IMG/VR virus record: IMGVR_UViG_3300037487_001109 | Location: 1 to 58,749 of that record | Reading direction: 5' to 3' (one strand) | DNA from: a virus | Length of the DNA: 58,749 nt | In this document: positions 1 through 58,749 of the stretch, one piece after another | Layout: every line of letters starts with the position of its first letter | Numbering within the stretch: the first letter of the stretch is position 1 | The notes under the pieces: generated by a model | Databases searched by the model: none | Seen by the model: only the letters and a program-made list of their open reading frames with translations | Told to the model about the DNA's origin: nothing | Translations under genes and position numbers: made by a program

Positions 1-148
1 CATGCGCATACCACAGACCCCACTCCAGCATTACAATCTATTCCTGTAGTGCAGTTAGTAATGGTACAGTTAGTTACGCTGCTATACGTGGATAGGCGCA
101 TCCCGACCGTACATGCTCTAGCTATACAGTTGCTTATAGTAGTACACA
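1..148. repeat. Left copy of the 148-bp terminal overlap
   Basis: Bases 1-148 recur at 58602-58749 with one difference: position 22 is A, position 58623 is C. A coding frame continues across the join, so this looks like the overlap left when a circular or circularly permuted genome is written linearly. The unit length is then 58,601 bp. A genuine short direct terminal repeat is possible, but it would lie inside a coding gene. Confidence 0.95.
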
Positions 149-977
149 AACTGTATCCCCTACCACATCCTCTTACTGAACACGCGATAGCTGTGCCGTT
201 TACAATACCATAATTACCTGTACCACCTATAACTTCACACGCTACGGCATAGGACCCGGTACTTAAGCGAATAGCGGCATCCGCTGCAGTGGCTCCTGTA
301 GTAGTAACTTTACAATTAAATATTGTACTGCCATCATTTATAAGTACACCGACTGTAGACGCCGTTGTTACTATAAAATTATGGATACCAGTTACCCCAC
401 CAAAAACAGTCTGATTAGTACCTGCAACAATAGTAGGTCTATCGGTACCTATAGGGTTATCCCCGCGTGTTGTTTTATAACCTTTATGCTGTATGGCACC
501 TGCGCTACTTCCTATACCGCTAGATGTATTTATACTACCTGTTAAGGTATACGTTCCAAATTTATACCAGGCGATATTTCCCGCTTTCCATGTTTCTAAG
601 AATGCATCTGTAGGCTCACTTCTAGCCCCTCCAACTCTACCCGCACCTGCACTTCCTATCCCAGCAGTACAGCACGCTCTATCAAGAGTAACTGTATTTG
701 TATCTGTATACGCAGTTATGAAAAATGGTTGAACTAAAAAGTTAGTTCCGCTTGCAAAGTAAATTGCATTTCCAATCATAGCGGCTGTGAAGCCACCAGT
801 CGCACTGGTTAGAGTTGTATTATTCTGGGCTGCGGCACAATCAGTTAAAACTAATTGTGCAGCATCTTGGAGAGTGTAGTCAGTTCCTGCGTTTACTAAG
901 GCAGCGTCAAAACCCCCACCATTTGTAGTAGTTCCTGTTGCTCTAAACTCCCAAACTGCTGTTGCTCCGATTGTCAT
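1..977 (-). CDS. Tail spike with right-handed beta-helix, 5' part (gene runs through the genome join)
   Basis: The frame opens with ATG at 977-975 and is still open at base 1. Joined to 58601-58295 it gives a 427-residue protein. The first 60 residues (ATAVWEFRATG..., then NGGGFDAA) resemble the N-terminal attachment domain common to many phage spike proteins. The rest consists of short strands rich in Thr, Cys, Asn and Gly with asparagine turns, as in a right-handed beta-helix that binds or cuts surface polysaccharide. It follows the M15 peptidase gene and precedes two further tail fibre genes in the leftward late operon. The repeat mismatch at position 22 changes one glycine to valine. No catalytic residues can be assigned. 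Confidence 0.8.
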   Translation of the reverse strand, partial: MTIGATAVWEFRATGTTTNGGGFDAALVNAGTDYTLQDAAQLVLTDCAAAQNNTTLTSATGGFTAAMIGNAIYFASGTNFLVQPFFITAYTDTNTVTLDRACCTAGIGSAGAGRVGGARSEPTDAFLETWKAGNIAWYKFGTYTLTGSINTSSGIGSSAGAIQHKGYKTTRGDNPIGTDRPTIVAGTNQTVFGGVTGIHNFIVTTASTVGVLINDGSTIFNCKVTTTGATAADAAIRLSTGSYAVACEVIGGTGNYGIVNGTAIACSVRGCGRGYSLCTTISNCIARACTVGMRLSTYSSVTNCTITNCTTGIDCNAGVGSVVCA

Positions 978-999
978 AGCTTACCCTTCTATACGTCTA

Positions 1000-1671
1000 T
1001 TACTTGTATATGATATTGGCGATAACATCCCCTACAGCCAGTGCTGTAGTATCATTATCTGCAAATCCTCCGGTAAGCGTAATACCTATACCAGCTGAAA
1101 ACGCTACTCCAGCACCAAAGCTTACGTTAGCAGAAGCACTGGCAGGAATCATAAAACTAAAAAATACATCGGCACCGGCAGTAGGAGAGATGGCAGAGTT
1201 ATGAAACTTTATATACTTTGCTGACGTAGTTGTATTGCTCAAAAGCCATCCCATCAATGTGCCCGGAGAAGCTTTTATTACTGTAGCGTTAGTAGTAGCT
1301 GCAGATACTAAATGACTTATACTATTGGCAGCTCCGATAGCATCTATAGCAGTATCTATAGTTCCAAGTATTACGTTACCGGCATCTATAGCGGTATCTA
1401 TAGTTCCAAGTATTACGTTACCTGCGTCTACAGCAGTATCAATAGTTCCTAATACTACATTGCCGGCGTCTATAGCCGTATCAATACTTTCCAACAGTAT
1501 ATTCCCGGCCTCTATAGCTAAAAGAATATCCGCGTCTATACCGCTCTCACCGTTTAGAGCACTAAGCATCTGACACAAAGTAGTACGTATGTTTTGCTGA
1601 TACGTCTGCTTAATCTCGTTGCCTGGGATGCAGTTACAAGGCTGGCAAGGTTGAATAATTGGAGGAGCCAT
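1000..1671 (-). CDS. Tail-associated repeat protein
   Basis: A 223-residue protein starting at ATG 1671. An N-terminal cysteine cluster (PCQPCNC, residues 8-14) precedes a helical segment. Residues of about 45-110 are 14-residue tandem repeats of the type DTAIDAGNVILGTI. The last 100 residues form a beta-rich domain (ASPGTLMGWLLSNTT...) like those at the ends of phage head or tail decoration and fibre proteins. It lies between the collar-domain fibre and the tail spike, so a fibre or adaptor role is likely. The repeats probably form an extended coiled or solenoid shaft. No enzyme motif is visible. Confidence 0.75.
   Translation of the reverse strand: MAPPIIQPCQPCNCIPGNEIKQTYQQNIRTTLCQMLSALNGESGIDADILLAIEAGNILLESIDTAIDAGNVVLGTIDTAVDAGNVILGTIDTAIDAGNVILGTIDTAIDAIGAANSISHLVSAATTNATVIKASPGTLMGWLLSNTTTSAKYIKFHNSAISPTAGADVFFSFMIPASASANVSFGAGVAFSAGIGITLTGGFADNDTTALAVGDVIANIIYK
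1340..1520 (-). repeat. 42-bp in-frame tandem repeats
   Basis: Four to five 42-bp units, each encoding 14 residues (variants of DTAIDAGNVILGTI), lie head to tail in the gene at 1000-1671. The two middle units are nearly identical at the DNA level (shared run tctatagttccaagtattac), while the outer units have diverged. Copy number could change by slippage or recombination without breaking the frame. Confidence 0.85.
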
Positions 1672-1681
1672 GATTTATTCC

Positions 1682-2863
1682 TTAATACTTAATAATAAAA
1701 TTGGTTGCTAAAAATGGCGGATTAAGAGCAGCATTTGTACCTGTAGCCCCTGTGCCGGCAGCTCCGGTATCCCCGCTCCCACCGTAATTTGTAGTAAGGG
1801 CTGCGACAGACGTTTGCCCGTTTCCAGCTAAATTGGTATCCCCTAATACAAAGGTAGTAAGCGGAATCAACTCTGGTATTCCCGCTATAGTTACTCCAGA
1901 AGCTGTCCACCTGTGACTCGATGTAAACCCACTCTTGCCATCAAATAAAAATCTTATACCAGTGGCTGCGTCATCAAGAGGCCAGCCTACAGCAGCACGC
2001 AATCCGCCTGCATCATGTACGTGTAATGGGCCTGCGTGACTATGAGCATCAATAGTATGATTGTGAAGTGGTCCAGTATGCAGGTGACTTGGACCAGTGT
2101 GTGTATGAGGTAAATCTATTGTACCGCCAGTTCCTCCTGCTACGGAGCCAGTACCGGCAGCAGCTTTTCCTATAGGGAATTTCTGCCGCATGTCTGGCAA
2201 CGTAAGAGTTTTTCCAGCATTAAAATCTACAACACCAGATGCCCCTCTTCCTCCAGAAACAGGAGCTTCTGCATCCGCTAAACTATCCCAAAGGTGTACA
2301 AACAAAGTAGCCTGGTCTGCATTAGCCCTAGCCGTAGCACCAGAAACCGCGTTACCTATAGTCTCCCCTTTTAAAAACAGATATCCAGGAGGCAATATCT
2401 CTCCAAACCTTGCTACTATGGTACCAACCGGCACACCTATTACACCATTAGTAGCCAGAGGGTATGTACAGCCATGCTGAGATACAAAAGTCTGAGAGCC
2501 GTCTTCCTCTACTTTAACGTAGGCCTCTTCACCCATCTCATTAAGGAGATAATCAACCAGACAGTCTTTACAGAATGCTCCTGTAATATCCGCAGGCGCT
2601 AGAGGTGTCATACTATCTGCTAGTATGGCTTCGTCATAGGAGAACGTGTAGTGCCAAGTGATATCACCACAATCTCCACTATTATAGAATTGGCAGATTG
2701 TAGCTTCAGCAAACGCACTTGAATATTCCAGTGCACTTGGAGCAGGGCACCCAGTAGGTAGTAGCAGTGCGGAGGTTTCCAGACACAATATTACAGTCTG
2801 GTCCAAAGCCCCAGAACACGGGAGCTTAACTCTAGAACAATATTCAACGTAAAGATTTGTCAT
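1682..2863 (-). CDS. Tail fibre with phage tail-collar domain
   Basis: A 393-residue protein starting at ATG 2863, overlapping the previous stop as ATGA. Residues 1-130 form a Cys-rich module shared with the protein at 3900-4352 (SYDEAILAD, DITGAFCKDCL). Residues of about 140-240 match the tail-collar (microcystin-dependent protein) family: GVPVGTIVARFGEILPPGYLF, with a TLPDMRQKFPIG signature after it. A His-rich stretch (HTHTGPSHLHTGPLHNHT region) follows, as in fibre tips with metal-binding histidines, and the C-terminus is Gly/Thr-rich ending NPPFLATNFIIKY. The protein most likely forms a receptor-binding fibre tip. Confidence 0.85.
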   Translation of the reverse strand: MTNLYVEYCSRVKLPCSGALDQTVILCLETSALLLPTGCPAPSALEYSSAFAEATICQFYNSGDCGDITWHYTFSYDEAILADSMTPLAPADITGAFCKDCLVDYLLNEMGEEAYVKVEEDGSQTFVSQHGCTYPLATNGVIGVPVGTIVARFGEILPPGYLFLKGETIGNAVSGATARANADQATLFVHLWDSLADAEAPVSGGRGASGVVDFNAGKTLTLPDMRQKFPIGKAAAGTGSVAGGTGGTIDLPHTHTGPSHLHTGPLHNHTIDAHSHAGPLHVHDAGGLRAAVGWPLDDAATGIRFLFDGKSGFTSSHRWTASGVTIAGIPELIPLTTFVLGDTNLAGNGQTSVAALTTNYGGSGDTGAAGTGATGTNAALNPPFLATNFIIKY

Positions 2864-3903
2864 GTGATATTATCGTTAAAGTAGTCTTTGCCTTTATTTG
2901 TATTGTTGGCTGTAGCTGTTTTTGTAGCAGAGCCTAGTAGGTATACTCCGGTTAAGTCATACCCCCCACTATTGAGTGTGCCTTGAGACACCTTTACAAC
3001 ATCTATTGTACCAGAAGTAGGTACCCGTAATAACCCAAAAGTATCCACAGATGTATCGTATATAGAAATCGTAGAAGCAGCATCATTAACGTGTATCGTG
3101 GCACCAGAAGACACATGTACATCTGTAAAATACACATCACCAGTATTAGTTCCTGTTATGTATATACCAGACTCACGCCCAGTATACCCAGAAGTACCAG
3201 TGATTGTTGAATTATCAATAGCAACGTCAGCTATACTGCCTCCTGTGTCCATACACACTTCCCCAAATGCTGTAACAGCAGTAGCAAATAGGCTTAAAGA
3301 CCCAGGCACATTATGATACACCCCAGAATACCCCTGTATAAAACAGCCCTCCATGTATAGGTCTGAATCAATATCACTACTTGCATCAACAAACGCGCTG
3401 TCTGATATTGTGCATAGAAATATAAAGTTATATCTGGCATCACTATTTACGTGTATGAAGCCTCCATTAACAGTAACCTCCTCTACATCCATATTCCCAT
3501 TAGAGAAGTCAACCGTTGAGAAGTTACTGATTATAAAATGTGCCAGCCAGCCACCAGTCCAGCCTCTTAGGTCTAGAACGCTACCACCAGTCAACTCCAC
3601 TCTGTCTATACCGCTATATGGTGTAACACCATAATCAATATACCACTTAGCATCGTCTACCAGACAGTTTGTTATATACGGATTGCCCCAGTCAAACTCA
3701 TCTATGGGCAGTCTATGCACACCGTAGTCGTCAGCCGGTGCATGGTACTTACATACGTTTCCCTGGTTATCTGCTAATTCAGTTAGCTTATTAGTAGCTA
3801 CACTATATACACCTCTCCAAGGTTGAGGGTCATAACTAGTGAGCACCGTACATGCAGTAGTTAATTGATTGGTACTGATGGCTGTTAGATAAATTCGGCT
3901 CAT
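2860..3903 (-). CDS. Probable beta-helix tail fibre protein
   Basis: A 347-residue protein starting at ATG 3903, which overlaps the stop of the preceding gene by 4 bases. The N-terminus (IYLTAISTNQLTTACTVL through LTELADNQGNVC) looks like the second half of a fibre domain whose first half ends the preceding gene. From about residue 80 the chain is short beta strands with Asp/Ser/Gly turns (VELTGGSVLDLRG, VTVNGGFIHVNS), consistent with a parallel beta-helix. No active-site motif is seen. The translational coupling and split domain suggest it works together with the 3900-4352 product. Confidence 0.75.
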   Translation of the reverse strand: MSRIYLTAISTNQLTTACTVLTSYDPQPWRGVYSVATNKLTELADNQGNVCKYHAPADDYGVHRLPIDEFDWGNPYITNCLVDDAKWYIDYGVTPYSGIDRVELTGGSVLDLRGWTGGWLAHFIISNFSTVDFSNGNMDVEEVTVNGGFIHVNSDARYNFIFLCTISDSAFVDASSDIDSDLYMEGCFIQGYSGVYHNVPGSLSLFATAVTAFGEVCMDTGGSIADVAIDNSTITGTSGYTGRESGIYITGTNTGDVYFTDVHVSSGATIHVNDAASTISIYDTSVDTFGLLRVPTSGTIDVVKVSQGTLNSGGYDLTGVYLLGSATKTATANNTNKGKDYFNDNIT

Positions 3904-4352
3904 ATTACGCGGCCCTGTATATGGTCAGTAATTATGTAGGTGCAGCCTACAGTCAGTCCATTTGCTAATACTAAGGCATTCAGTTCGGCAGTAGTGACTT
4001 CTACAACACAGTCTCCACCTCCGCCGCCACCACAATCACAATTACATGCAATCTCATCTTCTACCCAAGTAGTAAGGCAACCCTTACAGAAGATTCCTGT
4101 GACCTCTGCCGCAGTAAGTGCAACCGTAGGGTCTATTAGTAAATTTTCATCGTATGAAACAACGTAGCGCCATGTAGGGCACTCGCAGTCATTACCCGTC
4201 TTGTAAACGCTTGTAAGCACACCATCAATAGTAGTGCGCCCGCAATCAGTATTGATTGCAGCACTATCATCAAGGCAGAGAATTACAGCAGGATTTGATT
4301 GACCAGCGCATGAAATACGGCTGGTAGTAGTGAAGACAACTAGCTTAGACAC
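3900..4352 (-). CDS. Cys-rich tail fibre N-terminal protein
   Basis: A 150-residue protein with 12 cysteines. Residues 1-100 share the module found at the start of the collar fibre (1682-2863): VILCLDDSA, WRYVVSYDENLL, VTGIFCKGCL. A Gly6 linker follows, and the last 35 residues (VEVTTAELNALVLANGLTVGCTYIITDHIQG) match the start of a fibre domain of the form 'ELxxLVxxxxLxxGxxYxITD' that normally continues further. It then stops at TGA, overlapping the next ATG. It is probably an adaptor that anchors the following beta-helix protein to the tail. It lies just downstream of the capsid gene. Confidence 0.7.
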   Translation of the reverse strand: MSKLVVFTTTSRISCAGQSNPAVILCLDDSAAINTDCGRTTIDGVLTSVYKTGNDCECPTWRYVVSYDENLLIDPTVALTAAEVTGIFCKGCLTTWVEDEIACNCDCGGGGGGDCVVEVTTAELNALVLANGLTVGCTYIITDHIQGRVI

Positions 4353-4362
4353 TTCTTAACTC

Positions 4363-4400
4363 CACAAAAGAGTTTTGTGAGGGGGTGTTACCCCCCTCAC
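4363..4400 (-). terminator. Overlapping hairpins downstream of the capsid gene (attenuator candidate)
   Basis: Two perfect inverted repeats share three bases: GTGAGGGGG/CCCCCTCAC (4377-4385 with 4392-4400) and CACAAAA/TTTTGTG (4363-4369 with 4373-4379). In the leftward transcript the GC-rich hairpin forms first and the second competes with it. There is no long U-run, so partial termination or 3'-end protection of the capsid message is more likely than full termination. Confidence 0.5.
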
Positions 4401-4418
4401 ATTTATTATACTACTCTA

Positions 4419-6281
4419 CTATGACGAGCACTGAGTGTAGCTTGTTCCAGAACATCCTGGGCAAGTACTATCAGTTGCAGTCGGTACACAGATGCTGATA
4501 ATCGTAGGTACTGAGCAAGAGCCCGGTACGAACGAAGTATTAAATCCATCCAACGTCCACTCAAGTGTTGAGAGGTTTGGAGTACCAAACACTTCAACAT
4601 TTTCAGTTGTGCCATCCGCATAGGTGACAGTAACAACATCGTTGTCAGTGTCTGCCTTAATAGGATTGCTCAATACAACCTTCAATGCCGTAGTTCCGCA
4701 TGCACACTGTGACTGTACTCTTGCAGTACATCCCATATTGTTATCACAGAATAGTGTTGTGAAGTGGTCACACAGTCCAGTATCTGTTCCTGCAGGGAAC
4801 GTAACTTCGACCGAGCTTCCATCTTCTGCAGCATCAACTACTGTTCCCACAATATATCCTCCTGTATCAATACCAAACGAAATAGTGGCCGAAGGTGAAG
4901 GCACAGGGCGCAAAGGTACAGCTAATGTAAGTATAGTGGCTCCGCTAACTGGGTTAAGGAACGCACTAGTAATCAATGAACATGGGCATGCGCTAACAGC
5001 AGGTACCGTATTAGAACACTCTTCAGGTGCTTCAGGGCAAGCAGGCTGCGGAGTTTGTGCAAACATTAATCCTACTTTAGGTCTTTCCACTAGTATACCA
5101 AATATAGCTTCCGAATACTGAGGAGCTAAACCGATGGTGGCACTAGTAAAGAAGTAACCAACACGTCTAGCAGGATCAGAATTTGTAAGCGGGTTAATCC
5201 AGCTCCAGGCATTCATAAACGAGAACTCAGGACCGAACGAGGTGTTCTGACCTAGTGTAGTTTCCGTTGGCTGATAGAATACTTTGAATGGGTATTTACC
5301 ATGAAGAATAACTTCCTCATGCGTAGCATAAGAAGGATCTTCATAGTTAGGATTAAAGCCAGTGAACAGGCCAACTTCCATTGGGATGTCGTTTTCAAAT
5401 GGCAATACCTCTACCCACTCTCCTGTTCTAGAATCTACTTTAAATCTACGTGGGTAGAGTATAGCAGCTGGGATAAACATGCCACGAATTGTTCCCATGA
5501 AGTTGTACTTCAAGAGCAATTCATTGGATAGTCCAGAGAATCTAACATCCTGTCTGAGCTGGGGGTCATCACGATATAGTCTTGCTAACAGTTGTGCAGA
5601 GCACTCTAGAGCAAATACAGATGAACCATTCACAACATCATAAGGAACTGCATCGGGTATTCTGCGCATGAACTCATAGAAATACTCAAGTATTTCGATG
5701 TTAAGAGCAGAAATAGTAGCCGAGCCTTTAGGCCTGTACTGGTAAGGATTCTCAGGATTAGGTTTAGCACCACCAGAGTCTACTACAAACTTCTTAGCAA
5801 GGGATGTCAGGTAGTTGAAACCAATATTCTGCTCTTTGAAGAAATCAATTTGAGCATAAAGGTTCTGAACAATCTGAGCAAACACCTGCTGAAAGTGTGC
5901 AGTACTCTGAATTTCTTTGATGCAATAAGATGGAGATTTGAAATCACGAGACATAAGCTCCATGATTTTTCTTTCCAATCCCATTCCACCAAACTGCGTG
6001 AAATTGTAAGAACAGTCAGGGCCTTCGCAAGGGGCGCAACCGGCATTGTTATTAAGCTTTTTCCACTGGTCAAAGCCTCTTTCAATCTTAGGCATTTGGC
6101 CGCGTGCTATCAGCTGCTGCATCTGGGTGCCGTTTCCTCTTGGGAACTCTTCGAGTTCATAGAGATCACGAATCCAGCGAGGTTGCTTGATAGTGAGGTT
6201 ATAAATAGTTTTAGCAATTAACGGAGGAGCAGCTAAAAATGCTTCCTGCACGGATGCTTCCGTGACTAAACAGTCGCCCAT
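4419..6281 (-). CDS. Major capsid protein with Cys-rich C-terminal domains
   Basis: A 620-residue protein starting at ATG 6281 with a Shine-Dalgarno AAAGGTGG about 10 bases upstream. It follows portal and scaffold, the usual position of the major capsid protein, has its own 177-bp upstream gap, and is mostly well-folded mixed sequence to residue 425. From about 425 two beta-rich segments follow (LNPVSGATILTLAVPL and ALKVVLSNPIKADT regions), separated and ended by cysteine clusters (CPEAPEEC, ACPC, CDHFTTLFC, CACG, CPGC). There are 20 cysteines in all, unusual for a capsid protein. The extra domains may be exposed decoration. Identity rests on gene order and size, not on a recognised HK97 motif. 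Confidence 0.7.
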   Translation of the reverse strand: MGDCLVTEASVQEAFLAAPPLIAKTIYNLTIKQPRWIRDLYELEEFPRGNGTQMQQLIARGQMPKIERGFDQWKKLNNNAGCAPCEGPDCSYNFTQFGGMGLERKIMELMSRDFKSPSYCIKEIQSTAHFQQVFAQIVQNLYAQIDFFKEQNIGFNYLTSLAKKFVVDSGGAKPNPENPYQYRPKGSATISALNIEILEYFYEFMRRIPDAVPYDVVNGSSVFALECSAQLLARLYRDDPQLRQDVRFSGLSNELLLKYNFMGTIRGMFIPAAILYPRRFKVDSRTGEWVEVLPFENDIPMEVGLFTGFNPNYEDPSYATHEEVILHGKYPFKVFYQPTETTLGQNTSFGPEFSFMNAWSWINPLTNSDPARRVGYFFTSATIGLAPQYSEAIFGILVERPKVGLMFAQTPQPACPEAPEECSNTVPAVSACPCSLITSAFLNPVSGATILTLAVPLRPVPSPSATISFGIDTGGYIVGTVVDAAEDGSSVEVTFPAGTDTGLCDHFTTLFCDNNMGCTARVQSQCACGTTALKVVLSNPIKADTDNDVVTVTYADGTTENVEVFGTPNLSTLEWTLDGFNTSFVPGSCSVPTIISICVPTATDSTCPGCSGTSYTQCSS

Positions 6282-6458
6282 ATACCACCTTTGGTAGAAA
6301 AAAAGTTAATGCGCAGCAAAATGCTACGTGAATATCTCTATATTTCTACAAGCTGGCTATTAACGGGGCCTACCCCTTATGCCTGTACGCTTCAACTTCG
6401 TGAAACTGCGATTTACTCAAGTGCCGGAGAGTATTGCCGTAATTTAATGATAAACGAT
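6282..6458. other. Scaffold-capsid intergenic region
   Basis: A 177-bp gap between scaffold and capsid genes, long for this tightly packed operon. It holds the capsid ribosome-binding site at its right end. At its left end is a small inverted repeat GATAAA-cga-TTTATC followed on the plus strand by seven Ts. It may carry a capsid promoter or an mRNA-processing site; I cannot point to a convincing -35/-10 pair. The 60-codon rightward frame here has no support. Confidence 0.4.
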
Positions 6459-7802
6459 TTATCGTTTTTTTAGCAATATGCTATTCACTAGTTCGTCTGC
6501 TGCCATCTGCGGAGTCATTGCCGGCTGTGCAGCTGGAGCAGGTCTCGAACTCGCCACCCCACCACCAACTTGCGGGCGAAACAATTGATTCACTCTGCTT
6601 GCAGAGCTCTCAACCTCTTCAAGCTGCTGCAGTGCAGCATCTCTTGCTTCAAATGCAACACCTTGAGCAGTCGCACGCAGCACCATGTTAGCTAAACCTT
6701 TTGCCAAGTCCTTTGACATGTCTGTCAAGCCCTGTTTAGCCAACTCAGTAACAAGTCTCCCATACTCATTGGCACTATGCTGAAGAATCGGGTCTACAAA
6801 CTTCTGATTAAATGCCGGGTCACTCTCTTTTCTGATTAATTCGGTGATTTTCCCCTCCTGGCGGATGTCTAAGAGGCTCTCTACCCATGAATCCTTAGCT
6901 ACTTCAGTGATTTTGGCCACTCTTTGCACATCTTTGGCCTCTCTTATAGTTCTAGACTCCTCTTGGAGCCTCTCTAATACAGCGTTTGGCTCCTGTTCTG
7001 CGGCTCTTGCCTCATTTTGGGTTGTTTTAATGTTTAAAACAACGTCTTTAGCCTCACTGGCACCGATACTATCGAAGTTTTCAGAGAGAAAGGCGTTTAA
7101 GTCTGCCTTATTTTCAATGCTAAGCGTGTGATTTATAGCAGAATCAAGCTCTTCAGGCGGTACGCCATAATCCTTAAATATCTGTTTAAGTTTCTCGACA
7201 TTGCGAGAAACTGGTTCCACGAACTTTTCTCTGTATTCATCAGAAGCCTTAAGGTTATGCAGTTTTTCATACTTAGTGAGCTCTGCTATGCGGTTCTCTT
7301 TCTCTAATAATAGCTCAGGAACAACTTCTCCGGTACGGTACTTCTCTAGTTCTTCGTCTGCTTTAGCTTTTTGGGCTGTAATTTCTCTGAGCGCTTTAGT
7401 GGTTTCTTTGGCTTTGGTGCGGAGCTTGAGATAGTTTTCTTTAACGGGGTCTTCTGATATTTCGTCAATTTCGTCTTTCTCTTCCTCTAGGAGAATTTCT
7501 TGCGCTTTGGCTTCCTGCTTCTCTCCAAAGGTGGGCATGGGGTCAGCACCAGGGCTGGGAGCAGCGGGCACAGGAGCTGTTGCATTCGTCGGTGCAGGTA
7601 CTGCGGCAGGGGCTGCTCGAGGAACATTCTGAACTGGAGGTGGTACGGTGATTGAGGCATCTGATACATTCTTTAAAATAAAATCTAAAGGAGATTCAGC
7701 GCTGGTATTAAGACTTTTTATTATATCAGCTGCCCGTGGTGCTGAGCTTGTCTGTACTGGTATAGATTGAGTAGTCGGGTTTGGTGTCGCTTCTGATTGC
7801 AT
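6459..7802 (-). CDS. Probable capsid scaffold protein
   Basis: A 447-residue protein between portal and capsid genes. The first 90 residues are Pro/Ala/Ser-rich and disordered. Residues of about 100-330 are highly charged and strongly helical (Glu/Lys/Ala-rich, heptad-like), and the C-terminus is again Ala/Pro-rich before a short helical end (AADELVNSILLKKR). This composition and position fit a head scaffolding protein that guides procapsid assembly and is then lost. It overlaps the preceding gene by 77 bases, so a start further in is possible. No protease motif is seen. Confidence 0.75.
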   Translation of the reverse strand: MQSEATPNPTTQSIPVQTSSAPRAADIIKSLNTSAESPLDFILKNVSDASITVPPPVQNVPRAAPAAVPAPTNATAPVPAAPSPGADPMPTFGEKQEAKAQEILLEEEKDEIDEISEDPVKENYLKLRTKAKETTKALREITAQKAKADEELEKYRTGEVVPELLLEKENRIAELTKYEKLHNLKASDEYREKFVEPVSRNVEKLKQIFKDYGVPPEELDSAINHTLSIENKADLNAFLSENFDSIGASEAKDVVLNIKTTQNEARAAEQEPNAVLERLQEESRTIREAKDVQRVAKITEVAKDSWVESLLDIRQEGKITELIRKESDPAFNQKFVDPILQHSANEYGRLVTELAKQGLTDMSKDLAKGLANMVLRATAQGVAFEARDAALQQLEEVESSASRVNQLFRPQVGGGVASSRPAPAAQPAMTPQMAADELVNSILLKKR

Positions 7803-8145
7803 CTGCTTCCTCTCTGGTTAAATCTCCGCGCTCTACGGCCTTGTCTAGTGAGCCAAAGTCAGAACGCGGCGTGTTTTGGGGCCTATCTTCTATTTCCGGC
7901 CCGTAAATCTGGTCTTTAAACGTAATGATAGTATCAAGGCAATCCTGCCAGCCTTGCACACGCGCGGCATTTAACGACAGTTCTACGGCATCTTTGTACG
8001 GTAATTTAAGTCTGGCCATGCCGGCTGTGCGCATGTAGTCAAGGAGACCTGAAAACGCAAGATTCTCCACTATGGCCAAGTGTTGACTGAGAAATTGAGG
8101 GTTTTTTATTATTACTTCAAGAGCCTTGTCCAACATCATGTTCAT
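7726..8145 (-). CDS. Head-region protein of unknown function
   Basis: A 139-residue acidic, helical protein whose ATG at 8145 overlaps the portal stop by 4 bases. Residues 1-95 are helical (ALEVIIKNPQFLSQHLAIVENL, ALNAARVQGWQDCLDTI) and the tail is polar. Its place between portal and scaffold suggests a head assembly or minor capsid role. I do not recognise the family. Confidence 0.65.
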   Translation of the reverse strand: MNMMLDKALEVIIKNPQFLSQHLAIVENLAFSGLLDYMRTAGMARLKLPYKDAVELSLNAARVQGWQDCLDTIITFKDQIYGPEIEDRPQNTPRSDFGSLDKAVERGDLTREEADAIRSDTKPDYSIYTSTDKLSTTGS

Positions 8146-10682
8146 TCAATATCATAAGGCGCAGGAGTCTGTCCATTGACTTTTGATAAATCTGCACGTA
8201 ATTGTGGTAAAGGGGTAGATTCTAAATTCTGCGCCTGCTGGTCAAGGGTCTGGGCTTGTGCGTCAAGTGCAGCACCGTGGCCAATCTCTGTAGCTTTATT
8301 ACGTGCATCAAGCTGTATTCTAAGTCTATCAGTTTCTGCCTTAGACCTTACACCATCACGCATGATTTCGGCTTTTGTCTGGTTCTGTAAATCAGACCGC
8401 TGCTCTTTAGCCGCCATTGCCGCGTCTTTACGTCTGATATCAGACTGCACCTGAAGATTTTTAAGCTCCTCTTCAGACATAACTTTCTGTTGATTCTCCT
8501 GTGCCTGCTGTTTTCTCTCAATCTCAGCCTGCATCATCTTGGCAGCATTCTTGTGATTTAGTGTTGCATACTGCTCAACCTGCCCCCAAGGACCCTTTGT
8601 CTGCTCAACATAGGACCTAGCAAACATGGAACCTGATAGCACCTTCCAATGCTCTCCCATGTGCGGAATGGCCACTGTAAAAATCTTATCAGCTGTAATT
8701 GGGTCAATCTGCTGCTGCTGAATCCTCTGGATAGTATTTGTACAAAGGGCCAAGTGAGTAGAGAAGTGACCCTTATGCTCGTTATCCGTAGAGAATACAG
8801 GAGATTCGCCTGCACGCATGATAGCGTTTTCAAGCCCAGCCACCGTAGCACCACCACTGGCCTCTGAGCCATCTGTAGATGGGCCAAAGGTATCAATGTA
8901 CTCATTACCCATAGTAGCCAGAACGTATTCACGCTCATAGGCTTTCTGTTGTCTAGGACCAAAGTTAGCAGCAATTGGTTGCAATTCCTGAAGCCCCATT
9001 ATTCTTGCTAATGTAGAACCATCCCCAGCTACTCTAGTGGCTCTGACTTTCAGATGCTCAGGCATTCCCTGAACGTCTAGGTCCCCTACAGCAAATAACT
9101 CTTCAGGTACCCCGTCCTCTATACATCTTCGCTTCCATTCGGCTACATATTCGTAGCCAGGGTAGGTTCTTTTTGACCTTAACATCTTTGAGGTCATGTT
9201 GGTAACCACCCTATCAAGCTGTGAATAGAAGTGGGCAATGTTATTCTTAAGCACCCCAAATTCCCTATAGCTCTGCATACGGGCTTGGGATGGTGCTACT
9301 GAGCCCACACTGGCGTCAGGCGCTCCAGGGTCATCCCCAGAGTTTGTGGTATTGAACTGGATTTTCTGGAGAATGTACTGAGAAGCTTGAATAAGCTGCT
9401 GAATATTGGCCCCGAGCTGATTTTGCACAAACTCGGCAGTCCCTATGTTGGTAGGCACTCCAGGGTAAAAGCGTATGGCCTCAAAGTCCTTAGACCCAGT
9501 TGAGAGTCCTCTGATAATAGGCGTAGCACTCATGCGTGCCATATCGACTATTGAGCAATCAAGCTGCATCATGGCCTGTGAGCCGGAGAAGATTTTATGC
9601 CCTAATCCACGATTTGAGTGAATTGTGAACTCTCCTGGAGAGGCTGTGAAGATGATGATTCCGTCTTCCATACGTTCAAATTGTTTGGATTGCCAAAAGA
9701 GAAAGGACCCGCTGTCGTATCGGGGATGAAACATATAGTGACTGATGCTTCCGTCATACTCCTTATAAAATAAGGTAACGATACGGATTGAGTCAGAGAA
9801 GATTGCGTTAAAGGTGAGGTCTCCATTCTGTACTCTCCTCTGAATATCCATCATGTCATAAAACTGCATATCAGTTTTAGCAAACTGATTAGCTACCCAA
9901 GTCAAAAGGGAGCCTAGTTCCCTTATATTCCAAGGGCACCTGTCATAATCCCAGGGTTTTGTCTTATCTTCCTGAGCCATGTCTTTAAACTGCTCATAGA
10001 TGTCATAGAGGTATTGAGCTGTGTAGACAGTTTCCACAGCAGCTGCCGTCATAAGCGCAATATCAGACTGCGCCTGGTCTTCAATAAAAAAGCGCGGCAG
10101 CTCAATTGTGCGCCATCTCCAGTCCCTTTCATCTGACCATAGAGCAGGCGAGATACCAAACTTCACCAATTGACCGGCAAGGGTATTAAACGCCACAGAA
10201 AATGAAGGCCACGAGCGCACGGTTGTATTCCAATGGGTCGCTAGAGTATTCGCCCATTCAGTCAACTTAGGGTCTTGTTCATTAACTTGTGACTTATTTT
10301 TGGCAACATTTTTGTCAAGCCATTTTCCAGGCCTAATCTGAAATTTTACCAGTGTTTCCGCTTCGTTAAGAAGGTTCCAATAAGCTAAGGCACCACGTTC
10401 GTACAGACTTCTGGCATCTAAATTGTTAAAATTTGAGATGTGGCTGAGTTTATGTTTTGACAACTCTACTGGGCTATAGGGAGGGTTTCCGGCTATTAAG
10501 CCCTCAATCTGGGCGTAGAGGTCAATCCGCCGCAAATGTTCCGTCCTATACTGATAGTAAAGGGATTTTGCACCCTGCACTGTCTGTATAATATTTTCCG
10601 GCGCCTTAAGGACGCCCGGTTTTTCTTGAATAATAGCTCCACGCAGGAAGCCAGGAGTTTCAGGTATTGATTCAATTGCCAT
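8142..10682 (-). CDS. Portal protein
   Basis: An 846-residue protein, in the size range of large podovirus portals (700-850). Tryptophan-rich, mostly helical core residues 40-600 (WNLLNEAETLVKF, WSDERDWRWRTIELPRFF, GSQAMMQLDCSIVDMAR) are typical of portals that form the dodecameric DNA gateway at one capsid vertex. Residues of about 690-830 are a long Gln/Lys/Glu/Ala coiled coil, as in the barrel extension of P22-type portals. Start ATG 10682 overlaps the preceding gene by 11 bases. Neighbouring scaffold, capsid and terminase genes support the call. Confidence 0.85.
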   Translation of the reverse strand: MAIESIPETPGFLRGAIIQEKPGVLKAPENIIQTVQGAKSLYYQYRTEHLRRIDLYAQIEGLIAGNPPYSPVELSKHKLSHISNFNNLDARSLYERGALAYWNLLNEAETLVKFQIRPGKWLDKNVAKNKSQVNEQDPKLTEWANTLATHWNTTVRSWPSFSVAFNTLAGQLVKFGISPALWSDERDWRWRTIELPRFFIEDQAQSDIALMTAAAVETVYTAQYLYDIYEQFKDMAQEDKTKPWDYDRCPWNIRELGSLLTWVANQFAKTDMQFYDMMDIQRRVQNGDLTFNAIFSDSIRIVTLFYKEYDGSISHYMFHPRYDSGSFLFWQSKQFERMEDGIIIFTASPGEFTIHSNRGLGHKIFSGSQAMMQLDCSIVDMARMSATPIIRGLSTGSKDFEAIRFYPGVPTNIGTAEFVQNQLGANIQQLIQASQYILQKIQFNTTNSGDDPGAPDASVGSVAPSQARMQSYREFGVLKNNIAHFYSQLDRVVTNMTSKMLRSKRTYPGYEYVAEWKRRCIEDGVPEELFAVGDLDVQGMPEHLKVRATRVAGDGSTLARIMGLQELQPIAANFGPRQQKAYEREYVLATMGNEYIDTFGPSTDGSEASGGATVAGLENAIMRAGESPVFSTDNEHKGHFSTHLALCTNTIQRIQQQQIDPITADKIFTVAIPHMGEHWKVLSGSMFARSYVEQTKGPWGQVEQYATLNHKNAAKMMQAEIERKQQAQENQQKVMSEEELKNLQVQSDIRRKDAAMAAKEQRSDLQNQTKAEIMRDGVRSKAETDRLRIQLDARNKATEIGHGAALDAQAQTLDQQAQNLESTPLPQLRADLSKVNGQTPAPYDIE

Positions 10683-11259
10683 CTATTGCTTCTTTTTTCT
10701 GCCAACAAAAATCAGGAAAATCTTCTAACTGTTTCTTTGGGAACTTAAACTGCCCAGTATACCACACTTTTGCTCTCATTGGGCATGAGCACACATCACA
10801 GTTACCCAAGGCATCGTGGTACTTGGCTTTTCTGTCCCCTGCCGACATCAGCGCAATTTCGTCTGACCACTGAACAAATTTCCCTTTGTCGGGAAATACA
10901 TTCTTTGGGCACGTAAAACACACGTAAGAGCGTGCATCCGCAGTCTCTTGCGTTACAAATTTAGAATACAGTAGATTTGTAATCAGTGCTATACCACCTT
11001 TTATAGTTGGTATAAGGCCCCGCTTTAAGGGTGGCCGTGGCCGGCAGCTTCCTATGTGCTCAGGGAGGTTACACAGGTAGTGCTCCACTACAGTTTCAAG
11101 ATATGGAATTTCTGGTAGTTCATTCTGGGAACGGTACCCCCGTATCTGTCTATACAGCTCCTCATAGGAGTTTCCTACGTACACTTTATTCTTAACATCC
11201 GGGTCCTTAAACCTGAAAATTTTAGGGGAATTGAACTTATTGAACTGGAGGAATGTCAT
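10672..11259 (-). CDS. Cys-rich protein between terminase and portal
   Basis: A 195-residue protein starting at ATG 11259. The C-terminal half has paired cysteines spaced like zinc sites: CFTCPKNVFP (about residue 133), then CDVCSCP (about 171). A basic segment (RPRPPLKRGLIP) lies mid-protein. Its position between terminase and portal suggests a role in DNA packaging or head-vertex assembly. I cannot name the family. Confidence 0.7.
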   Translation of the reverse strand: MTFLQFNKFNSPKIFRFKDPDVKNKVYVGNSYEELYRQIRGYRSQNELPEIPYLETVVEHYLCNLPEHIGSCRPRPPLKRGLIPTIKGGIALITNLLYSKFVTQETADARSYVCFTCPKNVFPDKGKFVQWSDEIALMSAGDRKAKYHDALGNCDVCSCPMRAKVWYTGQFKFPKKQLEDFPDFCWQKKEAIDGN

Positions 11260-11289
11260 ATTGTTATTGTCCTACAAAATGATTTATTG

Positions 11290-11298
11290 TGCTACTAT
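11290..11298 (+). promoter_or_regulatory. Extended -10 element before the terminase gene
   Basis: TGCTACTAT (TG-n-TACTAT) fits an extended -10 box. The predicted transcription start, seven to eight bases downstream, falls at the ATG at 11307, giving a message with little or no leader. No good -35 is seen and no Shine-Dalgarno sequence precedes the ATG. Confidence 0.5.
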
Positions 11299-11306
11299 AC
11301 GTTTAT

Positions 11307-13217
11307 ATGAATATCGAAGAACTTATCAAGAATGAAAATTGGGTTATCCACTCAGAAAAAGGGGTAAAAACAATTGAAGCATTCGGACAGAGGTTCGGGC
11401 TTACTCACCCAGTCCAGGTATATCTAAAACTCTACCGCACAGAACAAAACCCTGAACTTAAATATCAGTACATGAAGGCTGCCCATGACATGCTATGGCC
11501 AAAGACTCTATGGCACTACTGGACTGAAGACAGGTTTCGGGAACACTGTAATGGGTGGAACTACCTTTCATGGGCAGGCGGAGCGTCTACGGCCAAGTCC
11601 TATGACGCTGCAAAGATTGCTTTATTATTCTGGCTAGCGAATCCAAAGAAACGTGCCGTTGTAATTGCATCTACTACATTAGAATCCCTTGGCGCTCGTG
11701 TATGGGGTTATTGCACGGGACTCCTAAGCGAAATGGCCGTAAAGCTTCCATTTCAATATCTTGGCGGGCAGTCTCCAAAGGTCCTCTACCCTCCTAACAA
11801 ATTTGATAAAACAGCCATTCGAGATAGTCGGCACGCAATGTTTGCCATAGCTGCAAAGTCAGGAGATGACGATAAGGCAATTTCAAGCACAATCGGCCGG
11901 CACCCAGATGACGCCCTTATGGTGGTGCTTGATGAATGTACAGACTTAAACACAGCCATTGCAAGAGCCTTTCCCAATCTAGATTCAGGCGAGAAGCCCT
12001 TCCAGTTGATAGGCATTGGTAACTCAAATTCAATGTTTGACCTCCACGGTGCCCTTTCAACACCTCTTAACGGCTGGCCATCGGTTGACCCCCTGGTCGA
12101 TTGTAAATGGCCGACTGTACAGAAAAAAGGTTTGTGCATGTTTTTCAGCTGCTACAACTCACCTGCAGTACATGAAATTGACCCTGTGCGTAAAAAGAAG
12201 CTGGCACAGTTTCTTATTACCCAGGGGCAGATAGATGAGAAAGAAAAGCTGCTCGGGAAAGACTCTGACCTTTTCTACCGGTTCGTACTTGGTTTTTGGA
12301 AAAGCACATCAACAGATAAAACTGTAATGAGTAAACAGTTTCTGGATGGCTTTGACATTAAACAGAAAGCAGAGTGGCTAGGGGTCTCCCCACTTCACAC
12401 TGTTGCAGGCCTTGACCCGGCTTTCAGCACAGGTGGGGATAAGTGTATATTGAGACTAGGCGTACTTGGGCAAACAACAGATGGCGGAGTGGTGCTTGAT
12501 TTTAGAGGTAATGATTTACTTTTCGACATCCGAATCAAAGCGTCACATGGGAGAAGCGGGAAAAGCGCAGAACTTCAGATTGCAGAAAGCGTGTGCGACA
12601 TTTTACAGAAATATAACGTAAGCCTTAAAGACCTTGCAATTGATTCAAACGGGCAAGGTAGAGCGTTAGGCGGCACCATATACTTAGAAATGGCGAGACG
12701 TGTTGGCCAGATGCACGAGCCTCTGAAAATCTACAGCACAAGAGGTGGTAGTAATGTAGTCAACAGTTTTGGCATGATTATCAAAACATCTCTGGACCTG
12801 TGGAATGATTTAAGAAAATACCTTGAACATAATCAGTTAAAGGGGATTGACGAAATTGCAGCTGCACAGTTATCCCACAGGTGGATTATTCAGGATAAAA
12901 TAAGTCTCAGGCAGCGGCTAGAAACAAAGACTGAGTTTAAAAAGAGAATGGGTGCAGTCCTGCCCTCAATGGCACACAGTCCAGATGAAGCAGACTCAGC
13001 GGCACTGTGCCTCCAGTCTGCAATACATAATTACGGGTTTGCTCTGGGGCAAAGAAAGGATTTACCTGTAATAGAGACATTTGCACACGAGAAGATGCTT
13101 GCGTATCAGGGGCAAAGACATATTGCTATGGTGCAGGAACAGTCTAGTGCACCACATCTAGTGGCAGACTTTTCAGGAACCGTCGAAGATTATGCGGCAA
13201 AACGGTCATCTTTTTAA
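11307..13217 (+). CDS. terL: Terminase large subunit
   Basis: A 636-residue protein (ATG 11307; an in-frame GTG at 11289 is the alternative). The ATPase domain has a Walker A-like GGASTAKS near residue 90 and a Walker B MVVLDECTD near 212. The RNase H-like nuclease domain begins at AGLDPAFSTGGDKC near residue 368, with another acidic motif LAIDSNGQGRA near 445 and a late HSPDEADSAAL motif near 556. It would pump DNA through the portal and cut the concatemer. It is the only rightward gene inside the leftward structural block, and its 3' end overlaps the convergent gene by 74 bases. Confidence 0.92.
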   Translation: MNIEELIKNENWVIHSEKGVKTIEAFGQRFGLTHPVQVYLKLYRTEQNPELKYQYMKAAHDMLWPKTLWHYWTEDRFREHCNGWNYLSWAGGASTAKSYDAAKIALLFWLANPKKRAVVIASTTLESLGARVWGYCTGLLSEMAVKLPFQYLGGQSPKVLYPPNKFDKTAIRDSRHAMFAIAAKSGDDDKAISSTIGRHPDDALMVVLDECTDLNTAIARAFPNLDSGEKPFQLIGIGNSNSMFDLHGALSTPLNGWPSVDPLVDCKWPTVQKKGLCMFFSCYNSPAVHEIDPVRKKKLAQFLITQGQIDEKEKLLGKDSDLFYRFVLGFWKSTSTDKTVMSKQFLDGFDIKQKAEWLGVSPLHTVAGLDPAFSTGGDKCILRLGVLGQTTDGGVVLDFRGNDLLFDIRIKASHGRSGKSAELQIAESVCDILQKYNVSLKDLAIDSNGQGRALGGTIYLEMARRVGQMHEPLKIYSTRGGSNVVNSFGMIIKTSLDLWNDLRKYLEHNQLKGIDEIAAAQLSHRWIIQDKISLRQRLETKTEFKKRMGAVLPSMAHSPDEADSAALCLQSAIHNYGFALGQRKDLPVIETFAHEKMLAYQGQRHIAMVQEQSSAPHLVADFSGTVEDYAAKRSSF

Positions 13218-13461
13218 GATATCGCTGTCCGCGTTTCCCGATTTCTATGAAGCACCCGTCAGGGTGCAGTACTATAGAGTCATCCGGCATTATTACCCCA
13301 TGCAGTATATTAGAGTCAGAAGCATAGTGCAGAAGTTCTACTACATCCATACCCAGATACGGGGCTATACGCTCTGCACGCTCAAATCTCTTAAGGGCTA
13401 CTTTACGCAGGCGCTTTTTATTTCTTTTCCCAGCGCACTCATAAAAGAAGTTCTCAATCAT
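13144..13461 (-). CDS. Small basic protein, function unknown
   Basis: A 105-residue protein. I chose ATG 13461 because it overlaps the end of the preceding gene (ATG inside GATGATTGA); an ATG at 13512 is also in frame. The N-terminal third is very basic (KRNKKRLRKVALKRFERAER), the rest mixed (LHPDGCFIEIGKRG). The 3' end overlaps the opposing terminase gene by 74 bases. A DNA-binding packaging accessory role is possible but unproven. Confidence 0.55.
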   Translation of the reverse strand: MIENFFYECAGKRNKKRLRKVALKRFERAERIAPYLGMDVVELLHYASDSNILHGVIMPDDSIVLHPDGCFIEIGKRGQRYLKKMTVLPHNLRRFLKSLPLDVVH

Positions 13462-13765
13462 CAAGAGGTGGGAAGACAATATCTTTCCGTGTAGATTCGC
13501 CTTTATAACCATATGGTAAACATAACAGGTCTCGTTGGTGTTTTACAGCCTTAATACTGGCGTCTACCAGGCGAGTTACACCGGCAATAGATTTTACCTG
13601 TGGCCACATCTGATAGATTACGTTTATTTCCAGATTACTCATCTGCAGGTGCAGTCTATTTATCTCTGCATCTGACATCTGCTCACCCACTGCTGGCAGT
13701 GGGGGAACTGATATAGTTGGTAATTGTACATCTGGGAGTTCATCGTTATTGTTGTTATCGGACAT
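13454..13765 (-). CDS. Possible small terminase subunit or packaging accessory
   Basis: A 103-residue acidic protein with a disordered, Pro-rich N-terminus (DVQLPTISVPPLPAVG) and a helical centre (MSDAEINRLHLQMSNLEINVIYQM, then RLVDASIKAVKHQRDLL). Size, helical content and position at the start of the structural block fit a small terminase, but no helix-turn-helix is clear. Confidence 0.5.
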   Translation of the reverse strand: MSDNNNNDELPDVQLPTISVPPLPAVGEQMSDAEINRLHLQMSNLEINVIYQMWPQVKSIAGVTRLVDASIKAVKHQRDLLCLPYGYKGESTRKDIVFPPLDD

Positions 13766-13770
13766 AGTGA

Positions 13771-14379
13771 TTATTTTTTAGTGTTCTCTATAAAATTATC
13801 CAGTAGCTTCTCTACTTTGGCAAGGGTGGATTCACGTTTCAGGGTATCTGTCGCAGTATATAGCACAGTACGTAGTTTAAGTTGAATGCCGTGACCCATT
13901 TTTAGATGTTCACTTTTATCAGAATATAAAATCAGGTTGTCTATATGATTATGCAGAGTGTTACCGTCTCGGTGATGCACAACCTCTACTTTTGTGAGAT
14001 AGCGCTGCAAGTGTCTCTCCATTACCAATTGATGATGAGGCACCTGCCCAGAGCTATTTGAGTTCGGGTGCTGCGGATAGTGCACTTCCCTATATCCTTT
14101 AGCTGTAACGTGAGATGTGAAGTTTGAATCTACACTTCCAGGCAATTCAAAATGTGGAGTACCTATATTATGGCACTTATCAAAGTGCAGTTTATGCGGA
14201 TGCCTGAATCCTGCTTTCTTAAGATTTTGTATATCTGTCTCCAGATACAGGTACTGCGGTATCTTATACTTTTTTCCGGTGTCTTTCTTCTCAATAGTGT
14301 GACGGTCTGCAAGCTGCATGAAGAACTTGCGGGATACTCTTAATATTTTGCGGGCTTCTGTTGCTGTTATATACGTCAT
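13771..14379 (-). CDS. HNH homing endonuclease with N-terminal DNA-binding segment
   Basis: A 202-residue protein starting at ATG 14379. Residues 1-60 look like an excisionase/MerR-type helix-turn-helix (TATEARKILRVSRKFFMQLA). Residues of about 95-155 hold an HNH_3 type nuclease core: HHQLVMERHL, then EVVHHRDGNTLHNHIDNLIL. Such genes are free-standing mobile endonucleases that nick DNA at a site in a related phage. As the first gene after the tandem leftward promoters it is placed to be transcribed strongly late. Confidence 0.85.
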   Translation of the reverse strand: MTYITATEARKILRVSRKFFMQLADRHTIEKKDTGKKYKIPQYLYLETDIQNLKKAGFRHPHKLHFDKCHNIGTPHFELPGSVDSNFTSHVTAKGYREVHYPQHPNSNSSGQVPHHQLVMERHLQRYLTKVEVVHHRDGNTLHNHIDNLILYSDKSEHLKMGHGIQLKLRTVLYTATDTLKRESTLAKVEKLLDNFIENTKK

Positions 14380-14413
14380 GTCCGCAGTCTACAGGTAGTT
14401 AGGTACACAGTCA

Positions 14414-14539
14414 ATGACTGACTATATAACTTTTTGTTTGATAATGTGAAATAATTGGGTGGGGTATGTATGGTCAAGTACTGATTATATAACTTTTTGT
14501 TTGATAATGTGAAATAATTGGGCGGGGTATGTATGGTCA
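14414..14539 (-). promoter_or_regulatory. Two tandem 63-bp repeats, each with a leftward sigma70-type promoter
   Basis: Units 14414-14476 and 14477-14539 are nearly identical. On the minus strand each contains TTCACA, 16 bases, then TATATA (-35 at 14445-14450 and -10 at 14423-14428 for the left copy; 63 bases further right for the other). The -35 matches consensus at five of six positions. Both fire toward the structural genes starting at 14379. Confidence 0.6.
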
Positions 14540-14819
14540 GGTCAACTGGAAGGCCCGCCCCCCCTTCCTATATACTACTTTTATCTAATACAATTTCACT
14601 ATATATAAATATACCTACCCCGGGGGTTTCCTGGATCTCTCTCCGTGCCGTGTTTTGAAATTAAAAGATACCTGCCACTTTCAGATTATTCGCTCTACCG
14701 CACGAGTTCAAACTAATAACCTAAACGAGAACATGAAAACTAATCACTAACGGCTCGTGCGCGTGCGCATACGTGTGTGTGTGTGTGATGTGTCTTGGCG
14801 CGTGGAAGATTAGAACTTT

Positions 14820-14848
14820 TTGTTTGACATGCTTTGATTAATTATGCT
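14820..14848 (+). promoter_or_regulatory. Early rightward promoter
   Basis: TTGTTT (14820-14825), 17 bases, TATGCT (14843-14848). The predicted start near 14855 lies just before the first hairpin leader. The -35 is embedded in the third copy of the box AACTTTTTGTTTGA. Confidence 0.5.
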
Positions 14849-14861
14849 AACGTGGAAAGTA

Positions 14862-14887
14862 CTGGAATAATCCAGCAAAAATTGGAG
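14862..14887 (+). promoter_or_regulatory. Leader element 1: hairpin plus AAATTGGAG
   Basis: Hairpin CTGGA-ataa-TCCAG (14862-14875), then AAATTGGAG (14879-14887), whose GGAG is the Shine-Dalgarno sequence for the ATG at 14897. First of a family of such leaders in this block. Confidence 0.65.
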
Positions 14888-14896
14888 AATAATAAA

Positions 14897-15187
14897 ATGA
14901 ATAATATAAATAAAACCGAAGTCGGCCCCGAGATGCGCGAGAATATACTGGAAAGAATGCGTGATATCTTTTATTCAAATGAAAGGTATTATGATGGGTG
15001 TAACGCAGAAGTACTGCGTGATATCCAAGATAACGCGACAGTAAACCAACTGCTCTCTATTTTATTTACCATGCAAGCTGGAAGATTCTTTAAACTTACT
15101 GCACGCGATTATCTAACCCACACTGTATTCCTAAACCAATCGGGAATGGTAATAGGAATAGAGACCGATGGTTATACGCACTCTTAA
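14897..15187 (+). CDS. Early protein, unknown function
   Basis: A 96-residue protein. ATG 14897 is chosen because it lies 9 bases after the GGAG of leader 1; an in-frame ATG at 14834 lies in the predicted promoter. Helical, mildly acidic; the centre reads ENILERMRDIFYSNERYYD and NQLLSILFTMQAGRFF. First gene of the early block. No family recognised. Confidence 0.65.
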   Translation: MNNINKTEVGPEMRENILERMRDIFYSNERYYDGCNAEVLRDIQDNATVNQLLSILFTMQAGRFFKLTARDYLTHTVFLNQSGMVIGIETDGYTHS

Positions 15188-15188
15188 A

Positions 15189-15242
15189 CTAATGCATTAG
15201 ATATCAGCTCTGCTGATATCGCTGGATTAATTTAAAATTGGG
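15189..15242 (+). promoter_or_regulatory. Leader element 2: palindrome, hairpin and AAATTGGGG
   Basis: A 12-bp palindrome CTAATGCATTAG (15189-15200) runs into hairpin GATATCAGC-tct-GCTGATATC (15200-15220), then AAATTGGGGTAA (15235-15246) before the ATG at 15251. The 19 bases TGGATTAATTTAAAATTGG (15223-15241) recur exactly at 15673-15691. Confidence 0.7.
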
Positions 15243-15250
15243 GTAAACAA

Positions 15251-15685
15251 ATGGATACAAATAAATTACGAGAAGTAGTCGTGTCTTTTAAAAAAACAAA
15301 TAAAACTTACTCAAGCATCAGGCGTGCTAGTGATGTCGCTGCAGTAGTACGTAAATGCTTAATAACAAATGCTAAAGAGAACTTTATAGCGCTATACCTA
15401 GATGGAGCGCACGCAGTTATAGCCTATTCAGTAGTCAGTGTAGGCCTACAGAATGCAACACAAGTACACCCAAGAGAGGTGTTCCAAGCTGCTATACTCT
15501 GCGGGGCACGCGCATTAGTAGTGGCGCATAATCATCCAAGTGGCTGCCTTGAACCAAGTAACGCAGACAAAGAAGTAACAAAAAATTTAAAATCAGCCGG
15601 AGATTTGCTAGGTATAAAACTATTAGATCACGTGATAGTTACTGAAACGTCAGAATACAGTTTTATGGAGAGTGGATTAATTTAA
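15251..15685 (+). CDS. RadC-family JAB/MPN+ protein
   Basis: A 144-residue protein matching the C-terminal domain of RadC. The metal-binding JAB signature is complete: AHNHPSGCLEPSNAD (HxHP, seven residues, SxxD, about residues 97-111), with the upstream NATQVHPREVFQAAILCGA block and the final LGIKLLDHVIVTE strand. The N-terminal helix-hairpin-helix of full RadC is missing. RadC domains are common on phages and mobile elements and have been linked to recombination or anti-restriction, but no enzyme activity is firmly established. Expression is likely controlled by leader 2. Confidence 0.88.
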   Translation: MDTNKLREVVVSFKKTNKTYSSIRRASDVAAVVRKCLITNAKENFIALYLDGAHAVIAYSVVSVGLQNATQVHPREVFQAAILCGARALVVAHNHPSGCLEPSNADKEVTKNLKSAGDLLGIKLLDHVIVTETSEYSFMESGLI

Positions 15686-15696
15686 AATTGGAGAAA
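15673..15696 (+). promoter_or_regulatory. Leader element 3: AAATTGGAGAAA without its own hairpin
   Basis: The conserved TGGATTAATTTAAAATTGG spans the stop of the RadC gene (TAA 15683-15685) and supplies AAATTGGAGAAA (15685-15696) for the ATG at 15702. No strong stem is seen directly upstream; the sequence there is coding. Confidence 0.6.
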
Positions 15697-15701
15697 ACAT
15701 T

Positions 15702-15956
15702 ATGACAATTGAGAAGACTGAGAGCGAATTAATACAAGAAGCATGGGAAGTACAGAATGCGTGTAACCTATCCGGAGTGGTGCATAGTTTTAGCGCTGCA
15801 ATATCTAGGCTGTGGACTATATACCAGACCGAAAATAAAAAATTCAGCACTACGGATATAGCCGAGCATATAGTCAGTAAATTATATGCGAGCAAAATCA
15901 TGTCATTATCCGGAGACCTGCCAATTGATCTATCAAGCTATGGTATTAAATATTGA
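15702..15956 (+). CDS. Conserved phage protein, unknown function
   Basis: An 84-residue protein. The motif EVQNACNLSGVVHSFSAAI followed by a C-terminal SKLYASKIMSLSG is of a type seen in small phage and plasmid proteins of unknown role. All-helical, no membrane segment. Start ATG 15702 follows leader 3 by about 8 bases. Confidence 0.75.
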   Translation: MTIEKTESELIQEAWEVQNACNLSGVVHSFSAAISRLWTIYQTENKKFSTTDIAEHIVSKLYASKIMSLSGDLPIDLSSYGIKY

Positions 15957-15966
15957 TTTGATTTAG

Positions 15967-16024
15967 TCAGAGACCTGACAGGTCTCTGATTAAATTAGTT
16001 CAATTATGGGCTAATTAAATTGGA
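15967..16024 (+). promoter_or_regulatory. Leader element 4: long hairpin, second hairpin, AAATTGGA
   Basis: An 11-bp inverted repeat TCAGAGACCTG-a-CAGGTCTCTGA (15967-15989), then AATTAG/CTAATT (15993-15998 with 16011-16016), then AAATTGGA (16017-16024) before the ATG at 16035. Neither stem is followed by a U-run, so it is not a standard terminator. Confidence 0.7.
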
Positions 16025-16034
16025 TAACAAAAAC

Positions 16035-16553
16035 ATGGAATTATTAATTAATCACACTAGCGAATCAAATGCTTATGAAGTTGCTGACTATCCATATGGG
16101 TACACGGCGAGATGTAAGATTAGATACTGGATTGAAACAACTAAGCACAAGCAAAGATCCTGCAGGCAGACCACCAATCCAAAAACCGGCCGATGGAATA
16201 AGCCGCAAAAATCGACCTACAGTGATTTAGTGGTATTATTTATTGAAGATGATACAGGGCACGTAAAACGCACTAGTTATAATATTCAATATGGTGAATA
16301 TCCTACATGGAAAACTTTTTTAGAGAAGTATCAATCTGTACTAGTATCACCTTATGAAATAGCACGGATAAAATACGGTAACGCGATATTTAGGGCACGT
16401 GAAATCCTGTATATTAAATCATTGGAACACTGCGCTTCCGGTAATATCTATGATGTACCGCAGAATTTTCGCGGTAAAATATCAACGGAAGCACTGTTAT
16501 TGGCCGCGAAAGAATCGGGATATGGCTTTAAATCAAGTTTAATGGAGGCATAA
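16035..16553 (+). CDS. Conserved phage protein, unknown function
   Basis: A 172-residue protein. ATG 16035 is preferred to an upstream TTG at 16020 because of the leader spacing. The N-terminal half has the pattern ESNAYEVADYPYGYTARCKIRYWIE and QTTNPKTGRWNKPQKSTYSD, which I recall from small proteins of phages and plasmids of Proteobacteria whose role is unknown. The C-terminal part is helical. The stop overlaps the next ATG (TAATG). Confidence 0.75.
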   Translation: MELLINHTSESNAYEVADYPYGYTARCKIRYWIETTKHKQRSCRQTTNPKTGRWNKPQKSTYSDLVVLFIEDDTGHVKRTSYNIQYGEYPTWKTFLEKYQSVLVSPYEIARIKYGNAIFRAREILYIKSLEHCASGNIYDVPQNFRGKISTEALLLAAKESGYGFKSSLMEA

Positions 16554-16774
16554 TGGAACCGATTAAAACATTGCAAGAGAGGTTATTAGCTGCAGGAGTT
16601 GGAATAGATCATCATTGTAGTGATTTATACTTCCCAGTCAGTGAAATCAGTAATAAGATACTGAGAGAGTATACGCTTGAATCTGCTATCAAGCCGAGTG
16701 TAGGCGCCTTTATCTGTAATATATCCAAAGCGCCTTGGTATGAGGTGCCTTTTCATTACAGTAAGACAGAATAG
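16553..16774 (+). CDS. Small early protein, unknown function
   Basis: A 73-residue protein translationally coupled to the preceding gene (TAATG overlap, GGAGG in the preceding codons). It has no hairpin leader of its own. Sequence: helical start (IKTLQERLLAAGVGIDHH), then mixed, ending APWYEVPFHYSKTE. No family recognised. Confidence 0.65.
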   Translation: MEPIKTLQERLLAAGVGIDHHCSDLYFPVSEISNKILREYTLESAIKPSVGAFICNISKAPWYEVPFHYSKTE

Positions 16775-16781
16775 TTAATAT

Positions 16782-16844
16782 GATAGCAGGCTTTAAAACC
16801 TGCTATCGCTTAACTAGTCAATCACGGCTAGTAAATTGGAGTAA
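16782..16844 (+). promoter_or_regulatory. Leader element 5: two hairpins and AAATTGGAGTAA
   Basis: Stem GATAGCAGG/CCTGCTATC (16782-16790 with 16799-16807), second stem ACTAG/CTAGT (near 16813-16832), then AAATTGGAGTAA (16833-16844) before the ATG at 16850. The last twelve bases are a perfect complement of the loop of the hairpin at 18013-18040. Confidence 0.7.
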
Positions 16845-16849
16845 ATTAC

Positions 16850-17080
16850 ATGAAAGCAGGCAAAGCACTGACGGAGATACCAAGATTTAACATAGTTAAA
16901 ATAATAACTAATGTGATTAATAACGCACTAAGCATTGAGCACGAGATACTTAAAACTGACATTATTCAATCTGAGATTAGAATCAGCTATTTGAATGCAT
17001 GCAAAATCCATGGTGCTGATACTATCCGCGTAGAATTAGCACGGTTGTACACACTGGAAGAATTGTTAATAGATGCATAA
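16850..17080 (+). CDS. Small early protein, unknown function
   Basis: A 76-residue helical protein (FNIVKIITNVINNALSIEH, IRVELARLYTLEELL) behind leader 5. No membrane segment or known motif. Its ribosome-binding site pairs at all 12 positions with the anti-leader loop, making it the best predicted target of that RNA. Confidence 0.65.
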   Translation: MKAGKALTEIPRFNIVKIITNVINNALSIEHEILKTDIIQSEIRISYLNACKIHGADTIRVELARLYTLEELLIDA

Positions 17081-17111
17081 TTTAAATTTAATAAAATTGG
17101 AGATTACTAAT

Positions 17112-17801
17112 ATGGAGCGTTTTAGAGACTTTCATCCCTCATCATGGGATTCAAAAGCTAACTATGTAGGCCAGTCAGATCACAATCATTGGTATGTTTT
17201 TAATATAATGAAGACAAGGGACGCGGATTTACTAACAGAGTCCAATTGGGATTATATCTGTAAAGAGCTTGAACCGGATGAAATAGCAGGCTGCGAGGTG
17301 CATACGTTCGGTCATTGGGCATGTGGTCATTATGATTTGATACTTATTCATCCTTGGCATAAAAAACTATTGGAAAAGGCACGAGACTTGGAAAAGCAGT
17401 TAGCTAGTTATCCTGTTTTAAACGAAGCTGATTATAACGCTAGATGTGAAATCGAGATTGATCGGCAATGGGATGACTTCGCACGTGACGATTTTATATC
17501 AGAATTATCAAAGTATACCGAGCTGGATTTAACAGAGTACAGCTCCGAGCAAATAGATGCTCTCTATTATTTCCTGCAAGAGATATCTGGCACCTATAGA
17601 GGTAGTTTTACTGAAGAGCCCAACTTTCATATAGAAGAGATTTGTCGTATCTACGGCACCACAATAACTAAAGAAGTCTATATGCCATGTATATTTGAGC
17701 GCAAAGTCAAAAACTTTCCAATTTCAGATAGCATGCTAGACCGTGTAATGAATCCAAAAAAGTATCACGAGCCCATTAATCAGATTAAATTATTTGAATA
17801 G
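17112..17801 (+). CDS. Conserved phage protein, unknown function
   Basis: A 229-residue protein. ATG 17112 lies 9 bases after AAATTGGAG (17094-17102); an ATG at 17073 is in frame but has no such site. The pattern DADLLTESNWDYICKELEPD followed by VHTFGHWACGHYDLILIHP is one I recall from proteins of phages and plasmids of Gram-negative bacteria, always of unknown function. The C-terminal half is acidic and helical. Last gene before the non-coding RNA-like region. Confidence 0.75.
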   Translation: MERFRDFHPSSWDSKANYVGQSDHNHWYVFNIMKTRDADLLTESNWDYICKELEPDEIAGCEVHTFGHWACGHYDLILIHPWHKKLLEKARDLEKQLASYPVLNEADYNARCEIEIDRQWDDFARDDFISELSKYTELDLTEYSSEQIDALYYFLQEISGTYRGSFTEEPNFHIEEICRIYGTTITKEVYMPCIFERKVKNFPISDSMLDRVMNPKKYHEPINQIKLFE

Positions 17802-17811
17802 TTAGGTTTGG

Positions 17812-17930
17812 CTTCCAGTTGATCTCTACCTTTCACCTGGAAGTCACTAGTTAGCTAATATCAACTAACCAAATTGGATATTTTAAAATAAAAATTACCT
17901 GTTCAAAATATGAACAGTTAAAAATTGGAC
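17812..17930 (+). other. Two orphan hairpin leaders without genes
   Basis: First: CTTCCAG/CTGGAAG (17812-17818 with 17837-17843), GTTAG/CTAAC (17850-17854 with 17865-17869), then AAATTGGAT (17871-17879). Second: CTGTTCA-aaata-TGAACAG (17899-17917), then AAATTGGAC (17922-17930). Neither is followed by a start codon at ribosome-binding distance. They may be remnants of lost genes or part of a structured RNA. Confidence 0.6.
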
Positions 17931-18012
17931 GCTATCTCCCTAGATAAACAGCCATAATTACGCTGACTTATGAAAAAGACCCTTCCAAATGTCCTGTTTT
18001 GTCCCTTAATCT

Positions 18013-18040
18013 AAACTAGGTTACTCCAATTTCCTAGTTT
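18013..18040 (+). ncRNA. Anti-leader hairpin (putative trans-acting small RNA core)
   Basis: A perfect 8-bp stem AAACTAGG/CCTAGTTT (18013-18020 with 18033-18040) presents the 12-base loop TTACTCCAATTT. The loop is the exact complement of leader 5 (AAATTGGAGTAA), pairs with leader 2 at 12 positions with one G-U, and with leader 3 at 11 of 12. It lies directly before a strong terminator, the usual layout of a 3'-derived small RNA. Complementarity and stem are seen in the sequence; the regulatory role is inference. Confidence 0.55.
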
Positions 18041-18043
18041 GCC

Positions 18044-18088
18044 CCTCTTCCAGTTTAGACTTATGAATTAAACTGGAAGAGGTTTTTT
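18044..18088 (+). terminator. Strong Rho-independent terminator of the early block
   Basis: A 14-bp perfect stem CCTCTTCCAGTTTA/TAAACTGGAAGAGG (18044-18057 with 18069-18082) with an 11-base loop, followed by TTTTTT. Confidence 0.92.
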
Positions 18089-18101
18089 CTTGTGTCAGCC
18101 T

Positions 18102-18599
18102 ATGAATATTCTACCACTAGCCCTATCCGCCTGCCTGCTCTGCTATGCAATACCGATAGCCCCAAGCACACATAACAATACAAACAGCCTGACTAGTTCT
18201 ATCCATACACCCACAAGCATTCACCAGCTAATAGCAAAGCACGCCAAATCTAAAGCCATACCGATAGCCCTAGTCACAAGAATTGTTAAGCAGGAATCAA
18301 GTTTTAACCCAAAAGCCAAACGCTACGAACCAAGCCTCAGAGCTCATAGCCTTGGACTTATGCAAATAATGGATAACTACTGGGTAAACTCTAAGACCTG
18401 TCCCTTCATAAAAGCCCCGGCTGACCTCCTGGACGCCGATTTAAACCTCAAATGTGGTACTTCCATACTTAGATCCCTTCTGTCTAAATATCCTAGCACC
18501 AAGGATGCTCTCATAGCCTACAACGGGGGAGAAAACTGTTTTCTTTCTCCAAAATGCCTGACTCAGAGCTCTCTCTACGCAGAAAAAATTCTTAGCTAA
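18102..18599 (+). CDS. Secreted lytic transglycosylase (endolysin candidate)
   Basis: A 165-residue protein from ATG 18102 with a cleavable or anchor-type signal (NILPLALSACLLCYAIPIA). A TTG at 18090 would add four residues and has GAGG seven bases upstream, so it is a real alternative. The SLT/goose-lysozyme-like fold is shown by the catalytic Glu in VKQESSFNP (about residue 65), LGLMQI near 88 and AYNGG near 145. It would cleave murein glycan strands from the periplasm for lysis or secretion. It begins directly after the early terminator, so it needs read-through or its own start. Confidence 0.85.
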   Translation: MNILPLALSACLLCYAIPIAPSTHNNTNSLTSSIHTPTSIHQLIAKHAKSKAIPIALVTRIVKQESSFNPKAKRYEPSLRAHSLGLMQIMDNYWVNSKTCPFIKAPADLLDADLNLKCGTSILRSLLSKYPSTKDALIAYNGGENCFLSPKCLTQSSLYAEKILS

Positions 18600-19040
18600 A
18601 TATTTCATAAAAAGACAAAACTGCACTTTCCAAATACAGGTCGGCACACTTTTGTATTTTTTAGAAAAAGCTGAAAGTGCCTTATATTCGATTTGGCCAA
18701 AAAGTGTGCCGACCTACCTGTTTGTGTGCCGACCTAAAACAGGGTCGGCACACCCCTGTAGCCCATTGAAATCATTAACGAATCCAGGAATAAAACAACT
18801 TCGTGTGCCGAGTGCCGACCTATTTCCAAACTTTTCCTTATATATAGTAATAAATAATACTATTGTTCCAGTAGTATATCTTATATATATATCTTCATAT
18901 ATGTTATTTATTAAAGAATAGTCGGCACACCGGCACAGACACACTTTTTCCTTGGGCATATCAACCGCTTACCCCCTGTGCCGACCCCTGTGCCGACCCC
19001 ATTTTAGGTCGGCACAGTCGGCACAGAACAAATTGTTCTA
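18600..19040. other. Candidate replication origin: iterons around an AT-rich core
   Basis: Twelve copies of GGTCGGCACA or its complement TGTGCCGACC occur here: 18639, 18705, 18725, 18743, 18804 (partial), 18811, 18921, 18930 (partial), 18977, 18989, 19007 and 19017. They flank an almost pure A+T stretch (18830-18920). The outer pair 18638-18653 and 18699-18714 forms a long inverted repeat. A palindrome AGAACAAATTGTTCT (19025-19039) overlaps the 3' end of the primase-helicase gene. Iterons plus AT-rich DNA beside a replication initiator gene is the classic layout of an origin. Confidence 0.7.
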
Positions 19041-21512
19041 TTGTAGTGCCTCTAGACCCACTGCTCCGGTGCCTCCAGCCGAGCTTTTACTAAACTTTAT
19101 TTTGTAACTTCTGGTCTGTACCCCCTTTACCCTTACTCTTCTACACTCGCACCTGAAATTTCCCTTCAGCATAGCCCCAAGAGCCGCCGCATTTAGTCGT
19201 TTATCACTCATACCGTGCCTTTCTAGTGCCTCATTCACATACGCGAGTATCTCTGGCATGGTATGCCAGTCATTATCCTCTCCTGGTGCCTCTGGTGCCA
19301 CCTCAAATAGCCCCTGAATAAAGCTCTCACCTGTAAAATGCTCTGACTTGTAATCTTCCAGACTCATCACCACCTCCAACGGCACCACCATGTGCCCTCT
19401 CTCCCTCATCCGCCTATAGCCCTCCAGTGCCCAGTTCATAATCCCAGACAACTCCTCTTTAAGCATCTGCTGCAATTCCAACTCTTTTGCGCCACTTGGA
19501 ATAAACTGCCTTACATATGGAATGATGCACAATCGGCGCAGGATGCCATAGTTCTCACTCTGTGGTATGGGTCTATCGTTGCACCCAAGATGGAATTTTG
19601 CCCTGTTAGGCACATCTCTCTCCTCAGCATATAGCTTGCGTGCCAGTATTGTAGGGCCTGTGAGGTTCTTTACGAGCCCCTCATTCCACTGGGTCTTAGT
19701 ATCCATGTCATCCACAATTACCACCCTCTTGCCCTCAATTTTGGCTCCTACGCGCTCTAATTCCTTCTGGAAGGCAGTAGGGGACTTGGCGAACGTGGTG
19801 CCGGACATCAACGTAGCGTAACCACCCATAAGCATTGACAGTGCCTGGAGTACTTTACTCTTCCCGTTGCTGCCACCTCCATAGTGGATATAAATCTTCT
19901 GCTCACTTATGTACCCAGTTAAGCTGTAGCCAAATAGCTCCTGCATGAACCCTACCATACCTTCCGGGTCATCATTATCCGCAAACACTTCAGCCATAAA
20001 CGTTTCCCACCTTGGGCACGTGGCTTTTGGGTCATAGTAAACATTACTCCTGTGCAACAGGTAATCCTCTGCCTTAGCCTCTCTTAGCGTGCTGTTTGTC
20101 ATGCTAAATACCCCGTTTAAACAGTATGAAAAATCAGGATTAGCATCAAAAAACGTAGCCTCCACTTTTCTGATATACTTAGAGCTCAATACTCTGGTAA
20201 TAACCGAGCTTATAAACTGCCCTGACTGGTATTTGTCTAGTGCTACTTTTGCCTTGTCACCTGGAAAAGCCGTCAAAAACCCCGGATCACAGAATATATC
20301 CCTGCAGCACACATCTACAAAATGAGATATAATCTCGTTGCGTGCCCTCTGATTGGCCCATATCAATATATCCTCATTAAAGGCATATAGGTCGTTATCG
20401 ATGCACACAAGCATCTTCCCATAACGCTGCAGAACTCTCTGCATAGTAGCCATACAGGAAAATCTATTAACAAACAGCGGGCCTTCATCGTACACATAAG
20501 AGTAAATCCCTTTAAAGCCGTTTGTAGGCGCCTGTGCAATCTCTTCCAGTTTAACCAGTAGAGCCTTATCGACTTTAGACTTCTTCTCCATATTCTCAGA
20601 GGCTACTCTAAGCGCAGATTCAAATGTCTTAATGGCTTCTGCGTGCTCAAGCGGTCCTCCACATTCCTCTGAAAATGCTTGATTAATCGTATCGGTATAT
20701 ACTTCCAGGTGCTCAGTATCAATTACACCATCTTTCCCGCACTCAAGAGCCTCTTTATACACTTGATGCCAGAGCGCTGTGTTACGGCCGGACTTTGTTA
20801 CATCAATGGTGCCGCCCCTCTTCTCAAACCGTTTAAATTCAGCTTTCAGGCGTTTTGATTCTTCTTTTTTGGCCTCAAGAGCCAGCTTGTAATACTCATC
20901 GTGCCAAGGAAAGAGCTTGTGCAAATCAACTACACCTATAGGGGCAGCCTCTCTTTCCCCTATAATCTTAGGCATAAACTCTTTGCCATCCTTACAAATC
21001 CTTGGCACTCCCGGAACTCTTATTGTCTTTGTAGTAGTGTCTAGAGTTTTATCCCCATTAAAATACTGAGCCAAAGCCAATTGATAGTGCTGCCATGCCT
21101 CGATTGGCACATTCTCAATCTTCCAGTATAAATGGTACTTCCCGCCTGCTTCTGGTAGTAAGCTTGATAGCGAACTACAAACTGCCAGATGCGGAGAAAA
21201 CTCTTCCCAGATACTTGCAACCTTGTCAGCGTGAATTGGTTCATCTATATCAACACACAGTACTCTTGTGTTTAAGACGCCCTCTTTCCGCCTGCCTTTG
21301 GCATCCATAGCGTTAAGAGTAACGTGCAGTGTAGGAGATACCTCTGAGAGCACTTCCAGTGTAGACAGAATAACCGGAACTGTCTCAAACATAGTTCCAT
21401 AACCTTTTAACTGGTGCTTGGAAGCAAAGTCCAGCAGGCAGACTGTAAAATAAGATGCGTCAGGGTCGAGGAATTTAAAGAATAATTCAATATCCTCTTT
21501 ATTAATCTGCAT
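19038..21512 (-). CDS. Primase-polymerase / superfamily 3 helicase (D5/VapE-like)
   Basis: An 824-residue protein from ATG 21512, preceded by GGAAGG and a TTTAATTGGG leader-like motif; an in-frame TTG lies at 21527. The N-terminal archaeo-eukaryotic primase-type domain shows VDIDEP (about 87-92), GGKYHLYW (about 123-130) and TIRVPGVPR (about 162-170). The C-terminal SF3 helicase has Walker A GGGSNGKS (545-552), Walker B VVIVDDMD (near 600) and the FHLGCNDRPIP motif. Such proteins recognise the origin, unwind it and lay primers. The gene reads away from the control gap at 21.7-21.85 kb and ends in the iteron region. Confidence 0.9.
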   Translation of the reverse strand: MQINKEDIELFFKFLDPDASYFTVCLLDFASKHQLKGYGTMFETVPVILSTLEVLSEVSPTLHVTLNAMDAKGRRKEGVLNTRVLCVDIDEPIHADKVASIWEEFSPHLAVCSSLSSLLPEAGGKYHLYWKIENVPIEAWQHYQLALAQYFNGDKTLDTTTKTIRVPGVPRICKDGKEFMPKIIGEREAAPIGVVDLHKLFPWHDEYYKLALEAKKEESKRLKAEFKRFEKRGGTIDVTKSGRNTALWHQVYKEALECGKDGVIDTEHLEVYTDTINQAFSEECGGPLEHAEAIKTFESALRVASENMEKKSKVDKALLVKLEEIAQAPTNGFKGIYSYVYDEGPLFVNRFSCMATMQRVLQRYGKMLVCIDNDLYAFNEDILIWANQRARNEIISHFVDVCCRDIFCDPGFLTAFPGDKAKVALDKYQSGQFISSVITRVLSSKYIRKVEATFFDANPDFSYCLNGVFSMTNSTLREAKAEDYLLHRSNVYYDPKATCPRWETFMAEVFADNDDPEGMVGFMQELFGYSLTGYISEQKIYIHYGGGSNGKSKVLQALSMLMGGYATLMSGTTFAKSPTAFQKELERVGAKIEGKRVVIVDDMDTKTQWNEGLVKNLTGPTILARKLYAEERDVPNRAKFHLGCNDRPIPQSENYGILRRLCIIPYVRQFIPSGAKELELQQMLKEELSGIMNWALEGYRRMRERGHMVVPLEVVMSLEDYKSEHFTGESFIQGLFEVAPEAPGEDNDWHTMPEILAYVNEALERHGMSDKRLNAAALGAMLKGNFRCECRRVRVKGVQTRSYKIKFSKSSAGGTGAVGLEALQ

Positions 21513-21527
21513 ATGCCTTCCACCCAA

Positions 21528-21728
21528 TTAAAGTTTTCCCAATTTTGCTAGCTTGAATAAGAACATCCCATCATCTGAACTACTTATAGCTTCCTTCATT
21601 GCTACCCTTACAAGTGCTCTGATAGTCATAGCCTTTGTGGTGCCTGTCAGTTTAATGAGACGTTTAAGTTCTTTAGTTTCTCTTGGGGTAAACTCAGTAA
21701 CAAATATTACTCTTTTTTTGATTGTCAT
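21528..21728 (-). CDS. Small basic protein upstream of the primase-helicase (possible regulator)
   Basis: A 66-residue basic protein from ATG 21728: strand-like KKRVIFVTEFT, then two helices (PRETKELKRLIKLTG and MTIRALVRVAMKEAI). The strand-helix-helix order resembles a ribbon-helix-helix DNA-binding protein. It lies in the same leftward unit as the primase-helicase and faces the accessory operon, so it could control both, but this is inferred from layout. Confidence 0.6.
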   Translation of the reverse strand: MTIKKRVIFVTEFTPRETKELKRLIKLTGTTKAMTIRALVRVAMKEAISSSDDGMFLFKLAKLGKL

Positions 21729-21855
21729 ATATTTTATCTTGCAGTAGAGTTTGAATCGTGCCTAATATGCTTGCATAGCTTACAGGTGGTCTAATTACAT
21801 TAGCCAAGAGCAGGCTTGTTAGCAAGTACCTAAATTTTAATTGGAGAAAATATTT
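21729..21855. promoter_or_regulatory. Divergent promoter gap with a hairpin leader
   Basis: A 127-bp gap between the leftward replication unit and the rightward accessory operon. It holds a hairpin CTAAT-tac-ATTAG (21791-21803) and the leader AATTGGAGAAA (21839-21849) for the ATG at 21856, a further member of the early-leader family. I see no convincing -35/-10 pair on either strand. Confidence 0.5.
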
Positions 21856-22074
21856 ATGAACAACGAACGCACACTTGACAGCATCACCCTTTATCAGGAT
21901 GAACTTGAATCACTCCTGGTAACCGCCTATAGACTCTGTGAGTCCAGACTGCGGATGCTGGCAGAGCCGGTGTTTTCCCAAAAAGAGATTACCGAAGATA
22001 TAAAACACCTTGTTGCCAGTGCCAGAGTGTTCTCAGATGATAGTGAAATGATGGATGTACTTGTATGCGATTAG
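21856..22074 (+). CDS. Small acidic protein, unknown function
   Basis: A 72-residue acidic helical protein from ATG 21856, which follows the leader GGAG by 9 bases. Contains ITLYQDELESLLVTAYRLCE and EITEDIKHLVASARVF. First gene of the accessory operon; its end overlaps the glycosyltransferase start by 10 bases. No family recognised. Confidence 0.65.
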   Translation: MNNERTLDSITLYQDELESLLVTAYRLCESRLRMLAEPVFSQKEITEDIKHLVASARVFSDDSEMMDVLVCD

Positions 22075-22862
22075 GAATAACTGCAATTGTAAAAGACGAA
22101 GGGCTCTACCTTAAAGAATGGCTGATATTTCATAGCCTTCAGACGGTAGACGCCTTTTTTATTTATGATAACGGAAGCACCGACAACACGCGGGAGATAG
22201 TTGAGCAGTTTAAGCTAGATTACCCATATTTACAGGTGAATCTGATTGACTGGCAGGGACGCTGCCAGCAATTGCCTGCGTATAATCATTCAGTCAAGAA
22301 CAATAAAGACGTTGACTGGATGGCCTTTCTTGATGCAGATGAGTTTTTATACTCTCCAAAAGGCTACTCCATTAAAGAGTACATAGAGACTATCACACAC
22401 GTTAATTATAAGATTGCGGGCGTAGTGGCCAAGTGGAAACTGTTTGGTAGTGCTGGTGCAGACAGGCACGAGAAGGGCCTAGTGATTGAGAGATTCACTA
22501 AGTGTGCTGACAGAGTAGACCAGCATTGTAAATCTATTATGCGTATGGACCAGCTTATATCGGCAGGTAGAAATACCCACACATTCAGGTCAACTGGTAT
22601 TATTGTTGACGAAGATATGCACACTCTTCCATATGAATATGCCACATTAAGCAAAGCAGGCGCATCAACTATATGCATTAACCACTACCACACAAAATCA
22701 AAAGAAGAGTATCGCCTGCGCTGTCAGAAAGGATGTGCCGACAGTGAAGGGCAGAGAGAATTTGAGATATCCTTTTCATGCCACGATAGAAATGAGGCAG
22801 AGGATACGTATCTGAGGGATGCATATACACCTTTGATACGGGATAAAATATATGAAGAGTAA
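22065..22862 (+). CDS. Glycosyltransferase, GT92/GT2-like
   Basis: A 265-residue protein. The N-terminal nucleotide-sugar fold has ITAIVKDEGLYLKEWLIFH (residues 5-23), YDNGSTDNT (34-42) and a DxD metal site FLDADEF (D90, D92). A His-containing C-terminal segment (ICINHYHTKSKEEYRLR) matches the GT92/DUF23-like group. It would transfer a sugar, either to modified phage DNA bases or to the host surface to alter receptors; the sequence does not tell which. It overlaps both neighbours slightly. Confidence 0.85.
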   Translation: MRLGITAIVKDEGLYLKEWLIFHSLQTVDAFFIYDNGSTDNTREIVEQFKLDYPYLQVNLIDWQGRCQQLPAYNHSVKNNKDVDWMAFLDADEFLYSPKGYSIKEYIETITHVNYKIAGVVAKWKLFGSAGADRHEKGLVIERFTKCADRVDQHCKSIMRMDQLISAGRNTHTFRSTGIIVDEDMHTLPYEYATLSKAGASTICINHYHTKSKEEYRLRCQKGCADSEGQREFEISFSCHDRNEAEDTYLRDAYTPLIRDKIYEE

Positions 22863-23001
22863 TATAAATAGCGAGGTGAAAGTGACAACTAAACAGCCAG
22901 ACCTTTTTAACGTGTGGTTGATGGGCTACCCAATAGGTCACACAGAATTAAAGGATTGGGCAACAGCGTGGTTCCGGCCTGTGCGAGAGAAGCGTTTATA
23001 G
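22852..23001 (+). CDS. Small protein, unknown function
   Basis: A 49-residue protein (ATG 22852, TAG 22999-23001) overlapping the glycosyltransferase end by 11 bases. It contains DLFNVWLMGYPIGHTEL and WATAWFRPVREKRL. The coupled start and lack of other coding content here support it; no family is recognised. Confidence 0.55.
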   Translation: MKSNINSEVKVTTKQPDLFNVWLMGYPIGHTELKDWATAWFRPVREKRL

Positions 23002-23017
23002 AATTGATAGGATTAAT

Positions 23018-23362
23018 ATGAGTGAATTAGGCCAGAAAGCCGAGGCGTATGCCTATAAACAAGTCCAGCAGCTAGTTAAGGATGGGCACACTGAAGTTCA
23101 AATGGAGCTTAGAGACTTTGATGAAACTATCCGAGAGATTTACACCGCAGGATACACCGAGGCCATGAAAGGGCAGAGGTGGATACCTGTTAGCGAGAGG
23201 TTGCCGGGAATAGACGAGGATGTACTTATCTACCCTGAGTCTGCTCGCAGTAAGATATTTTATTTTAATGGAAATGGTTGGGAGTATGAAGGATTTAAGC
23301 ACGACTTAAATCGCTTTACCCACTGGCAACCACTACCACAACCACCGCAGGGGGGAAGATGA
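23018..23362 (+). CDS. DUF551-domain protein
   Basis: A 114-residue protein. Residues 50-110 match DUF551: RWIPVSERLPGIDEDVLIY at the start and FTHWQPLPQPP at the end. The family is frequent in phages and prophages and has no assigned function. The N-terminal 45 residues are helical. Stop overlaps the next ATG by 4 bases. Confidence 0.85.
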   Translation: MSELGQKAEAYAYKQVQQLVKDGHTEVQMELRDFDETIREIYTAGYTEAMKGQRWIPVSERLPGIDEDVLIYPESARSKIFYFNGNGWEYEGFKHDLNRFTHWQPLPQPPQGGR

Positions 23363-23634
23363 TACCTTGCTATAAAAAAGTCTGGAAAGACGAAAGCTGC
23401 AGGGTGGATATAGAGATAAGTATTAGCCCTGGTTTTAGTGAGGATACGCGCAAAATAGAACTAACCGAAGGTCACTTCCTCGCCCCTGCCGAGCTTGAGC
23501 AGGTGGCGCGAAGTGCTTTTGAGGCGGGGAGGGCTGTTTACTCCAGCACCGACAACGTGCATGTCTGGAATGATTTTAACCACTGGCAAACACAAAACAA
23601 GAATTTAACAATTAAAACAATTAAGGAGAAATAG
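23359..23634 (+). CDS. Protein of unknown function with repeat-derived tail
   Basis: A 91-residue protein coupled to the DUF551 gene (ATGA). It contains EVARSAFEAGRAVYSS-like helix (LEQVARSAFEAGRAVY) and ends in QTQNKNLTIKTIKEK, which is encoded by a DNA repeat that also makes the tail of the unrelated protein at 23868-24086. Confidence 0.6.
   Translation: MIPCYKKVWKDESCRVDIEISISPGFSEDTRKIELTEGHFLAPAELEQVARSAFEAGRAVYSSTDNVHVWNDFNHWQTQNKNLTIKTIKEK
23590..23633 (+). repeat. Leader-cassette repeat, copy A
   Basis: ACACAAAACAAGAATTTAAC followed by AATTAA(AACAATTAA)GGAGAAATA. Copy B lies at 24051-24085 and a truncated copy C (ACACAAAACAAGAA) at 24765-24778. Each sits at a gene boundary and, in A and B, supplies the end of one gene and the ribosome-binding site of the next. 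Confidence 0.85.
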
Positions 23635-23636
23635 AG

Positions 23637-23855
23637 GTGGAAGAAGGAAAGTTAATATTTGCATACGAGTCAAAGCCTATCACGCCTGAGAAGGTTGATT
23701 TGATTAAAAACCTAAGACAAGACTTCTCGAATATTCACGAGAATATTTTAGTGCATTGTCCTAAAAGTAGAGAGCAATCAATCGCACTTACTCACCTAGA
23801 AACCGCAGCTATGTTTGCTATCAAAGCGATAACGCATGAAGTGGTAAAAGACTAA
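23637..23855 (+). CDS. Acb2/Tad1 hairpin-domain protein (predicted cyclic-nucleotide sponge)
   Basis: A 72-residue protein with GTG start (GGAG 12 bases upstream in repeat A). It has the helical hairpin of the Acb2/Tad1 group: ITPEKVDLIKNLRQDF for the first helix, then the hallmark SREQSIALTHLETAAMFAIKAI, closely matching the family pattern 'GREKSLALTKLEEALFWANAAI'. Family members form hexamers that bind cyclic di- and trinucleotides and thereby block CBASS (and sometimes Thoeris) defence. The family call is from recognised sequence pattern; the activity here is inferred. It sits in the accessory operon expressed toward the replication genes. Confidence 0.8.
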   Translation: MEEGKLIFAYESKPITPEKVDLIKNLRQDFSNIHENILVHCPKSREQSIALTHLETAAMFAIKAITHEVVKD

Positions 23856-23867
23856 GGGGAGGGCAGA

Positions 23868-24086
23868 ATGAATAAGAGCGATGGAAAGACACATTATATA
23901 ATTACATGCAAAGACGGAGAAACCGACTTAATATATGGTAATTATCTTTTTCATTCTGCCCAAGCTGCAAAGGCAAAGGTTGGGGATTGGGATGTTTTTC
24001 AAAAGACTTCTTGCTGGAGACTTCAAGCAATCAAGTTTGAATTTATAAAAACACAAAACAAGAATTTAACAATTAAGGAGAAATAA
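23868..24086 (+). CDS. Small protein, unknown function, repeat-derived tail
   Basis: A 72-residue protein from ATG 23868 (AGGGGAGG upstream). The start resembles a small beta domain: THYIITCKDGETDLIYGNYLF. It ends KTQNKNLTIKEK, encoded by repeat copy B. Family not recognised. Confidence 0.6.
   Translation: MNKSDGKTHYIITCKDGETDLIYGNYLFHSAQAAKAKVGDWDVFQKTSCWRLQAIKFEFIKTQNKNLTIKEK
24051..24085 (+). repeat. Leader-cassette repeat, copy B
   Basis: Same as copy A but without the 9-base insertion. It encodes TQNKNLTIKEK at the end of the upstream protein and provides AAGGAG for the ATG at 24089. Confidence 0.85.
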
Positions 24087-24088
24087 AG

Positions 24089-24460
24089 ATGGAACAAGAC
24101 ATAAGCGAAATTGAAATCAACGGCGTGAAGTACGTCAAGAAAGGAAGTGAGCAAGTTAATGCGGTTAATAGCGACGGCTTGGAGTACGTAATAATCCGAG
24201 CTGATAGAGCCGGAGCCTTTGCTGGCTACCTTGTAGAAAAAGAAGGGACGGAAGTTACTCTAATAAATGCAAGGCGGTTATGGTATTGGTCTGGCGCTGC
24301 GTCATTGTCCGAGCTTGCGATTAATGGAGTTAAGAAACCTAATGACTGTAAATTTCCTGCACCTAATTCCAAGATTACAGTTTTAGGCGTGATTGAAATA
24401 ATACCAGCAACGGAAACAGCTCGTAAAATTATAGAGGGAGTAAAAATATGGCAAGCGTAG
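24089..24460 (+). CDS. DUF6948-domain protein
   Basis: A 123-residue protein. The DUF6948 pattern is clear: YVIIRADRAGAFAGYLVEKE, then INARRLWYWSGAASLSELA, then VIEIIPATETARKIIEGV. Widespread in phages of Gram-negative and gut bacteria; function unknown. Its last 13 bases overlap the Gly-X repeat gene, a pairing I recall from other phages. Confidence 0.8.
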   Translation: MEQDISEIEINGVKYVKKGSEQVNAVNSDGLEYVIIRADRAGAFAGYLVEKEGTEVTLINARRLWYWSGAASLSELAINGVKKPNDCKFPAPNSKITVLGVIEIIPATETARKIIEGVKIWQA

Positions 24461-24765
24461 GCTCTGGCTATGTCGATGGCTCTGGCGATGGCGATGGCTC
24501 TGGCTATGGCGATGGCGATGGCTCTGGCTATGGCTCTGGCGATGGCTATGGCTCTGGCTATGGCGATGGCGATGGCTCTGGCGATGGCTCTGGCGATGGC
24601 TCTGGCGATGGCTCTGGCTATGGCTCTGGCTATGGCTCTGGCGATGGCTCTGGCTATGGCTCTGGCGATGGCTATGGCGATGGCTCTGGCGATGGCTATG
24701 GCTATGGCTCTGGCTCTGGCGATGGCTATGGCGATGGCTATGGCGTGAAAGTATTAATCGACTAA
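24448..24765 (+). CDS. Glycine-X dipeptide repeat protein
   Basis: A 105-residue protein starting inside the DUF6948 gene (ATGGCAAGC). From residue 5 to about 98 it alternates glycine (always GGC) with Ser, Asp or Tyr (TCT, GAT, TAT), then ends VKVLID. The near-perfect 6-base periodicity continues in one frame without a stop and begins and ends at non-repeat codons, supporting real translation. Such a chain would be disordered and very acidic. It may be a slippage-prone linker or low-complexity assembly segment. Function unknown. Confidence 0.65.
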   Translation: MASVGSGYVDGSGDGDGSGYGDGDGSGYGSGDGYGSGYGDGDGSGDGSGDGSGDGSGYGSGYGSGDGSGYGSGDGYGDGSGDGYGYGSGSGDGYGDGYGVKVLID

Positions 24766-24788
24766 CACAAAACAAGAAGGGGGCGTAG

Positions 24789-24893
24789 GTGACGTACTAT
24801 AGAATAATCGGCGATAAGATTTATGTTTGCTACACTGTTCAGACTATAAATGGGCCGTATACATGGTGGCGAGTACAGGAACTAGCAAAATGA
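24789..24893 (+). CDS. Small protein (34 residues), unknown function
   Basis: GTG 24789 to TGA 24891-24893, with AGGGGG 8 bases upstream and an ATGA overlap with the next gene. The product starts MTYYRIIGDKIYVCYTV and ends WWRVQELAK, a plausible small beta fold. Too short for a family call. Confidence 0.45.
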   Translation: MTYYRIIGDKIYVCYTVQTINGPYTWWRVQELAK

Positions 24894-25102
24894 CAACCAA
24901 GCAGATCGAGGAATTGGATGGACCATCGGCTAATGAAGCCTACGACAACGGCTTCGAGTACGGCTCTCTGGCTAGCTACGACAGGGCGTTGAGTGATGTT
25001 ATCGAAACGCTTGAAGCTGACACAGACCCTAATTCATGGGGCGCTTTTGCCTTGCCTAAAGTCAGGGAAGTTATAGCAAAACTCAGGGCCGAGAATAAAT
25101 GA
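24890..25102 (+). CDS. Small acidic protein, unknown function
   Basis: A 70-residue protein. ATG 24890 chosen for the ATGA overlap with the previous stop; the frame is open further upstream but without a site. Contains SANEAYDNGFEYGSLASYDRAL and ALPKVREVIAKLRAE. Family not recognised. Confidence 0.65.
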   Translation: MTTKQIEELDGPSANEAYDNGFEYGSLASYDRALSDVIETLEADTDPNSWGAFALPKVREVIAKLRAENK

Positions 25103-25305
25103 CCAATATCCAAGTACCCGATTCCCGTGCTAAATTTATATCTGAAAAGCTTGAAAGGAGACTTCAGAATGCCGCATCAGCATCGTCAGCACCATCACAG
25201 ACTAGACAAAAGCCAACTACCGCCCCGACTGGAAGAACAGATTCCAGAACTGCCGTTGACAAGTGGACCGAGGCCCTCCGTTATTGTTATGGGTCAGGAG
25301 ACTGA
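25099..25305 (+). CDS. Small basic protein, overlaps the next frame
   Basis: A 68-residue protein coupled to the previous gene (ATGA). Helical start (DSRAKFISEKLERRLQNAA), then Ser/Thr/Pro-rich, then TAVDKWTEALRYCYGSG. It overlaps the frame at 25169-25366 by 137 bases; either or both may be translated. Confidence 0.45.
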   Translation: MTNIQVPDSRAKFISEKLERRLQNAASASSAPSQTRQKPTTAPTGRTDSRTAVDKWTEALRYCYGSGD

Positions 25306-25366
25306 GGTGACTTTGGCACAAGGACGGCAGATTAAAAAAGACCTTAAGCAGCTTACTCCTGTCTAG
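25169..25366 (+). CDS. Small protein with strong ribosome-binding site
   Basis: A 65-residue protein from ATG 25169, preceded by GAAAGGAG at 9 bases. His-rich start (MPHQHRQHHHRLDK), Pro-rich middle, and a plausible helical end (ETEVTLAQGRQIKKDLKQL). Overlaps 25099-25305 in another frame. Function unknown. Confidence 0.5.
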   Translation: MPHQHRQHHHRLDKSQLPPRLEEQIPELPLTSGPRPSVIVMGQETEVTLAQGRQIKKDLKQLTPV

Positions 25367-25398
25367 CGCAGTGCCCAATAATCAAATATAATATACGT

Positions 25399-25491
25399 AT
25401 GGCATGTAGATGTTTCGGCGTATGTACTTGTGGTGTGGCTTTAGGGCCTGCTACACCGTGCTGTGCTCCTCACTGGAGTGAAGATATTTAA
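25399..25491 (+). CDS. 30-residue Cys-rich peptide
   Basis: ATG 25399 to TAA 25489-25491, overlapping the next ATG (TAATG). The product has six cysteines in 30 residues (MACRCFGVCTCG..., then PCCAPHW). No signal peptide. Could bind zinc or serve as a leader peptide for the PLA2-like gene. Evidence is the coupled stop/start and the cysteine pattern only. Confidence 0.4.
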   Translation: MACRCFGVCTCGVALGPATPCCAPHWSEDI

Positions 25492-25763
25492 TGAGCGACT
25501 CAGAGCCGATACGCTGTGGAATTTGCCCCATAACATTTGGTGGCTGGGCACTAGATGCCTGTGCCTGGCACGATGCGGCCTATACACGGGGCTCATGGGC
25601 ACAGAAAAACCTTACAAGAGAAGCTACCGACCTGCACTTCTATAATATGCTATTAGAGCTCTCCAAACGTGGCCGCTGTAGGGCCGGGAAACGTGTGCAG
25701 GCGTGGTTGATGTACCAGACTGTACGCGCTCTGGGTGCCCCTTTCTGGGAAGGCAAAGAATAA
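25491..25763 (+). CDS. Phospholipase A2-like protein
   Basis: A 90-residue protein. The motif LDACAWHDAAY (about residues 21-31) matches the catalytic CxxHDxxY helix of phospholipase A2 with the His-Asp pair, and the following helix has REATDLHFYNMLLE, matching the second conserved Asp. A Gly-containing loop (TFGGWA) precedes it. This minimal layout resembles parvoviral and bacterial PLA2 domains. It could hydrolyse membrane phospholipids at entry or lysis; there is no signal peptide. Confidence 0.65.
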   Translation: MSDSEPIRCGICPITFGGWALDACAWHDAAYTRGSWAQKNLTREATDLHFYNMLLELSKRGRCRAGKRVQAWLMYQTVRALGAPFWEGKE

Positions 25764-25775
25764 TAAACAAATAGT

Positions 25776-25813
25776 TTGACATTCATAATGTTTCATTCTA
25801 ATCTTTTAGAATG
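25776..25813 (+). promoter_or_regulatory. Strong promoter with operator-like inverted repeat
   Basis: TTGACA (25776-25781), 17 bases, TAATCT (25799-25804). A perfect 8-bp inverted repeat CATTCTAA-tctt-TTAGAATG (25794-25801 with 25806-25813) covers the -10 and the predicted start, so a repressor bound here would block transcription. Confidence 0.7.
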
Positions 25814-25978
25814 AAAAAATTAATAATACTTCCAATCCTTCTTTTTATTAACACCAATGCTTATGCATGGGGCAATTGCGCAGGCGTAATGAAGCCTCTT
25901 TGCATGTGGCCTATGGAAGCTTATTGCGTAGGGGCAGGGCCAGTGCAGCAAGATTATTATATTTGTATGGAGAGGTAA
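25811..25978 (+). CDS. Secreted Cys-containing peptide with its own promoter (moron-like)
   Basis: A 55-residue protein from ATG 25811. A clear signal peptide (KKLIILPILLFINTNAYA) with an AYA cleavage site leaves about 36 residues carrying four cysteines (WGNCAGVM, PLCMW, AYCVG, YICMER), suggesting two disulfides in the periplasm. The predicted transcription start coincides with the ATG, so the message may be leaderless. A small exported protein with private promoter and operator is typical of moron genes such as superinfection exclusion factors. That role is inferred from layout only. Confidence 0.65.
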   Translation: MKKLIILPILLFINTNAYAWGNCAGVMKPLCMWPMEAYCVGAGPVQQDYYICMER

Positions 25979-25979
25979 G

Positions 25980-26291
25980 ATGACGGACATTAAGGATACC
26001 CTTAAAGAGAGGGGCAAATCGTATGCTGAGTTTGAGTTTCAAGCCACCATATCCCAGCAACTAAAGAATGTACTACGTGCCTAAGAGAAGTGGGAGCACC
26101 TTGCAGATGACCAGAAAGAAGCACTTGAAATGGTTGTCCACAAGATTGCCAGAATCCTTAACGGAGACGTTAACTTCAGGGACAGTTGGTATGATCAACT
26201 TGGCTACCTGCAGTTAGTGGTAAACCGAATGGATAGAGATGCTGATCTTCTAAAAGAAGATATAAAGATTACAGACGACATACCCTTCTAA
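25980..26291 (+). pseudogene. DUF6378-like gene interrupted by an in-frame TAA
   Basis: ATG 25980 starts DIKDTLKERGKSYAEFEF..., reaching TAA at 26082-26084 after 34 codons. The same frame continues without another stop to TAA 26289-26291, encoding EKWEHLADDQKEALEMVVHK, then ILNGD, DSWYDQLGY and LVVNRM. Together these read as one DUF6378-type protein of about 102 residues, whose end overlaps the helicase start as TAATG. A nonsense mutation or a readthrough codon are the options; TAA serves as a normal stop elsewhere. Confidence 0.7.
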
Positions 26292-28495
26292 TGGAAAAGC
26301 TAATCTACCCACAAGACTGCACCCTCCTGCCCTTTCAAGCAGACTGCATACACAAGATGTTAGCATTCTTGCGGAATGGCGGAGGGTGCTACAATGCCTG
26401 TGAAATGGGGCTCGGGAAGAGTGTGCAGGCTATTGTGGCTATGAATACTATTCTCAGGTACGAGCTCTTACCTAAAATATTGATAGTATGCCCGGCAGTA
26501 ATGAGGCTGGTGTGGAGAGCAGAGTTACAAAAATGGCTTACGTCTCTACATCCAAGCGTACAAGTTCTAACATCTAGTAAACAGCTTAAACAAAAATCAA
26601 TGTGGCATGCTGTAACTATTATCTCATATGACTTAGCTGCAACTGATGAGTTTAAAAAATGGGCTGAACCATCATATGATATGCTTATCATGGATGAAGC
26701 GCATTACTGCGTTGCGGAAGACACACTAATAAACACTCCAGCAGGATTGGTGCCTATAAAAAGTCTAGTAGAGGGGGATATAGTTACAACAATTTCAGAT
26801 AATGGGGCTGACACTGGGCGCATTATACGCAAAATTAAAGGTAATGAAAAAGAGCCCAAAAGAAAAATTACCCTCAGTAACGGCTATACGCTTGAAGGGC
26901 TTGACTGGCACCTTGTTAGAACGCCTTTACAGTGGACCGAACTTGGAAAACTACAAGTATCCGATCCAGTGTCCGTGGTGCAAAAAGGTTTGGGACGCAC
27001 GCTACCCATCATGGGTAATGTGGAGAACTTTCTGCAGCGGCAGATGTGCAAAGCTAAACCATTGTCACAACGGTGGGTGGTCAGATCATATGCGAAAAAA
27101 GAACCCTATGAAGATTCCTGCGGCAAGAATGAAGATGCGGGCCACACTGAAACGTATAGGACACAAACCTCCACTACAGGGCGGGAACGGCAAGAAAGCA
27201 CCATTGGCACAGGTAAAATTAAAGCAATTATGCAAATTGGTATTTCCGCAGTATCAGGTAGTGTTAGAGTATGCAGTTGGGCTAGGATGCAAGCAGCCCG
27301 GATTTCCTACAGCGTACAAACTAGATGTGGGTATACCAGAATTAAAACTAGGGGTAGAGGCAGACGGGTATTCTCATCAAAGCCTAGTCAGGAAACAACA
27401 AGATTTGAAGAAAGACAAGAAATTGAAACAGCTAGGGTGGAGAATATTGAGATTTACGAACACGGAGATACTGGAGAAGCCGGCAAATGTTATTACGACC
27501 TTGAGCTCGATAGACACCACAACTATATAGCTAACGGTATTATAGTACATAATTGTAAGTCCCCCAAAGCTAAGCGTACCAAAGCTATCCTAAAACACAT
27601 CTGGCCTAGAGCAGTATTTAAAATCTGCCTCTCCGGCACACCCTTCACTAATAACGTCATAGATGGTTACACATTATTTAATAAACTCGCCCCATATGAC
27701 TTTCCTGATTTCTGGTCATTTGCTAACACCTATTCACATAGAAAGAACAACGGGTTTGGTATTACGTGGGAAGGGTTAAAGAATGCTGATAAACTACGTG
27801 CTATAATTAATAATAATTTCTTTTTACGTAAGACAAAAGCACAGGTGCTCCCAGAACTCCCGCCCAAAGTCTACCAGAAAATAACGCTTGATGAGTCCTA
27901 TGCACACAAACTCACTAAAGAGCAGGAAGCTGAATACGAGAGATACTACCAGGACCTGAAACGCCTGCTTGCCGGTAAAGAAACTACACGCATCCCGCCT
28001 CCTCCAGTATCCATTATGACAGTGCGTAGGGAGCAGGGGTTAAAAAAAGTTAAGCCTATTATCGAATTTGTTAAAAATATGCTTGAACAAAATGTCCCTG
28101 TTGTGCTATTTGGAATTTTCAGGGATGTGCTTACTGAATTTGAAGAGACTTTTAAATCCTATAAACCAGCAGTTATTCACGGCGACGTATCAGCAAAAAA
28201 AAGGCAAGAAGAAATTGAAAGATTTCAAGCCGGAGACACTGATTTATTTATTGGACAGCTTACAGCCGCAGGAGTTGGAATTACTCTCACTAGAGCTTCG
28301 GATGTTGTACTGGCGGAATTGTCCTATAGCCCTGCGGAGATATCACAAGCCGTGGACAGAACGCATAGAATATCTCAGAAAAACTCTGTCACCGTCCACT
28401 ACTTCGCGGTCGAAAACTCGGTTGACGAAAAAATAATTGATATTGTTATGGATAAAGCAAAGATATTTTCAGAGATTTTAAAAGAGGAGAAGTGA
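26291..28495 (+). CDS. SNF2-family DNA helicase interrupted by an intein
   Basis: A 734-codon frame; the mature helicase would be 452 residues. The N-terminal RecA-like domain has Walker A EMGLGKSVQ (38-46), and DEAH at 135-138 lies directly before the intein. After the intein come SGTPFTNN (motif III area), LTAAGVGITLTRASDVVLAE and SQAVDRTHRISQ (motifs V and VI), as in the single-chain SNF2 helicases used by many phages next to DUF2800, DUF2815 and family A polymerase genes. It would remodel or unwind replication forks. Start overlaps the DUF6378-like stop. Confidence 0.9.
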   Translation: MEKLIYPQDCTLLPFQADCIHKMLAFLRNGGGCYNACEMGLGKSVQAIVAMNTILRYELLPKILIVCPAVMRLVWRAELQKWLTSLHPSVQVLTSSKQLKQKSMWHAVTIISYDLAATDEFKKWAEPSYDMLIMDEAHYCVAEDTLINTPAGLVPIKSLVEGDIVTTISDNGADTGRIIRKIKGNEKEPKRKITLSNGYTLEGLDWHLVRTPLQWTELGKLQVSDPVSVVQKGLGRTLPIMGNVENFLQRQMCKAKPLSQRWVVRSYAKKEPYEDSCGKNEDAGHTETYRTQTSTTGRERQESTIGTGKIKAIMQIGISAVSGSVRVCSWARMQAARISYSVQTRCGYTRIKTRGRGRRVFSSKPSQETTRFEERQEIETARVENIEIYEHGDTGEAGKCYYDLELDRHHNYIANGIIVHNCKSPKAKRTKAILKHIWPRAVFKICLSGTPFTNNVIDGYTLFNKLAPYDFPDFWSFANTYSHRKNNGFGITWEGLKNADKLRAIINNNFFLRKTKAQVLPELPPKVYQKITLDESYAHKLTKEQEAEYERYYQDLKRLLAGKETTRIPPPPVSIMTVRREQGLKKVKPIIEFVKNMLEQNVPVVLFGIFRDVLTEFEETFKSYKPAVIHGDVSAKKRQEEIERFQAGDTDLFIGQLTAAGVGITLTRASDVVLAELSYSPAEISQAVDRTHRISQKNSVTVHYFAVENSVDEKIIDIVMDKAKIFSEILKEEK
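26708..27553 (+). other. Intein in the helicase DEAH motif
   Basis: 282 codons from Cys140 (TGC 26708-26710) to Asn421 (AAT 27551-27553), followed by Cys +1 (TGT 27554). Block A is CVAEDTLINTPAGLVPIKSL, block B contains the splicing His in GLDWHLVRT, and blocks F/G are CYYDLELDRHHNYIANGIIV then HN. Removal restores DEAHY-CKSPKAKR. The about 160 codons between block B and block F match no domain in this frame, because the DNA there encodes an endonuclease in another frame. Confidence 0.9.
26802..27530 (+). CDS. Homing endonuclease nested out of frame inside the intein
   Basis: A 242-codon frame shifted by +1 from the helicase/intein frame. It has a zinc-ribbon-like segment (CPWCKKVWDARYP, then FCSGRCAK), a basic linker, and a DUF559/Vsr-type PD-(D/E)XK nuclease core: YKLDVGIPELKLGVEADG, YSHQSL, then DKKLKQLGWRILRFTNTEI. 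Such nucleases are homing enzymes in phages. The start could be ATG 26802 or 26844; no good ribosome-binding site is seen. Both frames are open for over 700 bases. The conserved nuclease segment spans about 26960-27480, between the splicing blocks. Confidence 0.75.
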   Translation: MGLTLGALYAKLKVMKKSPKEKLPSVTAIRLKGLTGTLLERLYSGPNLENYKYPIQCPWCKKVWDARYPSWVMWRTFCSGRCAKLNHCHNGGWSDHMRKKNPMKIPAARMKMRATLKRIGHKPPLQGGNGKKAPLAQVKLKQLCKLVFPQYQVVLEYAVGLGCKQPGFPTAYKLDVGIPELKLGVEADGYSHQSLVRKQQDLKKDKKLKQLGWRILRFTNTEILEKPANVITTLSSIDTTTI

Positions 28496-28497
28496 CT

Positions 28498-28725
28498 ATG
28501 GGCACCGCATGCAACGTCTCAGAATGTGCTAGGCTCTTTGAGAAGAAACTTAAAGATCGGTTAAATGTTTTAGCTAAAGACGCAACTGATGTCTTTGTAG
28601 AAGAGTTAAAAGAGATGTTGATGGGTAACGCTATGGAGTTTGCTAGCGGTATTACATTTGAATATGAATCACAGATAACTCATAGCGATGTACATTTAGT
28701 TTTAAGGTTTCCAAATGACAAATAA
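28498..28725 (+). CDS. Small acidic protein in the replication operon
   Basis: A 75-residue protein from ATG 28498 (GAGGAG upstream; GTG 28492 also in frame). Helical (ARLFEKKLKDRLNVLAKDATD, FVEELKEMLMGNAMEFA) with a strand-rich end. It lies between helicase and DUF2800 nuclease and overlaps the latter by 11 bases. Function unknown. Confidence 0.6.
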   Translation: MGTACNVSECARLFEKKLKDRLNVLAKDATDVFVEELKEMLMGNAMEFASGITFEYESQITHSDVHLVLRFPNDK

Positions 28726-29938
28726 TAAAGAATTGAATCACAAAGAAAGAGCCCACGCCCCATTTGGTGGCTCAGTAGCAGCACGCAGGATTAACTGTAC
28801 CGGCAGTTACTTCCTGGAGTCCCAGCTCCCCCCACAGCCAGCTTCCGCTGCAGCTGACGAAGGCACTGAAGCACATGAATGTGTGGAGTGGGCACTTGCA
28901 GATTTCCTCTATCGCAAAATCGAAGGTGAGGGTATAGATTTAGTAAAGCCAGTACACTTTAACAAGTACGCGCAGTTCGCGGAGGATTATGTCGACACCG
29001 TATGGACAAAGGCACTTCATAGCTCTATTACAGGAAAGTCGTATGCTATCGAGACGATTGTTACTATTAATGAGTCTCTGGGTATGTACGGGCCTTGTGA
29101 TTTTGCTTGCGTTTACTCAGACGAGCGAGGCCGTAGTTGTGCTATTGTTATCGACTATAAACATGGCTACAACTTTGTTCCTGTTGAAAAAAACGACCAG
29201 CTTGCACATTATGCTTGCGGATTACGCGAAGATGTACGCAGAGCTGGCAAAGACCTCGAGTACATACGAGCTGCAATTTACCAACCTCGCGCAGGTGGTG
29301 AAACATATAGAGAGGTTACTTTCACCGCAAAGTTTCTGGACAGCTGGAAAAAGCGTGCAATCAAAGCCGCCGAACAAATTTTCGTTAGTAAAAAAGCGAA
29401 GTTCAAGTGCGGAGAATGGTGTAAATTCTGCAGAGCCAAGCCAGTCTGTAAAGCGTATGCTAAGCAACGAACGATAGAGACCCAGCTTAACCTCGTTGAC
29501 CACGCTACAATTGAACTGCCAAAAGTTGATATGCTCTCCCCAGAGCACATAGTTAAACTGGTGCTGCATGGGGATAAGCTTATAGACCTTGTTGAAACTG
29601 CAAAGAAGATAGCCTTTGATGGCTGTGCGGCCAACGGCGAGTTTCACGGTTTAAAACTCGTTGAGGGTCGTGGTAAACGTGGCTGGGATAAGGGCCAAGA
29701 TGAAGACGAGATTGCCACCCAGATGAAGCAGCACGGTATCAAGACCCCCTATAAAGAATCTCTCCGTGGTATTACGGAAATTGAAAAGGAGCTTAAAAAG
29801 TTAAAGCCTGAAGCACAGGCCAAAGAGCTCATGGACTGCTGGACTACAAAGTCAGTCCCCAAAATTCTAGTTGATTCGACTGACCCGAGACCGGCTGTTG
29901 CCTGTGCTAAGGATATGCTTGAAGCAATTGGAGATTAA
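28715..29938 (+). CDS. DUF2800 family PD-(D/E)XK nuclease (Cas4/RecB-like)
   Basis: A 407-residue protein. N-terminus GGSVAARRINCTGSYFLE and the GTEAHECVEWAL helix match DUF2800. The nuclease core shows MYGPCDFACVY (Asp) and VIDYKHGYNFV (Asp-x-Lys). A C-terminal iron-sulfur-type cysteine cluster is KCGEWCKFCRAKPVC plus an upstream Cys, as in Cas4. In phages it is encoded with DUF2815 and a family A polymerase and probably processes DNA ends for recombination-dependent replication. Confidence 0.88.
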   Translation: MTNNKELNHKERAHAPFGGSVAARRINCTGSYFLESQLPPQPASAAADEGTEAHECVEWALADFLYRKIEGEGIDLVKPVHFNKYAQFAEDYVDTVWTKALHSSITGKSYAIETIVTINESLGMYGPCDFACVYSDERGRSCAIVIDYKHGYNFVPVEKNDQLAHYACGLREDVRRAGKDLEYIRAAIYQPRAGGETYREVTFTAKFLDSWKKRAIKAAEQIFVSKKAKFKCGEWCKFCRAKPVCKAYAKQRTIETQLNLVDHATIELPKVDMLSPEHIVKLVLHGDKLIDLVETAKKIAFDGCAANGEFHGLKLVEGRGKRGWDKGQDEDEIATQMKQHGIKTPYKESLRGITEIEKELKKLKPEAQAKELMDCWTTKSVPKILVDSTDPRPAVACAKDMLEAIGD

Positions 29939-29964
29939 AAACATTAAATAAAAAGTAAAATAAA

Positions 29965-30657
29965 ATGGCTGAAAAGATAAGCAAACATAAAACATACGGA
30001 TTCGTGTACGGAATTTCCAACAAAACCCCGCTGGGCAGACTGGCATGGGTTAATCTGGTTACTCCAAAAGAATCTACTTTCCCAGTTAAAGAGGGCGATA
30101 AGGTTCCGGCACCACGCTATGAACTTACCCTGCTACTTAAGAAGAGTGACCCAAAGGTAAAGGCCTTTGTTGCAGAACTCGAGCTACAGAAAAAAGAAAT
30201 GGTTGAGCTCTTTAATGAAGGCAAGAAAACAAAGATTGGTATAGACGAAGTTATTAAGGATGGGGATGAGATGGATACAGACTCCTATCCTTTCTATGCT
30301 GGTAACTACTACATGGTGCCAAAGAAAGAACAGCGCCCTCCTATCTATGACTCAAATGTAGAGCCAATAGAACCCGGAGCTGTCATAGGCGGTATGCCTG
30401 GACTTTGTGTAGTTCGTCCAATCTGCACCTCTCATGGTATCAGCTACCAGCTGCTTACTGTGCAGCTTGGGAAAGATGATGGCGTGAGATTTGGCGGAGG
30501 AAAGTCTGACGCTAAAGCACTATTAACCGCATTAGGAGATGAAGATGATGCACCATTTGATGAATCTGCTGAAGAGACTCCTGTTAAAACTAAAGATGTT
30601 GTAGCCGGAAAAGCTAAAGCACAAAAAGGTCAGCTTAATTTAGATAAGTTGGCATAA
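29965..30657 (+). CDS. DUF2815 family protein (putative single-strand DNA-binding protein)
   Basis: A 230-residue protein. Pattern TYGFVYGISNKTPLGRLAWVNLV, a Lys-rich middle, YPFYAGNYYMVPKK, then PGAVIGGMPGLCVVRPICT, ending in an acidic tail (ALGDEDDAPFDE). DUF2815 proteins are predicted OB-fold single-strand binding proteins, and the acidic tail would recruit partners. The operon partner is the DUF2800 nuclease. The nearest GGAG is at the end of the upstream gene, about 30 bases from the ATG. Confidence 0.85.
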   Translation: MAEKISKHKTYGFVYGISNKTPLGRLAWVNLVTPKESTFPVKEGDKVPAPRYELTLLLKKSDPKVKAFVAELELQKKEMVELFNEGKKTKIGIDEVIKDGDEMDTDSYPFYAGNYYMVPKKEQRPPIYDSNVEPIEPGAVIGGMPGLCVVRPICTSHGISYQLLTVQLGKDDGVRFGGGKSDAKALLTALGDEDDAPFDESAEETPVKTKDVVAGKAKAQKGQLNLDKLA

Positions 30658-30664
30658 ACAAGTT

Positions 30665-30749
30665 TTCGTATTTTCACTCCAATTTTAATACGAGCGTCTT
30701 ACTAGGACGTTAAAACGGTTGGCTTAGCGGTAAAAGTAACCGCCCTTTT
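30665..30749 (+). ncRNA. Second anti-leader hairpin and following stems
   Basis: Between the DUF2815 and polymerase genes lie three consecutive hairpins. The first (TTCGTATT/AATACGAG, 30665-30672 with 30687-30694) has loop TTCACTCCAATTTT, whose ACTCCAATTT is complementary to AAATTGGAGT of the early leaders. The second is GCGTC/GACGT (30694-30710), the third GCGGT/ACCGC (30727-30743) followed by CCTTTTA, a weak terminator. It may be a small RNA or a structured polymerase leader. Confidence 0.45.
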
Positions 30750-30759
30750 ATCCCTCTTT

Positions 30760-33531
30760 ATGCAGCAAAAATCTTTCAACATAGATTTCCAAGCCACCCC
30801 CTTTACCGTCCACTATATTCAAGAACCATCCATGGCGAAAATCGCCATAGACCACTTGATGAAAAAGGATGTACTGTTTGCAATCGATATAGAAACAATG
30901 GCGTTGCCGCAATTCCGCACTATCAATAAGGCAGGCCTGTCCCCGCACCTATCTAAAGTAAGGTTGTTACAGGTTTTTGATGGCACCAACATTTGCGTCT
31001 TTGATTTGAACTGGTTTCCAGAAGCATCACTTCAGATGTTTGTGCCATTCTTATCTAGTAAACGCTTCGTAGCGCACTATGCTCTGTTTGAACTTCAAAG
31101 GTTTATGCAGTGGGGAGTAGTCGATATGAACATCCACTGCACCTTGTTACTGGCAAAGCTTATGTATCATGCGGTGGTGCCAGATGACGCAGGTATCTCA
31201 GTAAGCCTTGATTCTCTGGCTAAAGAACTTCTAAGTATTGACCTTCCAAAAGCCTGCCAAGTCTCAGACTGGGGTGTGGAGGATTTAACATATGAACAGA
31301 TTGAATATGCAGCTCTTGATACTGTTGTCTGTCTAAAGCTTGCTGAGAAACTTGTTAAAGGGTTAGACAAGTATGGGCTACACAGAATCTATAAGCTCAC
31401 AAAAGATGCCCAGCACCCAATTGCCGTAATGCAATTAAATGGGTTTAAGCTTGACGTTGAGGCCCATAGAGAGCTTATCCCACAGTGGATTGAAGATCTC
31501 GTGCCTGCCAAAAGAAAGGTACAAAAGATTACAGGTATTCAAAGTTTAACAGCGCCTAAGTTAGGTTTATGGTTAGAACAAAACCTTGACCCGGCTACAC
31601 TTGCCATGTGGCCGCGCACCGATAGTGGAAAGATGTCTACGTCTGCTGACACCTTTGCAGACTTCTCGTACCACGAGATAGTTAAACCGTTTTTAGAATA
31701 CCAAAAGCGTGCGACTCTTTGTTCAACGTTTGGGCAGACTTTAATTAATCAGGTTAATCCTATGACGCGTAGGTTACACCCTACATTTAAACTGTTAGGT
31801 GCTAGGACAGGCAGGCTTAGCTCCTCTGAACCTAATTGTTTTGACGCGGATACTGAGATTCTGACAGATACTGGTTGGATTAAATTTCCAGAAATTACAC
31901 CTGCATCTAGGGTGGCCCAGTGGGATGATGGTATAATAACATTTACCTATCCTCTTAACGTAATTAAACAAGCGTATACTGGGGATTTAGTAGTACTTAA
32001 AAATCAGCACATAGATATGGTATGTACTGCTGAACACAGGTGCTTGTTACAGAATAGACGTAGTAAAAAATACTCTGTTGTAAAGGCTATAGACTATCTA
32101 CTGGATGCTAAGCAATTACATGCTGGAGTTTACGGTGATATGCCTAAACTAGACACCAGCTTCCTCACAACTGCACAGATACAGTTACTTGTAGCTACGC
32201 AAGCTGACGCCCATTTTCGGGATGGTGGTATAGAGTTTAGATTTAGAAAGAAAAGAAAGAGCGATAGACTACTGCGGATACTTAAAGCTTTGAACGCTAA
32301 GTATACAACTGGAAAACGTGCAGATAAGGCCTACTCTTATAGGATATATAAATCAGACTTAGTTACATGGATTCGTAGTATACTAACTGATAAAAAGATA
32401 TTCGGTAAGTGGGTTCTGGATTTTAGCTATGAGCAATTACGTATATTCTGTAATGAGTTATTTTACTGGGATGGGCTGGTAGTAAGGCGTTCTAATTACG
32501 CATCCTCTATAGAGACAAACGCAGATTGGGCACAGATTGCATTAACTTTATGCGGGTATAGAGCTAAAAAGAGAATCTATAAATACGGCCCAGACAAGAC
32601 CAGTAATAGCTATCAACTTGATATTACACATAGAGATTATTCAGGAACAGCAAACGTAAGTAAGTCTATAATACCAGTTAAAAATCAGGAGGTTTATTGT
32701 GTCGAAGTACCGTCATCATACATTGTTATCCGTAGGAATGGTTGTACAGCTATTACCGGTAACTGTCAGAATATGCCTAGAAACAATGAAATTCGTAATA
32801 ATTTCATTGCTGAAGAAGGATGCGTATTCTTGTGCGCTGACTATTCGCAGATTGAGCTTCGTATTGCAGCTGAAATTAGCGGTGATAAACAAATGCTTAG
32901 CGCCTATAGAGAAGGCACAGACCTCCACGCCCTCACAGCAAGCAGAGTTCTTAACAAAGCAATCAAAGATGTTACAAAAAAAGAGCGACAAATCGGGAAA
33001 GCTCTCGGACTTGGGCTACTATACGGACTTGGGGCTAGGAAGTTCAGCCACTATGTCAAAAAAGGCTATGCTAGAGATGGGGTTAGTGTATCCGAATCAG
33101 AAGCCTTCGACTACATTGAGAGATACCGCGAAACCTATCATGGACTCAGAGACTGGCAAATCAACCAAGCCGAACGTTGTAAAACTAGTCTCCGCGCAAC
33201 TACTCCATGCGGTAAAATTAGAAAACTTAATGAGCTCAACTACTACGGTGGAGGGCTTAATGTCCCTATCCAAGGGGCGGCTGCTGAAGTAATGCTGTAT
33301 GCTCTGGTAAAGCTTGAAAAGGCTTTCCGGGGCATCGGTAAGCTAGTAAATTGCGTACACGATGAAGTGCTGATTGAGGTAAAACCATCTTCAAAGGATT
33401 TAGATTTACTAAACTGTAGGCTTATGATGCAGGACTGTATGACTGAAGCCTACCTAGAGGTATTCCCAAAGGGGATTACTAAGAATTTAGTAGAGGCCTC
33501 AGAAGGCAAAACATGGGCTACGGCAAAATAG
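30760..33531 (+). CDS. Family A DNA polymerase interrupted by an intein
   Basis: A 923-codon frame; mature length 614 residues. The 3'-5' exonuclease domain starts with AIDIETM (D43, E45) and includes YAALDTVVCL. Polymerase motifs after the intein: motif A DYSQIELR (694-701), motif B RQIGKALGLGLLYG (743-756), motif C VHDEV (866-870). No 5'-3' exonuclease domain. It copies the phage genome with the primase-helicase and SNF2 helicase. The residue equivalent to E. coli Phe762 is Leu751. No good ribosome-binding site precedes ATG 30760; ATG 30832 is an alternative. Confidence 0.92.
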   Translation: MQQKSFNIDFQATPFTVHYIQEPSMAKIAIDHLMKKDVLFAIDIETMALPQFRTINKAGLSPHLSKVRLLQVFDGTNICVFDLNWFPEASLQMFVPFLSSKRFVAHYALFELQRFMQWGVVDMNIHCTLLLAKLMYHAVVPDDAGISVSLDSLAKELLSIDLPKACQVSDWGVEDLTYEQIEYAALDTVVCLKLAEKLVKGLDKYGLHRIYKLTKDAQHPIAVMQLNGFKLDVEAHRELIPQWIEDLVPAKRKVQKITGIQSLTAPKLGLWLEQNLDPATLAMWPRTDSGKMSTSADTFADFSYHEIVKPFLEYQKRATLCSTFGQTLINQVNPMTRRLHPTFKLLGARTGRLSSSEPNCFDADTEILTDTGWIKFPEITPASRVAQWDDGIITFTYPLNVIKQAYTGDLVVLKNQHIDMVCTAEHRCLLQNRRSKKYSVVKAIDYLLDAKQLHAGVYGDMPKLDTSFLTTAQIQLLVATQADAHFRDGGIEFRFRKKRKSDRLLRILKALNAKYTTGKRADKAYSYRIYKSDLVTWIRSILTDKKIFGKWVLDFSYEQLRIFCNELFYWDGLVVRRSNYASSIETNADWAQIALTLCGYRAKKRIYKYGPDKTSNSYQLDITHRDYSGTANVSKSIIPVKNQEVYCVEVPSSYIVIRRNGCTAITGNCQNMPRNNEIRNNFIAEEGCVFLCADYSQIELRIAAEISGDKQMLSAYREGTDLHALTASRVLNKAIKDVTKKERQIGKALGLGLLYGLGARKFSHYVKKGYARDGVSVSESEAFDYIERYRETYHGLRDWQINQAERCKTSLRATTPCGKIRKLNELNYYGGGLNVPIQGAAAEVMLYALVKLEKAFRGIGKLVNCVHDEVLIEVKPSSKDLDLLNCRLMMQDCMTEAYLEVFPKGITKNLVEASEGKTWATAK
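31837..32763 (+). other. Intein in the DNA polymerase with a LAGLIDADG-like insert
   Basis: 309 codons from Cys360 (TGT 31837) to Asn668 (AAC 32761-32763), before Cys +1. Block A is CFDADTEILTDTGWIKF, block B CTAEHRCLL, and blocks F/G VYCVEVPSSYIVIRRNGC then AITGN. Between them are two LAGLIDADG-like helices (QIQLLVATQADAHF and LRIFCNELFYWDGLVV), here in the same frame as the splicing domain. It interrupts TGRLSSSEPN-CQNMP, a conserved polymerase site known as an intein target. Confidence 0.92.
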
Positions 33532-33535
33532 ACTA

Positions 33536-33563
33536 TTGACCTTCTCGAACATATTGTTATTAT
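33536..33563 (+). promoter_or_regulatory. Promoter of the HTH regulator gene
   Basis: TTGACC (33536-33541), 16 bases, TATTAT (33558-33563). The predicted start near 33570 coincides with the ATG at 33571, giving a leaderless message as in lambda cI. Confidence 0.6.
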
Positions 33564-33570
33564 GGCGAAT

Positions 33571-33909
33571 ATGAAATTACACCAAGGCCCCAGACTACAG
33601 AAGTTACCTACTGGGCAGCATGTATTGCTGAATGAATTGTGGAAGAAATTTGGAGGTATGCGCCCAGCATCCAAACGGATTGGCGTGCCTGAATATCTTC
33701 TTAATATGTGGAGAAAAAGAGGAGCTGTGCCCCTGACTAAATGCAGGGTTGTTTCTGAAGCCCTGGATGTTCCACTATATGCACTTAACTTTAGAGATAT
33801 GACTGACCTTACTGGTGACTACCCTGGAGGGTGGGCTTATGCAGTAGAAAGCTGTGGTTTTTCTAAAGAGATAGTAACTAAAATTTTAAAGGCAAAAGAG
33901 CCAAAATAA
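33571..33909 (+). CDS. Cro/YdaS-like helix-turn-helix regulator
   Basis: A 112-residue protein; ATG 33571 fits the promoter, while ATG 33562 lies inside the -10. Residues of about 20-70 (GGMRPASKRIGVPEYLLNMWRKRG, then PLTKCRVVSEALDVPLYAL) match Cro/YdaS-type HTH proteins, and a second, HTH-like repeat follows (GWAYAVESCGFSKEIVTKIL). It is likely a DNA-binding regulator of phage genes. Confidence 0.7.
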   Translation: MKLHQGPRLQKLPTGQHVLLNELWKKFGGMRPASKRIGVPEYLLNMWRKRGAVPLTKCRVVSEALDVPLYALNFRDMTDLTGDYPGGWAYAVESCGFSKEIVTKILKAKEPK

Positions 33910-33917
33910 GGAAATAT

Positions 33918-34292
33918 ATGACAGAAGAAACAACTACAGAATGTGAAGGCGCAAAAGATGGATGCTGTGCATCCACCACTACTAATGAAGAGTGTGATAA
34001 GATGAAGTCACTTATAGCTGGCGCTGTTGCCGGCATGGTATCACCCGTTGACCCTCTGGCGCTTATTGCCCAGCTGGCAATAACCGTATCCCAGATGCAA
34101 AAAGATATGGCTAATATGGAAAAAGCAATCGGACAGAATATGTCTGAGATTATTAACTATATGAACAGTATTGCTCAGCGTATTCAACCTAGCCCTCTGG
34201 CTGGTGCAGCTGCAGGAGCTAAGCAAAATAATGTAACGCCAATCAAGCCGCCTACAGATGGTGGCAGAGATTCACCACTTTCAGCTGCATAA
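33918..34292 (+). CDS. Hypothetical protein with coiled-coil centre
   Basis: A 124-residue protein (AAGGA six bases before the ATG). A polar Cys/Thr-rich start (TECEGAKDGCCAS), an Ala/Gly-rich hydrophobic segment (SLIAGAVAGMVSPVDPLALIA), then a coiled coil with Met (VSQMQKDMANMEKAIGQNM) and a disordered end. Possible membrane-associated lysis accessory; not recognised. Confidence 0.6.
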   Translation: MTEETTTECEGAKDGCCASTTTNEECDKMKSLIAGAVAGMVSPVDPLALIAQLAITVSQMQKDMANMEKAIGQNMSEIINYMNSIAQRIQPSPLAGAAAGAKQNNVTPIKPPTDGGRDSPLSAA

Positions 34293-34323
34293 GTTTTATA
34301 GGCTAGTCATAGGGTAGGTAGGT

Positions 34324-35547
34324 ATGATCTCACTAAGTAACCACACCAAGTATTTATTTATTCTATGGCTAGTTTTTTTAACAAGCTGCGCGTCCATACC
34401 GGTCCCCCCTCCTGTAGAACCGCCGGCCACGGTTGCTACTAGGGCAGCAGTAGTAGTAGAGCCCAGTAGATGGGGCTATGATGTACTGGCACTTGCCAAG
34501 TACTGTAACACGTATCTAAAAGCACCAAGACTTCCAAAAGTCTCAACACTTCTACGCACTTTCGGTGACCCTCTGCCCTGCATAGACCAGGCGCTCTCTC
34601 GTGGTGGGCTTACGAGCGTTCAGTATAACCTAAGAGATGCCACCTGTTGGCGTAATCGTGTATGCCCTCCGGGTACTCCAAGTCTGACAGACTGGAATGA
34701 CATGAAGAAACTTGCTCTACAGGTTAATCGGCGTGCTGTGGAGCATCCAGAGGTTGAGCACTGGATTAGCCCTTATCTTGAACATGATTTTAAAGACGCC
34801 AATGTTATTAAAAAAGCCTGTACCGTTTCACTTTCAGCTTGCCCGACATGCAGGTGCATCAATGAGCCTATGTCAGGAACAAGAAATACTCCGTACCCTC
34901 TTGAACTCCACGGAACTACTAATTCAGCATGGAGTATATCTGGTGATGGGTCTTCATGTTTTGATGGGGACAATATCAAAAACGATGGTAACAATTTCCA
35001 GCATAGATTAGCTGGCAGTGATGCTACGTATGCATGGTTTAATGAAATGAATGGGCGCGTTACTGGGGATAAGGTTTTTACACCTATAAATAAAAGAACC
35101 TGCTGGCCTACTTCAGATTTGATGTCGCAGGCCCAAAAGATAATGGTATCAGAGGAAGCCACTATTCCTAATGCTCCACCACAATGTAAACAGACTGTGC
35201 GTATCAATAAGAAAGCCGGAGAAATAAATAAGACAAATGCTGAGATGTACGCACCTTGTCCAAATCCTGATAAGCGTGGCAATAAGCAGTTATTTATACT
35301 ACGTAAAGCGGGCACTAGAGGTAGTAAATTAAAGATTAGAAATTCAAGCGGTAAGGAAGTAGGCTGCGCCGCTTACTATGGACCGTATAGTTCTGCGGGT
35401 CTGCATAGATGGTATGTTGGCTCGTGTTCTGGGCAGACACCTTGGGGACTTTACAAAGCACTTGGAAACGAGTGGGGCTTTGCAGAATTGGGAGGAGGCA
35501 GGTGCCTACTGTTCAGCTCTATACGCAGGGAAGGTGTGTATAGATGA
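34324..35547 (+). CDS. Large phage-encoded lipoprotein
   Basis: A 407-residue protein with a type II signal peptide: KYLFILWLVFLTSC gives lipobox LTSC at about residues 19-22. A Pro-rich linker (PVPPPVEPPA) follows, then a Cys-rich domain with pairs such as CPTCRC, CWRNRVC and CKQTVR. It would be anchored in the periplasm or outer membrane. No lysozyme or peptidase motif is recognised. The 3' end runs into the start of the HNH gene at 35544, so its C-terminus may have been altered by that insertion. It could be a lysis protein, receptor blocker or superinfection factor. Confidence 0.6.
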   Translation: MISLSNHTKYLFILWLVFLTSCASIPVPPPVEPPATVATRAAVVVEPSRWGYDVLALAKYCNTYLKAPRLPKVSTLLRTFGDPLPCIDQALSRGGLTSVQYNLRDATCWRNRVCPPGTPSLTDWNDMKKLALQVNRRAVEHPEVEHWISPYLEHDFKDANVIKKACTVSLSACPTCRCINEPMSGTRNTPYPLELHGTTNSAWSISGDGSSCFDGDNIKNDGNNFQHRLAGSDATYAWFNEMNGRVTGDKVFTPINKRTCWPTSDLMSQAQKIMVSEEATIPNAPPQCKQTVRINKKAGEINKTNAEMYAPCPNPDKRGNKQLFILRKAGTRGSKLKIRNSSGKEVGCAAYYGPYSSAGLHRWYVGSCSGQTPWGLYKALGNEWGFAELGGGRCLLFSSIRREGVYR

Positions 35548-36011
35548 AAAGAAATTCAGGAAAGCACGGCTTAGCTGATACTGCACTATATAGTATATGG
35601 CGAAATATGATTAGCAGATGCTATAAAACTACTGCTAAAGATTATCATAACTACGGCGGTAGAGGTATAAGGGTCTGTGAAGCATGGCGTAGTGTTACTA
35701 ACTTTTATACCGATAATCTACATACGTATACTGCCGGGTTGACGCTGGACAGAGTAGATAACGACCGTGAGTACAGCCCAGCTAACTGTATATGGGCTAA
35801 TAGAAAGGCACAAGCGCAAAAACGCAGGTCTAATATTACTGTATATTTATGGGGGTCTACTTATAATTTAAAGCAGGCACTTCGTATCTTGAGTATCAGT
35901 TATGATTTCTTTAAGTACTACAGGAAAAAGCACAAAATAATAAATCACGATACTGCAATAATAGCCTGTATTGAAAAACAAAATAGAGAAAGACTTGGGA
36001 GTTATCGCTAA
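35544..36011 (+). CDS. Free-standing HNH homing endonuclease
   Basis: A 155-residue protein. Typical phage HNH pattern: WRNMISRCYKTTAKDYHNYGG, VCEAW, then LTLDRVDNDREYSPANCIWA followed by RKAQAQKRR. The C-terminal part binds the target site. It starts inside the end of the lipoprotein gene and ends at the ATG of the glycosyltransferase, suggesting insertion between formerly adjacent genes. Confidence 0.88.
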   Translation: MKRNSGKHGLADTALYSIWRNMISRCYKTTAKDYHNYGGRGIRVCEAWRSVTNFYTDNLHTYTAGLTLDRVDNDREYSPANCIWANRKAQAQKRRSNITVYLWGSTYNLKQALRILSISYDFFKYYRKKHKIINHDTAIIACIEKQNRERLGSYR

Positions 36012-36883
36012 TGGCACTTGTATCAATCATCACATGCACCGGCTTCAGGTCACAGGCTCTGGCTCTATGCCAAAGGTATATTGAAAGACAGACTTTCCGT
36101 GGCACCCTACAGTGGATTGTTGTTAAAGATGATGCCACTCCTGACACTCTTACAACTACCAAGCGGGGCCTTACAATTGAGCAGTATCAAGGTCCCAGAG
36201 TCTGGACCCCTGACTACAATACGCATAGGGGCAACATGGAACTTGCTCTTACTAAGGTAAAAGGGGATTACCTCTTTATACTGGAAGACGATGACTACTA
36301 CGCCCCAAAGTACATACAGTCATATGTAGACGTAATGGGTAGCGTAGACGTTGTGGGTCTGGCGTCTGCCAAGTACTTCCATGTTAAATGTGGCGGATGG
36401 AAGGTGCTGGGTAATGATAAGCATGCATCCCTTGCCTCTACTGCTGTAAAGAAGTCAGCTATTCCGCTTATGTCTAAGGCCGTAGACTCGGGCGAACTGT
36501 ATGCCGATAGGGTTTTTTGGGCGGATATTCATAAAAACAACCGCTCCCATGCCTTATTAGGAGGGGTATCAACGTCTGTAGGTATCAAGGGTATGCCTGG
36601 ACGTGGGGGCATCACCCCTTCCCACCGCGAAATGCGGGACTATCTCATTGACTCAGATTGTAGTGTTATCAAAAGCTGGATTAATGAGGATTACGCTTTA
36701 TATTCACCATATTGTACAAGGATAAAAAATGAAATCAAAACTAGAGAAGAAAACAATTTCAAGCAAAAAATCAAAGATGCCGGTGTCCCCCTCACAGCCC
36801 CAGCGTACTTCCCAGACTCCGGAGCAATCGCCTCGGCCATCAAAGCTCTCGAAAAAGCCACCTCAAAAACCAGCTTCAAATAA
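36011..36883 (+). CDS. Glycosyltransferase family 2-like
   Basis: A 290-residue protein with a GT-A fold start (VSIITCTGFRSQALALC), strand IVVKDDATPD and metal-binding FILEDDDYY (92-95). The C-terminal third is helical and charged. It would transfer a sugar to DNA, virion or host glycan. It lies in the lysis/DNA region near the HNH gene and is unrelated in sequence to the transferase at 22065-22862. Confidence 0.8.
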   Translation: MALVSIITCTGFRSQALALCQRYIERQTFRGTLQWIVVKDDATPDTLTTTKRGLTIEQYQGPRVWTPDYNTHRGNMELALTKVKGDYLFILEDDDYYAPKYIQSYVDVMGSVDVVGLASAKYFHVKCGGWKVLGNDKHASLASTAVKKSAIPLMSKAVDSGELYADRVFWADIHKNNRSHALLGGVSTSVGIKGMPGRGGITPSHREMRDYLIDSDCSVIKSWINEDYALYSPYCTRIKNEIKTREENNFKQKIKDAGVPLTAPAYFPDSGAIASAIKALEKATSKTSFK

Positions 36884-36934
36884 AGCCACTATCAGGGCTC
36901 CTAAGCAATAAGGTATACTTATAAGGAGGGATAT

Positions 36935-37093
36935 ATGCCACTCACCAGTAAGGGGACCAAGATTCTATCTAACATGGCCAAGACGTATGGGGCCAAAAAA
37001 GCGAAGACTGTGCTCTACGCTATGATTGAGGAAGGTAAGATTACAGGAGCAGAGAAGCCGGCAAAGCCCTCTAAACGTAAACCTAAAAAATAA
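36935..37093 (+). CDS. Small basic protein
   Basis: A 52-residue protein (ATG 36935; AGGAGGG at 36924-36930, a near-perfect Shine-Dalgarno). Sequence LTSKGTKILSNMAKTYGAKK, then ending PSKRKPKK. Very basic small proteins of this kind are common in phages. Function unknown. Confidence 0.7.
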   Translation: MPLTSKGTKILSNMAKTYGAKKAKTVLYAMIEEGKITGAEKPAKPSKRKPKK

Positions 37094-37101
37094 GGAGCTG
37101 T

Positions 37102-37452
37102 ATGGCGTCTTTTGTATTACGATTACTTAAGTCTAATGGCATTAAACGTAGGATAGCAGCATTGCTGCAGACTGTGGCGGCTATAGCTAGTGGTTCCCCT
37201 ATATTAGCACCATACACAAGCATCCTGGCCAGTATAGCAACGTATCTGGGTATAGGTGGTGTAGTTCAGGCAGGAGCCAGCAAAAGTTTAGGGCTATCCC
37301 CGCTAAGCACGCTGGCTTCCTTTTTTGGTGCGCTATTATTAGCCACCCAAAACGTGCCTGCACTTATGCCTTACGAGCCCCTTATACACAGTATAGTGGT
37401 CATACTGTCCTTATTTGCTACAGGCTCTATGGTCAGTGGCGGTAAAGGCTGA
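37102..37452 (+). CDS. Membrane protein, holin candidate
   Basis: A 116-residue protein with a basic N-terminus (LLKSNGIKRR) and three hydrophobic segments: ALLQTVAAIASGSPILAP, STLASFFGALLLATQNVPAL and LIHSIVVILSLFATGSM. Size and topology fit a class I holin that permeabilises the inner membrane for the transglycosylase at 18102-18599, though the two genes are far apart. Confidence 0.6.
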   Translation: MASFVLRLLKSNGIKRRIAALLQTVAAIASGSPILAPYTSILASIATYLGIGGVVQAGASKSLGLSPLSTLASFFGALLLATQNVPALMPYEPLIHSIVVILSLFATGSMVSGGKG

Positions 37453-37470
37453 TTAGCTTGTTACCTGTCT

Positions 37471-37848
37471 ATGACAACACGTAAACCCATCAGTACACTG
37501 TCGGTGACTGAAACTGCAGAACTATGTCCTATGATTTGTGCATCTGATACTGCCCGCCCTAAATGTGCCGTTGACTTTGAACACACCAGAGCCCCAGAGT
37601 GTGCCCTATTGGCAGCAATATTGGATAGAGCTGTCAGGGATTTGGGGCCAGAGGTAGACCATATGGAGCGCTCTAGCGCAATCAATTGGTTTACGGGGGT
37701 TAGCAATAAGTCTTTAGAGGATGCGTGTTTTAGCTTTGAAGATATCACCCTATTTCTTGACTTAGGAAAACTAGAGATTGATAAACTTAGAGATATGGTG
37801 CGCTACGCTATACAGCAAGGGGCACGCAGGCCTAAAGGTGATACATGA
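37471..37848 (+). CDS. Conserved phage protein, unknown function
   Basis: A 125-residue protein. ECALLAAILDRAVRDLGP, then SSAINWFTG and CFSFEDITLFLDLG, then LRDMVRYAI, a pattern I recall from small phage proteins of Proteobacteria. No function is known. Overlaps the next ATG by 4 bases. Confidence 0.65.
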   Translation: MTTRKPISTLSVTETAELCPMICASDTARPKCAVDFEHTRAPECALLAAILDRAVRDLGPEVDHMERSSAINWFTGVSNKSLEDACFSFEDITLFLDLGKLEIDKLRDMVRYAIQQGARRPKGDT

Positions 37849-38312
37849 AACAGTGTAGATGTTGTAAGCAGTATCTACCCTTAGTAGCGTTTAGCGCTAA
37901 CAGTACGCACCCATATTGTAGACCGTGTGTTAAGATTAAAAATAAAAAATATAGAACTAATAATCGAGAGAAGCTTAAGCTATATGAGGATAAGCGGTAC
38001 CCCAAAAGAGCAACCGACCCAGAATACTTGCGTAAATCTAAACTACAACAACGTAAATGGGTGGAGAACAATAGAGATAAGCATACCGCTAGAAAGCTAC
38101 GCTGGAAGAACGCCAATAGGCTAAAAACTAAAGCCCACACAGCCGTAAAGGATGCGATTAGACGCGGTAAGTTAATAAGATTGCCGTGCGTACAGTGCCA
38201 ATCTATTATAAATTTAGAAGCGCACCACGAAGACTACACTAAACCTTTAGACGTAATATGGCTATGTAGGTTATGCCATGTAAAATTTCATACTAAACGT
38301 GAGCAGCTATGA
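37845..38312 (+). CDS. HNH endonuclease with zinc ribbon
   Basis: A 155-residue protein. N-terminal zinc motif CRCCKQYLP and CRPC, a long basic helix, then the HNH core CVQCQSIINLEAHHEDYTKP and VIWLCRLCHVKFH. Typical mobile nuclease. Coupled on both sides by 4-base overlaps. Confidence 0.85.
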   Translation: MKQCRCCKQYLPLVAFSANSTHPYCRPCVKIKNKKYRTNNREKLKLYEDKRYPKRATDPEYLRKSKLQQRKWVENNRDKHTARKLRWKNANRLKTKAHTAVKDAIRRGKLIRLPCVQCQSIINLEAHHEDYTKPLDVIWLCRLCHVKFHTKREQL

Positions 38313-38815
38313 GCTATATATTGGGGATTGATTGTGGCCAAGAGGGTGCGTTTGCGTTGCTTGAACGTGACGGCACTATATTACAGTGTAAAAAGATTCC
38401 TACTATAAAGGTAAAATCCAAAGGCAAGGTAAAGGTTCACTACGATACTTTAGGTATAATCACTTACTTCCATATCAACAGTAAATTCTATCCCGGAACA
38501 AAGGTATTCATAGAGGAAATACACGCTGCCCCAGGGCAGGGTGTGACTTCTATGTTTTCAATGGGTTACGGATTTGGTTTGATTATAGGCATACTTAGCG
38601 CTATGAAGCTGCCGCACGTAAGAGTTGCCCCGCAGGAATGGAAAGGTAAGCTCCTTAAAGGTATGCCCAGAGAGAAGATGGCCTCGGTTGTAGTGGCAAG
38701 CAGGCTCTTCCCAGATTGTCTGCCGTATCTTAAGCTTCCTAAAGGTGGCATGGACCACAATGTGGCAGACGCGCTGTTGATTGCTGAGTGGGGCCGTCAA
38801 TCTTCTTTAAGCTGA
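38309..38815 (+). CDS. RuvC-like Holliday-junction resolvase
   Basis: A 168-residue protein with RNase H fold acids: LGIDCGQEGAFALLE (D8), VFIEEIHAAPGQGVTSMF (E near 71) and GGMDHNVADALLIAEW (Asp near 150 and 154). It would resolve branched DNA before packaging. Its 3' end overlaps the convergent ejection-protein gene by 19 bases. Confidence 0.88.
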   Translation: MSYILGIDCGQEGAFALLERDGTILQCKKIPTIKVKSKGKVKVHYDTLGIITYFHINSKFYPGTKVFIEEIHAAPGQGVTSMFSMGYGFGLIIGILSAMKLPHVRVAPQEWKGKLLKGMPREKMASVVVASRLFPDCLPYLKLPKGGMDHNVADALLIAEWGRQSSLS

Positions 38816-41800
38816 CCAGCAAGGTACTTAACAGTAGACGCAGACAGCAGTTTGTTTACATACGTTCTGAGTTTTGTTTGCGTCTTATCTGAACGTGCAG
38901 AGTACCCTTCTGCGTTTCTAAACTGCGCTACAATATTACGTATACCAGGCCCAGCGTCTTTAAGTATAGCTCGTTTAGCAGGGTACTCTAGCTCTGTAAG
39001 AGTAGCCCCGGCTATGGCCTTTTCTTTTTTTGAATCAAGTTTTATATCATCAATTGATGGGATACTGTAATTTCTATCTACTAGCCATCTTATATCTAAA
39101 TCTTGAGCACGTGTACTGTAGACCCGGTGCATACCATTAGACAGGTCTCTAGCATCTAGGTCTTCTCCAAATATATTAAGTGCTGATTTACCGACAGCAC
39201 TTTGCACAAAGGGTATACCCTCTACTATAGCTGATTTTACATCACGCCATGCGTCTACCGGGTTATCCATATACTTTGAAACAGTACGCATAGCCCCTAT
39301 CCCTGGTATTACAGCAGGCTTAACAAGGTTTAGAAGTATACGCCCAATAGCCTCTTTTGACTTCTCAGGTCGTAGGTGTGCTTTTTGTATATTATCGTAC
39401 AGGTCGGCCAGCCCTCTTACCATACTGACACGAGATAGTGAGTAGCCTGCGTCTGTAATGCTAGACCATATTAAAGCTCCAGTAAGCCCAGCGTCTGGCT
39501 CTTTTGCGCTTCTTAACCTGTCTCCGTAGCTCCCTATTATACCTAACATCAATCCGTATACAGTCTCTGGGAAAGGTATATATGTATCACCTATACGTAT
39601 AGAACTGGTAAGCCCGCCACTATCCTTGTACGCTTTCCGTGCGTCTGGGTCAGTGTGGTAGTCTGGGCCTATAATATCAAATACTCTTTCGTCTTCTGGC
39701 TTCTCACGTTCTGTACGCAGTGCAGCTATCAACGCACCTCCTATAGTGGTGCCTACGATAGAGGACGCTAAAGCCAAGTCCCGTTCAAACGGAGTACGAT
39801 TAAGAGACTTTTTAGTTTGAAATTTTACAGCAGCACCGAAAGGGGTAAACTCCAATTGCTGTCCAGCCATCTGCCCTACCGAGTTTGCAAACGCAACCAG
39901 AAATTTACCAGTTGCAAACGGCTGCCCAGCCCCTTCTAAAATTCTTACTCCATTTTTAATAATCTCTACTACTACACCCATAGCCCCCTGTGCCGGTGTA
40001 TTTAAGTTTATCTGACCAACTTGCTTTATGGCGTCCCTTCCATGATGCATACGGGAGGGCAGACTTTGAAATATCTCCTCTTCTAGTACCCTCTGTTGAT
40101 GCTTAGTGTACTTTACTCCCGCTTCTCGCAGTCTATCAGCCTGTGTCTTAGCGGCTGCTTCTGCTTTGATACGGTTGGCTTTTGAATCGTATATGAACTC
40201 CTGTAATGCCAAGGCAGTAGTGGGCAACATCTTCCCATCTGGGCCTAGCAGCTCATTTTTTATTTTTGCAGCATCAACGGTCTTATTGTAGTAATAGGCA
40301 GCTGCTGCTCCATGAAATGCTGCTGTTAGAGGTACTGAGTTTATAGCCTCTATAACAGAAATCATTCTTGTCAGCATTCCTGATACCCATGTTATAGGTG
40401 TCTTATGAAGTGCTAAAAATGCGTTACGCCCTGCGGCGCCCATCTTAGATTTGAATGTCTTATTTTTAGATACGTCCTCGTAGGTAAGTTCTCCAATCAG
40501 TTTTAACAGGTCCATCTCTCTAATAGTCTGGAGGTCATTCATCAAGTCTGTAGTATCCAGACTTGAGTGTATGAGGCCAGTCTGTATTGCTATCTCAGAA
40601 TCCTCAAATGGTATACCTACTCTATTCCCCTGTAATACTGCGTTTGCTAAACCTTTAGTTTTACTTAAATTATACTTATTAAAAATCTCTGCTAAAAAAG
40701 GAGTAAGTGTACTGCGATAGTCTATGCCTGTACCGAATTTTTTAACGAAATAATAGGCGTCCATTAGCCCTAAACTGACAGCTTTTCCAGGTATGATTAA
40801 CCCAAAATTTGCTCCAGCAGTAACAAGGTTGGTAGCGTTTCCTATTAGTCCTGTAATCCATACTGCCTCTATTAGCCGCTTCATTGGGATACTGGTACCC
40901 TTAGAGCCTGCCAGTTTAAGGTCCAGTGTGCTTTGTAGCTTTCGCCTCTGCCCACCCTCTACCATAGAATCTATGGCTGTCCTTAGTTTAGTTATGGCTG
41001 CCTGATTTTCTGCTTCCACTTTAGCAGCTGCAATAGCTTTATCTTTAACACGCTTATTGGCAGCTTCTGCTTTGGCCTTTTTGTGTTCAAGCTCCGCTAT
41101 CTTTTTTTGGCGCTCAGTACGGTCTGGTAGAGGAGGTCTGCTATCACGTTTCTCTTTAAGTGCCTTGATACTTGATTTGTACTTTTCAAGCTTAACTTTA
41201 GTTTTAGGGTCCAGTACACTATCTTTAGTAGCGGCTGGACGTTTAACTAAGTCCTGTAAAAGTTTTTTATTTGCGTCTATAGCTTTACGTTCAGCTGCTG
41301 TACCCGGCCGTACACCTTGGGCTTTAGCTACTAAAGCTTTATTGTCATTAATTTGTTTTTCTACGAATTGGATTAGTGCGTTAGAGGACTCCTTAACTTT
41401 ACCTCCAAGGGATACTGCTTTAGCCAGGTTATTTACTACTTTATTTAAGCCCAGCAAAGCATCCAGAGCACCGCCTTCTGACTTAGAGAACAGTTTACTA
41501 AGCTCTAGCCCAGATTTAGTTTTAACTGTAATTACGCGCTTCCCTTTAACCGGCACCTGACTAACTACAATACCCTCTTCCAGTTGAGTTAGTATCTCCT
41601 CTACGTGTGCAGCTATTGCAGGAACAGCTTCGGCCTGCTGTACTGCAGCCTCTGCCGCTACTGCTCTGGACTGTATAGCAAGGCTGTGCTGCATGTGTTT
41701 GTCGATACGAGCGTCTGTAGCTAACTGCTTAGACTCATCTGTTGTGGACCGTTTAATTTTTAAATTAGCTACGGCTATGGCAGCTTCTTTCTTAACTTTA

Positions 41801-44577
41801 TCCGCTGCGGCACGAGCTGTTGCGGCTCTATTGCGGAGGATAGCCAGCTCTGATTGCTTGGCTTGCTCTTTAGTTTTACGCTCATTCTTGACGATAGCGT
41901 CTACTTCTTTCTTAGCTGCGTCTACTGCTATGTCCAGTCTAGCGGTAGCGTCTTTTTCTATTTTTTTAATCTCTTCTGAAGTCAGGTCTTTAGTTTCTTG
42001 GGCATTGGCAGTTACATTTAATAACTTCTCGTAAAGCTTGCCAGTTTCCTTTTCTACCTTTTCAATAGCTTTGCGCTTCTCTCTTGTAACTTTCTTTTCT
42101 TGGGCCTGTACAAGTTCAGTAACTTTAGTAATTTCTGTATCCATTGCAGCGTTAAACGCTTCTGCCATTCGCACACCTTCTGCCTCTATGGCAGCGACCT
42201 CTTCCTCATAGGTCTGCTGGTCCTGCGCGTCTGGACCATCCCGTGCAACCTCGGCGTCAACTAGGGCTTTTTTCTCTGCCTCTATTTTTGCAGTAATAAG
42301 CTCTGGATTTCTAATCTCATCTACATGAATTTTTTCTGCAGTAGCTTCCTCGTATACTGCTTCAGTCTTAGCAGTTTCATAGGCGGTTATTCGCGCTAGA
42401 CCTCCTACTAAATCTTTTCCTCTTGTATAGTAAGTTGCCTGTCCTGCTACCGCTTCTTTTTGTGCTATGTGCTCAAACAGCGGCTTAGCTATAGTAGCCA
42501 GCTGTTCAATAGCTGCACCATCACCACTTGCAATTGCTTCATTCTCTAGGTTAGCAAATTGATTTAACAGTACTACCCCGGCACGAGACTCTATACCAGA
42601 TGTTGTAGTAGACGGCGTAGACATGAGCCAATCTGCTAACCCAAAGAAACTCCCATACTGCCGCAATTCTGCGTTAGCTTCATCATGGGAAAGTGTGTCG
42701 TAGTATAGCCCTTTACTGGCTAAGCCCTGTAATGTAGGGGACAACATCTCTGGGCGCTCGGTCAATGTATTATGTAAACGTGTTCCAAATGAGGATAGCT
42801 TTTGCTCTACTTCAACACTACCGGCAGCACCTATACTTCTATCAATATTAATTTTACGTATACGTGCAGGTATTGGGTGAATCTGTGTAGTTATCTCTTG
42901 CTTATTGGGGCTGACTGCGTTTGATACTCCCACCCTATACATGCCTACAGCAGGCGCAGGAGAGGACGGTATTTTCTCTAGTTTACCACTACCGTCTGTG
43001 CTTATCAGATACGCATTCTCGTCTCCTGCGTTACCATTCACCAGATGCGCTCTACCGGATGCAGTCTCATTTACAATCTTGGCAGCAGTGGACTCGTCTA
43101 CGTATATGTTATTATCAAAAGCACCCTCTACTGTTCCGTTAGAAAGTGTACGTACTATCTGACCAGATGCATTTCTAGCGTCAACAGACCCATCTTCCAT
43201 CTCGTAAAGAGGTGTCAGGTTTTCTACATCTGGTTTAGTTACAACGCGCACGTCCCCTTCTGGGGTAGTCACTACTTCAGTAATTGGTTCTACTTTTGTA
43301 TCTGCAGGTTTTACGGATACTGGGCCTATATTCTGTTTTATAACAGGCGTAATAGGTACCCCAAACTCATCTACCTCATCAGCTCTTTGGGCAGAATCCT
43401 GCTTGCCTGGGATTACTACTCTATTATCTTTTCTTCCAGATAGTTTAGCGTCTCCATAGGCTACGCCCCCTACAACACCTGCAGATATTGCACCGATTGC
43501 TCCAGCCTTAAACGCACTTTCCCAGTCTGCCGGCTTATCTGGGTTGCCTTCCTGTATACCTTGTGCTTTACCAGATATAAGTTGACCAGAGCCTTCTGAT
43601 ACAAACTCACCGGCCATGCCCCTTACAAGCTCTTTGCCTGCCGTAGCGCTTAGTCCATGTTTTAGAACTTTCCCAGCAGCACCGAACGCTAACTTTTCCC
43701 CTACTAACTGGACTGCTTGTGACCCAGCTTCTAAAGTTGCGGCAGTCTTGGCGTCCTCTCTGCTACCTGTAAGTCTTTTAGTTTCTGTATATCTGTTTAC
43801 TACTTCACCCAAAGCTCCTGGACCCTGATACGCTACAAAGCCTGCTGGCCCTGTGGTAGCTGTGACTAGCGCAGTAGCTGCACCCTGGGCAATTCCTGCC
43901 TCTATATTTCCAGTCCAGGATTGCGCAAACTCTGGGTCTATCACCTCTGTAGAAAATCTGTTTAAATCAAAATTATTAGTAACTGTTTTATTGGCTAGCC
44001 AGTTTATTACCGGAGCAGCCGGTCTAGCTACAGCTAATGCTGCATTTGCACCTTGCTCTGCCAGGTTATATCCAAACTGTGCAGCTAAGCCTAAGCCTTC
44101 GTGTGACTTCTTATACGTCTCTTGTCTTTTCTGACTGGCAAACTGTTTAATACTCTCCTCGTATCCTTGCTTATTTATTAAAATCGCAGGGTCACTTGAG
44201 TCTTTAATAGCAGCTAGATTGGCCTCTTCCCATTTAGTATAGAGGTCTAGGTCTCCACTGATATTAACCTTATCAGTTTCCGCACCAGTAGTGGGGTCTT
44301 TCTCTTTTATAGTATTGGAAGCAATAACTTCTTGGAAACTAACAGGAGCATTCTGCCCTATGTCACTAAATATGGTCTGGTCACGGTATAGATGCCCAGC
44401 ATCTGTGGCATATCCTTCTAAAGATTTTTTAACAGCTGCATCATCTGACCACTGGTACGTATTATAGGCGGAGATAAGCCCTGTTCTAGCCTCTTCGGCG
44501 CTGGAGGCTGCGCTAAACACCCCCTCTGCCATGGCGTCAAATTCAAGAGGGTCCATTACTTGAGGTGTATCCACCAT
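38797..44577 (-). CDS. Giant ejection (internal virion) protein
   Basis: A 1926-residue protein. Ala/Gly-rich amphipathic segments lie near residues 180-380 (AGIAQGAATALVTATTGPAG, AGAIGAISAGVVGGVAYGD). A very long Lys/Glu/Ala coiled coil occupies about 780-1000, and further hydrophobic helices lie near 1290 (WITGLIGNATNLVTAGANFG) and 1610 (LALASSIVGTTIGGALIAAL). The pattern fits T7 gp16-type proteins that leave the head with the DNA and form a channel across the cell envelope. It is the last gene of the leftward operon. Confidence 0.75.
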   Translation of the reverse strand: MVDTPQVMDPLEFDAMAEGVFSAASSAEEARTGLISAYNTYQWSDDAAVKKSLEGYATDAGHLYRDQTIFSDIGQNAPVSFQEVIASNTIKEKDPTTGAETDKVNISGDLDLYTKWEEANLAAIKDSSDPAILINKQGYEESIKQFASQKRQETYKKSHEGLGLAAQFGYNLAEQGANAALAVARPAAPVINWLANKTVTNNFDLNRFSTEVIDPEFAQSWTGNIEAGIAQGAATALVTATTGPAGFVAYQGPGALGEVVNRYTETKRLTGSREDAKTAATLEAGSQAVQLVGEKLAFGAAGKVLKHGLSATAGKELVRGMAGEFVSEGSGQLISGKAQGIQEGNPDKPADWESAFKAGAIGAISAGVVGGVAYGDAKLSGRKDNRVVIPGKQDSAQRADEVDEFGVPITPVIKQNIGPVSVKPADTKVEPITEVVTTPEGDVRVVTKPDVENLTPLYEMEDGSVDARNASGQIVRTLSNGTVEGAFDNNIYVDESTAAKIVNETASGRAHLVNGNAGDENAYLISTDGSGKLEKIPSSPAPAVGMYRVGVSNAVSPNKQEITTQIHPIPARIRKINIDRSIGAAGSVEVEQKLSSFGTRLHNTLTERPEMLSPTLQGLASKGLYYDTLSHDEANAELRQYGSFFGLADWLMSTPSTTTSGIESRAGVVLLNQFANLENEAIASGDGAAIEQLATIAKPLFEHIAQKEAVAGQATYYTRGKDLVGGLARITAYETAKTEAVYEEATAEKIHVDEIRNPELITAKIEAEKKALVDAEVARDGPDAQDQQTYEEEVAAIEAEGVRMAEAFNAAMDTEITKVTELVQAQEKKVTREKRKAIEKVEKETGKLYEKLLNVTANAQETKDLTSEEIKKIEKDATARLDIAVDAAKKEVDAIVKNERKTKEQAKQSELAILRNRAATARAAADKVKKEAAIAVANLKIKRSTTDESKQLATDARIDKHMQHSLAIQSRAVAAEAAVQQAEAVPAIAAHVEEILTQLEEGIVVSQVPVKGKRVITVKTKSGLELSKLFSKSEGGALDALLGLNKVVNNLAKAVSLGGKVKESSNALIQFVEKQINDNKALVAKAQGVRPGTAAERKAIDANKKLLQDLVKRPAATKDSVLDPKTKVKLEKYKSSIKALKEKRDSRPPLPDRTERQKKIAELEHKKAKAEAANKRVKDKAIAAAKVEAENQAAITKLRTAIDSMVEGGQRRKLQSTLDLKLAGSKGTSIPMKRLIEAVWITGLIGNATNLVTAGANFGLIIPGKAVSLGLMDAYYFVKKFGTGIDYRSTLTPFLAEIFNKYNLSKTKGLANAVLQGNRVGIPFEDSEIAIQTGLIHSSLDTTDLMNDLQTIREMDLLKLIGELTYEDVSKNKTFKSKMGAAGRNAFLALHKTPITWVSGMLTRMISVIEAINSVPLTAAFHGAAAAYYYNKTVDAAKIKNELLGPDGKMLPTTALALQEFIYDSKANRIKAEAAAKTQADRLREAGVKYTKHQQRVLEEEIFQSLPSRMHHGRDAIKQVGQINLNTPAQGAMGVVVEIIKNGVRILEGAGQPFATGKFLVAFANSVGQMAGQQLEFTPFGAAVKFQTKKSLNRTPFERDLALASSIVGTTIGGALIAALRTEREKPEDERVFDIIGPDYHTDPDARKAYKDSGGLTSSIRIGDTYIPFPETVYGLMLGIIGSYGDRLRSAKEPDAGLTGALIWSSITDAGYSLSRVSMVRGLADLYDNIQKAHLRPEKSKEAIGRILLNLVKPAVIPGIGAMRTVSKYMDNPVDAWRDVKSAIVEGIPFVQSAVGKSALNIFGEDLDARDLSNGMHRVYSTRAQDLDIRWLVDRNYSIPSIDDIKLDSKKEKAIAGATLTELEYPAKRAILKDAGPGIRNIVAQFRNAEGYSARSDKTQTKLRTYVNKLLSASTVKYLAGQLKED

Positions 44578-44582
44578 ATGCT

Positions 44583-46736
44583 TTATGCCTCTACCATACC
44601 GTGTACGAGCATGTGCTTCATCACACTGTCATCTCCCTCATTACCGCCTTCCATGAATGCAACAGCAGCAGCCAATACCTTATCAGGATACTCTACATTC
44701 TGTTTATAGTTTGCTGCACTTTTTACAGACCTTAAATACGGCTTTAGCTCTTCCCACGTAGTAAAGCCTTTAGATATCCCATTAAGAACATCGGTGAGTC
44801 CACCGTTATACGCCGCCAATCCAAATCGTATATCTAATTCAATTGGAAAACCTGTCTTATCCGTCTGCGCCTGCAGTGCTTTATTGATACGTTCCATCTG
44901 CTTATTCAGATACGTAGCTCCTGCCTCTACATTTTTATCTGCGTCAAATACATCTTTACCATATACCCCTAACTCTCTAGCGGTACCAGGCATAAGCTGC
45001 ATCAAGCCGCGTGCTCTCTCGCCTTTCTTATTGGTAGCAGGCCCTACAGCATTAGGATTACCTGCTGACTCTACTGCTACCATTCCTTTAATAATAGGAT
45101 TATAGCCCTTAAGAGCTGGGATACTATTTATTTTTTGTATAGTTTCAAACGGCAAAGCAGTAGACCTGAAGCTTATTTTAGTAGGCGCACCTAATAGTGC
45201 AGATGTTTTATTTTGCACATACGCTGTGTTCCTGGCTCCTGCCTCCTTATCTGTCAGTACAAAAGACTTTCTAGCCCCCTCGCTATAGCGTGCTACTTCT
45301 CGTGATTCCGGGGTAGAAAACATGCTATCTAGTTTTTCCTGCTCACCGGCTGGTCTATTATTTAGTACAAAATCATTTCTGGCTGCAGCTTCATCAGGAA
45401 TAACTACATCCGGCCTAGACCCATTAAACATACTGTCTAGTTCTGCTTTTTTCTCAGCAGACATAGGTCGTGTGATTGCCACCTGATTAACTGGTGTAGG
45501 TGTACTCTGTGTACTTGTTGTAGGGGATGGTGCAGGTCTAGTTGGCATGAGTGCCTGTCCACGTGCAACATGTCTGTCATATATCTTTGTCTGCCCAGTA
45601 GCGACAGCCAGCTGTTTAGATGCTTCAAACTTTTTAGATATACGTGCCTGTATTTCTGCATTTGTACCTGTAGCGTTTGGTGTAGAGGTAGACCCAGCGG
45701 TCTGTCCAGCTGCTGTACTTTGAGCTTGGAATGTAGGAACACTACTACCAGCCTGCCCGCCCTTAGCTGCGGAGTCTTCTGCAGGAGCTGGTCTACCATT
45801 AGGCCAGTAGTACTGCTCACGTAAGGCGCCTTTAGCTTTATAGGAATTCTGGTAATCAAGATACTTTGCAGCTGCAGTACTTTCTATATACGCTACGTTT
45901 CTACCATCTGCACCCTGTAGTGGGTATCTACCAGAATTAATAGGGTCTGTTTCTGCTATTCTGGGTCCTACACTATACTTCTCGGCTATGTCTTTCGGGT
46001 CTGCGTTCGGTCCAAATATAGCGTTTAATTCTGGCTGAGACCTGGCCTCATTAAACGCTTTATCTACAGACTCCGCAGACTTCTCTATAAGCTTACGGTT
46101 GTCATCCCGTTCTCTAGCCTGCATCTCCATGGCCTTGTCGAAGTTATTTTTCTTCCACAAGTCTTGCTGTTCTTCAGGTGTAAAGTGAGGAGCAATCTGC
46201 CCCAGTACGTGTTCGGCCTCATTGGGGTTACGTAGCATCCAATCATTAAATTGTGGATTGGTGGCTATTCCACGTATAGCGTTAGGGTCATTGCTATTGA
46301 TAGTTTTGGCGATTCGCTTCTGTATAGCTATGTCAGTAGTAGCTTGCGCTAGTTTAGCATTATCTGCTTTTAGTTTAGCCCTAGTATTCTCAAGCTTTAA
46401 GGCATTGGTAGCTTTTTCATTTTCCAGTGCTAGCGTGTTGTTCTCAATAGTCAGTTCTTTTAGTCTGAGGTCTGCGTCCTGCTCGGCGTTCTGTTCTGGA
46501 ATCCTATCAATCTGATTCTGCCTAATCTCCGCATTCTGGTCATTAGCAGTTATGGCTTGCTGATTTTGAACAATCTGCTGACCTTGCCCAATGCCCTGTA
46601 CTAGTCCGTTCACTCCTGCAGTAAAATTGCTTGGTAAATTTTTTCCGGCAGTTATCCCCGCATTTGCACTATTAGCAAATAGGTAGGTATCAATCTTTGG
46701 GCCTTCCAGTTGTGAGAATATATTATATTGTGCCAC
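44583..46736 (-). CDS. Internal virion protein with lytic transglycosylase domain
   Basis: A 717-residue protein. Residues 1-150 are Asn/Gln-rich and helical, the middle is disordered (Ser/Thr/Pro), and an SLT domain occupies about 540-690: GMVAVESAGNPNAVGP (catalytic Glu), ARGLMQLMPGTARELG, and LAAYNGGLTDVL. It would open the murein during DNA entry, as T7 gp16 and P22 gp4-type proteins do. It sits between the two other ejection-type proteins. Confidence 0.9.
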   Translation of the reverse strand: MAQYNIFSQLEGPKIDTYLFANSANAGITAGKNLPSNFTAGVNGLVQGIGQGQQIVQNQQAITANDQNAEIRQNQIDRIPEQNAEQDADLRLKELTIENNTLALENEKATNALKLENTRAKLKADNAKLAQATTDIAIQKRIAKTINSNDPNAIRGIATNPQFNDWMLRNPNEAEHVLGQIAPHFTPEEQQDLWKKNNFDKAMEMQARERDDNRKLIEKSAESVDKAFNEARSQPELNAIFGPNADPKDIAEKYSVGPRIAETDPINSGRYPLQGADGRNVAYIESTAAAKYLDYQNSYKAKGALREQYYWPNGRPAPAEDSAAKGGQAGSSVPTFQAQSTAAGQTAGSTSTPNATGTNAEIQARISKKFEASKQLAVATGQTKIYDRHVARGQALMPTRPAPSPTTSTQSTPTPVNQVAITRPMSAEKKAELDSMFNGSRPDVVIPDEAAARNDFVLNNRPAGEQEKLDSMFSTPESREVARYSEGARKSFVLTDKEAGARNTAYVQNKTSALLGAPTKISFRSTALPFETIQKINSIPALKGYNPIIKGMVAVESAGNPNAVGPATNKKGERARGLMQLMPGTARELGVYGKDVFDADKNVEAGATYLNKQMERINKALQAQTDKTGFPIELDIRFGLAAYNGGLTDVLNGISKGFTTWEELKPYLRSVKSAANYKQNVEYPDKVLAAAVAFMEGGNEGDDSVMKHMLVHGMVEA

Positions 46737-46737
46737 T

Positions 46738-49700
46738 TTACCTCATCCATGAATACGTAGGTTTTTTGGCGGGCTGCACAGGAGCTGCTGTCATCGGTAC
46801 ACCTCTAGTAGTAAACTTTGAAGGTTTAATGCCAGCAGGCATTCCTTTAATCTGTAATGGTGTTCTCTGTGAGGTATCCCCAGGTGTAACTGGACGAGAA
46901 GGTGTAAAGCCTGGACTAGATTGCGAGTACCCCGGGTCTATATCCTTAGCAGGCGCCTTGCCTGACACTGCGGCTATCCCGGCGTTTCTTCCGCCCATTA
47001 ACTTTTGTGCTTGCCCGTAGCTACCATTATCGAAAACCATATTTAGAGATTGGTGAGACTGCACCAGCTCTAACTCTGATATCCTACCCTCCGCATAAGC
47101 CTGATTAGCCAGCTGATAGCCATCTGCTTTTGACTTAATACCAGATTGTGCATACATAGCTCTCTGGTTTTTCATTGTCTTGCTGTAGTTCTCCTCAGTC
47201 ATAGCCTGATTAAATCCTACATTTTTCAATGATGCGTTACCAAGCTGCCCGCCTATCTGGTCTACATGCGTACCCCCGCCACCTGCAAGTAGTCTACTTA
47301 AGGTCCTGCCACCCATGCCGGCAGCAAAATCTAAATCATTTGTGTAGTCTGTGTCATAGGCAGACATGCCTTTACGCCCATTACCATCTGTCAGCTGGTC
47401 AGGATTAGTAGCAGAGTGCTGCCCGCCTTTACCATCCATACCAATATCAGCTTTAGTGCCGTCTGCTAAGGTAATCTGAAACGTATCATCCGCCAAACCT
47501 GACTTCTGTAGGTGTTTACGCATGGCATCTCTGCCTTGCTGTGCGGCGTTTTTTCCACCAGGTATAGCGCCTAGAGCTGTAGACATTATTTTATCGCTTA
47601 TAATAGATGAGGGATTATACTTGTCTAGCTTATCCCGAAGCTTCTCCCCTTTACCCCCAAATAACTTTGCATCTGCAAATTGTGCGAGACTTGATATTCC
47701 GGCAGTAAAGTAAGCAGCCACACCATTTTCTACAGCCTGTCTAGCTTCCGTAGCTTTCTGCTTACTGGACATATTAGAATTAAGCGCACTGTAGATCCCA
47801 ATACCGGTACTTACTCCAGCAGCTACACCGCCCATTGCCCCGCCAGCCCCGCCTGCTCCATTGGCTATTCCATCATAGGCAGCATACCCGGCAGCGCCTG
47901 CTGTGCCTACCCCAAGGGCAGTAGACGCCGGACCTTTCCCCATACCCCCGCCTACGGTACTTGCAACCAGTATAGTACCTAGAAGATACGGATTTTCCTG
48001 TCCTAATGTGGACAGCCCACCTACTAAAGCTGACCCGCCGGCTGCACCGTTAAGTGCGCCTTGAGTGCCCTTACTTCCCCAGTTGTTATAGACACTGTAG
48101 CCACCTAAGAGTGTAGTAGCACCACCTAATACCAGGTTTGTAGTGCTCGGGCCTGTGGTATTGGCATTTGGGGTCGGGACGGCCACCACTGAGCCATCCG
48201 CTGTTTTTACACCTGTGTAGCCATTTGGTAAGGTTGTTCCAGCTGGGAGCTGTATAGCCCCTACTCCATATTGTGGCACGTCTATAGCGCCTATTTTTGA
48301 TAGGCCCTCAGCTGTAATTCCCGGTACAGCAGACCCATCTACCCCATAACCTAAAAGCCCCATGTTTTTAGCACTAGAGGCCAAGGACGTTACATTGCCA
48401 GTAACCCCTACAATTTTCTGTATTGTGTTATACTGATCCCAATTCTTAGCTAAGGAGTACATATTGTACCCGCTATTAAGAAGGTCTAGGCCTTGGCCTA
48501 CAGTAAGTCCAGGTGTAGATAGCTTACCATTTGAGTCATACGTAGGGGCTATAACTTCAGTAGCTCCTAAGTTCTGCCCTGTAGCAGTCTGAAAACCCTT
48601 AATACCGAGAGCTGCAATACCCAGAGTTTTCTGTGCGGAGCTCATGCCATCCCAGTTATTATAGAGCTGAGTGGCTGCATATATGGCGTTTACACCGCCT
48701 ACCCCTCTACTCTTATTTGTAGGGTCTTCAAACTGTTTAGCGATCTTGTCTACTGCATCCTGTTTGGTGGCTGATAGCATGGTGTTTATAAAAGCCTTAG
48801 AGTCCTTTCTTTGCACAGCGTCTGTAAGTGACGCTAGGATATTAATATCAGATGCTGCACTAGCTATACTATCTAGCTTAGCGTTATCTTCAGCATTTAG
48901 TGCATAAAATGGGGATACCACCTCTTTTATGCCGGATACAAACTTGGCTCCTGCTGCCACGTTACTACTAGTGATAAGTGACCTATCTGCGTATACCGTG
49001 TTTCCTCTTGTATCCACACCTGCGGGGACTGTATTGGGCTGGGGTTTACTATATATTCCAGCAGTGTTCAACACACTCTCTGCCGCGTGGTCTAGGTCAG
49101 CTGCCAATGGTGCTGTAGCTGTAGACCTTAATGTCAGACCAGACGCTTTCTGGGTCTCCGCCATTTGTGGCGATAGCGTAGAGGCCATTGTTCTAGGAGT
49201 AGTAGCAGAACGTGTTAAGCTGTAGTCACTGTCTCCAGTATCTAAACTAAAATCTGGAGTACCACTACCAGTAGGGGTGTCTAGCCCTGTACCGCCCTCC
49301 ACTCCGCCACCAATGCTAGAAGAGGTATCAGTAGTGTCTAGATTAAAACTATCAGGCGTAGAGACCCCAGATATAGACGTATCCACCCCAGTACCTCCAG
49401 TGGTGCCACCATCTGGTACCCCGAGATCACTATTACCACTACTAGTACTGCTTCCACTATTTTTAAAACCCCCTAAGATATTGGATATAGTAGTTGCACT
49501 TAATCCTATGCCTTGAAGTATGCTAGCTACAGTTCCAGCATCCTGCGCCTTATTGAGCATATCTTTAAATGTTTCTTCTGACTTATTCTGCTGGTCTATC
49601 GCCATACCAGTATTTAGGTTTGTCTGTGCGGCGCCTGCGTATGCTCCGGCTAAGCCAACCTGATAGTTAAACTTATCCATTGCAAACTGATTCTTATTGG

Positions 49701-50859
49701 TAGTATTGAACTGGTCGTTTTGAAGAGTATTACTGGCATTAAAAGTTCTAGTTTGCTGCTCCTGACCTGTAACAAATTGATTCTGCTGCACCTGCCCACT
49801 AAACGCAGTGGAAACTGGCATAGTGTTATTTTGTGTGAAGTTTGCAAGGTTCTGCTGCCCCAATTGAGAGAAGCTAACAGATGGCATTACCTGTACCTGC
49901 TGTCCTGCATTTGAGTACTCAGTAGGCGCCATCTCAGTGTTTACTCTCTGAGTAACATTTTGCCCGAGTAACTGGTCTCCATATTGAGATAGCTTTAGTC
50001 TCTCGCCTGCTGACATTAAATCAGATGCTTTTCTTGCTACAGAACTTCTGGCACCAAAGCCTCCTGCATTGGCAATGTCTGCGGCTCCAGACCTGACACC
50101 AACTTCATACGCCCTATCTTGTACGGCGTCTGGTAATCTGCCGCTGGCATAAGTTTCTGCACGCTGCCCTTGACTGGCCAGCTGTTGTCTTACGCCTGGC
50201 AGAGCAGTATCGAGCTGCTGAGTCCTCTGCTGTTGATTAAACACGTTATCAACAGAAGTTTCTTGCCTCTTCAGAGCTGATGCAGCCGGGACGTATCCCT
50301 TTAGACTCTGGAGCTCTGTGCTCATGGTGTCTAGAGCTAGCTCTTTAGAAAGGCCGTAGTTTTTTACAGTCTCTCCCCTATTAAACTCCCCATATTTCTG
50401 AGCAAACTTTTTAACGTCTGTAAATTTATACGGTGCAGACTTTATAGGCTGATAGTTAGATGTGAAAGGAGATGGGAACTGCCCAAGCATATTGGCAGGA
50501 CCAAAAGCATATGGACCTACAGGGACTGCACCATATGCTCCACCGCCTGAGCTACCATACATGGCTTTATTTGGAGCCTGCTTTATGGAGCCCACATCTC
50601 CGGCTTCAGTTCTGTACTCAGTTTGACCACCTGCAAAATCTAGAGGAGATGAAGTTTTACCTTCGTAATTAACTGTCATGCCCGTAGCTTCCTGCGGGCC
50701 TATGCCTAATTTAAACTGGTGTAACCCATTTTCGGAATTTAAATACTGACCAGTTATAGTCTGACCATTAGCAAGCGTAACTGTAGGAGGAGGGCTTTTT
50801 GTATTCCCTAAAATTACTACACCTTTAGTAGTGGTAGGCCGTATTACTATTTTTCCCAT
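46738..50859 (-). CDS. Large ejection-type virion protein
   Basis: A 1373-residue protein. Gln/Asn-rich helical segments lie at about 190-420 (LQNDQFNTTNKNQFAMDKF), then a Ser/Gly/Thr low-complexity linker (about 455-540). A C-terminal half follows with many Gly/Ala hydrophobic stretches (LVGGLSTLGQENPYLLGTIL, GVGTAGAAGYAAYDGIANGA). Adjacent to the transglycosylase and the 1926-residue protein, it likely completes a set of three ejection proteins. No enzyme motif. Confidence 0.7.
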   Translation of the reverse strand: MGKIVIRPTTTKGVVILGNTKSPPPTVTLANGQTITGQYLNSENGLHQFKLGIGPQEATGMTVNYEGKTSSPLDFAGGQTEYRTEAGDVGSIKQAPNKAMYGSSGGGAYGAVPVGPYAFGPANMLGQFPSPFTSNYQPIKSAPYKFTDVKKFAQKYGEFNRGETVKNYGLSKELALDTMSTELQSLKGYVPAASALKRQETSVDNVFNQQQRTQQLDTALPGVRQQLASQGQRAETYASGRLPDAVQDRAYEVGVRSGAADIANAGGFGARSSVARKASDLMSAGERLKLSQYGDQLLGQNVTQRVNTEMAPTEYSNAGQQVQVMPSVSFSQLGQQNLANFTQNNTMPVSTAFSGQVQQNQFVTGQEQQTRTFNASNTLQNDQFNTTNKNQFAMDKFNYQVGLAGAYAGAAQTNLNTGMAIDQQNKSEETFKDMLNKAQDAGTVASILQGIGLSATTISNILGGFKNSGSSTSSGNSDLGVPDGGTTGGTGVDTSISGVSTPDSFNLDTTDTSSSIGGGVEGGTGLDTPTGSGTPDFSLDTGDSDYSLTRSATTPRTMASTLSPQMAETQKASGLTLRSTATAPLAADLDHAAESVLNTAGIYSKPQPNTVPAGVDTRGNTVYADRSLITSSNVAAGAKFVSGIKEVVSPFYALNAEDNAKLDSIASAASDINILASLTDAVQRKDSKAFINTMLSATKQDAVDKIAKQFEDPTNKSRGVGGVNAIYAATQLYNNWDGMSSAQKTLGIAALGIKGFQTATGQNLGATEVIAPTYDSNGKLSTPGLTVGQGLDLLNSGYNMYSLAKNWDQYNTIQKIVGVTGNVTSLASSAKNMGLLGYGVDGSAVPGITAEGLSKIGAIDVPQYGVGAIQLPAGTTLPNGYTGVKTADGSVVAVPTPNANTTGPSTTNLVLGGATTLLGGYSVYNNWGSKGTQGALNGAAGGSALVGGLSTLGQENPYLLGTILVASTVGGGMGKGPASTALGVGTAGAAGYAAYDGIANGAGGAGGAMGGVAAGVSTGIGIYSALNSNMSSKQKATEARQAVENGVAAYFTAGISSLAQFADAKLFGGKGEKLRDKLDKYNPSSIISDKIMSTALGAIPGGKNAAQQGRDAMRKHLQKSGLADDTFQITLADGTKADIGMDGKGGQHSATNPDQLTDGNGRKGMSAYDTDYTNDLDFAAGMGGRTLSRLLAGGGGTHVDQIGGQLGNASLKNVGFNQAMTEENYSKTMKNQRAMYAQSGIKSKADGYQLANQAYAEGRISELELVQSHQSLNMVFDNGSYGQAQKLMGGRNAGIAAVSGKAPAKDIDPGYSQSSPGFTPSRPVTPGDTSQRTPLQIKGMPAGIKPSKFTTRGVPMTAAPVQPAKKPTYSWMR

Positions 50860-50866
50860 ATTACTC

Positions 50867-51256
50867 TTAAGGATTCGCTAAAGTCCTAATCCACCCAAAA
50901 TGTTCACCCATTAAAAGAAACCCTATGACTGCCAGCAGTAAAACTATAACACCTGCCAATATCTTTGTATTAGTACCAACGTCTTTTCTAGTCTGTGCAA
51001 ATAGTTCCTTTACAATCTCTAGTGGTATCTGGTGTCTACCTGTAGCTGCGTCCAGTAACGTATCTTTTACCTCAACTAGCGTACCGGCAATGGCATCTAG
51101 TTTTGATAGATGGTGCATATGCGTAACCATCTGATCTACATTATCGTGGGTATCCTGTAATTTGAGTGCTACGTTCATAAGCTCTTTCTTAGCCTCCACC
51201 CATGCGCCATTCAGCAATTTACAGTTTGAGCATACTCTCTCCAACTCTTCACTCAT
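50867..51256 (-). CDS. Tail- or membrane-associated protein with C-terminal TM helix
   Basis: A 129-residue protein: CxxC start (RVCSNCKLLN), coiled coil (VALKLQDTHDNVDQMVTHMH), then a hydrophobic helix (ILAGVIVLLLAVIGFLLMG) near the end. It could be a holin/spanin-like protein or a virion component that enters membranes. Its start overlaps the 51253-52224 gene. Confidence 0.6.
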   Translation of the reverse strand: MSEELERVCSNCKLLNGAWVEAKKELMNVALKLQDTHDNVDQMVTHMHHLSKLDAIAGTLVEVKDTLLDAATGRHQIPLEIVKELFAQTRKDVGTNTKILAGVIVLLLAVIGFLLMGEHFGWIRTLANP

Positions 51257-52224
51257 ATTATATTCTTTATAGCGCCACCAGATAAAGGTACAAATACCTC
51301 CATAGGTTGACCGTTTTGTACACGTTTATACTCGTTTTCTAAATCAATGTTATTTACCAGTTGTTTGTTGGCGGCTATAGCCAAATCAGGAGCGCGGTTG
51401 TAGTTTGCGTTTATCTCTTGGCCTGCGAGGTTAAGGACATACACGTTATCAAACGGTATGTAGTCATTGTCTGTGTAAGCAGCCCTTAATCGTATTCTCC
51501 CTAAAATAGAAACCTTCACGGTTTCCGTGCACCAGGGAGCTGTAAGCCTAAATCGTCTGTATGATGGAGCAGTCTCAAGCGGAGAGTAGTCTGCTAGAAA
51601 ACCTTTCAAATTGTTACTGGGGCTCACCCAGAATAACTGGACGTATCCATTTGTAGGAGTCTTAACAATTCCGGTAAGCTGCGCAAATGAATTAGCAGTA
51701 TACTTTAACTGCCCTTTAGTAAGCCGTAGGTACTCTCCTACAATTTGCTCACCTTTATAGTTTGTAGTTATAATTTCTCGTCCAGTAGCATCTAGTCCCT
51801 GCACAATAATGTATGAATCTGCGTCTTCCTGACATGTAGCCAAGGCACCAATCCTGGCACCAGCAGCAAAAGGAATATCATAAACTGTAGGATAATAATT
51901 TGGGTCTTCTACTATAGCCTTGTCAGCAGGCATACAGCCATACATATCTTTAGAGCTGTGGTAATCAAACCACTTATCCCAGACAGTTCCTACCCTATCC
52001 CCTATTCGTATTTTTATAGGGACTTCTAGTTCGTATGGAATTGTTATGCAGCCCTTTTGGGCGCAAAAAGAGAATGTTCTTAAATTGCCATGTTGACCGG
52101 AGAATAACATGTGCTGCATTACTTGCTGCACAAAGCCAGGCACTGTCGGTGCGTCTACGCACGAACCTCCGCGACCATCATACTTGGCTAGAATCTCTTT
52201 GGCTTGACGAAATATTAGAGGCAC
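51253..52224 (-). CDS. Tail protein (tube or adaptor candidate)
   Basis: A 323-residue protein. The conserved-looking start FRQAKEILAKYDGRGGSC, FVQQVMQHMLFSGQHGNLRTF, CAQKGCITIPYELEVPIKIR and VWDKWFDYH leads into beta-rich sequence with a PFDNVYVLNLAGQEI end. It is encoded between the ejection proteins and small tail proteins and near the nozzle-like gene, so a tail tube or adaptor role is likely; the fold is not recognised with certainty. Confidence 0.65.
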   Translation of the reverse strand: MPLIFRQAKEILAKYDGRGGSCVDAPTVPGFVQQVMQHMLFSGQHGNLRTFSFCAQKGCITIPYELEVPIKIRIGDRVGTVWDKWFDYHSSKDMYGCMPADKAIVEDPNYYPTVYDIPFAAGARIGALATCQEDADSYIIVQGLDATGREIITTNYKGEQIVGEYLRLTKGQLKYTANSFAQLTGIVKTPTNGYVQLFWVSPSNNLKGFLADYSPLETAPSYRRFRLTAPWCTETVKVSILGRIRLRAAYTDNDYIPFDNVYVLNLAGQEINANYNRAPDLAIAANKQLVNNIDLENEYKRVQNGQPMEVFVPLSGGAIKNII

Positions 52225-52544
52225 TACTCATTAGCCTCCTTACTACATACAGCTACAGGAGCTAACGTAGTGTCCCCCAGAGTACCGCTGTCTGATACGC
52301 CTGTTTTGATGACTGATATTTCCTGCCCAGTAGCTGGGTCAAGATTGGGGTTATATACTGGAGCCAACACACCCTGAAGTGGTTGAGGCTGGATTATACC
52401 AGATGCTGGTGATGTGTCCGGGTCGCTGTTGGCCATGAGTTTCCTTCTTTGTAAAATACGCTGTTGTCTTTCCGCAATACGAGCACTAGATGGAGCTGCA
52501 GGCTGGGCTGCACGATACCGCTGCCCACAAGAACTGCAGCCCAT
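52224..52544 (-). CDS. Small virion-associated protein with N-terminal CxxC
   Basis: A 106-residue protein starting GCSSCGQRYRAAQPAAP, then basic helix (ARIAERQQRILQRRK), then a polar Pro-rich region. The short Cys start recurs in other tail proteins here. Overlaps the next gene by one base. Function unknown. Confidence 0.6.
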   Translation of the reverse strand: MGCSSCGQRYRAAQPAAPSSARIAERQQRILQRRKLMANSDPDTSPASGIIQPQPLQGVLAPVYNPNLDPATGQEISVIKTGVSDSGTLGDTTLAPVAVCSKEANE

Positions 52545-52553
52545 CTTATTCCC

Positions 52554-52808
52554 TTACTGATTCAGGCAAACGCCAGCAGCTTTAACAAAGGTACTGGCCT
52601 GATTAGTTCCTCTGCTTACCAGACCGGATGCTTGTGGAACTTCACTATTAGCAAACGTGTACTGTTGGCCAGAAGCAAACCAATAACCGTACTGATAGAA
52701 AGGCAGAAGCAATCTCGCGTATGCTCCAGTCAATCCATCTCTAATAGCTAGTTTAGGGGTACTACAAAGGGGCAATAGCTGAACAGATGACATATTATTC
52801 TCCGACAA
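52554..52808 (-). CDS. Small tail-region protein
   Basis: An 84-residue protein (SVQLLPLCSTPKLAIRDG, YQYGYWFASGQQYTFANSE). Its mixed hydrophobic composition suggests a structural protein. Not recognised. Confidence 0.55.
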   Translation of the reverse strand: MSENNMSSVQLLPLCSTPKLAIRDGLTGAYARLLLPFYQYGYWFASGQQYTFANSEVPQASGLVSRGTNQASTFVKAAGVCLNQ

Positions 52809-52820
52809 ATTAAAACTAAA

Positions 52821-53027
52821 TTATTTCCTGCTAACCCAAGGGTCAGTAGGAGTAGGCTCTTCAGTCTTACTACGCTGAAGCTTGGCCTCTACTTCTGCTG
52901 GGTACCCTTGACCACTTATGTCCATTGCTGGAGCTAAGTTAGGATTCTTGAAAAAGGGTGTACCCTTCCAACCAGCACCAATACGGGCTAAATTTTTTGC
53001 TTCGTCGTATACTTCAAGTTCTGCCAT
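52821..53027 (-). CDS. Small tail-region protein
   Basis: A 68-residue protein (AELEVYDEAKNLARIGAGW, then DPWVSRK at the end). AAAGG precedes the ATG at 53027. Position suggests a head-tail accessory role. Not recognised. Confidence 0.55.
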   Translation of the reverse strand: MAELEVYDEAKNLARIGAGWKGTPFFKNPNLAPAMDISGQGYPAEVEAKLQRSKTEEPTPTDPWVSRK

Positions 53028-53092
53028 ATAATTCCTTTTAAAGGTTCTACTGTTATTCTAACTAAGTTTAATGATAATGAAAATAGTCTATA

Positions 53093-53548
53093 TTAGAAGC
53101 CGCTAAAATATGCTGAAAACTTCTGCACAATAAGACCATTAGTGTAATCATCTGCCACTATATCCGCTACTAAAGCAGCCGGCAGCAGCGCATTCCCAGT
53201 CTTTATCTTAGTCCATCCTATAGGCACTGTACCATCTAAAGAAACAAACTGCTGAATCTGGAACTGATTGCCGTCATTAATTGGGTATATGTTGTGCCAG
53301 GCACCCTGACTAAACACATAAATACCCATAAAGGAGCCAGCATTACTGAGCCTAAACCACACATTTGTAGTCTGGCTGGAACTCGGCTGTACGTTCCCTA
53401 CTATTACGTTAGTAACACTGGCTGGAATCTGTACGCCAAGATAGGTAGGCAGCGCTTTTATCAGGTCTATAAAGGTTGTAAAGCAGGCGTTCTCGGGGAC
53501 CCCCTGTACTACTAAAGTGCCTGCTACTAAGTTTTCTGGGTTAAACAT
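53093..53548 (-). CDS. Tail-region beta-rich protein
   Basis: A 151-residue protein; ATG 53548 chosen because AGGAG lies ten bases upstream (a TTG at 53572 is in frame). Beta-rich with VSLDGTVPIGWTKIKTGNA, resembling small carbohydrate-binding or collar-like tail domains. It overlaps the nozzle gene end by 22 bases. Confidence 0.6.
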   Translation of the reverse strand: MFNPENLVAGTLVVQGVPENACFTTFIDLIKALPTYLGVQIPASVTNVIVGNVQPSSSQTTNVWFRLSNAGSFMGIYVFSQGAWHNIYPINDGNQFQIQQFVSLDGTVPIGWTKIKTGNALLPAALVADIVADDYTNGLIVQKFSAYFSGF

Positions 53549-55383
53549 GATGTAAATGCTCCTATACGCCAATCATTATTACACTGCCCACATAGCTCAA
53601 TTTCCTTGTAATCATTACAAGATGTAACTTGCTGCCCTTGTGGCATAGGGATAGCTTTAAGTAAGTACTCATGCATCTCCCAGTACTTGCCTTCTATTGT
53701 AAACCGTAATTGTACTTTTCTAAAGCTATCATATTGAAGGCTAGACACCGGATCACAGCCGGGGTCTAGAGGGCTACCAAGCGTAAGGTCCCTGAAATTG
53801 TGGGCTGCCAGCCCATTTACGCTACAGTTGTCTGGCCACCCGCAGGAGCGCCACGGAGCAGCGTGCTCAAAGGACCCCCACTGTATGAACCTGTTGCCAT
53901 GCGAAGGCTTATACTCTACGGACAGCTTAAAGTCCCCCTGCACATTCCTAAGCCCTAAATCCATAGAGTGGAGATTCTTATTAACAAACGGAGACTGAAA
54001 GTCATACTCTTTTGTGTATATGTAGGCCTTGGCATAGCGCACAGAATCTCCGTCTGTGTCGTAAGTAGTACTCGGGTTAAACTCATACAGCGCGTTTACT
54101 GATAGCTCATCTTTGGACATGACAAAGCACCTGCCATTGACAGTTACCATGTCCATAGGGCTTACCCCTGTCCATAGCCCAGGCCATATCGGAGCAGTGT
54201 CTTTGCCAAGAGTTGCAAGGTTATCAAGCTCAAGCACGGCAAACCCGGCATTTGCAACGTCAAACGTGGGTACTCTGGCTCTTGAATAGCTTGTAACTCT
54301 GTGCGGGTTTACCGTAGTAAATACCTTATTTCTAAAAGTACCCATAACGCTAAAAGGTATAAGGGCATCATCTGAATACTTGAGCCAATTCATCACCTCT
54401 CTAGACAGTGGAACCTGTGCCCACTTTTTCTGCTCCTGTCTGGACATTGATATTGTGCGTACTTGCCCGTCATTGCCCAGATAGAATAAATCAGAATTTA
54501 TATGAGTAAGTGAACGCGGCCCTGCTATGCCACCCGTGGCTACAAGGCATGAACCAAACGGTGTGGTCTCCCATGTAGTTCTAGGATTCTGTGAATTGTA
54601 AGAAAATATCTGCCTGTCAGTACCTATTATGAGTGGGCCAATGCCAGTAGATGTATCTGTAAACTCTAAGAACGTCATAGCCGTTATCTGGCTATTAAAC
54701 GTATTTGTAGTGAGTTGAAAAATCTGTCCAAAGAAAGAGCCGGCCGGAGCAATTACTTCCTCAAACGATATAGGAGCATTAGGTGTAGCTAAGGACCCCG
54801 TAGGGTCGCCGGCTGTAAACTCCCCGCCTGCATTAGCTATAAAAGAACGGTTCTGATTGTAGGCACTAAGAACAGATACTGGCATCTCGTAGGCTGTAGG
54901 ATTGGTACGCCTTACAGCTATGCCTTCTAGAATCACAGGGTAGTTTGGGTAATCGTGCACCACTATAAAGCGGTCGGCATTTGACCAGTTGAGACGTGGG
55001 GTATTCTCGTTAAGGGTATCTCCGTTTGGGAGCGATAGTATTGTGGTTACATACGTATCAATATTAACCAGATACATTATCCCGGCTATTATTATTATAA
55101 CGTAATTGTCTGGGCCTATTGCGTAGGGAATAAGAGCTTGAAATCTACCTGTTCCAAATATCTCAGTGTAGGGAACAATGACATTGTTTCCTATATCAAT
55201 ACCAGCATCAGGAATCTGTAAAGTTCTTTTGTCCAGTCCCCAGCGCGGAGTAGGTACACCATTTTGAATTGATATATTTATACCGGCATAAAAAGAATTT
55301 GCAGGTACGAGCGAGGGAAATTTTGAAGCGTCCTGCCCCCCTAGAAATGTATTAGTGCCATCCGTAACAATTGAGTCTGCCAC
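53527..55383 (-). CDS. Tail nozzle / stabilisation protein (beta-propeller type)
   Basis: A 618-residue beta-rich protein. The start GTNTFLGGQDASKFPSLVPA, then repeated propeller-like strands (RLNWSNADRFIVVHDYPNYP, TMTFLEFTDTSTG-like, SLTHINSDLFYLGNDGQVR), and a C-terminal Cys-containing domain ending ELCGQCNNDWRIGAFTSC. Size and composition fit the P22 gp10 / T7 gp12-type nozzle protein of short tails. Confidence 0.7.
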   Translation of the reverse strand: MADSIVTDGTNTFLGGQDASKFPSLVPANSFYAGINISIQNGVPTPRWGLDKRTLQIPDAGIDIGNNVIVPYTEIFGTGRFQALIPYAIGPDNYVIIIIAGIMYLVNIDTYVTTILSLPNGDTLNENTPRLNWSNADRFIVVHDYPNYPVILEGIAVRRTNPTAYEMPVSVLSAYNQNRSFIANAGGEFTAGDPTGSLATPNAPISFEEVIAPAGSFFGQIFQLTTNTFNSQITAMTFLEFTDTSTGIGPLIIGTDRQIFSYNSQNPRTTWETTPFGSCLVATGGIAGPRSLTHINSDLFYLGNDGQVRTISMSRQEQKKWAQVPLSREVMNWLKYSDDALIPFSVMGTFRNKVFTTVNPHRVTSYSRARVPTFDVANAGFAVLELDNLATLGKDTAPIWPGLWTGVSPMDMVTVNGRCFVMSKDELSVNALYEFNPSTTYDTDGDSVRYAKAYIYTKEYDFQSPFVNKNLHSMDLGLRNVQGDFKLSVEYKPSHGNRFIQWGSFEHAAPWRSCGWPDNCSVNGLAAHNFRDLTLGSPLDPGCDPVSSLQYDSFRKVQLRFTIEGKYWEMHEYLLKAIPMPQGQQVTSCNDYKEIELCGQCNNDWRIGAFTSCLTQKT

Positions 55384-55386
55384 ATT

Positions 55387-55746
55387 CTATTTTTCAAAAG
55401 GAGTTAGAGTTTCATCTTTCACATACAATACAGGAACTGCAGTAGACTCTTCCTCTGGTTGCTTGCCTACACGAAAGTTCTTTTTACCAAGTCTAAGTCT
55501 GCGTGCTATGTGGCCAATGGGTCCACGTAATATTTGAGCAGTAGCAGGAGCCGCAGCATCCAGAGCATTAAACTCTTCCTCAGTAATCTCTGTCACATTG
55601 TCACCTGCTGGGATGTTGCTTGTTACTTTTGTAGAAGACCCGGAGTCCTTATCCCCGACAACTCTTGTATACACATGCCCAATACCAACCTGCACTTCTC
55701 CGGTTGAGATGTTGGAAAATTTATAAAACTTGATATCTACTGTCAT
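55387..55746 (-). CDS. Virion-associated protein, paralogue of its neighbour
   Basis: A 119-residue protein beginning VDIKFYKFSNISTGEVQVGI, GHVYTRVV. The same pattern opens the next protein (EIKYYKFTDPNTS, MGFIYTCIL). The C-terminus is basic then acidic (HIARRLRLGKKNFRVG). Tandem duplication is likely. Function unknown. Confidence 0.6.
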   Translation of the reverse strand: MTVDIKFYKFSNISTGEVQVGIGHVYTRVVGDKDSGSSTKVTSNIPAGDNVTEITEEEFNALDAAAPATAQILRGPIGHIARRLRLGKKNFRVGKQPEEESTAVPVLYVKDETLTPFEK

Positions 55747-56177
55747 AGCGGTACCTCAGTACTCTTATTTGGTTTATCCTTAACAGCTACTGTACTAATT
55801 GTTGCCTTGTACATCTTACCTGCCTGCTTTGCGTTACGCATGGCCACCCTCTCTGCTGGGGTAGCTTCCCTATCTTGTAGGTGTTTAATATGCTCAGCAA
55901 CGCGTAGCTCTTCTTTTTCCCGCTTTTTAGTCTGTGCAGCTGTCTCTACTAGCGTGATACCACCGTACTCTGTTTTATCTATCTCTACTGAGCTTTCAAC
56001 ATTTGGTTTAATCTCTATAGTCTTCTCTACAGCTTCATCACTTATAACAGTTTTGTAGCCGTGGAGTATGGATGCTTTAGTTTTATGTAATATACACGTG
56101 TATATAAACCCCATCCCTTTAGACTCTTTGGAAGTATTAGGATCTGTGAATTTATAATATTTAATCTCTATTGGCAT
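55743..56177 (-). CDS. Virion-associated protein, paralogue of its neighbour
   Basis: A 144-residue protein; shared first 30 residues with the 55387-55746 product, then a charged coiled coil (QTKKREKEELRVAEHIKHLQ). Coupled to it by a 4-base overlap. Function unknown. Confidence 0.6.
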   Translation of the reverse strand: MPIEIKYYKFTDPNTSKESKGMGFIYTCILHKTKASILHGYKTVISDEAVEKTIEIKPNVESSVEIDKTEYGGITLVETAAQTKKREKEELRVAEHIKHLQDREATPAERVAMRNAKQAGKMYKATISTVAVKDKPNKSTEVPL

Positions 56178-56183
56178 ATTGTG

Positions 56184-57950
56184 CTACCCATTTATTCTAT
56201 AGATATCTACCCATCCACTAATCAGAAAGCTGGTCTGTGTAAAAACCGTCATACCCTCATTCTCGTAATCCCCTACTATAGTTCTATATGATAAACCTAA
56301 AGTAGTAGCAGTAGTACCAGGAGGAAGTATAGCCAACGCCTCTATAGTACCTTGATGGTAGTTTAATGGAAAATTAGGAGCCAAAGCAGGTAAGTATGAA
56401 AAAGTTGCTTCCGGTACTACAGGGAACCCGCTTATTACTTTACTATCGCCCAGTACATCCGTGTACACTATTTTACCACCTGTCCTGGTATTGACGTTAC
56501 CTACACTCCATGACGCCTCTATTTCGTGGTATACAGTACCTATTTCTGACGTACTAGCAGGTGACATACCAAAATCAGCGTTACTGGCTACGCTTAGCGT
56601 AGCTTTTGCGGCATAGTATCCAGATAAACAATCAGCACCAGATATATCTACAGGAATTACATCTGCGTCTATAACGGCTTCAAAATAGTAATAGGATTCA
56701 TCTACTGTAACAGGCACATTGTATACGTAGGACCCTATATTTAATCTGAATAGAGGAGGCTCACATAGGCTAGCCTGCACCACGGCATCAAGAGCCGAAA
56801 CCCTATCGTCTACTAACTCACAGCACCCAATCCTACAAACTTGAGTACCAGTCGGCATTGTAACATTAGCACCAGGAACTGGAGAGATAGTACCTGTGAG
56901 ACTTGTGCCTGTAGGAGTGCCTGTTACTGTAAGTCTGGTTTTTGGGAGTCCTGTAATCGCTGGATACCCTGCAATTATCAATACATCATTTGTAGTATAC
57001 CCAGTTGAGTCATTTACATATAGGGTATAAGACGCATTACCGTTTGTGATAGCTAATGGCGCTGTTAGCCTTGTACAAAACGGCTCAAGTCCTAGCGGTA
57101 TGGTACCTACAGCGTTAGTACCTTGAGGAGACGTACCTTCAGGTATCCAGCCATCTTGAGGTATTATAAGCGTAGAGGGCTGACCAGTAGAGTTACATAC
57201 GATAATAGGACCATTAGTAACTGCGTCTCTATCACACGGACTTACTGATATAATAGTAAGGCAGTACTGGTACTCTCCAATAGAGGTAAGTGCTATTACA
57301 GATGTTCCAGGAGTAATACCTTCACCATCGTTACAGATGGTAATAATATCATTTGGCTTAACGTCATCTACTCTATAGAAACCTGTACCAATCTGCACAG
57401 TATCCCCAGCAGACACCCCGCTGGTAGTAGTAAGTGTTATATCTATGCAATTGCCATTGGCAGGAGCTGTAAAGTCAATCTTTACGCAAGCCGTATTTGA
57501 ATCAACTTCAGGAGCAGGCGGAGCTGTATTTATAAATTCTGAACAAGCAGGGACAGCAGTACCGACAGCAGCATTGCCTGTATTGCAGTGATTAAGGATA
57601 GTGACTTGTTGGAGCCCAGAATCAAATGCCGTAACCTCGAAGTACCCATACGATTCACTCCATAGATATGAACCAATTGTAATGCTTACAAGTCCTGGAA
57701 TACTAAGTGTTGCGCTGAACCCACACGCTGGGATGTTCCACGAGTTTGCAACTTTGAGCGCTTGGGCAAACTGATTAATTATAATCTTCTGGGTATTTGA
57801 TTCCTGACATGCCGGTACACATGCATAGAAAGGAAGAGGGCTACTTGGTACGGAATTGCCTTGACAGCCACCACCGGGTGAACCACCACAGGGGTCCATA
57901 GACGCTATACAGCCACAATTAGAATTTGACCCACAGGTTGTGCAACTCAT
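56184..57950 (-). CDS. Cys-rich tail or decoration protein
   Basis: A 588-residue protein with a dense N-terminal cysteine cluster (SCTTCGSNSNCGC, then DPCGG, GGGCQ) and more cysteines throughout. The rest is Thr/Gly/Val-rich beta sandwich-like sequence (SGVSAGDTVQIGTGFYRVDDV, YTTNDVLIIAGYPAI). No enzyme motif. Probably a tail or surface structural protein; it precedes the paralogous pair and the nozzle gene. Confidence 0.65.
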   Translation of the reverse strand: MSCTTCGSNSNCGCIASMDPCGGSPGGGCQGNSVPSSPLPFYACVPACQESNTQKIIINQFAQALKVANSWNIPACGFSATLSIPGLVSITIGSYLWSESYGYFEVTAFDSGLQQVTILNHCNTGNAAVGTAVPACSEFINTAPPAPEVDSNTACVKIDFTAPANGNCIDITLTTTSGVSAGDTVQIGTGFYRVDDVKPNDIITICNDGEGITPGTSVIALTSIGEYQYCLTIISVSPCDRDAVTNGPIIVCNSTGQPSTLIIPQDGWIPEGTSPQGTNAVGTIPLGLEPFCTRLTAPLAITNGNASYTLYVNDSTGYTTNDVLIIAGYPAITGLPKTRLTVTGTPTGTSLTGTISPVPGANVTMPTGTQVCRIGCCELVDDRVSALDAVVQASLCEPPLFRLNIGSYVYNVPVTVDESYYYFEAVIDADVIPVDISGADCLSGYYAAKATLSVASNADFGMSPASTSEIGTVYHEIEASWSVGNVNTRTGGKIVYTDVLGDSKVISGFPVVPEATFSYLPALAPNFPLNYHQGTIEALAILPPGTTATTLGLSYRTIVGDYENEGMTVFTQTSFLISGWVDIYRING

Positions 57951-57970
57951 TAGTTAGTCTCCATAGCTCT

Positions 57971-58291
57971 CTATCTTACCTGATATTCAAGATGCAGATG
58001 CTCATTATCGGTGCCTTCCGCTTCCAGTATAAAATCAAAATCCTCTCCCAGTGCAACTCTGCAGTCGTTTATTGCCCCACCCTTAAAGGACGGAATTATA
58101 TGCTTACTTCTAATGTCTACCGCTAAGCCACTATAATGAAGAGACCCATTCATATGCGCACCTCCGGTCCCTTCTGTTACCACTAATTCTACATTATACT
58201 TAGTAAAAACACTATTGACTATAATCAGCCCAAGCAGGATTTCGGGCCTTATCCTTGCTATCTCTGCCCCTGATTTAATAGATACGGTCAT
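57971..58291 (-). CDS. Peptidase M15-like protein (D-Ala-D-Ala carboxypeptidase type)
   Basis: A 106-residue protein. Zinc-site pattern of the M15 family: GSLHYSGLAVDIRS (His and Asp near residues 52-59) and NEHLHLEYQ (HxH near the C-terminus, about 97-100). It would cleave the peptide side chains of murein, either as an endolysin partner or as a tail-tip enzyme. It has no signal peptide and lies next to the tail spike, which favours a virion-linked role. Confidence 0.75.
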   Translation of the reverse strand: MTVSIKSGAEIARIRPEILLGLIIVNSVFTKYNVELVVTEGTGGAHMNGSLHYSGLAVDIRSKHIIPSFKGGAINDCRVALGEDFDFILEAEGTDNEHLHLEYQVR

Positions 58292-58294
58292 TTA

Positions 58295-58749
58295 CTAGCC
58301 AGCTCCAAGTAGTGCTAATAGTGAACTTCCTGCGCTATGGTCTCCCTGGTCAAAGCCTATATTCCATCTATAGTCATATATTAAACCTGAAGGCACATAC
58401 TGCATATCTAATGCTGGGGAGCCAGCAGAAACTCTCAAGTCTCCGTTTGCTGGGTCTACTAATAAAGGGTTTGCTATAACATCACTATTACCCAGTACTG
58501 CGTTAGTAGCATTTGTAGTATTATTCCAAATGTTGCTTGCGAAGCTCATCGGCCTTGAAATATTATCACTAGTTACACCTGTAGTGCACCCGTTTATTAT
58601 ACATGCGCATACCACAGACCCCCCTCCAGCATTACAATCTATTCCTGTAGTGCAGTTAGTAATGGTACAGTTAGTTACGCTGCTATACGTGGATAGGCGC
58701 ATCCCGACCGTACATGCTCTAGCTATACAGTTGCTTATAGTAGTACACA
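58295..58749 (-). CDS. Tail spike, 3' part (continues at 977-1)
   Basis: The C-terminal part of the beta-helix spike, ending at TAG/TAA near 58295. An ATG at 58702 is internal to the full gene and is not a likely start. The segment has beta-helix sequence (VTNCTITNCTTGIDC, CACIINGCTTGV) and a C-terminal cap (GDLRVSAGSPALDMQYV, YDYRWNIGFDQGDHS). See the entry at 1-977. Confidence 0.8.
   Translation of the reverse strand, partial: CTTISNCIARACTVGMRLSTYSSVTNCTITNCTTGIDCNAGGGSVVCACIINGCTTGVTSDNISRPMSFASNIWNNTTNATNAVLGNSDVIANPLLVDPANGDLRVSAGSPALDMQYVPSGLIYDYRWNIGFDQGDHSAGSSLLALLGAG
58602..58749. repeat. Right copy of the 148-bp terminal overlap
   Basis: Matches bases 1-148 except at 58623 (C, versus A at 22). 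Confidence 0.95.

Follow-up and report, generated by a model that had tools for sequence, protein, structure and literature searches.

The window analysed here, a 58,749-nt stretch of DNA (IMG/VR record IMGVR_UViG_3300037487_001109), comes from an uncultured bacterial virus and carries a small gene cluster with hairpins between its genes. A Legionella conjugative element with RocRp had been our first idea, given the presence of radC and of a CTCCAAT loop; Pfam and PHROGs identified the window as a tailed phage instead. RadC is the sole Pfam match among the seven ORFs of the cluster. Between 14.86 and 17.93 kb the sequence AAATTGG occurs at eight sites (L1 to L8, Table 1), all on one strand. 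Six of these (L1 to L6) stand before ORFs with a spacing like that of a Shine-Dalgarno (SD) sequence, the gap between motif and ATG being 7-9 nt, and they cover six of the seven cluster ORFs; no ORF of at least 20 amino acids follows the sites at 17871 and 17922 (L7 and L8). Directly 5' of the first leader we recognised by eye a promoter-like site, which was not listed by a scan for consensus promoters.

Table 1. Positions of the leader motifs, hairpins and associated signals in the window.
Feature	Position	Strand	Remark
Promoter-like site TTGACA, 18 nt, TG-C-TAACGT	14824..14853	+	directly 5' of first leader
Hairpin CTGGA-ATAA-TCCAG	14862..14875	+	before L1
Leader motif L1 AAATTGGAG	14879..14887	+	before ORF 14897-15187
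Stop-proximal hairpin, 9 bp	15200..15220	+	
Leader motif L2 AAATTGGGG	15235..15243	+	before RadC-domain ORF 15251-15685
Leader motif L3 AAATTGGAG	15685..15693	+	no hairpin; overlaps end of RadC ORF; before ORF 15702-15956
Stop-proximal hairpin, 10 bp, 3-nt loop	15967..15989	+	
Proximal hairpin AATTAG/CTAATT	15993..16016	+	before L4
Leader motif L4 AAATTGGAT	16017..16025	+	before ORF 16035-16553
Stop-proximal hairpin, 9 bp	16782..16807	+	
Proximal hairpin ACTAG/CTAGT	16813..16832	+	before L5
Leader motif L5 AAATTGGAGTAA	16833..16844	+	before ORF 16850-17080
Leader motif L6 AAATTGGAG	17094..17102	+	no hairpin; before ORF 17112-17801
Stop-proximal hairpin CTTCCAG/CTGGAAG	17812..17843	+	
Proximal hairpin GTTAG/CTAAC	17850..17869	+	before L7
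Orphan motif L7 AAATTGGA	17871..17878	+	no ORF after
Hairpin CTGTTCA/TGAACAG	17899..17917	+	before L8
Orphan motif L8 AAATTGGA	17922..17929	+	no ORF after
Hairpin A AAACTAGG-TTACTCCAATTT-CCTAGTTT, candidate antisense	18013..18040	+	loop complementary to leaders
Intrinsic terminator of A, 14-bp stem then TTTTTT	18044..18088	+	
Possible further target AATTGGAG	21839..21846	+	before ORF 21856-22074
Hairpin B TCGTATT-TTCACTCCAATTTT-AATACGA, candidate antisense	30666..30693	+	directly 3' of SSB-like ORF 29965-30657
Terminator-like stem 3' of B, weak U tract	30727..30743	+	

Two kinds of hairpin between the genes

The first-pass annotation had described at least six leaders, each with one or two perfect hairpins directly before the motif. 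All the stems that it quoted are present in the sequence, except that the hairpin at 15967-15989 has 10 bp and a 3-nt loop and not 11 bp, which would leave a loop of 1 nt. Six sites do bear hairpins, only four of which (14879, 15235, 16017 and 16833) precede an ORF, and the real leaders at 15685 and 17094 have none. Moreover, two kinds of hairpin had been mixed. Strong stems are found at four junctions, where they start 7-12 nt past the preceding stop codon and end 14-27 nt before the motif; they follow the position of the upstream stop codon, not that of the motif. A position directly before the motif holds only for the hairpins preceding L1 and L8 and for three weaker stems, before L4, L5 and L7, which had not been listed. 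Five of the eight sites have a perfect stem whose end lies 0-4 nt upstream of the motif; among other AATT sites the figure is 21 of 296 (p = 0.00015).

The proposal that these hairpins are not due to chance was upheld by Markov counts, folding z-scores and enrichment in non-coding DNA. In 14800-18100 there are seven perfect hairpins with stems of 7 bp or more (at least two G/C in the arm, loop 3-12), including an intragenic one at 15866 and those at 18013 and 18044, whereas 200 Markov sequences gave 1.3 on average and never more than 6. Six of the eight motif sites fold better than their shuffles (z, in order: -2.33, -3.17, -0.19, -6.47, -4.36, 0.85, -2.82 and -2.51), the two without a hairpin adjoining the upstream gene. 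Counting non-coding hairpins of at least 7 bp with at least three G/C, we found seven in the 505 nt of the cluster versus five in 2958 nt elsewhere (p = 0.0005; p = 0.009 without the 18013/18044 pair).

It had also been suggested that structure is kept while stem sequence changes. The three alignable proximal stems (ATTAG/CTAAT, ACTAG/CTAGT and GTTAG/CTAAC) weakly agree with this, two of five pairs differing on both sides and 15 of 15 cells being paired; the strong stems have no common sequence and are therefore not homologous columns, and MAFFT, applied to L4, L5 and L7, left the distal stems unaligned. We concur that no U-run follows the leader hairpins and that they are not ordinary terminators, since none was listed as terminator-like on the + strand when a stem followed by a U-run was the criterion for an intrinsic terminator. 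The strong stop-proximal hairpins look like intercistronic structures that form a 3' end or insulate the next gene. That they serve as scaffolds for antisense pairing is improbable, because in a distant relative the syntenic region contains a stop-proximal hairpin but not the motif.

Loops complementary to the leaders

An antisense loop, at which the first reading had hinted, gains strength from our finding that the same loop recurs in another hairpin. Hairpin A and its terminator (18013-18088) lie downstream of ORF 17112-17801, the last gene of the candidate target unit, and L5 is the exact complement of the entire 12-nt loop of A; hairpin B lies after an SSB-like gene. The sequence CTCCAATTT is present in six copies in the window, against a mean of 0.63 and a maximum of 3 in 100 shuffles. 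Four of these copies are leaders read in reverse and two form the apical loops of perfect hairpins that follow genes, whereas about 0.3% of 9-mer positions fall in such loops of 7-bp hairpins. When 314 hairpins were searched for 9-nt matches to gene leaders, two matched four leaders, one matched two and the others none or one; among 13,934 hairpins of 175 other loci, which served as control, a single one (with a T-rich loop) matched four and five matched three.

Duplex energies with loop A, scored at 63 places, were best at L5 (-14.0) and L2 (-13.2), and L1, L3 and L6 (-10.5) also rank within the top six. L4 comes 14th, below the non-leader genes 25491 (-11.1) and 24448 (-9.8); like L7 and L8, it matches the loop over 8 nt only. 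After the cost of opening the leaders, the net energy of A on the six ORF leaders is -6.4 to -12.6 kcal/mol. The locus of A folds with a z-score of -5.9, that of B with only -1.3. A promoter-like site was not found at A or B, a search of the window against Rfam yielded nothing at gathering score (the hits at A and B were below threshold and unrelated), and no gene for an RNA chaperone of the FinO/ProQ family was found among the 28 window proteins scanned in Pfam; a host protein could fill this role.

Possible control of the cluster

We consider it fairly probable that two features are superposed at this locus, namely intercistronic stop-proximal hairpins and one or both of the 3' UTR hairpins A and B acting as antisense RNAs on a common extended SD sequence, AAATTGGAG. 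As we read the sequence, a polycistronic transcript would be cut, the stop-proximal hairpins would then shield the upstream cistron at its 3' end and insulate the leader that follows, and the weaker proximal stems may help to hold the motif single-stranded. Hairpin A, transcribed as the 3' end of the same unit, before the terminator, and released by processing, would present the exact complement in its loop; pairing in the cell as an antisense RNA, it could cover the SD sequences of several cistrons simultaneously, so that translation of the unit would fall as its transcript accumulates. Hairpin B would tie the same shut-off to the expression of the replication genes. If this is true, a common address before most cluster genes together with two loops on unrelated stems would amount to a compact way of silencing an operon, cistron by cistron.

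A wider version, which we hold to be possible at somewhat less than even chances, is a phage-wide RNA regulon, in which at least six cistrons would carry the SD sequence as their address and two loops in 3' UTRs would read it. A and B would have been placed separately, the same loop being kept on different stems, and the gene-less motifs at 17871 and 17922, just before A, might be decoys, keeping A bound until cleavage of the transcript. It is rather unlikely, on our estimate, that the stop-proximal hairpins are processing sites for RNase III or RNase E yielding single-gene mRNAs: their place 7-12 nt past stop codons at four junctions, with no U-run, would suit such sites, but RNase III stems are usually longer than 7-10 perfect bp. 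This reading is compatible with the combination of intercistronic stems and antisense RNAs that we prefer.

Everything at the locus might also be ordinary, AAATTGGAG being a local variant of the SD sequence that multiplied as leaders were duplicated, and A a chance-inverted leader copy devoid of function. L2 and L3 have a 19-nt stretch in common, the stem at 17812-17843 resembles the terminator stem of hairpin A, and the reverse complement of A agrees with the L5 leader over 17 nt with one mismatch (CTAG plus AAATTGGAGTAA), a likeness above that of all 500 shuffles and in line with an inverted copy. Yet an inverted copy accounts for one loop and not for a second on a different stem 12.6 kb away, and it leaves unexplained why both copies became apical loops; inversion may, moreover, be the origin of the antisense RNA and still leave a function possible. 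We regard the functionless version as improbable. Should the antisense reading be true, inversion of a leader would be one origin of trans-acting RNAs.

Less probable still is a role of the leader hairpins in presenting the motif to the antisense loop, as the first-pass annotation had proposed, or in switching between open folds and folds that hide the SD sequence. Stems ending close to the motif at five of eight sites speak for it, as does the minimum-energy fold of L4, in which TTCAATTA is paired with the motif; the idea is weakened by the leaders L3 and L6, which have no hairpin, by the strong stems, which track the stop codon, and by the hairpins without motif in the relative. Finally, the motif is very unlikely to be a DNA or RNA site of a phage protein positioned by the hairpins (an operator, the site of a translational repressor, or of a RegB-like endonuclease, the RegB of T4 cutting at GGAG), for although GGAG is present in most leaders and hairpins adjoin the motif at five of eight sites, the eight sense copies lie on one strand, six of them at a fixed distance from an ATG, both reverse copies are hairpin loops, L2 has GGGG, and L4, L7 and L8 lack GGAG.

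Known antisense RNAs and relatives of the phage

The proposed pairing resembles that of the C4 antisense RNA of P1 and P7, described as pairing around a ribosome-binding site through complementary sequences, probably in loops, and as blocking translation (PMC12197685), in that the loop of A and B is complementary to the ribosome-binding sites of phage mRNAs. Unlike C4, described there as acting on ant mRNA, one loop sequence, present twice, would here match at least six cluster leaders, and A and B have no Rfam match to a described RNA family. In phage P22, the small RNA sar likewise keeps a phage mRNA from being translated (PMC12197685), with a single target in that account, unlike the several leaders here; sar, C4 and OOP are described as phage antisense RNAs that act on one or few sites. 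The position of A recalls OppZ and CarZ of Vibrio cholerae, sRNAs located at operon 3' ends and reported to pair with the translation start of their own operon and to repress it (PMC7398697): A also follows the last gene of its candidate target operon, ends in a terminator and is complementary to its own operon, repression being in the case of A what we propose. OppZ is described as pairing through its 5' end with one site, at oppB, whereas the hairpin loop here matches separate leaders of most cistrons, and OppZ and CarZ are described as chromosomal, A and B being phage-borne. RocR of Legionella and the plasmid-borne RocRp show that one sRNA with a terminator stem-loop can pair with several mRNAs and repress their translation (PMC9977716). 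In that description the targets of RocR are host competence mRNAs, whereas the matching leaders here are the phage's own, and RocR needs the chaperone RocC, whereas no chaperone gene was found among the 28 proteins scanned here.

Searches of viral contigs, genome contigs and phage records found no relative carrying the cluster. In viral contigs, neither a 26-nt pattern of hairpin A nor the primase alone gave a hit, and the pattern AGGNNACTCCAATTTCCT was found in nine stretches, none with the hairpin-terminator arrangement. The leader pattern gave 105 stretches and the loop pattern, in genome contigs, four, and none of these 109 joins several leaders with a matching loop. Genome contigs held no match to TerL, and phage records none to the cluster region or to the proteins encoded at 17112 and 16035. 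The test of motif against loop used here is applicable to all phage genomes. A search with an alignment of primases gave 80 loci, of which only L015 (in the 56.7-kb record G001, with about 49% identity in TerL) is a clear relative; G001 has no such pair of motif and loop. Patterns of TerL recovered G001 and a 5.6-kb fragment whose TerL is 91% identical and which does not reach the cluster. For RadC, phage records hold only general relatives, with less than 43% identity among the matches listed.

Virus, gene cluster and shared leaders

The genome (58,749 nt) may be complete, as a 148-nt direct repeat is common to both ends of the virus record (1-148 and 58602-58749, one mismatch). Among its products are a family A DNA polymerase, a D5-type primase, an SNF2 helicase that carries an intein, a Gp2.5-like SSB, an exonuclease, a distant terminase and a lytic tail protein, which identify it as a tailed bacterial virus; the terminase had no match among 50,697 phage records. 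The intein-like domain (residues 156-421) splits the helicase (26291-28495), and two glycosyltransferase family 2 genes are present (22065-22862 and 36011-36883).

Seven ORFs, all on the + strand, form a cluster at 14.9-17.8 kb, and only the second has a Pfam match (RadC). Eight sites of AAATTGG, probably an extended Shine-Dalgarno (SD) motif, were found in this region (L1 to L8, see table), six of them preceding ORFs; the seventh ORF, at 16553, overlaps the preceding one and has an SD unrelated to the motif. The remaining phage genes carry different SD sequences, and elsewhere in the window AATTGGAG stands ahead of a start codon only at 21839. No ORF of at least 20 aa lies downstream of L7 or L8, which are located between the last ORF and hairpin A and could act as decoys or be the leaders of genes that have been lost. 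Our search for relatives carrying the cluster found none. Upstream of it, a 63-nt unit is repeated about twice (14410-14539), sharing AACTTTTTGTTTGA with the cluster's putative promoter.

Motif sites and candidate antisense hairpins in the window
Feature	Position	Strand	Description
L1	14879		9 bases from motif ninth base to ATG
L2	15235		7 bases to ATG
L3	15685		8 bases to ATG
L4	16017		9 bases to ATG
L5	16833		8 bases to ATG
L6	17094		9 bases to ATG
L7	17871		
L8	17922		
Hairpin A	18013-18040	+	8 bp stem, 12-nt loop
Hairpin B	30666-30693	+	7 bp stem, 14-nt loop

Two classes of leader hairpins

The first-pass annotation had placed non-random hairpins directly before the motif. Hairpins indeed exceed chance expectation, yet their placement holds only in part: proximal stems end 0-4 nt upstream of the motif at five of the eight sites, a placement seen at 21 of the remaining 296 AATT sites (p = 0.00015), whereas the strong stems (7-10 perfect bp) end 14-27 nt away, and L3 and L6, reached by the upstream gene, have neither kind. 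At four junctions the strong stems start 7, 10, 10 and 12 nt past the stop codon. Such stop-proximal stems follow six of the 65 called genes of the window, four belonging to the cluster. In three scanned stretches of a distant relative (G001, 56.7 kb), they follow 2/65 called genes, one in the syntenic neighbourhood, where a second inverted repeat and then the next gene come after it. Since no AAATTGGAG leaders were found in this syntenic stretch, the stems seem to occur independently of the motif.

Candidate antisense loops

The complement of the motif, CTCCAATTT, occurs six times in the window versus 0.63 expected. Four copies are L1, L3, L5 and L6 in reverse; the other two, on the + strand, lie within the apical loops of perfect hairpins located after genes (A and B), and such loops wholly contain ~0.3% of 9-mer positions. 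L5 contains 12 nt complementary to the entire loop of A. The two loops agree and the stems differ. Downstream of A come a 14-bp stem and TTTTTT, and downstream of B a small hairpin plus a terminator-like stem that is weaker. A has 17 nt in common with reversed L5 (one mismatch) and its terminator stem resembles the one at 17812-17843, which suggests that A arose through inversion of a leader unit.

Of the 314 hairpins in the window, A and B each have 9-nt matches to four gene leaders; a single one of the other 312 matches two, and the rest at most one. None of 308 hairpins in G001 matches more than one leader. Across 175 other loci (each at least 5 kb, but non-independent, some being near copies of one another and some chosen for carrying a leader-like pattern), one of 13,934 hairpins, with a T-rich loop, matches four leaders, while another five, most of them with plain anti-SD loops, match three. 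When loop A pairing was scored against 63 places as gene starts (two not at a start codon), L5 and L2 came best, then a non-leader gene at 25491, then L1, L3 and L6. L4 ranked 14th, so it is doubtful whether L4, L7 and L8 pair with the loop.

Proposed control by loop pairing

Hairpin A is located at the 3' end of the cluster, upstream of its own terminator, and no promoter-like site was found near it, so that the cluster transcript is the simplest source from which A would be derived. A would in this respect resemble OppZ and CarZ of Vibrio cholerae, products of their own operon's transcript (PMC7398697). Loop pairing would mask the SD of the leaders, much as has been described for C4 of P1 and P7 (review PMC12197685), and B would couple the SSB-like gene to the same control. 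Searches of open-licence papers listed no counterpart to such a phage RNA, in which a single loop would serve many leaders of the operon it comes from. AATTGGAG also occurs at 29926-29933, at the extreme end of the exonuclease ORF and 31 nt upstream of the SSB-like ORF, which has B on its 3' side; it is a possible further pairing site. Repeated, iteron-like GTGTGCCGACC/GGTCGGCACAC elements (18625-19026) lie beside the primase gene at its 3' end, and the relative has different repeats, CCTAAGTT, at the same place (about 1880-2070 of its locus L015).

Follow-up and report, generated by a model that had tools for sequence, protein, structure and literature searches.

Two intergenic hairpins of a single phage, with unrelated stems and a common 10-nt loop core, expose loops complementary to a leader motif that precedes about seven genes of the same phage, each hairpin being followed by a terminator or a terminator-like stem. 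The loop-leader pairing is well supported, and we lean, with modest confidence, towards a reading of these sequences in which the two sibling elements would block ribosome binding at the leaders as a group, by base pairing. The window, i.e. the whole stretch of DNA analysed, comprises 58,749 bases and is the whole phage record; since it ends in a terminal direct repeat of 148 bp (1-148 and 58602-58749, one mismatch), it is probably a complete genome.

A previous, sequence-only reading had described a hairpin with its terminator at 18013-18088, and pairings of its loop with the leaders of gene 16850 and the RadC-like gene and with those at 15685, 14879, 16017, 17094 and 21839. Direct reading and folding found the hairpin and terminator as described, and every one of these pairings could be read directly from the sequence (Table 1). 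The stem of hairpin 1 consists of 8 Watson-Crick pairs and one G-T, and is separated by two bases from a strong terminator with a 15-bp stem (18044-18058/18068-18082) followed by T6 at 18083-18088. The region of the hairpin and terminator folds with a z-score of -6.1, and 8 bases of the loop have a predicted accessibility of 0.64, as against a background median of 0.03.

Table 1. Leaders, hairpins and terminators of the window.
Feature	Position	Strand	Remarks
Probable early block, seven genes	14897-17801	+	motif leader in 6 of 7; gene 16553 without motif
Leader AAATTGGAG of gene 14897	14879-14887	+	8-9 contiguous pairs with loop 1
Leader AAATTGGGGTAA of RadC-like gene 15251	15235-15246	+	12 pairs with loop 1, one G-U
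Leader AAATTGGAGAAA of gene 15702	15685-15696	+	11 of 12 pairs with loop 1
Leader AAATTGGA of gene 16035	16017-16024	+	8-9 contiguous pairs with loop 1
Leader AAATTGGAGTAA of gene 16850	16833-16844	+	exact complement of loop 1
Leader AAATTGGAG of gene 17112	17094-17102	+	8-9 contiguous pairs with loop 1
Orphan AAATTGGA site, no gene behind	17871-17878	+	in 3' UTR preceding hairpin 1
Second orphan AAATTGGA site, no gene behind	17922-17929	+	in 3' UTR preceding hairpin 1
Hairpin 1	18012-18041	+	stem TAAACTAGG/CCTAGTTTG (18012-18020/18033-18041), loop TTACTCCAATTT (18021-18032); read directly and folded
Intrinsic terminator immediately 3' of hairpin 1	18044-18088	+	read directly and folded
Leader AATTGGAG of gene 21856	about 21839-21846	+	8-9 contiguous pairs with loop 1
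ATTGGAG, exonuclease/SSB junction	29927-29933	+	about 31 nt 5' of SSB start; possible target or chance
Hairpin 2	30665-30694	+	stem TTCGTATT/AATACGAG, loop TTCACTCCAATTTT (30673-30686); sequence search and folding
Short hairpin and terminator-like stem GCGGT/ACCGC, tail CCTTTTATCC	30695-30752	+	3' of hairpin 2

The second hairpin, missed in the previous reading, has a loop nearly identical to that of the first and lies directly 3' of the SSB gene (stop at 30657) and 5' of the DNA polymerase gene (30760). Its terminator is weaker than that of hairpin 1 and the 93-nt fold of the element is unremarkable overall (z-score of just -0.96); the predicted accessibility of its loop is 0.90 (background median 0.03). 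When the two stems are aligned on the loop, 5 of the 7 inner base pairs are changed on both sides with pairing and loop retained, which is the pattern expected from selection for an exposed loop. One hairpin might conceivably descend from the other. The earlier proposal of a hairpin RNA complementary to a leader family is supported, and gains strength from hairpin 2 as an independent further case of this loop. Its proposed source, the end of the early transcript, has to be widened to include the end of the exonuclease-SSB pair, where hairpin 2 stands.

As to the leaders, the motif AAATTGG occurs in front of six genes (14897, 15251 encoding the RadC-like protein, 15702, 16035, 16850 and 17112), with 0.17 such leaders expected; gene 21856 has AATTGG, and the motif is missing from gene 16553 although it lies within the block. 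GG and ATG are separated by an almost constant distance, as in a Shine-Dalgarno sequence, and GGAG accounts for part of the motif. Other genes of the phage use an ordinary AAGGAG, so that TTGGAG is not the standard Shine-Dalgarno sequence of the host, and an unusual host anti-Shine-Dalgarno sequence making the leader an ordinary one was rejected on this ground. Moreover, the calculated pairing of the usual anti-Shine-Dalgarno sequence with the motif leaders is weak (-3.1 to -6.4 kcal/mol), which, together with the use of AAGGAG elsewhere, leaves the AAATT part unexplained by it. The block would be early judging from its position and gene content alone, and 'early', 'repression' and 'timer' are to be taken as putative descriptions. 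Intergenic hairpins without a T-run precede several AAATTGG sites (15199-15221, 15966-15989, 16782-16807, 17812-17844 and 17899-17919), and hairpin and leader look as if they formed a repeated cassette.

The calculated pairing of the loops with the motif leaders reaches -10 to -14 kcal/mol at five of seven, that of loop 1 with the leader of gene 16035 being weak (-7.5). Out of 67 gene starts, which we selected ourselves from the open reading frames, those of the motif genes score near the top. A partial leader match is also seen for the primase gene on the minus strand (-11.1 with loop 2). The strongest single pairing of loop 2 (-14.2), over about nine bases, is with gene 25491 at its start region (25470-25500, UGGAGUGAA), which could be a real additional target or chance among 67 starts. 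Regarding the specificity of the loops, CTCCAATTT occurs twice on the plus strand (18024 and 30677; 0.33 expected), both times within a hairpin loop. Among 454 hairpins of the window on both strands, only hairpins 1 and 2 pair by 8-mers with at least six leaders (8 and 6 of 67 for the top two hairpins), and the hairpin ranking third, which pairs with 5, is itself a leader in antisense. When the window was screened in the same way together with 97 further phage loci, 1.4 Mb altogether, no hairpin but these two passed.

In the mechanism that we favour, each element consists of a stem-loop and an intrinsic terminator and exposes the anti-leader loop ACTCCAATTT, which would be displayed by any RNA that ends at the terminator in question. 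By pairing with the common leader AAATTGGAG, the loops would hide the Shine-Dalgarno sequences of some seven of the phage's own genes, and the 8-12 paired bases over GGAG would be in competition with the 30S subunit. Negative feedback would come from element 1, with which the probable early operon ends. Element 2, which closes the exonuclease-SSB unit on its 3' side, would rise when the replication genes are transcribed and so add repression at that point. The elements are probably small RNAs derived from 3' UTRs, and from their layout we infer that such RNAs may exist in free form, act in trans and repress. A search 5' of hairpins 1 and 2 revealed no promoter that was recognisable or stood out, so a free RNA would probably need processing. 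In addition, the orphan sites at 17871 and 17922 could occupy the loop of hairpin 1 in cis, masking it until the RNA is cut. Against the mechanism stand this possible occupation in cis, the lack of the motif at gene 16553, the weak pairing at 16035, the limited room for pairing inside a loop of 12 nt, and the weak terminator and unremarkable fold of element 2. Reading the hairpin on the minus strand, as a decoy of the leaders, was not adopted, since both T-runs are on the plus strand and the flanking genes are on the plus strand as well.

Relatives were searched for in IMG/VR, and for two queries also in GTDB genomes, with RadC, gene 17112, the primase, the polymerase, the terminase, a polymerase alignment and the polymerase pair of the window and a distant syntenic contig, L019, as queries. 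Just two relatives were found: a 5.6-kb fragment whose terminase is 91% identical, covering the region of neither hairpin, and L019 itself, the sole syntenic relative, whose genes around the polymerase share 37-47% protein identity. L019 has the terminator between SSB and polymerase without the loop hairpin, and neither a loop hairpin nor ATTGGAG leaders are present in it; a hairpin screen of the whole contig returned almost exclusively A/T-rich low-complexity matches. An exact scan of IMG/VR with the hairpin core gave six matches, none with an extended stem by eye, and their loci hold no AAATTGGAG on the matched strand.

Some features of the neighbouring replication genes may be recorded here. 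The ATG of the polymerase (30727-30762) follows the terminator-like stem without a Shine-Dalgarno sequence, and likewise in L019 (8930). The polymerase of the window contains an intein-like insert (31837-32760), which begins with CFDADTEIL after SSSEPN and ends with GN before CQN, where that of L019 is uninterrupted. Furthermore, the interval between the transglycosylase and primase genes holds, at 18640-19025, a group of GTCGGCAC/GTGCCGAC repeats in both inverted and direct orientation, with ten exact copies here and only two elsewhere, which appears iteron-like and is a possible replication origin.

Among the alternatives, hairpin and terminator could be cis elements of the downstream genes, forming an attenuator whose loop senses leader-type RNA. 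Both hairpins precede genes lacking a Shine-Dalgarno sequence, the transglycosylase (18102) and the polymerase (30760), which start no more than about 20 nt past the terminator, and the polymerase of L019 also starts directly after its terminator; this common order makes the attenuator a fair rival. Nevertheless, the terminator of L019 does without the loop hairpin and no alternative fold joining the loop hairpin and the terminator is predicted, and we regard this explanation as unlikely. A purely cis role, in which the loop in the 3' UTR would pair with leaders of the same mRNA and tie its ends together, affecting stability or the order of translation without any free small RNA, seems to us unlikely too, if only a little more so. 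It agrees with the expectation that a single mRNA of some 3.2 kb would carry hairpin 1 together with six leaders, and with the failure to find a small-RNA promoter, but hairpin 2 has just one doubtful target (29927) in its own unit and the leader of gene 21856 lies beyond terminator 1.

The loops could also be a coincidence, i.e. terminator-side hairpins which happen to hold CTCCAATTT, with the leader as a favoured weak Shine-Dalgarno sequence spread by duplication of the cassette. Two leaders have the longer stretch GGATTAATTTAAAATTGG in common, which suggests duplication, and under loose criteria (any of seven 8-mers complementary to at least three leaders, with a 7-bp stem) 187 of 7262 shuffled genomes (2.6%) reach two or more hairpins, so that the strength of the claim depends on the leader consensus being given beforehand. 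With CTCCAATTT planted among the genome's own flanks, however, a stem of at least 7 Watson-Crick pairs arises around it with a probability of 0.0045, and one of at least 8 pairs in 0.15% of trials; by arithmetic from those figures, about 0.003 such hairpins are expected on both strands, and two or more would arise by chance with a probability of about 5e-6 under this 9-mer criterion. As the other 97 phage loci also lack such a hairpin, coincidence appears improbable. Finally, that the leader motif serves a protein, be it a repressor like T4 RegA or a Shine-Dalgarno-cutting nuclease like RegB, with the loop complement being secondary, is very improbable: although T4 RegA and RegB do target early leaders, RegB cutting at GGAG (PMC3014915), a Pfam and PHROGs scan that covered the products of part of the genes showed nothing RegA- or RegB-like, and two loops carrying the complement would be left unexplained.

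Group repression by the two elements can be compared with several known systems. OppZ and CarZ of Vibrio cholerae are stable autoregulatory small RNAs derived from 3' UTRs through processing by RNase E, with known feedback (PMC7398697), in which an RNA from the 3' end of an operon pairs with its own transcript and inhibits translation. Like them, element 1 comes last in the block that it would control, and both elements are placed after the final gene of an operon and before its intrinsic terminator, although terminator 2 is weak; complementarity to the translation starts of its own operon was found for element 1, element 2 having just the doubtful site at 29927. The differences are that the present elements belong to a phage, that many leaders share one motif and that a second copy exists at another operon. 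In Gram-positive bacteria, LhrC and other small RNAs with C-rich loops (RsaE, RNAIII, SprD and FsrA) block Shine-Dalgarno sequences by pairing of the loop motif, and LhrC occurs as multicopy siblings (PMC4132741). Here, too, an unpaired C-rich motif complementary to the Shine-Dalgarno sequences of several targets was found, CUCC and not UCCC. Whereas those RNAs are host genes with UCCC motifs, the phage motif CUCCAAUUU is longer and fits a family of leaders dedicated to it in its own genome, and Rfam revealed no homology to a described RNA family, giving no match at the gathering score and weak chance hits only.

Among phages, the c4 antisense RNA of P1 and P7, which controls ant, in the target operon ant/icd, for immunity, is likewise a phage RNA that blocks a phage ribosome-binding region, with the target complements probably in loops (PMC12197685). 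In contrast to c4 with its target ant, about seven leaders and two RNA elements are involved here; Rfam gave no hit for the hairpins in this respect either, and no antirepressor was recognised in the block. T4 RegA and RegB, for their part, resemble the proposed elements in that they shut off early genes as a group, acting where translation of these genes starts, but are proteins, the phage elements being RNA. In the open-access papers searched, a dedicated leader family with two sibling loops within one phage was absent.

A wider picture, which we put forward tentatively as one possible interpretation of the sequence, is a phage-wide RNA regulon in which AAATTGGAG would be the leader code of the early genes and the two sibling RNAs, with their unrelated stems, would be released from the early and replication operons to bring about an RNA-only early-to-replication switch, as an RNA counterpart of T4 RegA. 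If group repression is true, this phage would silence a block of its own genes with one loop matched to one leader, doubled in two operons, while the phage small RNAs encountered in the review consulted (PMC12197685) have host genes or individual phage genes, ant for instance, as their targets. Hairpin and leader would then constitute a portable pair of repressor and target that can be tested directly, and other uncultivated phages could be searched by the rule that a loop complements a recurring leader.

Follow-up and report, generated by a model that had tools for sequence, protein, structure and literature searches.

Canonical class 1 inteins, for example PI-SceI and Mtu RecA, carry a nested endonuclease, and to our knowledge intein endonucleases are usually fused in frame. 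Fractured genes with EDxHD/Vsr-type homing endonucleases were reportedly described by Dassa in 2009. According to PMC11855218, ShiLan-type insertions in phage methylases are open in the host frame and encode an HNH endonuclease in another frame, and they are not inteins. The same paper describes overlapping frames as frequent in actinobacteriophages and cites a preprint for this (Gosselin 2025). Here we analyzed a helicase gene in a viral window of 58,749 nt (the whole stretch of DNA, which is the IMG/VR record itself). The best explanation of this locus, in which we have high confidence, is a homing intein with an overprinted nuclease in the +1 frame that is translated separately.

The helicase intein and the nuclease in the +1 frame

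The gene at 26291-28495 (+ strand, as for the parts of this locus listed below) is a single open frame encoding an SNF2-type helicase precursor of 734 aa (SNF2-rel_dom, E=5.7e-25; Helicase_C, E=2e-15) with an intein inside. The N-extein (26291-26707) ends with the motif II residues ...DEAHY, the 282-aa intein (26708-27553) runs from C1 to HN, and the C-extein (27554-28495) begins at C+1 (CKSPKAK...). In profile searches the intein matched Pfam Intein_splicing (E=9.5e-10) and NCBIfam intein_Cterm (E=5.5e-7), as well as intein_Nterm at E=3.8e-4, which is under that model's cut-off. It has the class 1 marks, namely Cys1, a TxxH-type block B, the HN end, C/S/T at +1 and an uninterrupted host frame. 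The AlphaFold2 model is confident at the N-terminal splicing segment (residues 1-91, 26708-26980, pLDDT 92-98, closest solved folds being inteins) and at the C-terminal one (residues 239-282, 27422-27553). The model and the profile match indicate a Hint fold, and the model resembles the splicing domains of Mtu RecA and Ssp DnaB. The host-frame linker between the segments (residues 92-238, 26981-27421), 147 residues without stops, is predicted to be disordered with a pLDDT of about 50, and the +1 frame there encodes the nuclease. Across the collected set, Intein_splicing was matched in 71 of 76 inteins by profile search, and the intein C block was present in the host frame of 99/99 first-set loci.

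The +1 frame is open from stop to stop at 26784-27530 and encodes a homing-endonuclease-like protein of 242 aa from the first ATG (26802-27530). A zinc ribbon with four Cys lies at 26970-27047; among 85 sequences its first Cys pair is invariant and the second is conserved in at least 90%. The DUF559 nuclease core (27315-27500) contains the conserved E, D, H and D at 27357, 27363, 27375 and 27402. DUF559 matched the window nuclease with E=1.2e-10 in the profile search and was found in 73/73 nucleases scanned. The residues E172, D174, H178 and D187 are invariant in 85/85, and we take them to be the published EDxHD motif. The AlphaFold2 model of the nuclease has a mean pLDDT of 83, with residue blocks 121 to 228 all above 90; the first 29 residues from ATG 26844 are of low confidence and look unconstrained in the +1 frame. 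Aligned with VIA-align, the model gave Z 12.0 to 3hrl, 11.5 to the catalytic domain of I-Bth0305I (3r3p) and 10.1 to Vsr. A Foldseek search against the PDB returned no match below E=0.001 (best E 2.5e-3), and the profile match to 3r3p had E=0.037. The predicted fold is of the Vsr/I-Bth0305I type, as judged by the VIA-align Z scores of 12.0 and 11.5 and the DUF559 match.

A sequence-only reading had already described a helicase frame open for 734 codons, intact intein splicing blocks, a middle that looks meaningless in the host frame and a 242-codon zinc-ribbon plus DUF559/Vsr-type nuclease in the +1 frame, and this observation is confirmed here. It had also placed the nuclease exactly between the splicing blocks. 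The endonuclease does lie between the two segments, but not exactly, as both of its ends extend into structured intein segments (26802-26980 and 27422-27530).

The helicase is surrounded by a phage replication module with DUF2800, an Enc34-type ssDNA-binding protein and a family A DNA polymerase; a D5_N-type protein is encoded elsewhere in the window, away from this neighbourhood. The gene directly upstream (25980-26290) has an in-frame TAA at 26082-26084 and, read through it, is DUF6378-like with E=1.4e-4, under the cut-off. Tandem repeats were also observed: about 25 copies of the 12-bp unit GGCTCTGGCGAT at 24460-24745, where several frames are open and SGYGDGDG-type repeats are encoded, 2.1 copies of a 63-bp unit at 14410-14539 and 4.2 copies of a 42-bp unit at 1343-1518. 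In a search for group I or II intron RNA, Rfam gave no match up to E=1 in 26200-28600; the insert itself is an open stretch of the host frame that codes for the intein. At the gathering threshold, L061, L086, L057, L089 and L004 gave no Rfam match except a tRNA in L057. The insert (26708-27553) weakly matches the NCBIfam intein-containing RtcB model NF038162 (E=4.9e-5), and the full helicase protein weakly matches the radical SAM model NF038136 (E=0.0018). The inteins behind these two models might likewise hide a +1 nuclease.

Recurrence of the layout and constraint on the two frames

The nuclease protein was used as the sole query of GenBank phages, and seven of the 40 matching records were examined: Pseudomonas MR14, Vibrio CP-T1, 1.194.O, 1.088.O, 159E43-1b and 104E43.1, and Corynebacterium phi673. 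In 7/7 the host gene carries an intein, is uninterrupted and has the nuclease in its +1 frame; the annotations call these genes no more than helicase, coil-containing, P-loop or hypothetical protein. A first IMG/VR scan with the nuclease, from which the best 80 of 260 relatives were taken, gave 76/80 loci with a +1 nuclease over a stop-free host frame. A second scan used other members as queries and the best 80 of at least 381 relatives; it yielded 77 new identifiers, 38 of which were dropped as repeats of earlier cores, and 38 of the 39 new-core loci were overlapping. Among these best matches, the IMG/VR total was 114 of 119 distinct loci with a +1 nuclease in an uninterrupted intein-bearing host frame.

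A scan of genome records from bacteria and archaea yielded 40 loci. The 15 strong matches were all overlapping, and 24 others (L105-L128) match only the C-terminal domain of the nuclease and are non-overlapping. The latter were taken as cellular DUF559 genes; their -1 frame showed a mild deficit of stops (57 vs 75.9 expected). The remaining locus, L103, is a short DUF559-like +1 match (4001-4162, 101 codons) in a 2151 aa frame of a Planctomycetota MAG contig; it is no obvious member and was excluded from every count of overlapping loci. None of the 119 viral, 7 GenBank and 15 genome-record loci fuses its nuclease to the host frame or encodes it in the third frame. Single-sequence scans of viral contigs and genome contigs returned no relatives. 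Because the same layout recurs in many phage and bacterial genes, it appears to be a stable kind of mobile element with a conserved architecture, neither an error nor a one-off.

To evaluate the open host frame, expected numbers of stops were obtained by synonymous codon shuffling within each nuclease, with sequences clustered at 90% identity. Over 116 clusters and 18,858 nuclease codons, the host frame contained 0 stops compared with 747.3 expected, and 112 of the 116 clusters were individually below 0.05. The third frame of the same clusters had 1335 stops vs 1219.5 expected. For the window nuclease core, the host frame had 0 stops vs 6.4 expected, with 0/1000 shuffles as low, and the third frame had 20 vs 19.4. 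Five non-overlapping relatives had observed/expected stops of 5/6.4, 18/19.0, 24/24.7, 21/21.6 and 10/12.0. A conserved Tyr-Lys of the nuclease illustrates the codon choice, as TAT for this Tyr would create a host-frame TAA. The window uses TAC at 27315, giving host-frame CAA, and TAC was found in 81/81 scorable clusters (4/85 were unscorable), compared with TAT in three of four exceptions. These codon statistics strongly support the view that selection maintains an open host frame across the nuclease, and they bear out the earlier claim that this frame had been kept free of stops over an out-of-frame gene.

A codon-level comparison of relatives in both frames had been suggested as a check. 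The nearest relative of the window, L089 from a Ca. Dependentiae MAG, has the same SNF2 host and site, with 56-57% nuclease identity. Differences between the two fall mostly at the third position of host codons up to 26977, of nuclease codons over 26978-27517 and of host codons again past 27517. Near 26978, changes that had mostly spared the intein thus begin to spare the nuclease. In close pairs elsewhere, changes in the core again followed the nuclease codons, with counts such as 3, 0 and 31 at positions 1, 2 and 3. These patterns argue that both products, the intein and the nuclease, are constrained.

Translation of the nuclease and alternative explanations

In 83/83 clusters with both junctions found (of 85), the +1 frame is closed by a stop within the intein before the nuclease begins, and simple read-in from the host start is therefore impossible. 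A start codon precedes the zinc ribbon in 85/85 clusters. A Shine-Dalgarno sequence of at least 5 nt lies ahead of such a start in 43/85 clusters, compared with 11% of matched internal start codons; for at least 6 nt the values were 18/85 and 1.7%, and 21/85 clusters are without any of at least 4 nt. Judged by eye and without a count, many of these sites lie inside intein codons that specify GD or DEV. In 13 clusters, a start preceded by a Shine-Dalgarno sequence is found no more than 3 codons after the +1-frame stop. Given these enriched sites and upstream +1 stops, internal initiation is likely in the family. It is less certain for the window phage, whose signal is weak: no convincing Shine-Dalgarno sequence before a suitable start was found in the window, nor was the Vibrio-type GAGGT start signal. 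The candidate ATG at 26844-26846 has AAAGG too close upstream; in L089, an ATG in the matching region is preceded by GAGG at the usual spacing. The best-scored start of the window is TTG 26913 with AAGG, and TTG 26943 is another candidate.

We infer the following course for the window phage. Ribosomes from the helicase start would read frame 0 across the entire insert, and the N- and C-terminal intein segments of the precursor would come together in a single Hint domain whose disordered loop spans about 147 residues. The precursor would presumably then self-splice to an active helicase. Separate translation in the +1 frame, most likely by internal initiation within the intein, would give the zinc-ribbon plus Vsr/EDxHD-type nuclease, which presumably cuts intein-free alleles at the DNA of Walker B/motif II, and repair would copy the insert in. 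With less assurance, we favor a broader reading: a widespread and old class of homing inteins with a +1-overprinted endonuclease, translated from ribosome-binding sites hidden in conserved intein codons (GD = GGA GAT, DEV = GAC GAG GTT). Splicing and DNA cutting would then belong to separate proteins, with genes tied together because many disabling changes in either frame threaten the other too.

The alternative that survives best, though we consider it unlikely, is a programmed +1 ribosomal frameshift that makes a fusion of the N-terminal intein part with the nuclease without internal initiation. The lack of a good Shine-Dalgarno sequence in the window and the sharp switch of constraint near 26978 would suit it; together with the 21 clusters that have none, this lack would also allow some other route of initiation. 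The enrichment of Shine-Dalgarno sequences before nuclease starts across the family and the start codon ahead of every zinc ribbon speak against it, and the 13 clusters with a start so close behind the +1 stop leave hardly any room for a shift.

It is quite improbable that the nuclease is a dead remnant over a working intein, as in that case the nuclease frame would hardly be better conserved than the host frame in the core, with its catalytic-type residues invariant in 85/85. By contrast, in the nuclease-free mini-inteins that occupy the same site in Vibrio phages, the +1 frame is filled with stops. Ten loci do have a stop inside the matched nuclease stretch (L023, L035, L037, L051, L081, L093, L099, L141, L157 and L194), several of these stops being near an end of the match.

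Slightly less probable still is that the intein is split (fractured), the nuclease gene is separate and a stop between the two halves is missing by chance. Split forms exist among the relatives, since in L061 and L086 the same nuclease lies between the two halves and L190 has such an N-half together with the nuclease. Their stops are at expectation, however, and the overlapping class has 0 vs 747 expected. An ordinary in-frame fusion disguised by two compensating indel errors, a scenario suggested by the usual arrangement of such enzymes and by the single metagenomic contig, and one named at the outset as fatal to the sequence-only reading, is excluded by the same phase in L089 and 135 further loci (136 in all) and by overlapping ends conserved in both frames.

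Mobility, history and comparison with known systems

Returning to the overprinted homing intein, its insert sits in Walker B/motif II, as DE/CHH in most helicases and as DE/SSILK or DEAHY/CKS in others (the slash marks the junction). Twenty host proteins chosen for unusual-looking sites were scanned: nine matched SF2/SNF2 helicase or ResIII models, one a helicase-methylase (L175), one a terminase (L035) and two DnaX-type clamp loaders (L100, L101), and seven matched intein models only. At one site in Vibrio phages three states were observed, namely an overlapping intein, a mini-intein of 143-150 aa without nuclease (K389, K459, 13VV501A), whose +1 frame is full of stops, and an empty site (DECHH in 141O35-1 and 234P10, DEAHH in 142E35-1). 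The occupied relative of 142E35-1 has Cys instead, which looks as though the +1 residue had arrived with the insert. The empty site of L206 reads DEAHH compared with DECHH in its intein-bearing relative L005, which suggests that the +1 Cys was co-converted with the insert. Nuclease identity exceeded host identity in L075/L092 (61% vs 26%) and L005/L032 (67% vs 35%), and L076/L094 share 61% nuclease identity with exteins that do not match. Such mismatches indicate transfer between distant hosts, and together with the empty sites and the nuclease-free mini-inteins they fit homing. Separately, L012 (2044-5751) has two inteins in one host frame; the downstream one has an overlapping nuclease, and the +1 and +2 frames of the upstream one (Intein_splicing, residues 159-401) contain stops.

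In five viral exceptions (of 119) the nuclease is a separate gene. L061 and L086 are split inteins whose two halves have kept the phase of the overlapping form, L190 was seen to have such an N-half beside the nuclease, L079 has a free-standing nuclease gene beside an intein-free helicase (DEAHR), and L057 also has a free-standing one. In the nuclease tree (89 rows; L190, found later, is outside it), the exceptions fall at three places among the overlapping forms. The sequence-only reading had suggested an intermediate in which a mini-intein had been invaded by a free endonuclease gene. A transient stage of this kind is unsupported, because the layout spans the deep tree, with the split and free-standing forms nested inside; the loci come from records of several bacterial phyla.

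The family represents a second stable solution for how an intein carries its endonuclease. Where annotation assumes an in-frame endonuclease domain, such inserts are read as disordered middles and the enzyme is missed. The family offers more than 100 natural cases for measuring stop avoidance, codon choice and two-frame constraint. It makes testable how two products come from one message and whether overprinting delays nuclease loss in the homing cycle. It also provides compact nucleases whose apparent target is the motif II DNA of helicases and other ATPases.

In the literature searched, no account turned up of an endonuclease that overlaps its intein, although the Gosselin 2025 preprint, whose subject is actinobacteriophage inteins of non-canonical architecture, may describe such overlaps. 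PMC11855218 already reports out-of-frame HNH insertions that lack an intein, and priority for overlapping-endonuclease inteins is uncertain. By that account, the ShiLan-type insertions share with the window a host-frame-open insertion with an endonuclease in another frame, but they have an HNH enzyme in the third frame and no intein splicing domain. The window matched DUF559 and Intein_splicing instead, and has an intein, a +1 nuclease and a broad conserved family.

With the EDxHD/Vsr homing endonucleases (I-Bth0305I), the window nuclease shares the predicted fold, the E-D-H-D residues and the association with inteins, and some relatives are split inteins. Unlike the fractured-gene systems, the host gene of the window is continuous and overlaps the nuclease, which is preceded by a zinc ribbon. 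With canonical class 1 inteins, it shares the Hint fold, Cys1, the HN end, C/S+1, insertion in a conserved motif and an endonuclease between the splicing segments. Whereas a canonical large intein has its endonuclease fused within the intein frame, the one in the window lies in the +1 frame as a putative separate product, and the in-frame middle is a predicted disordered filler.
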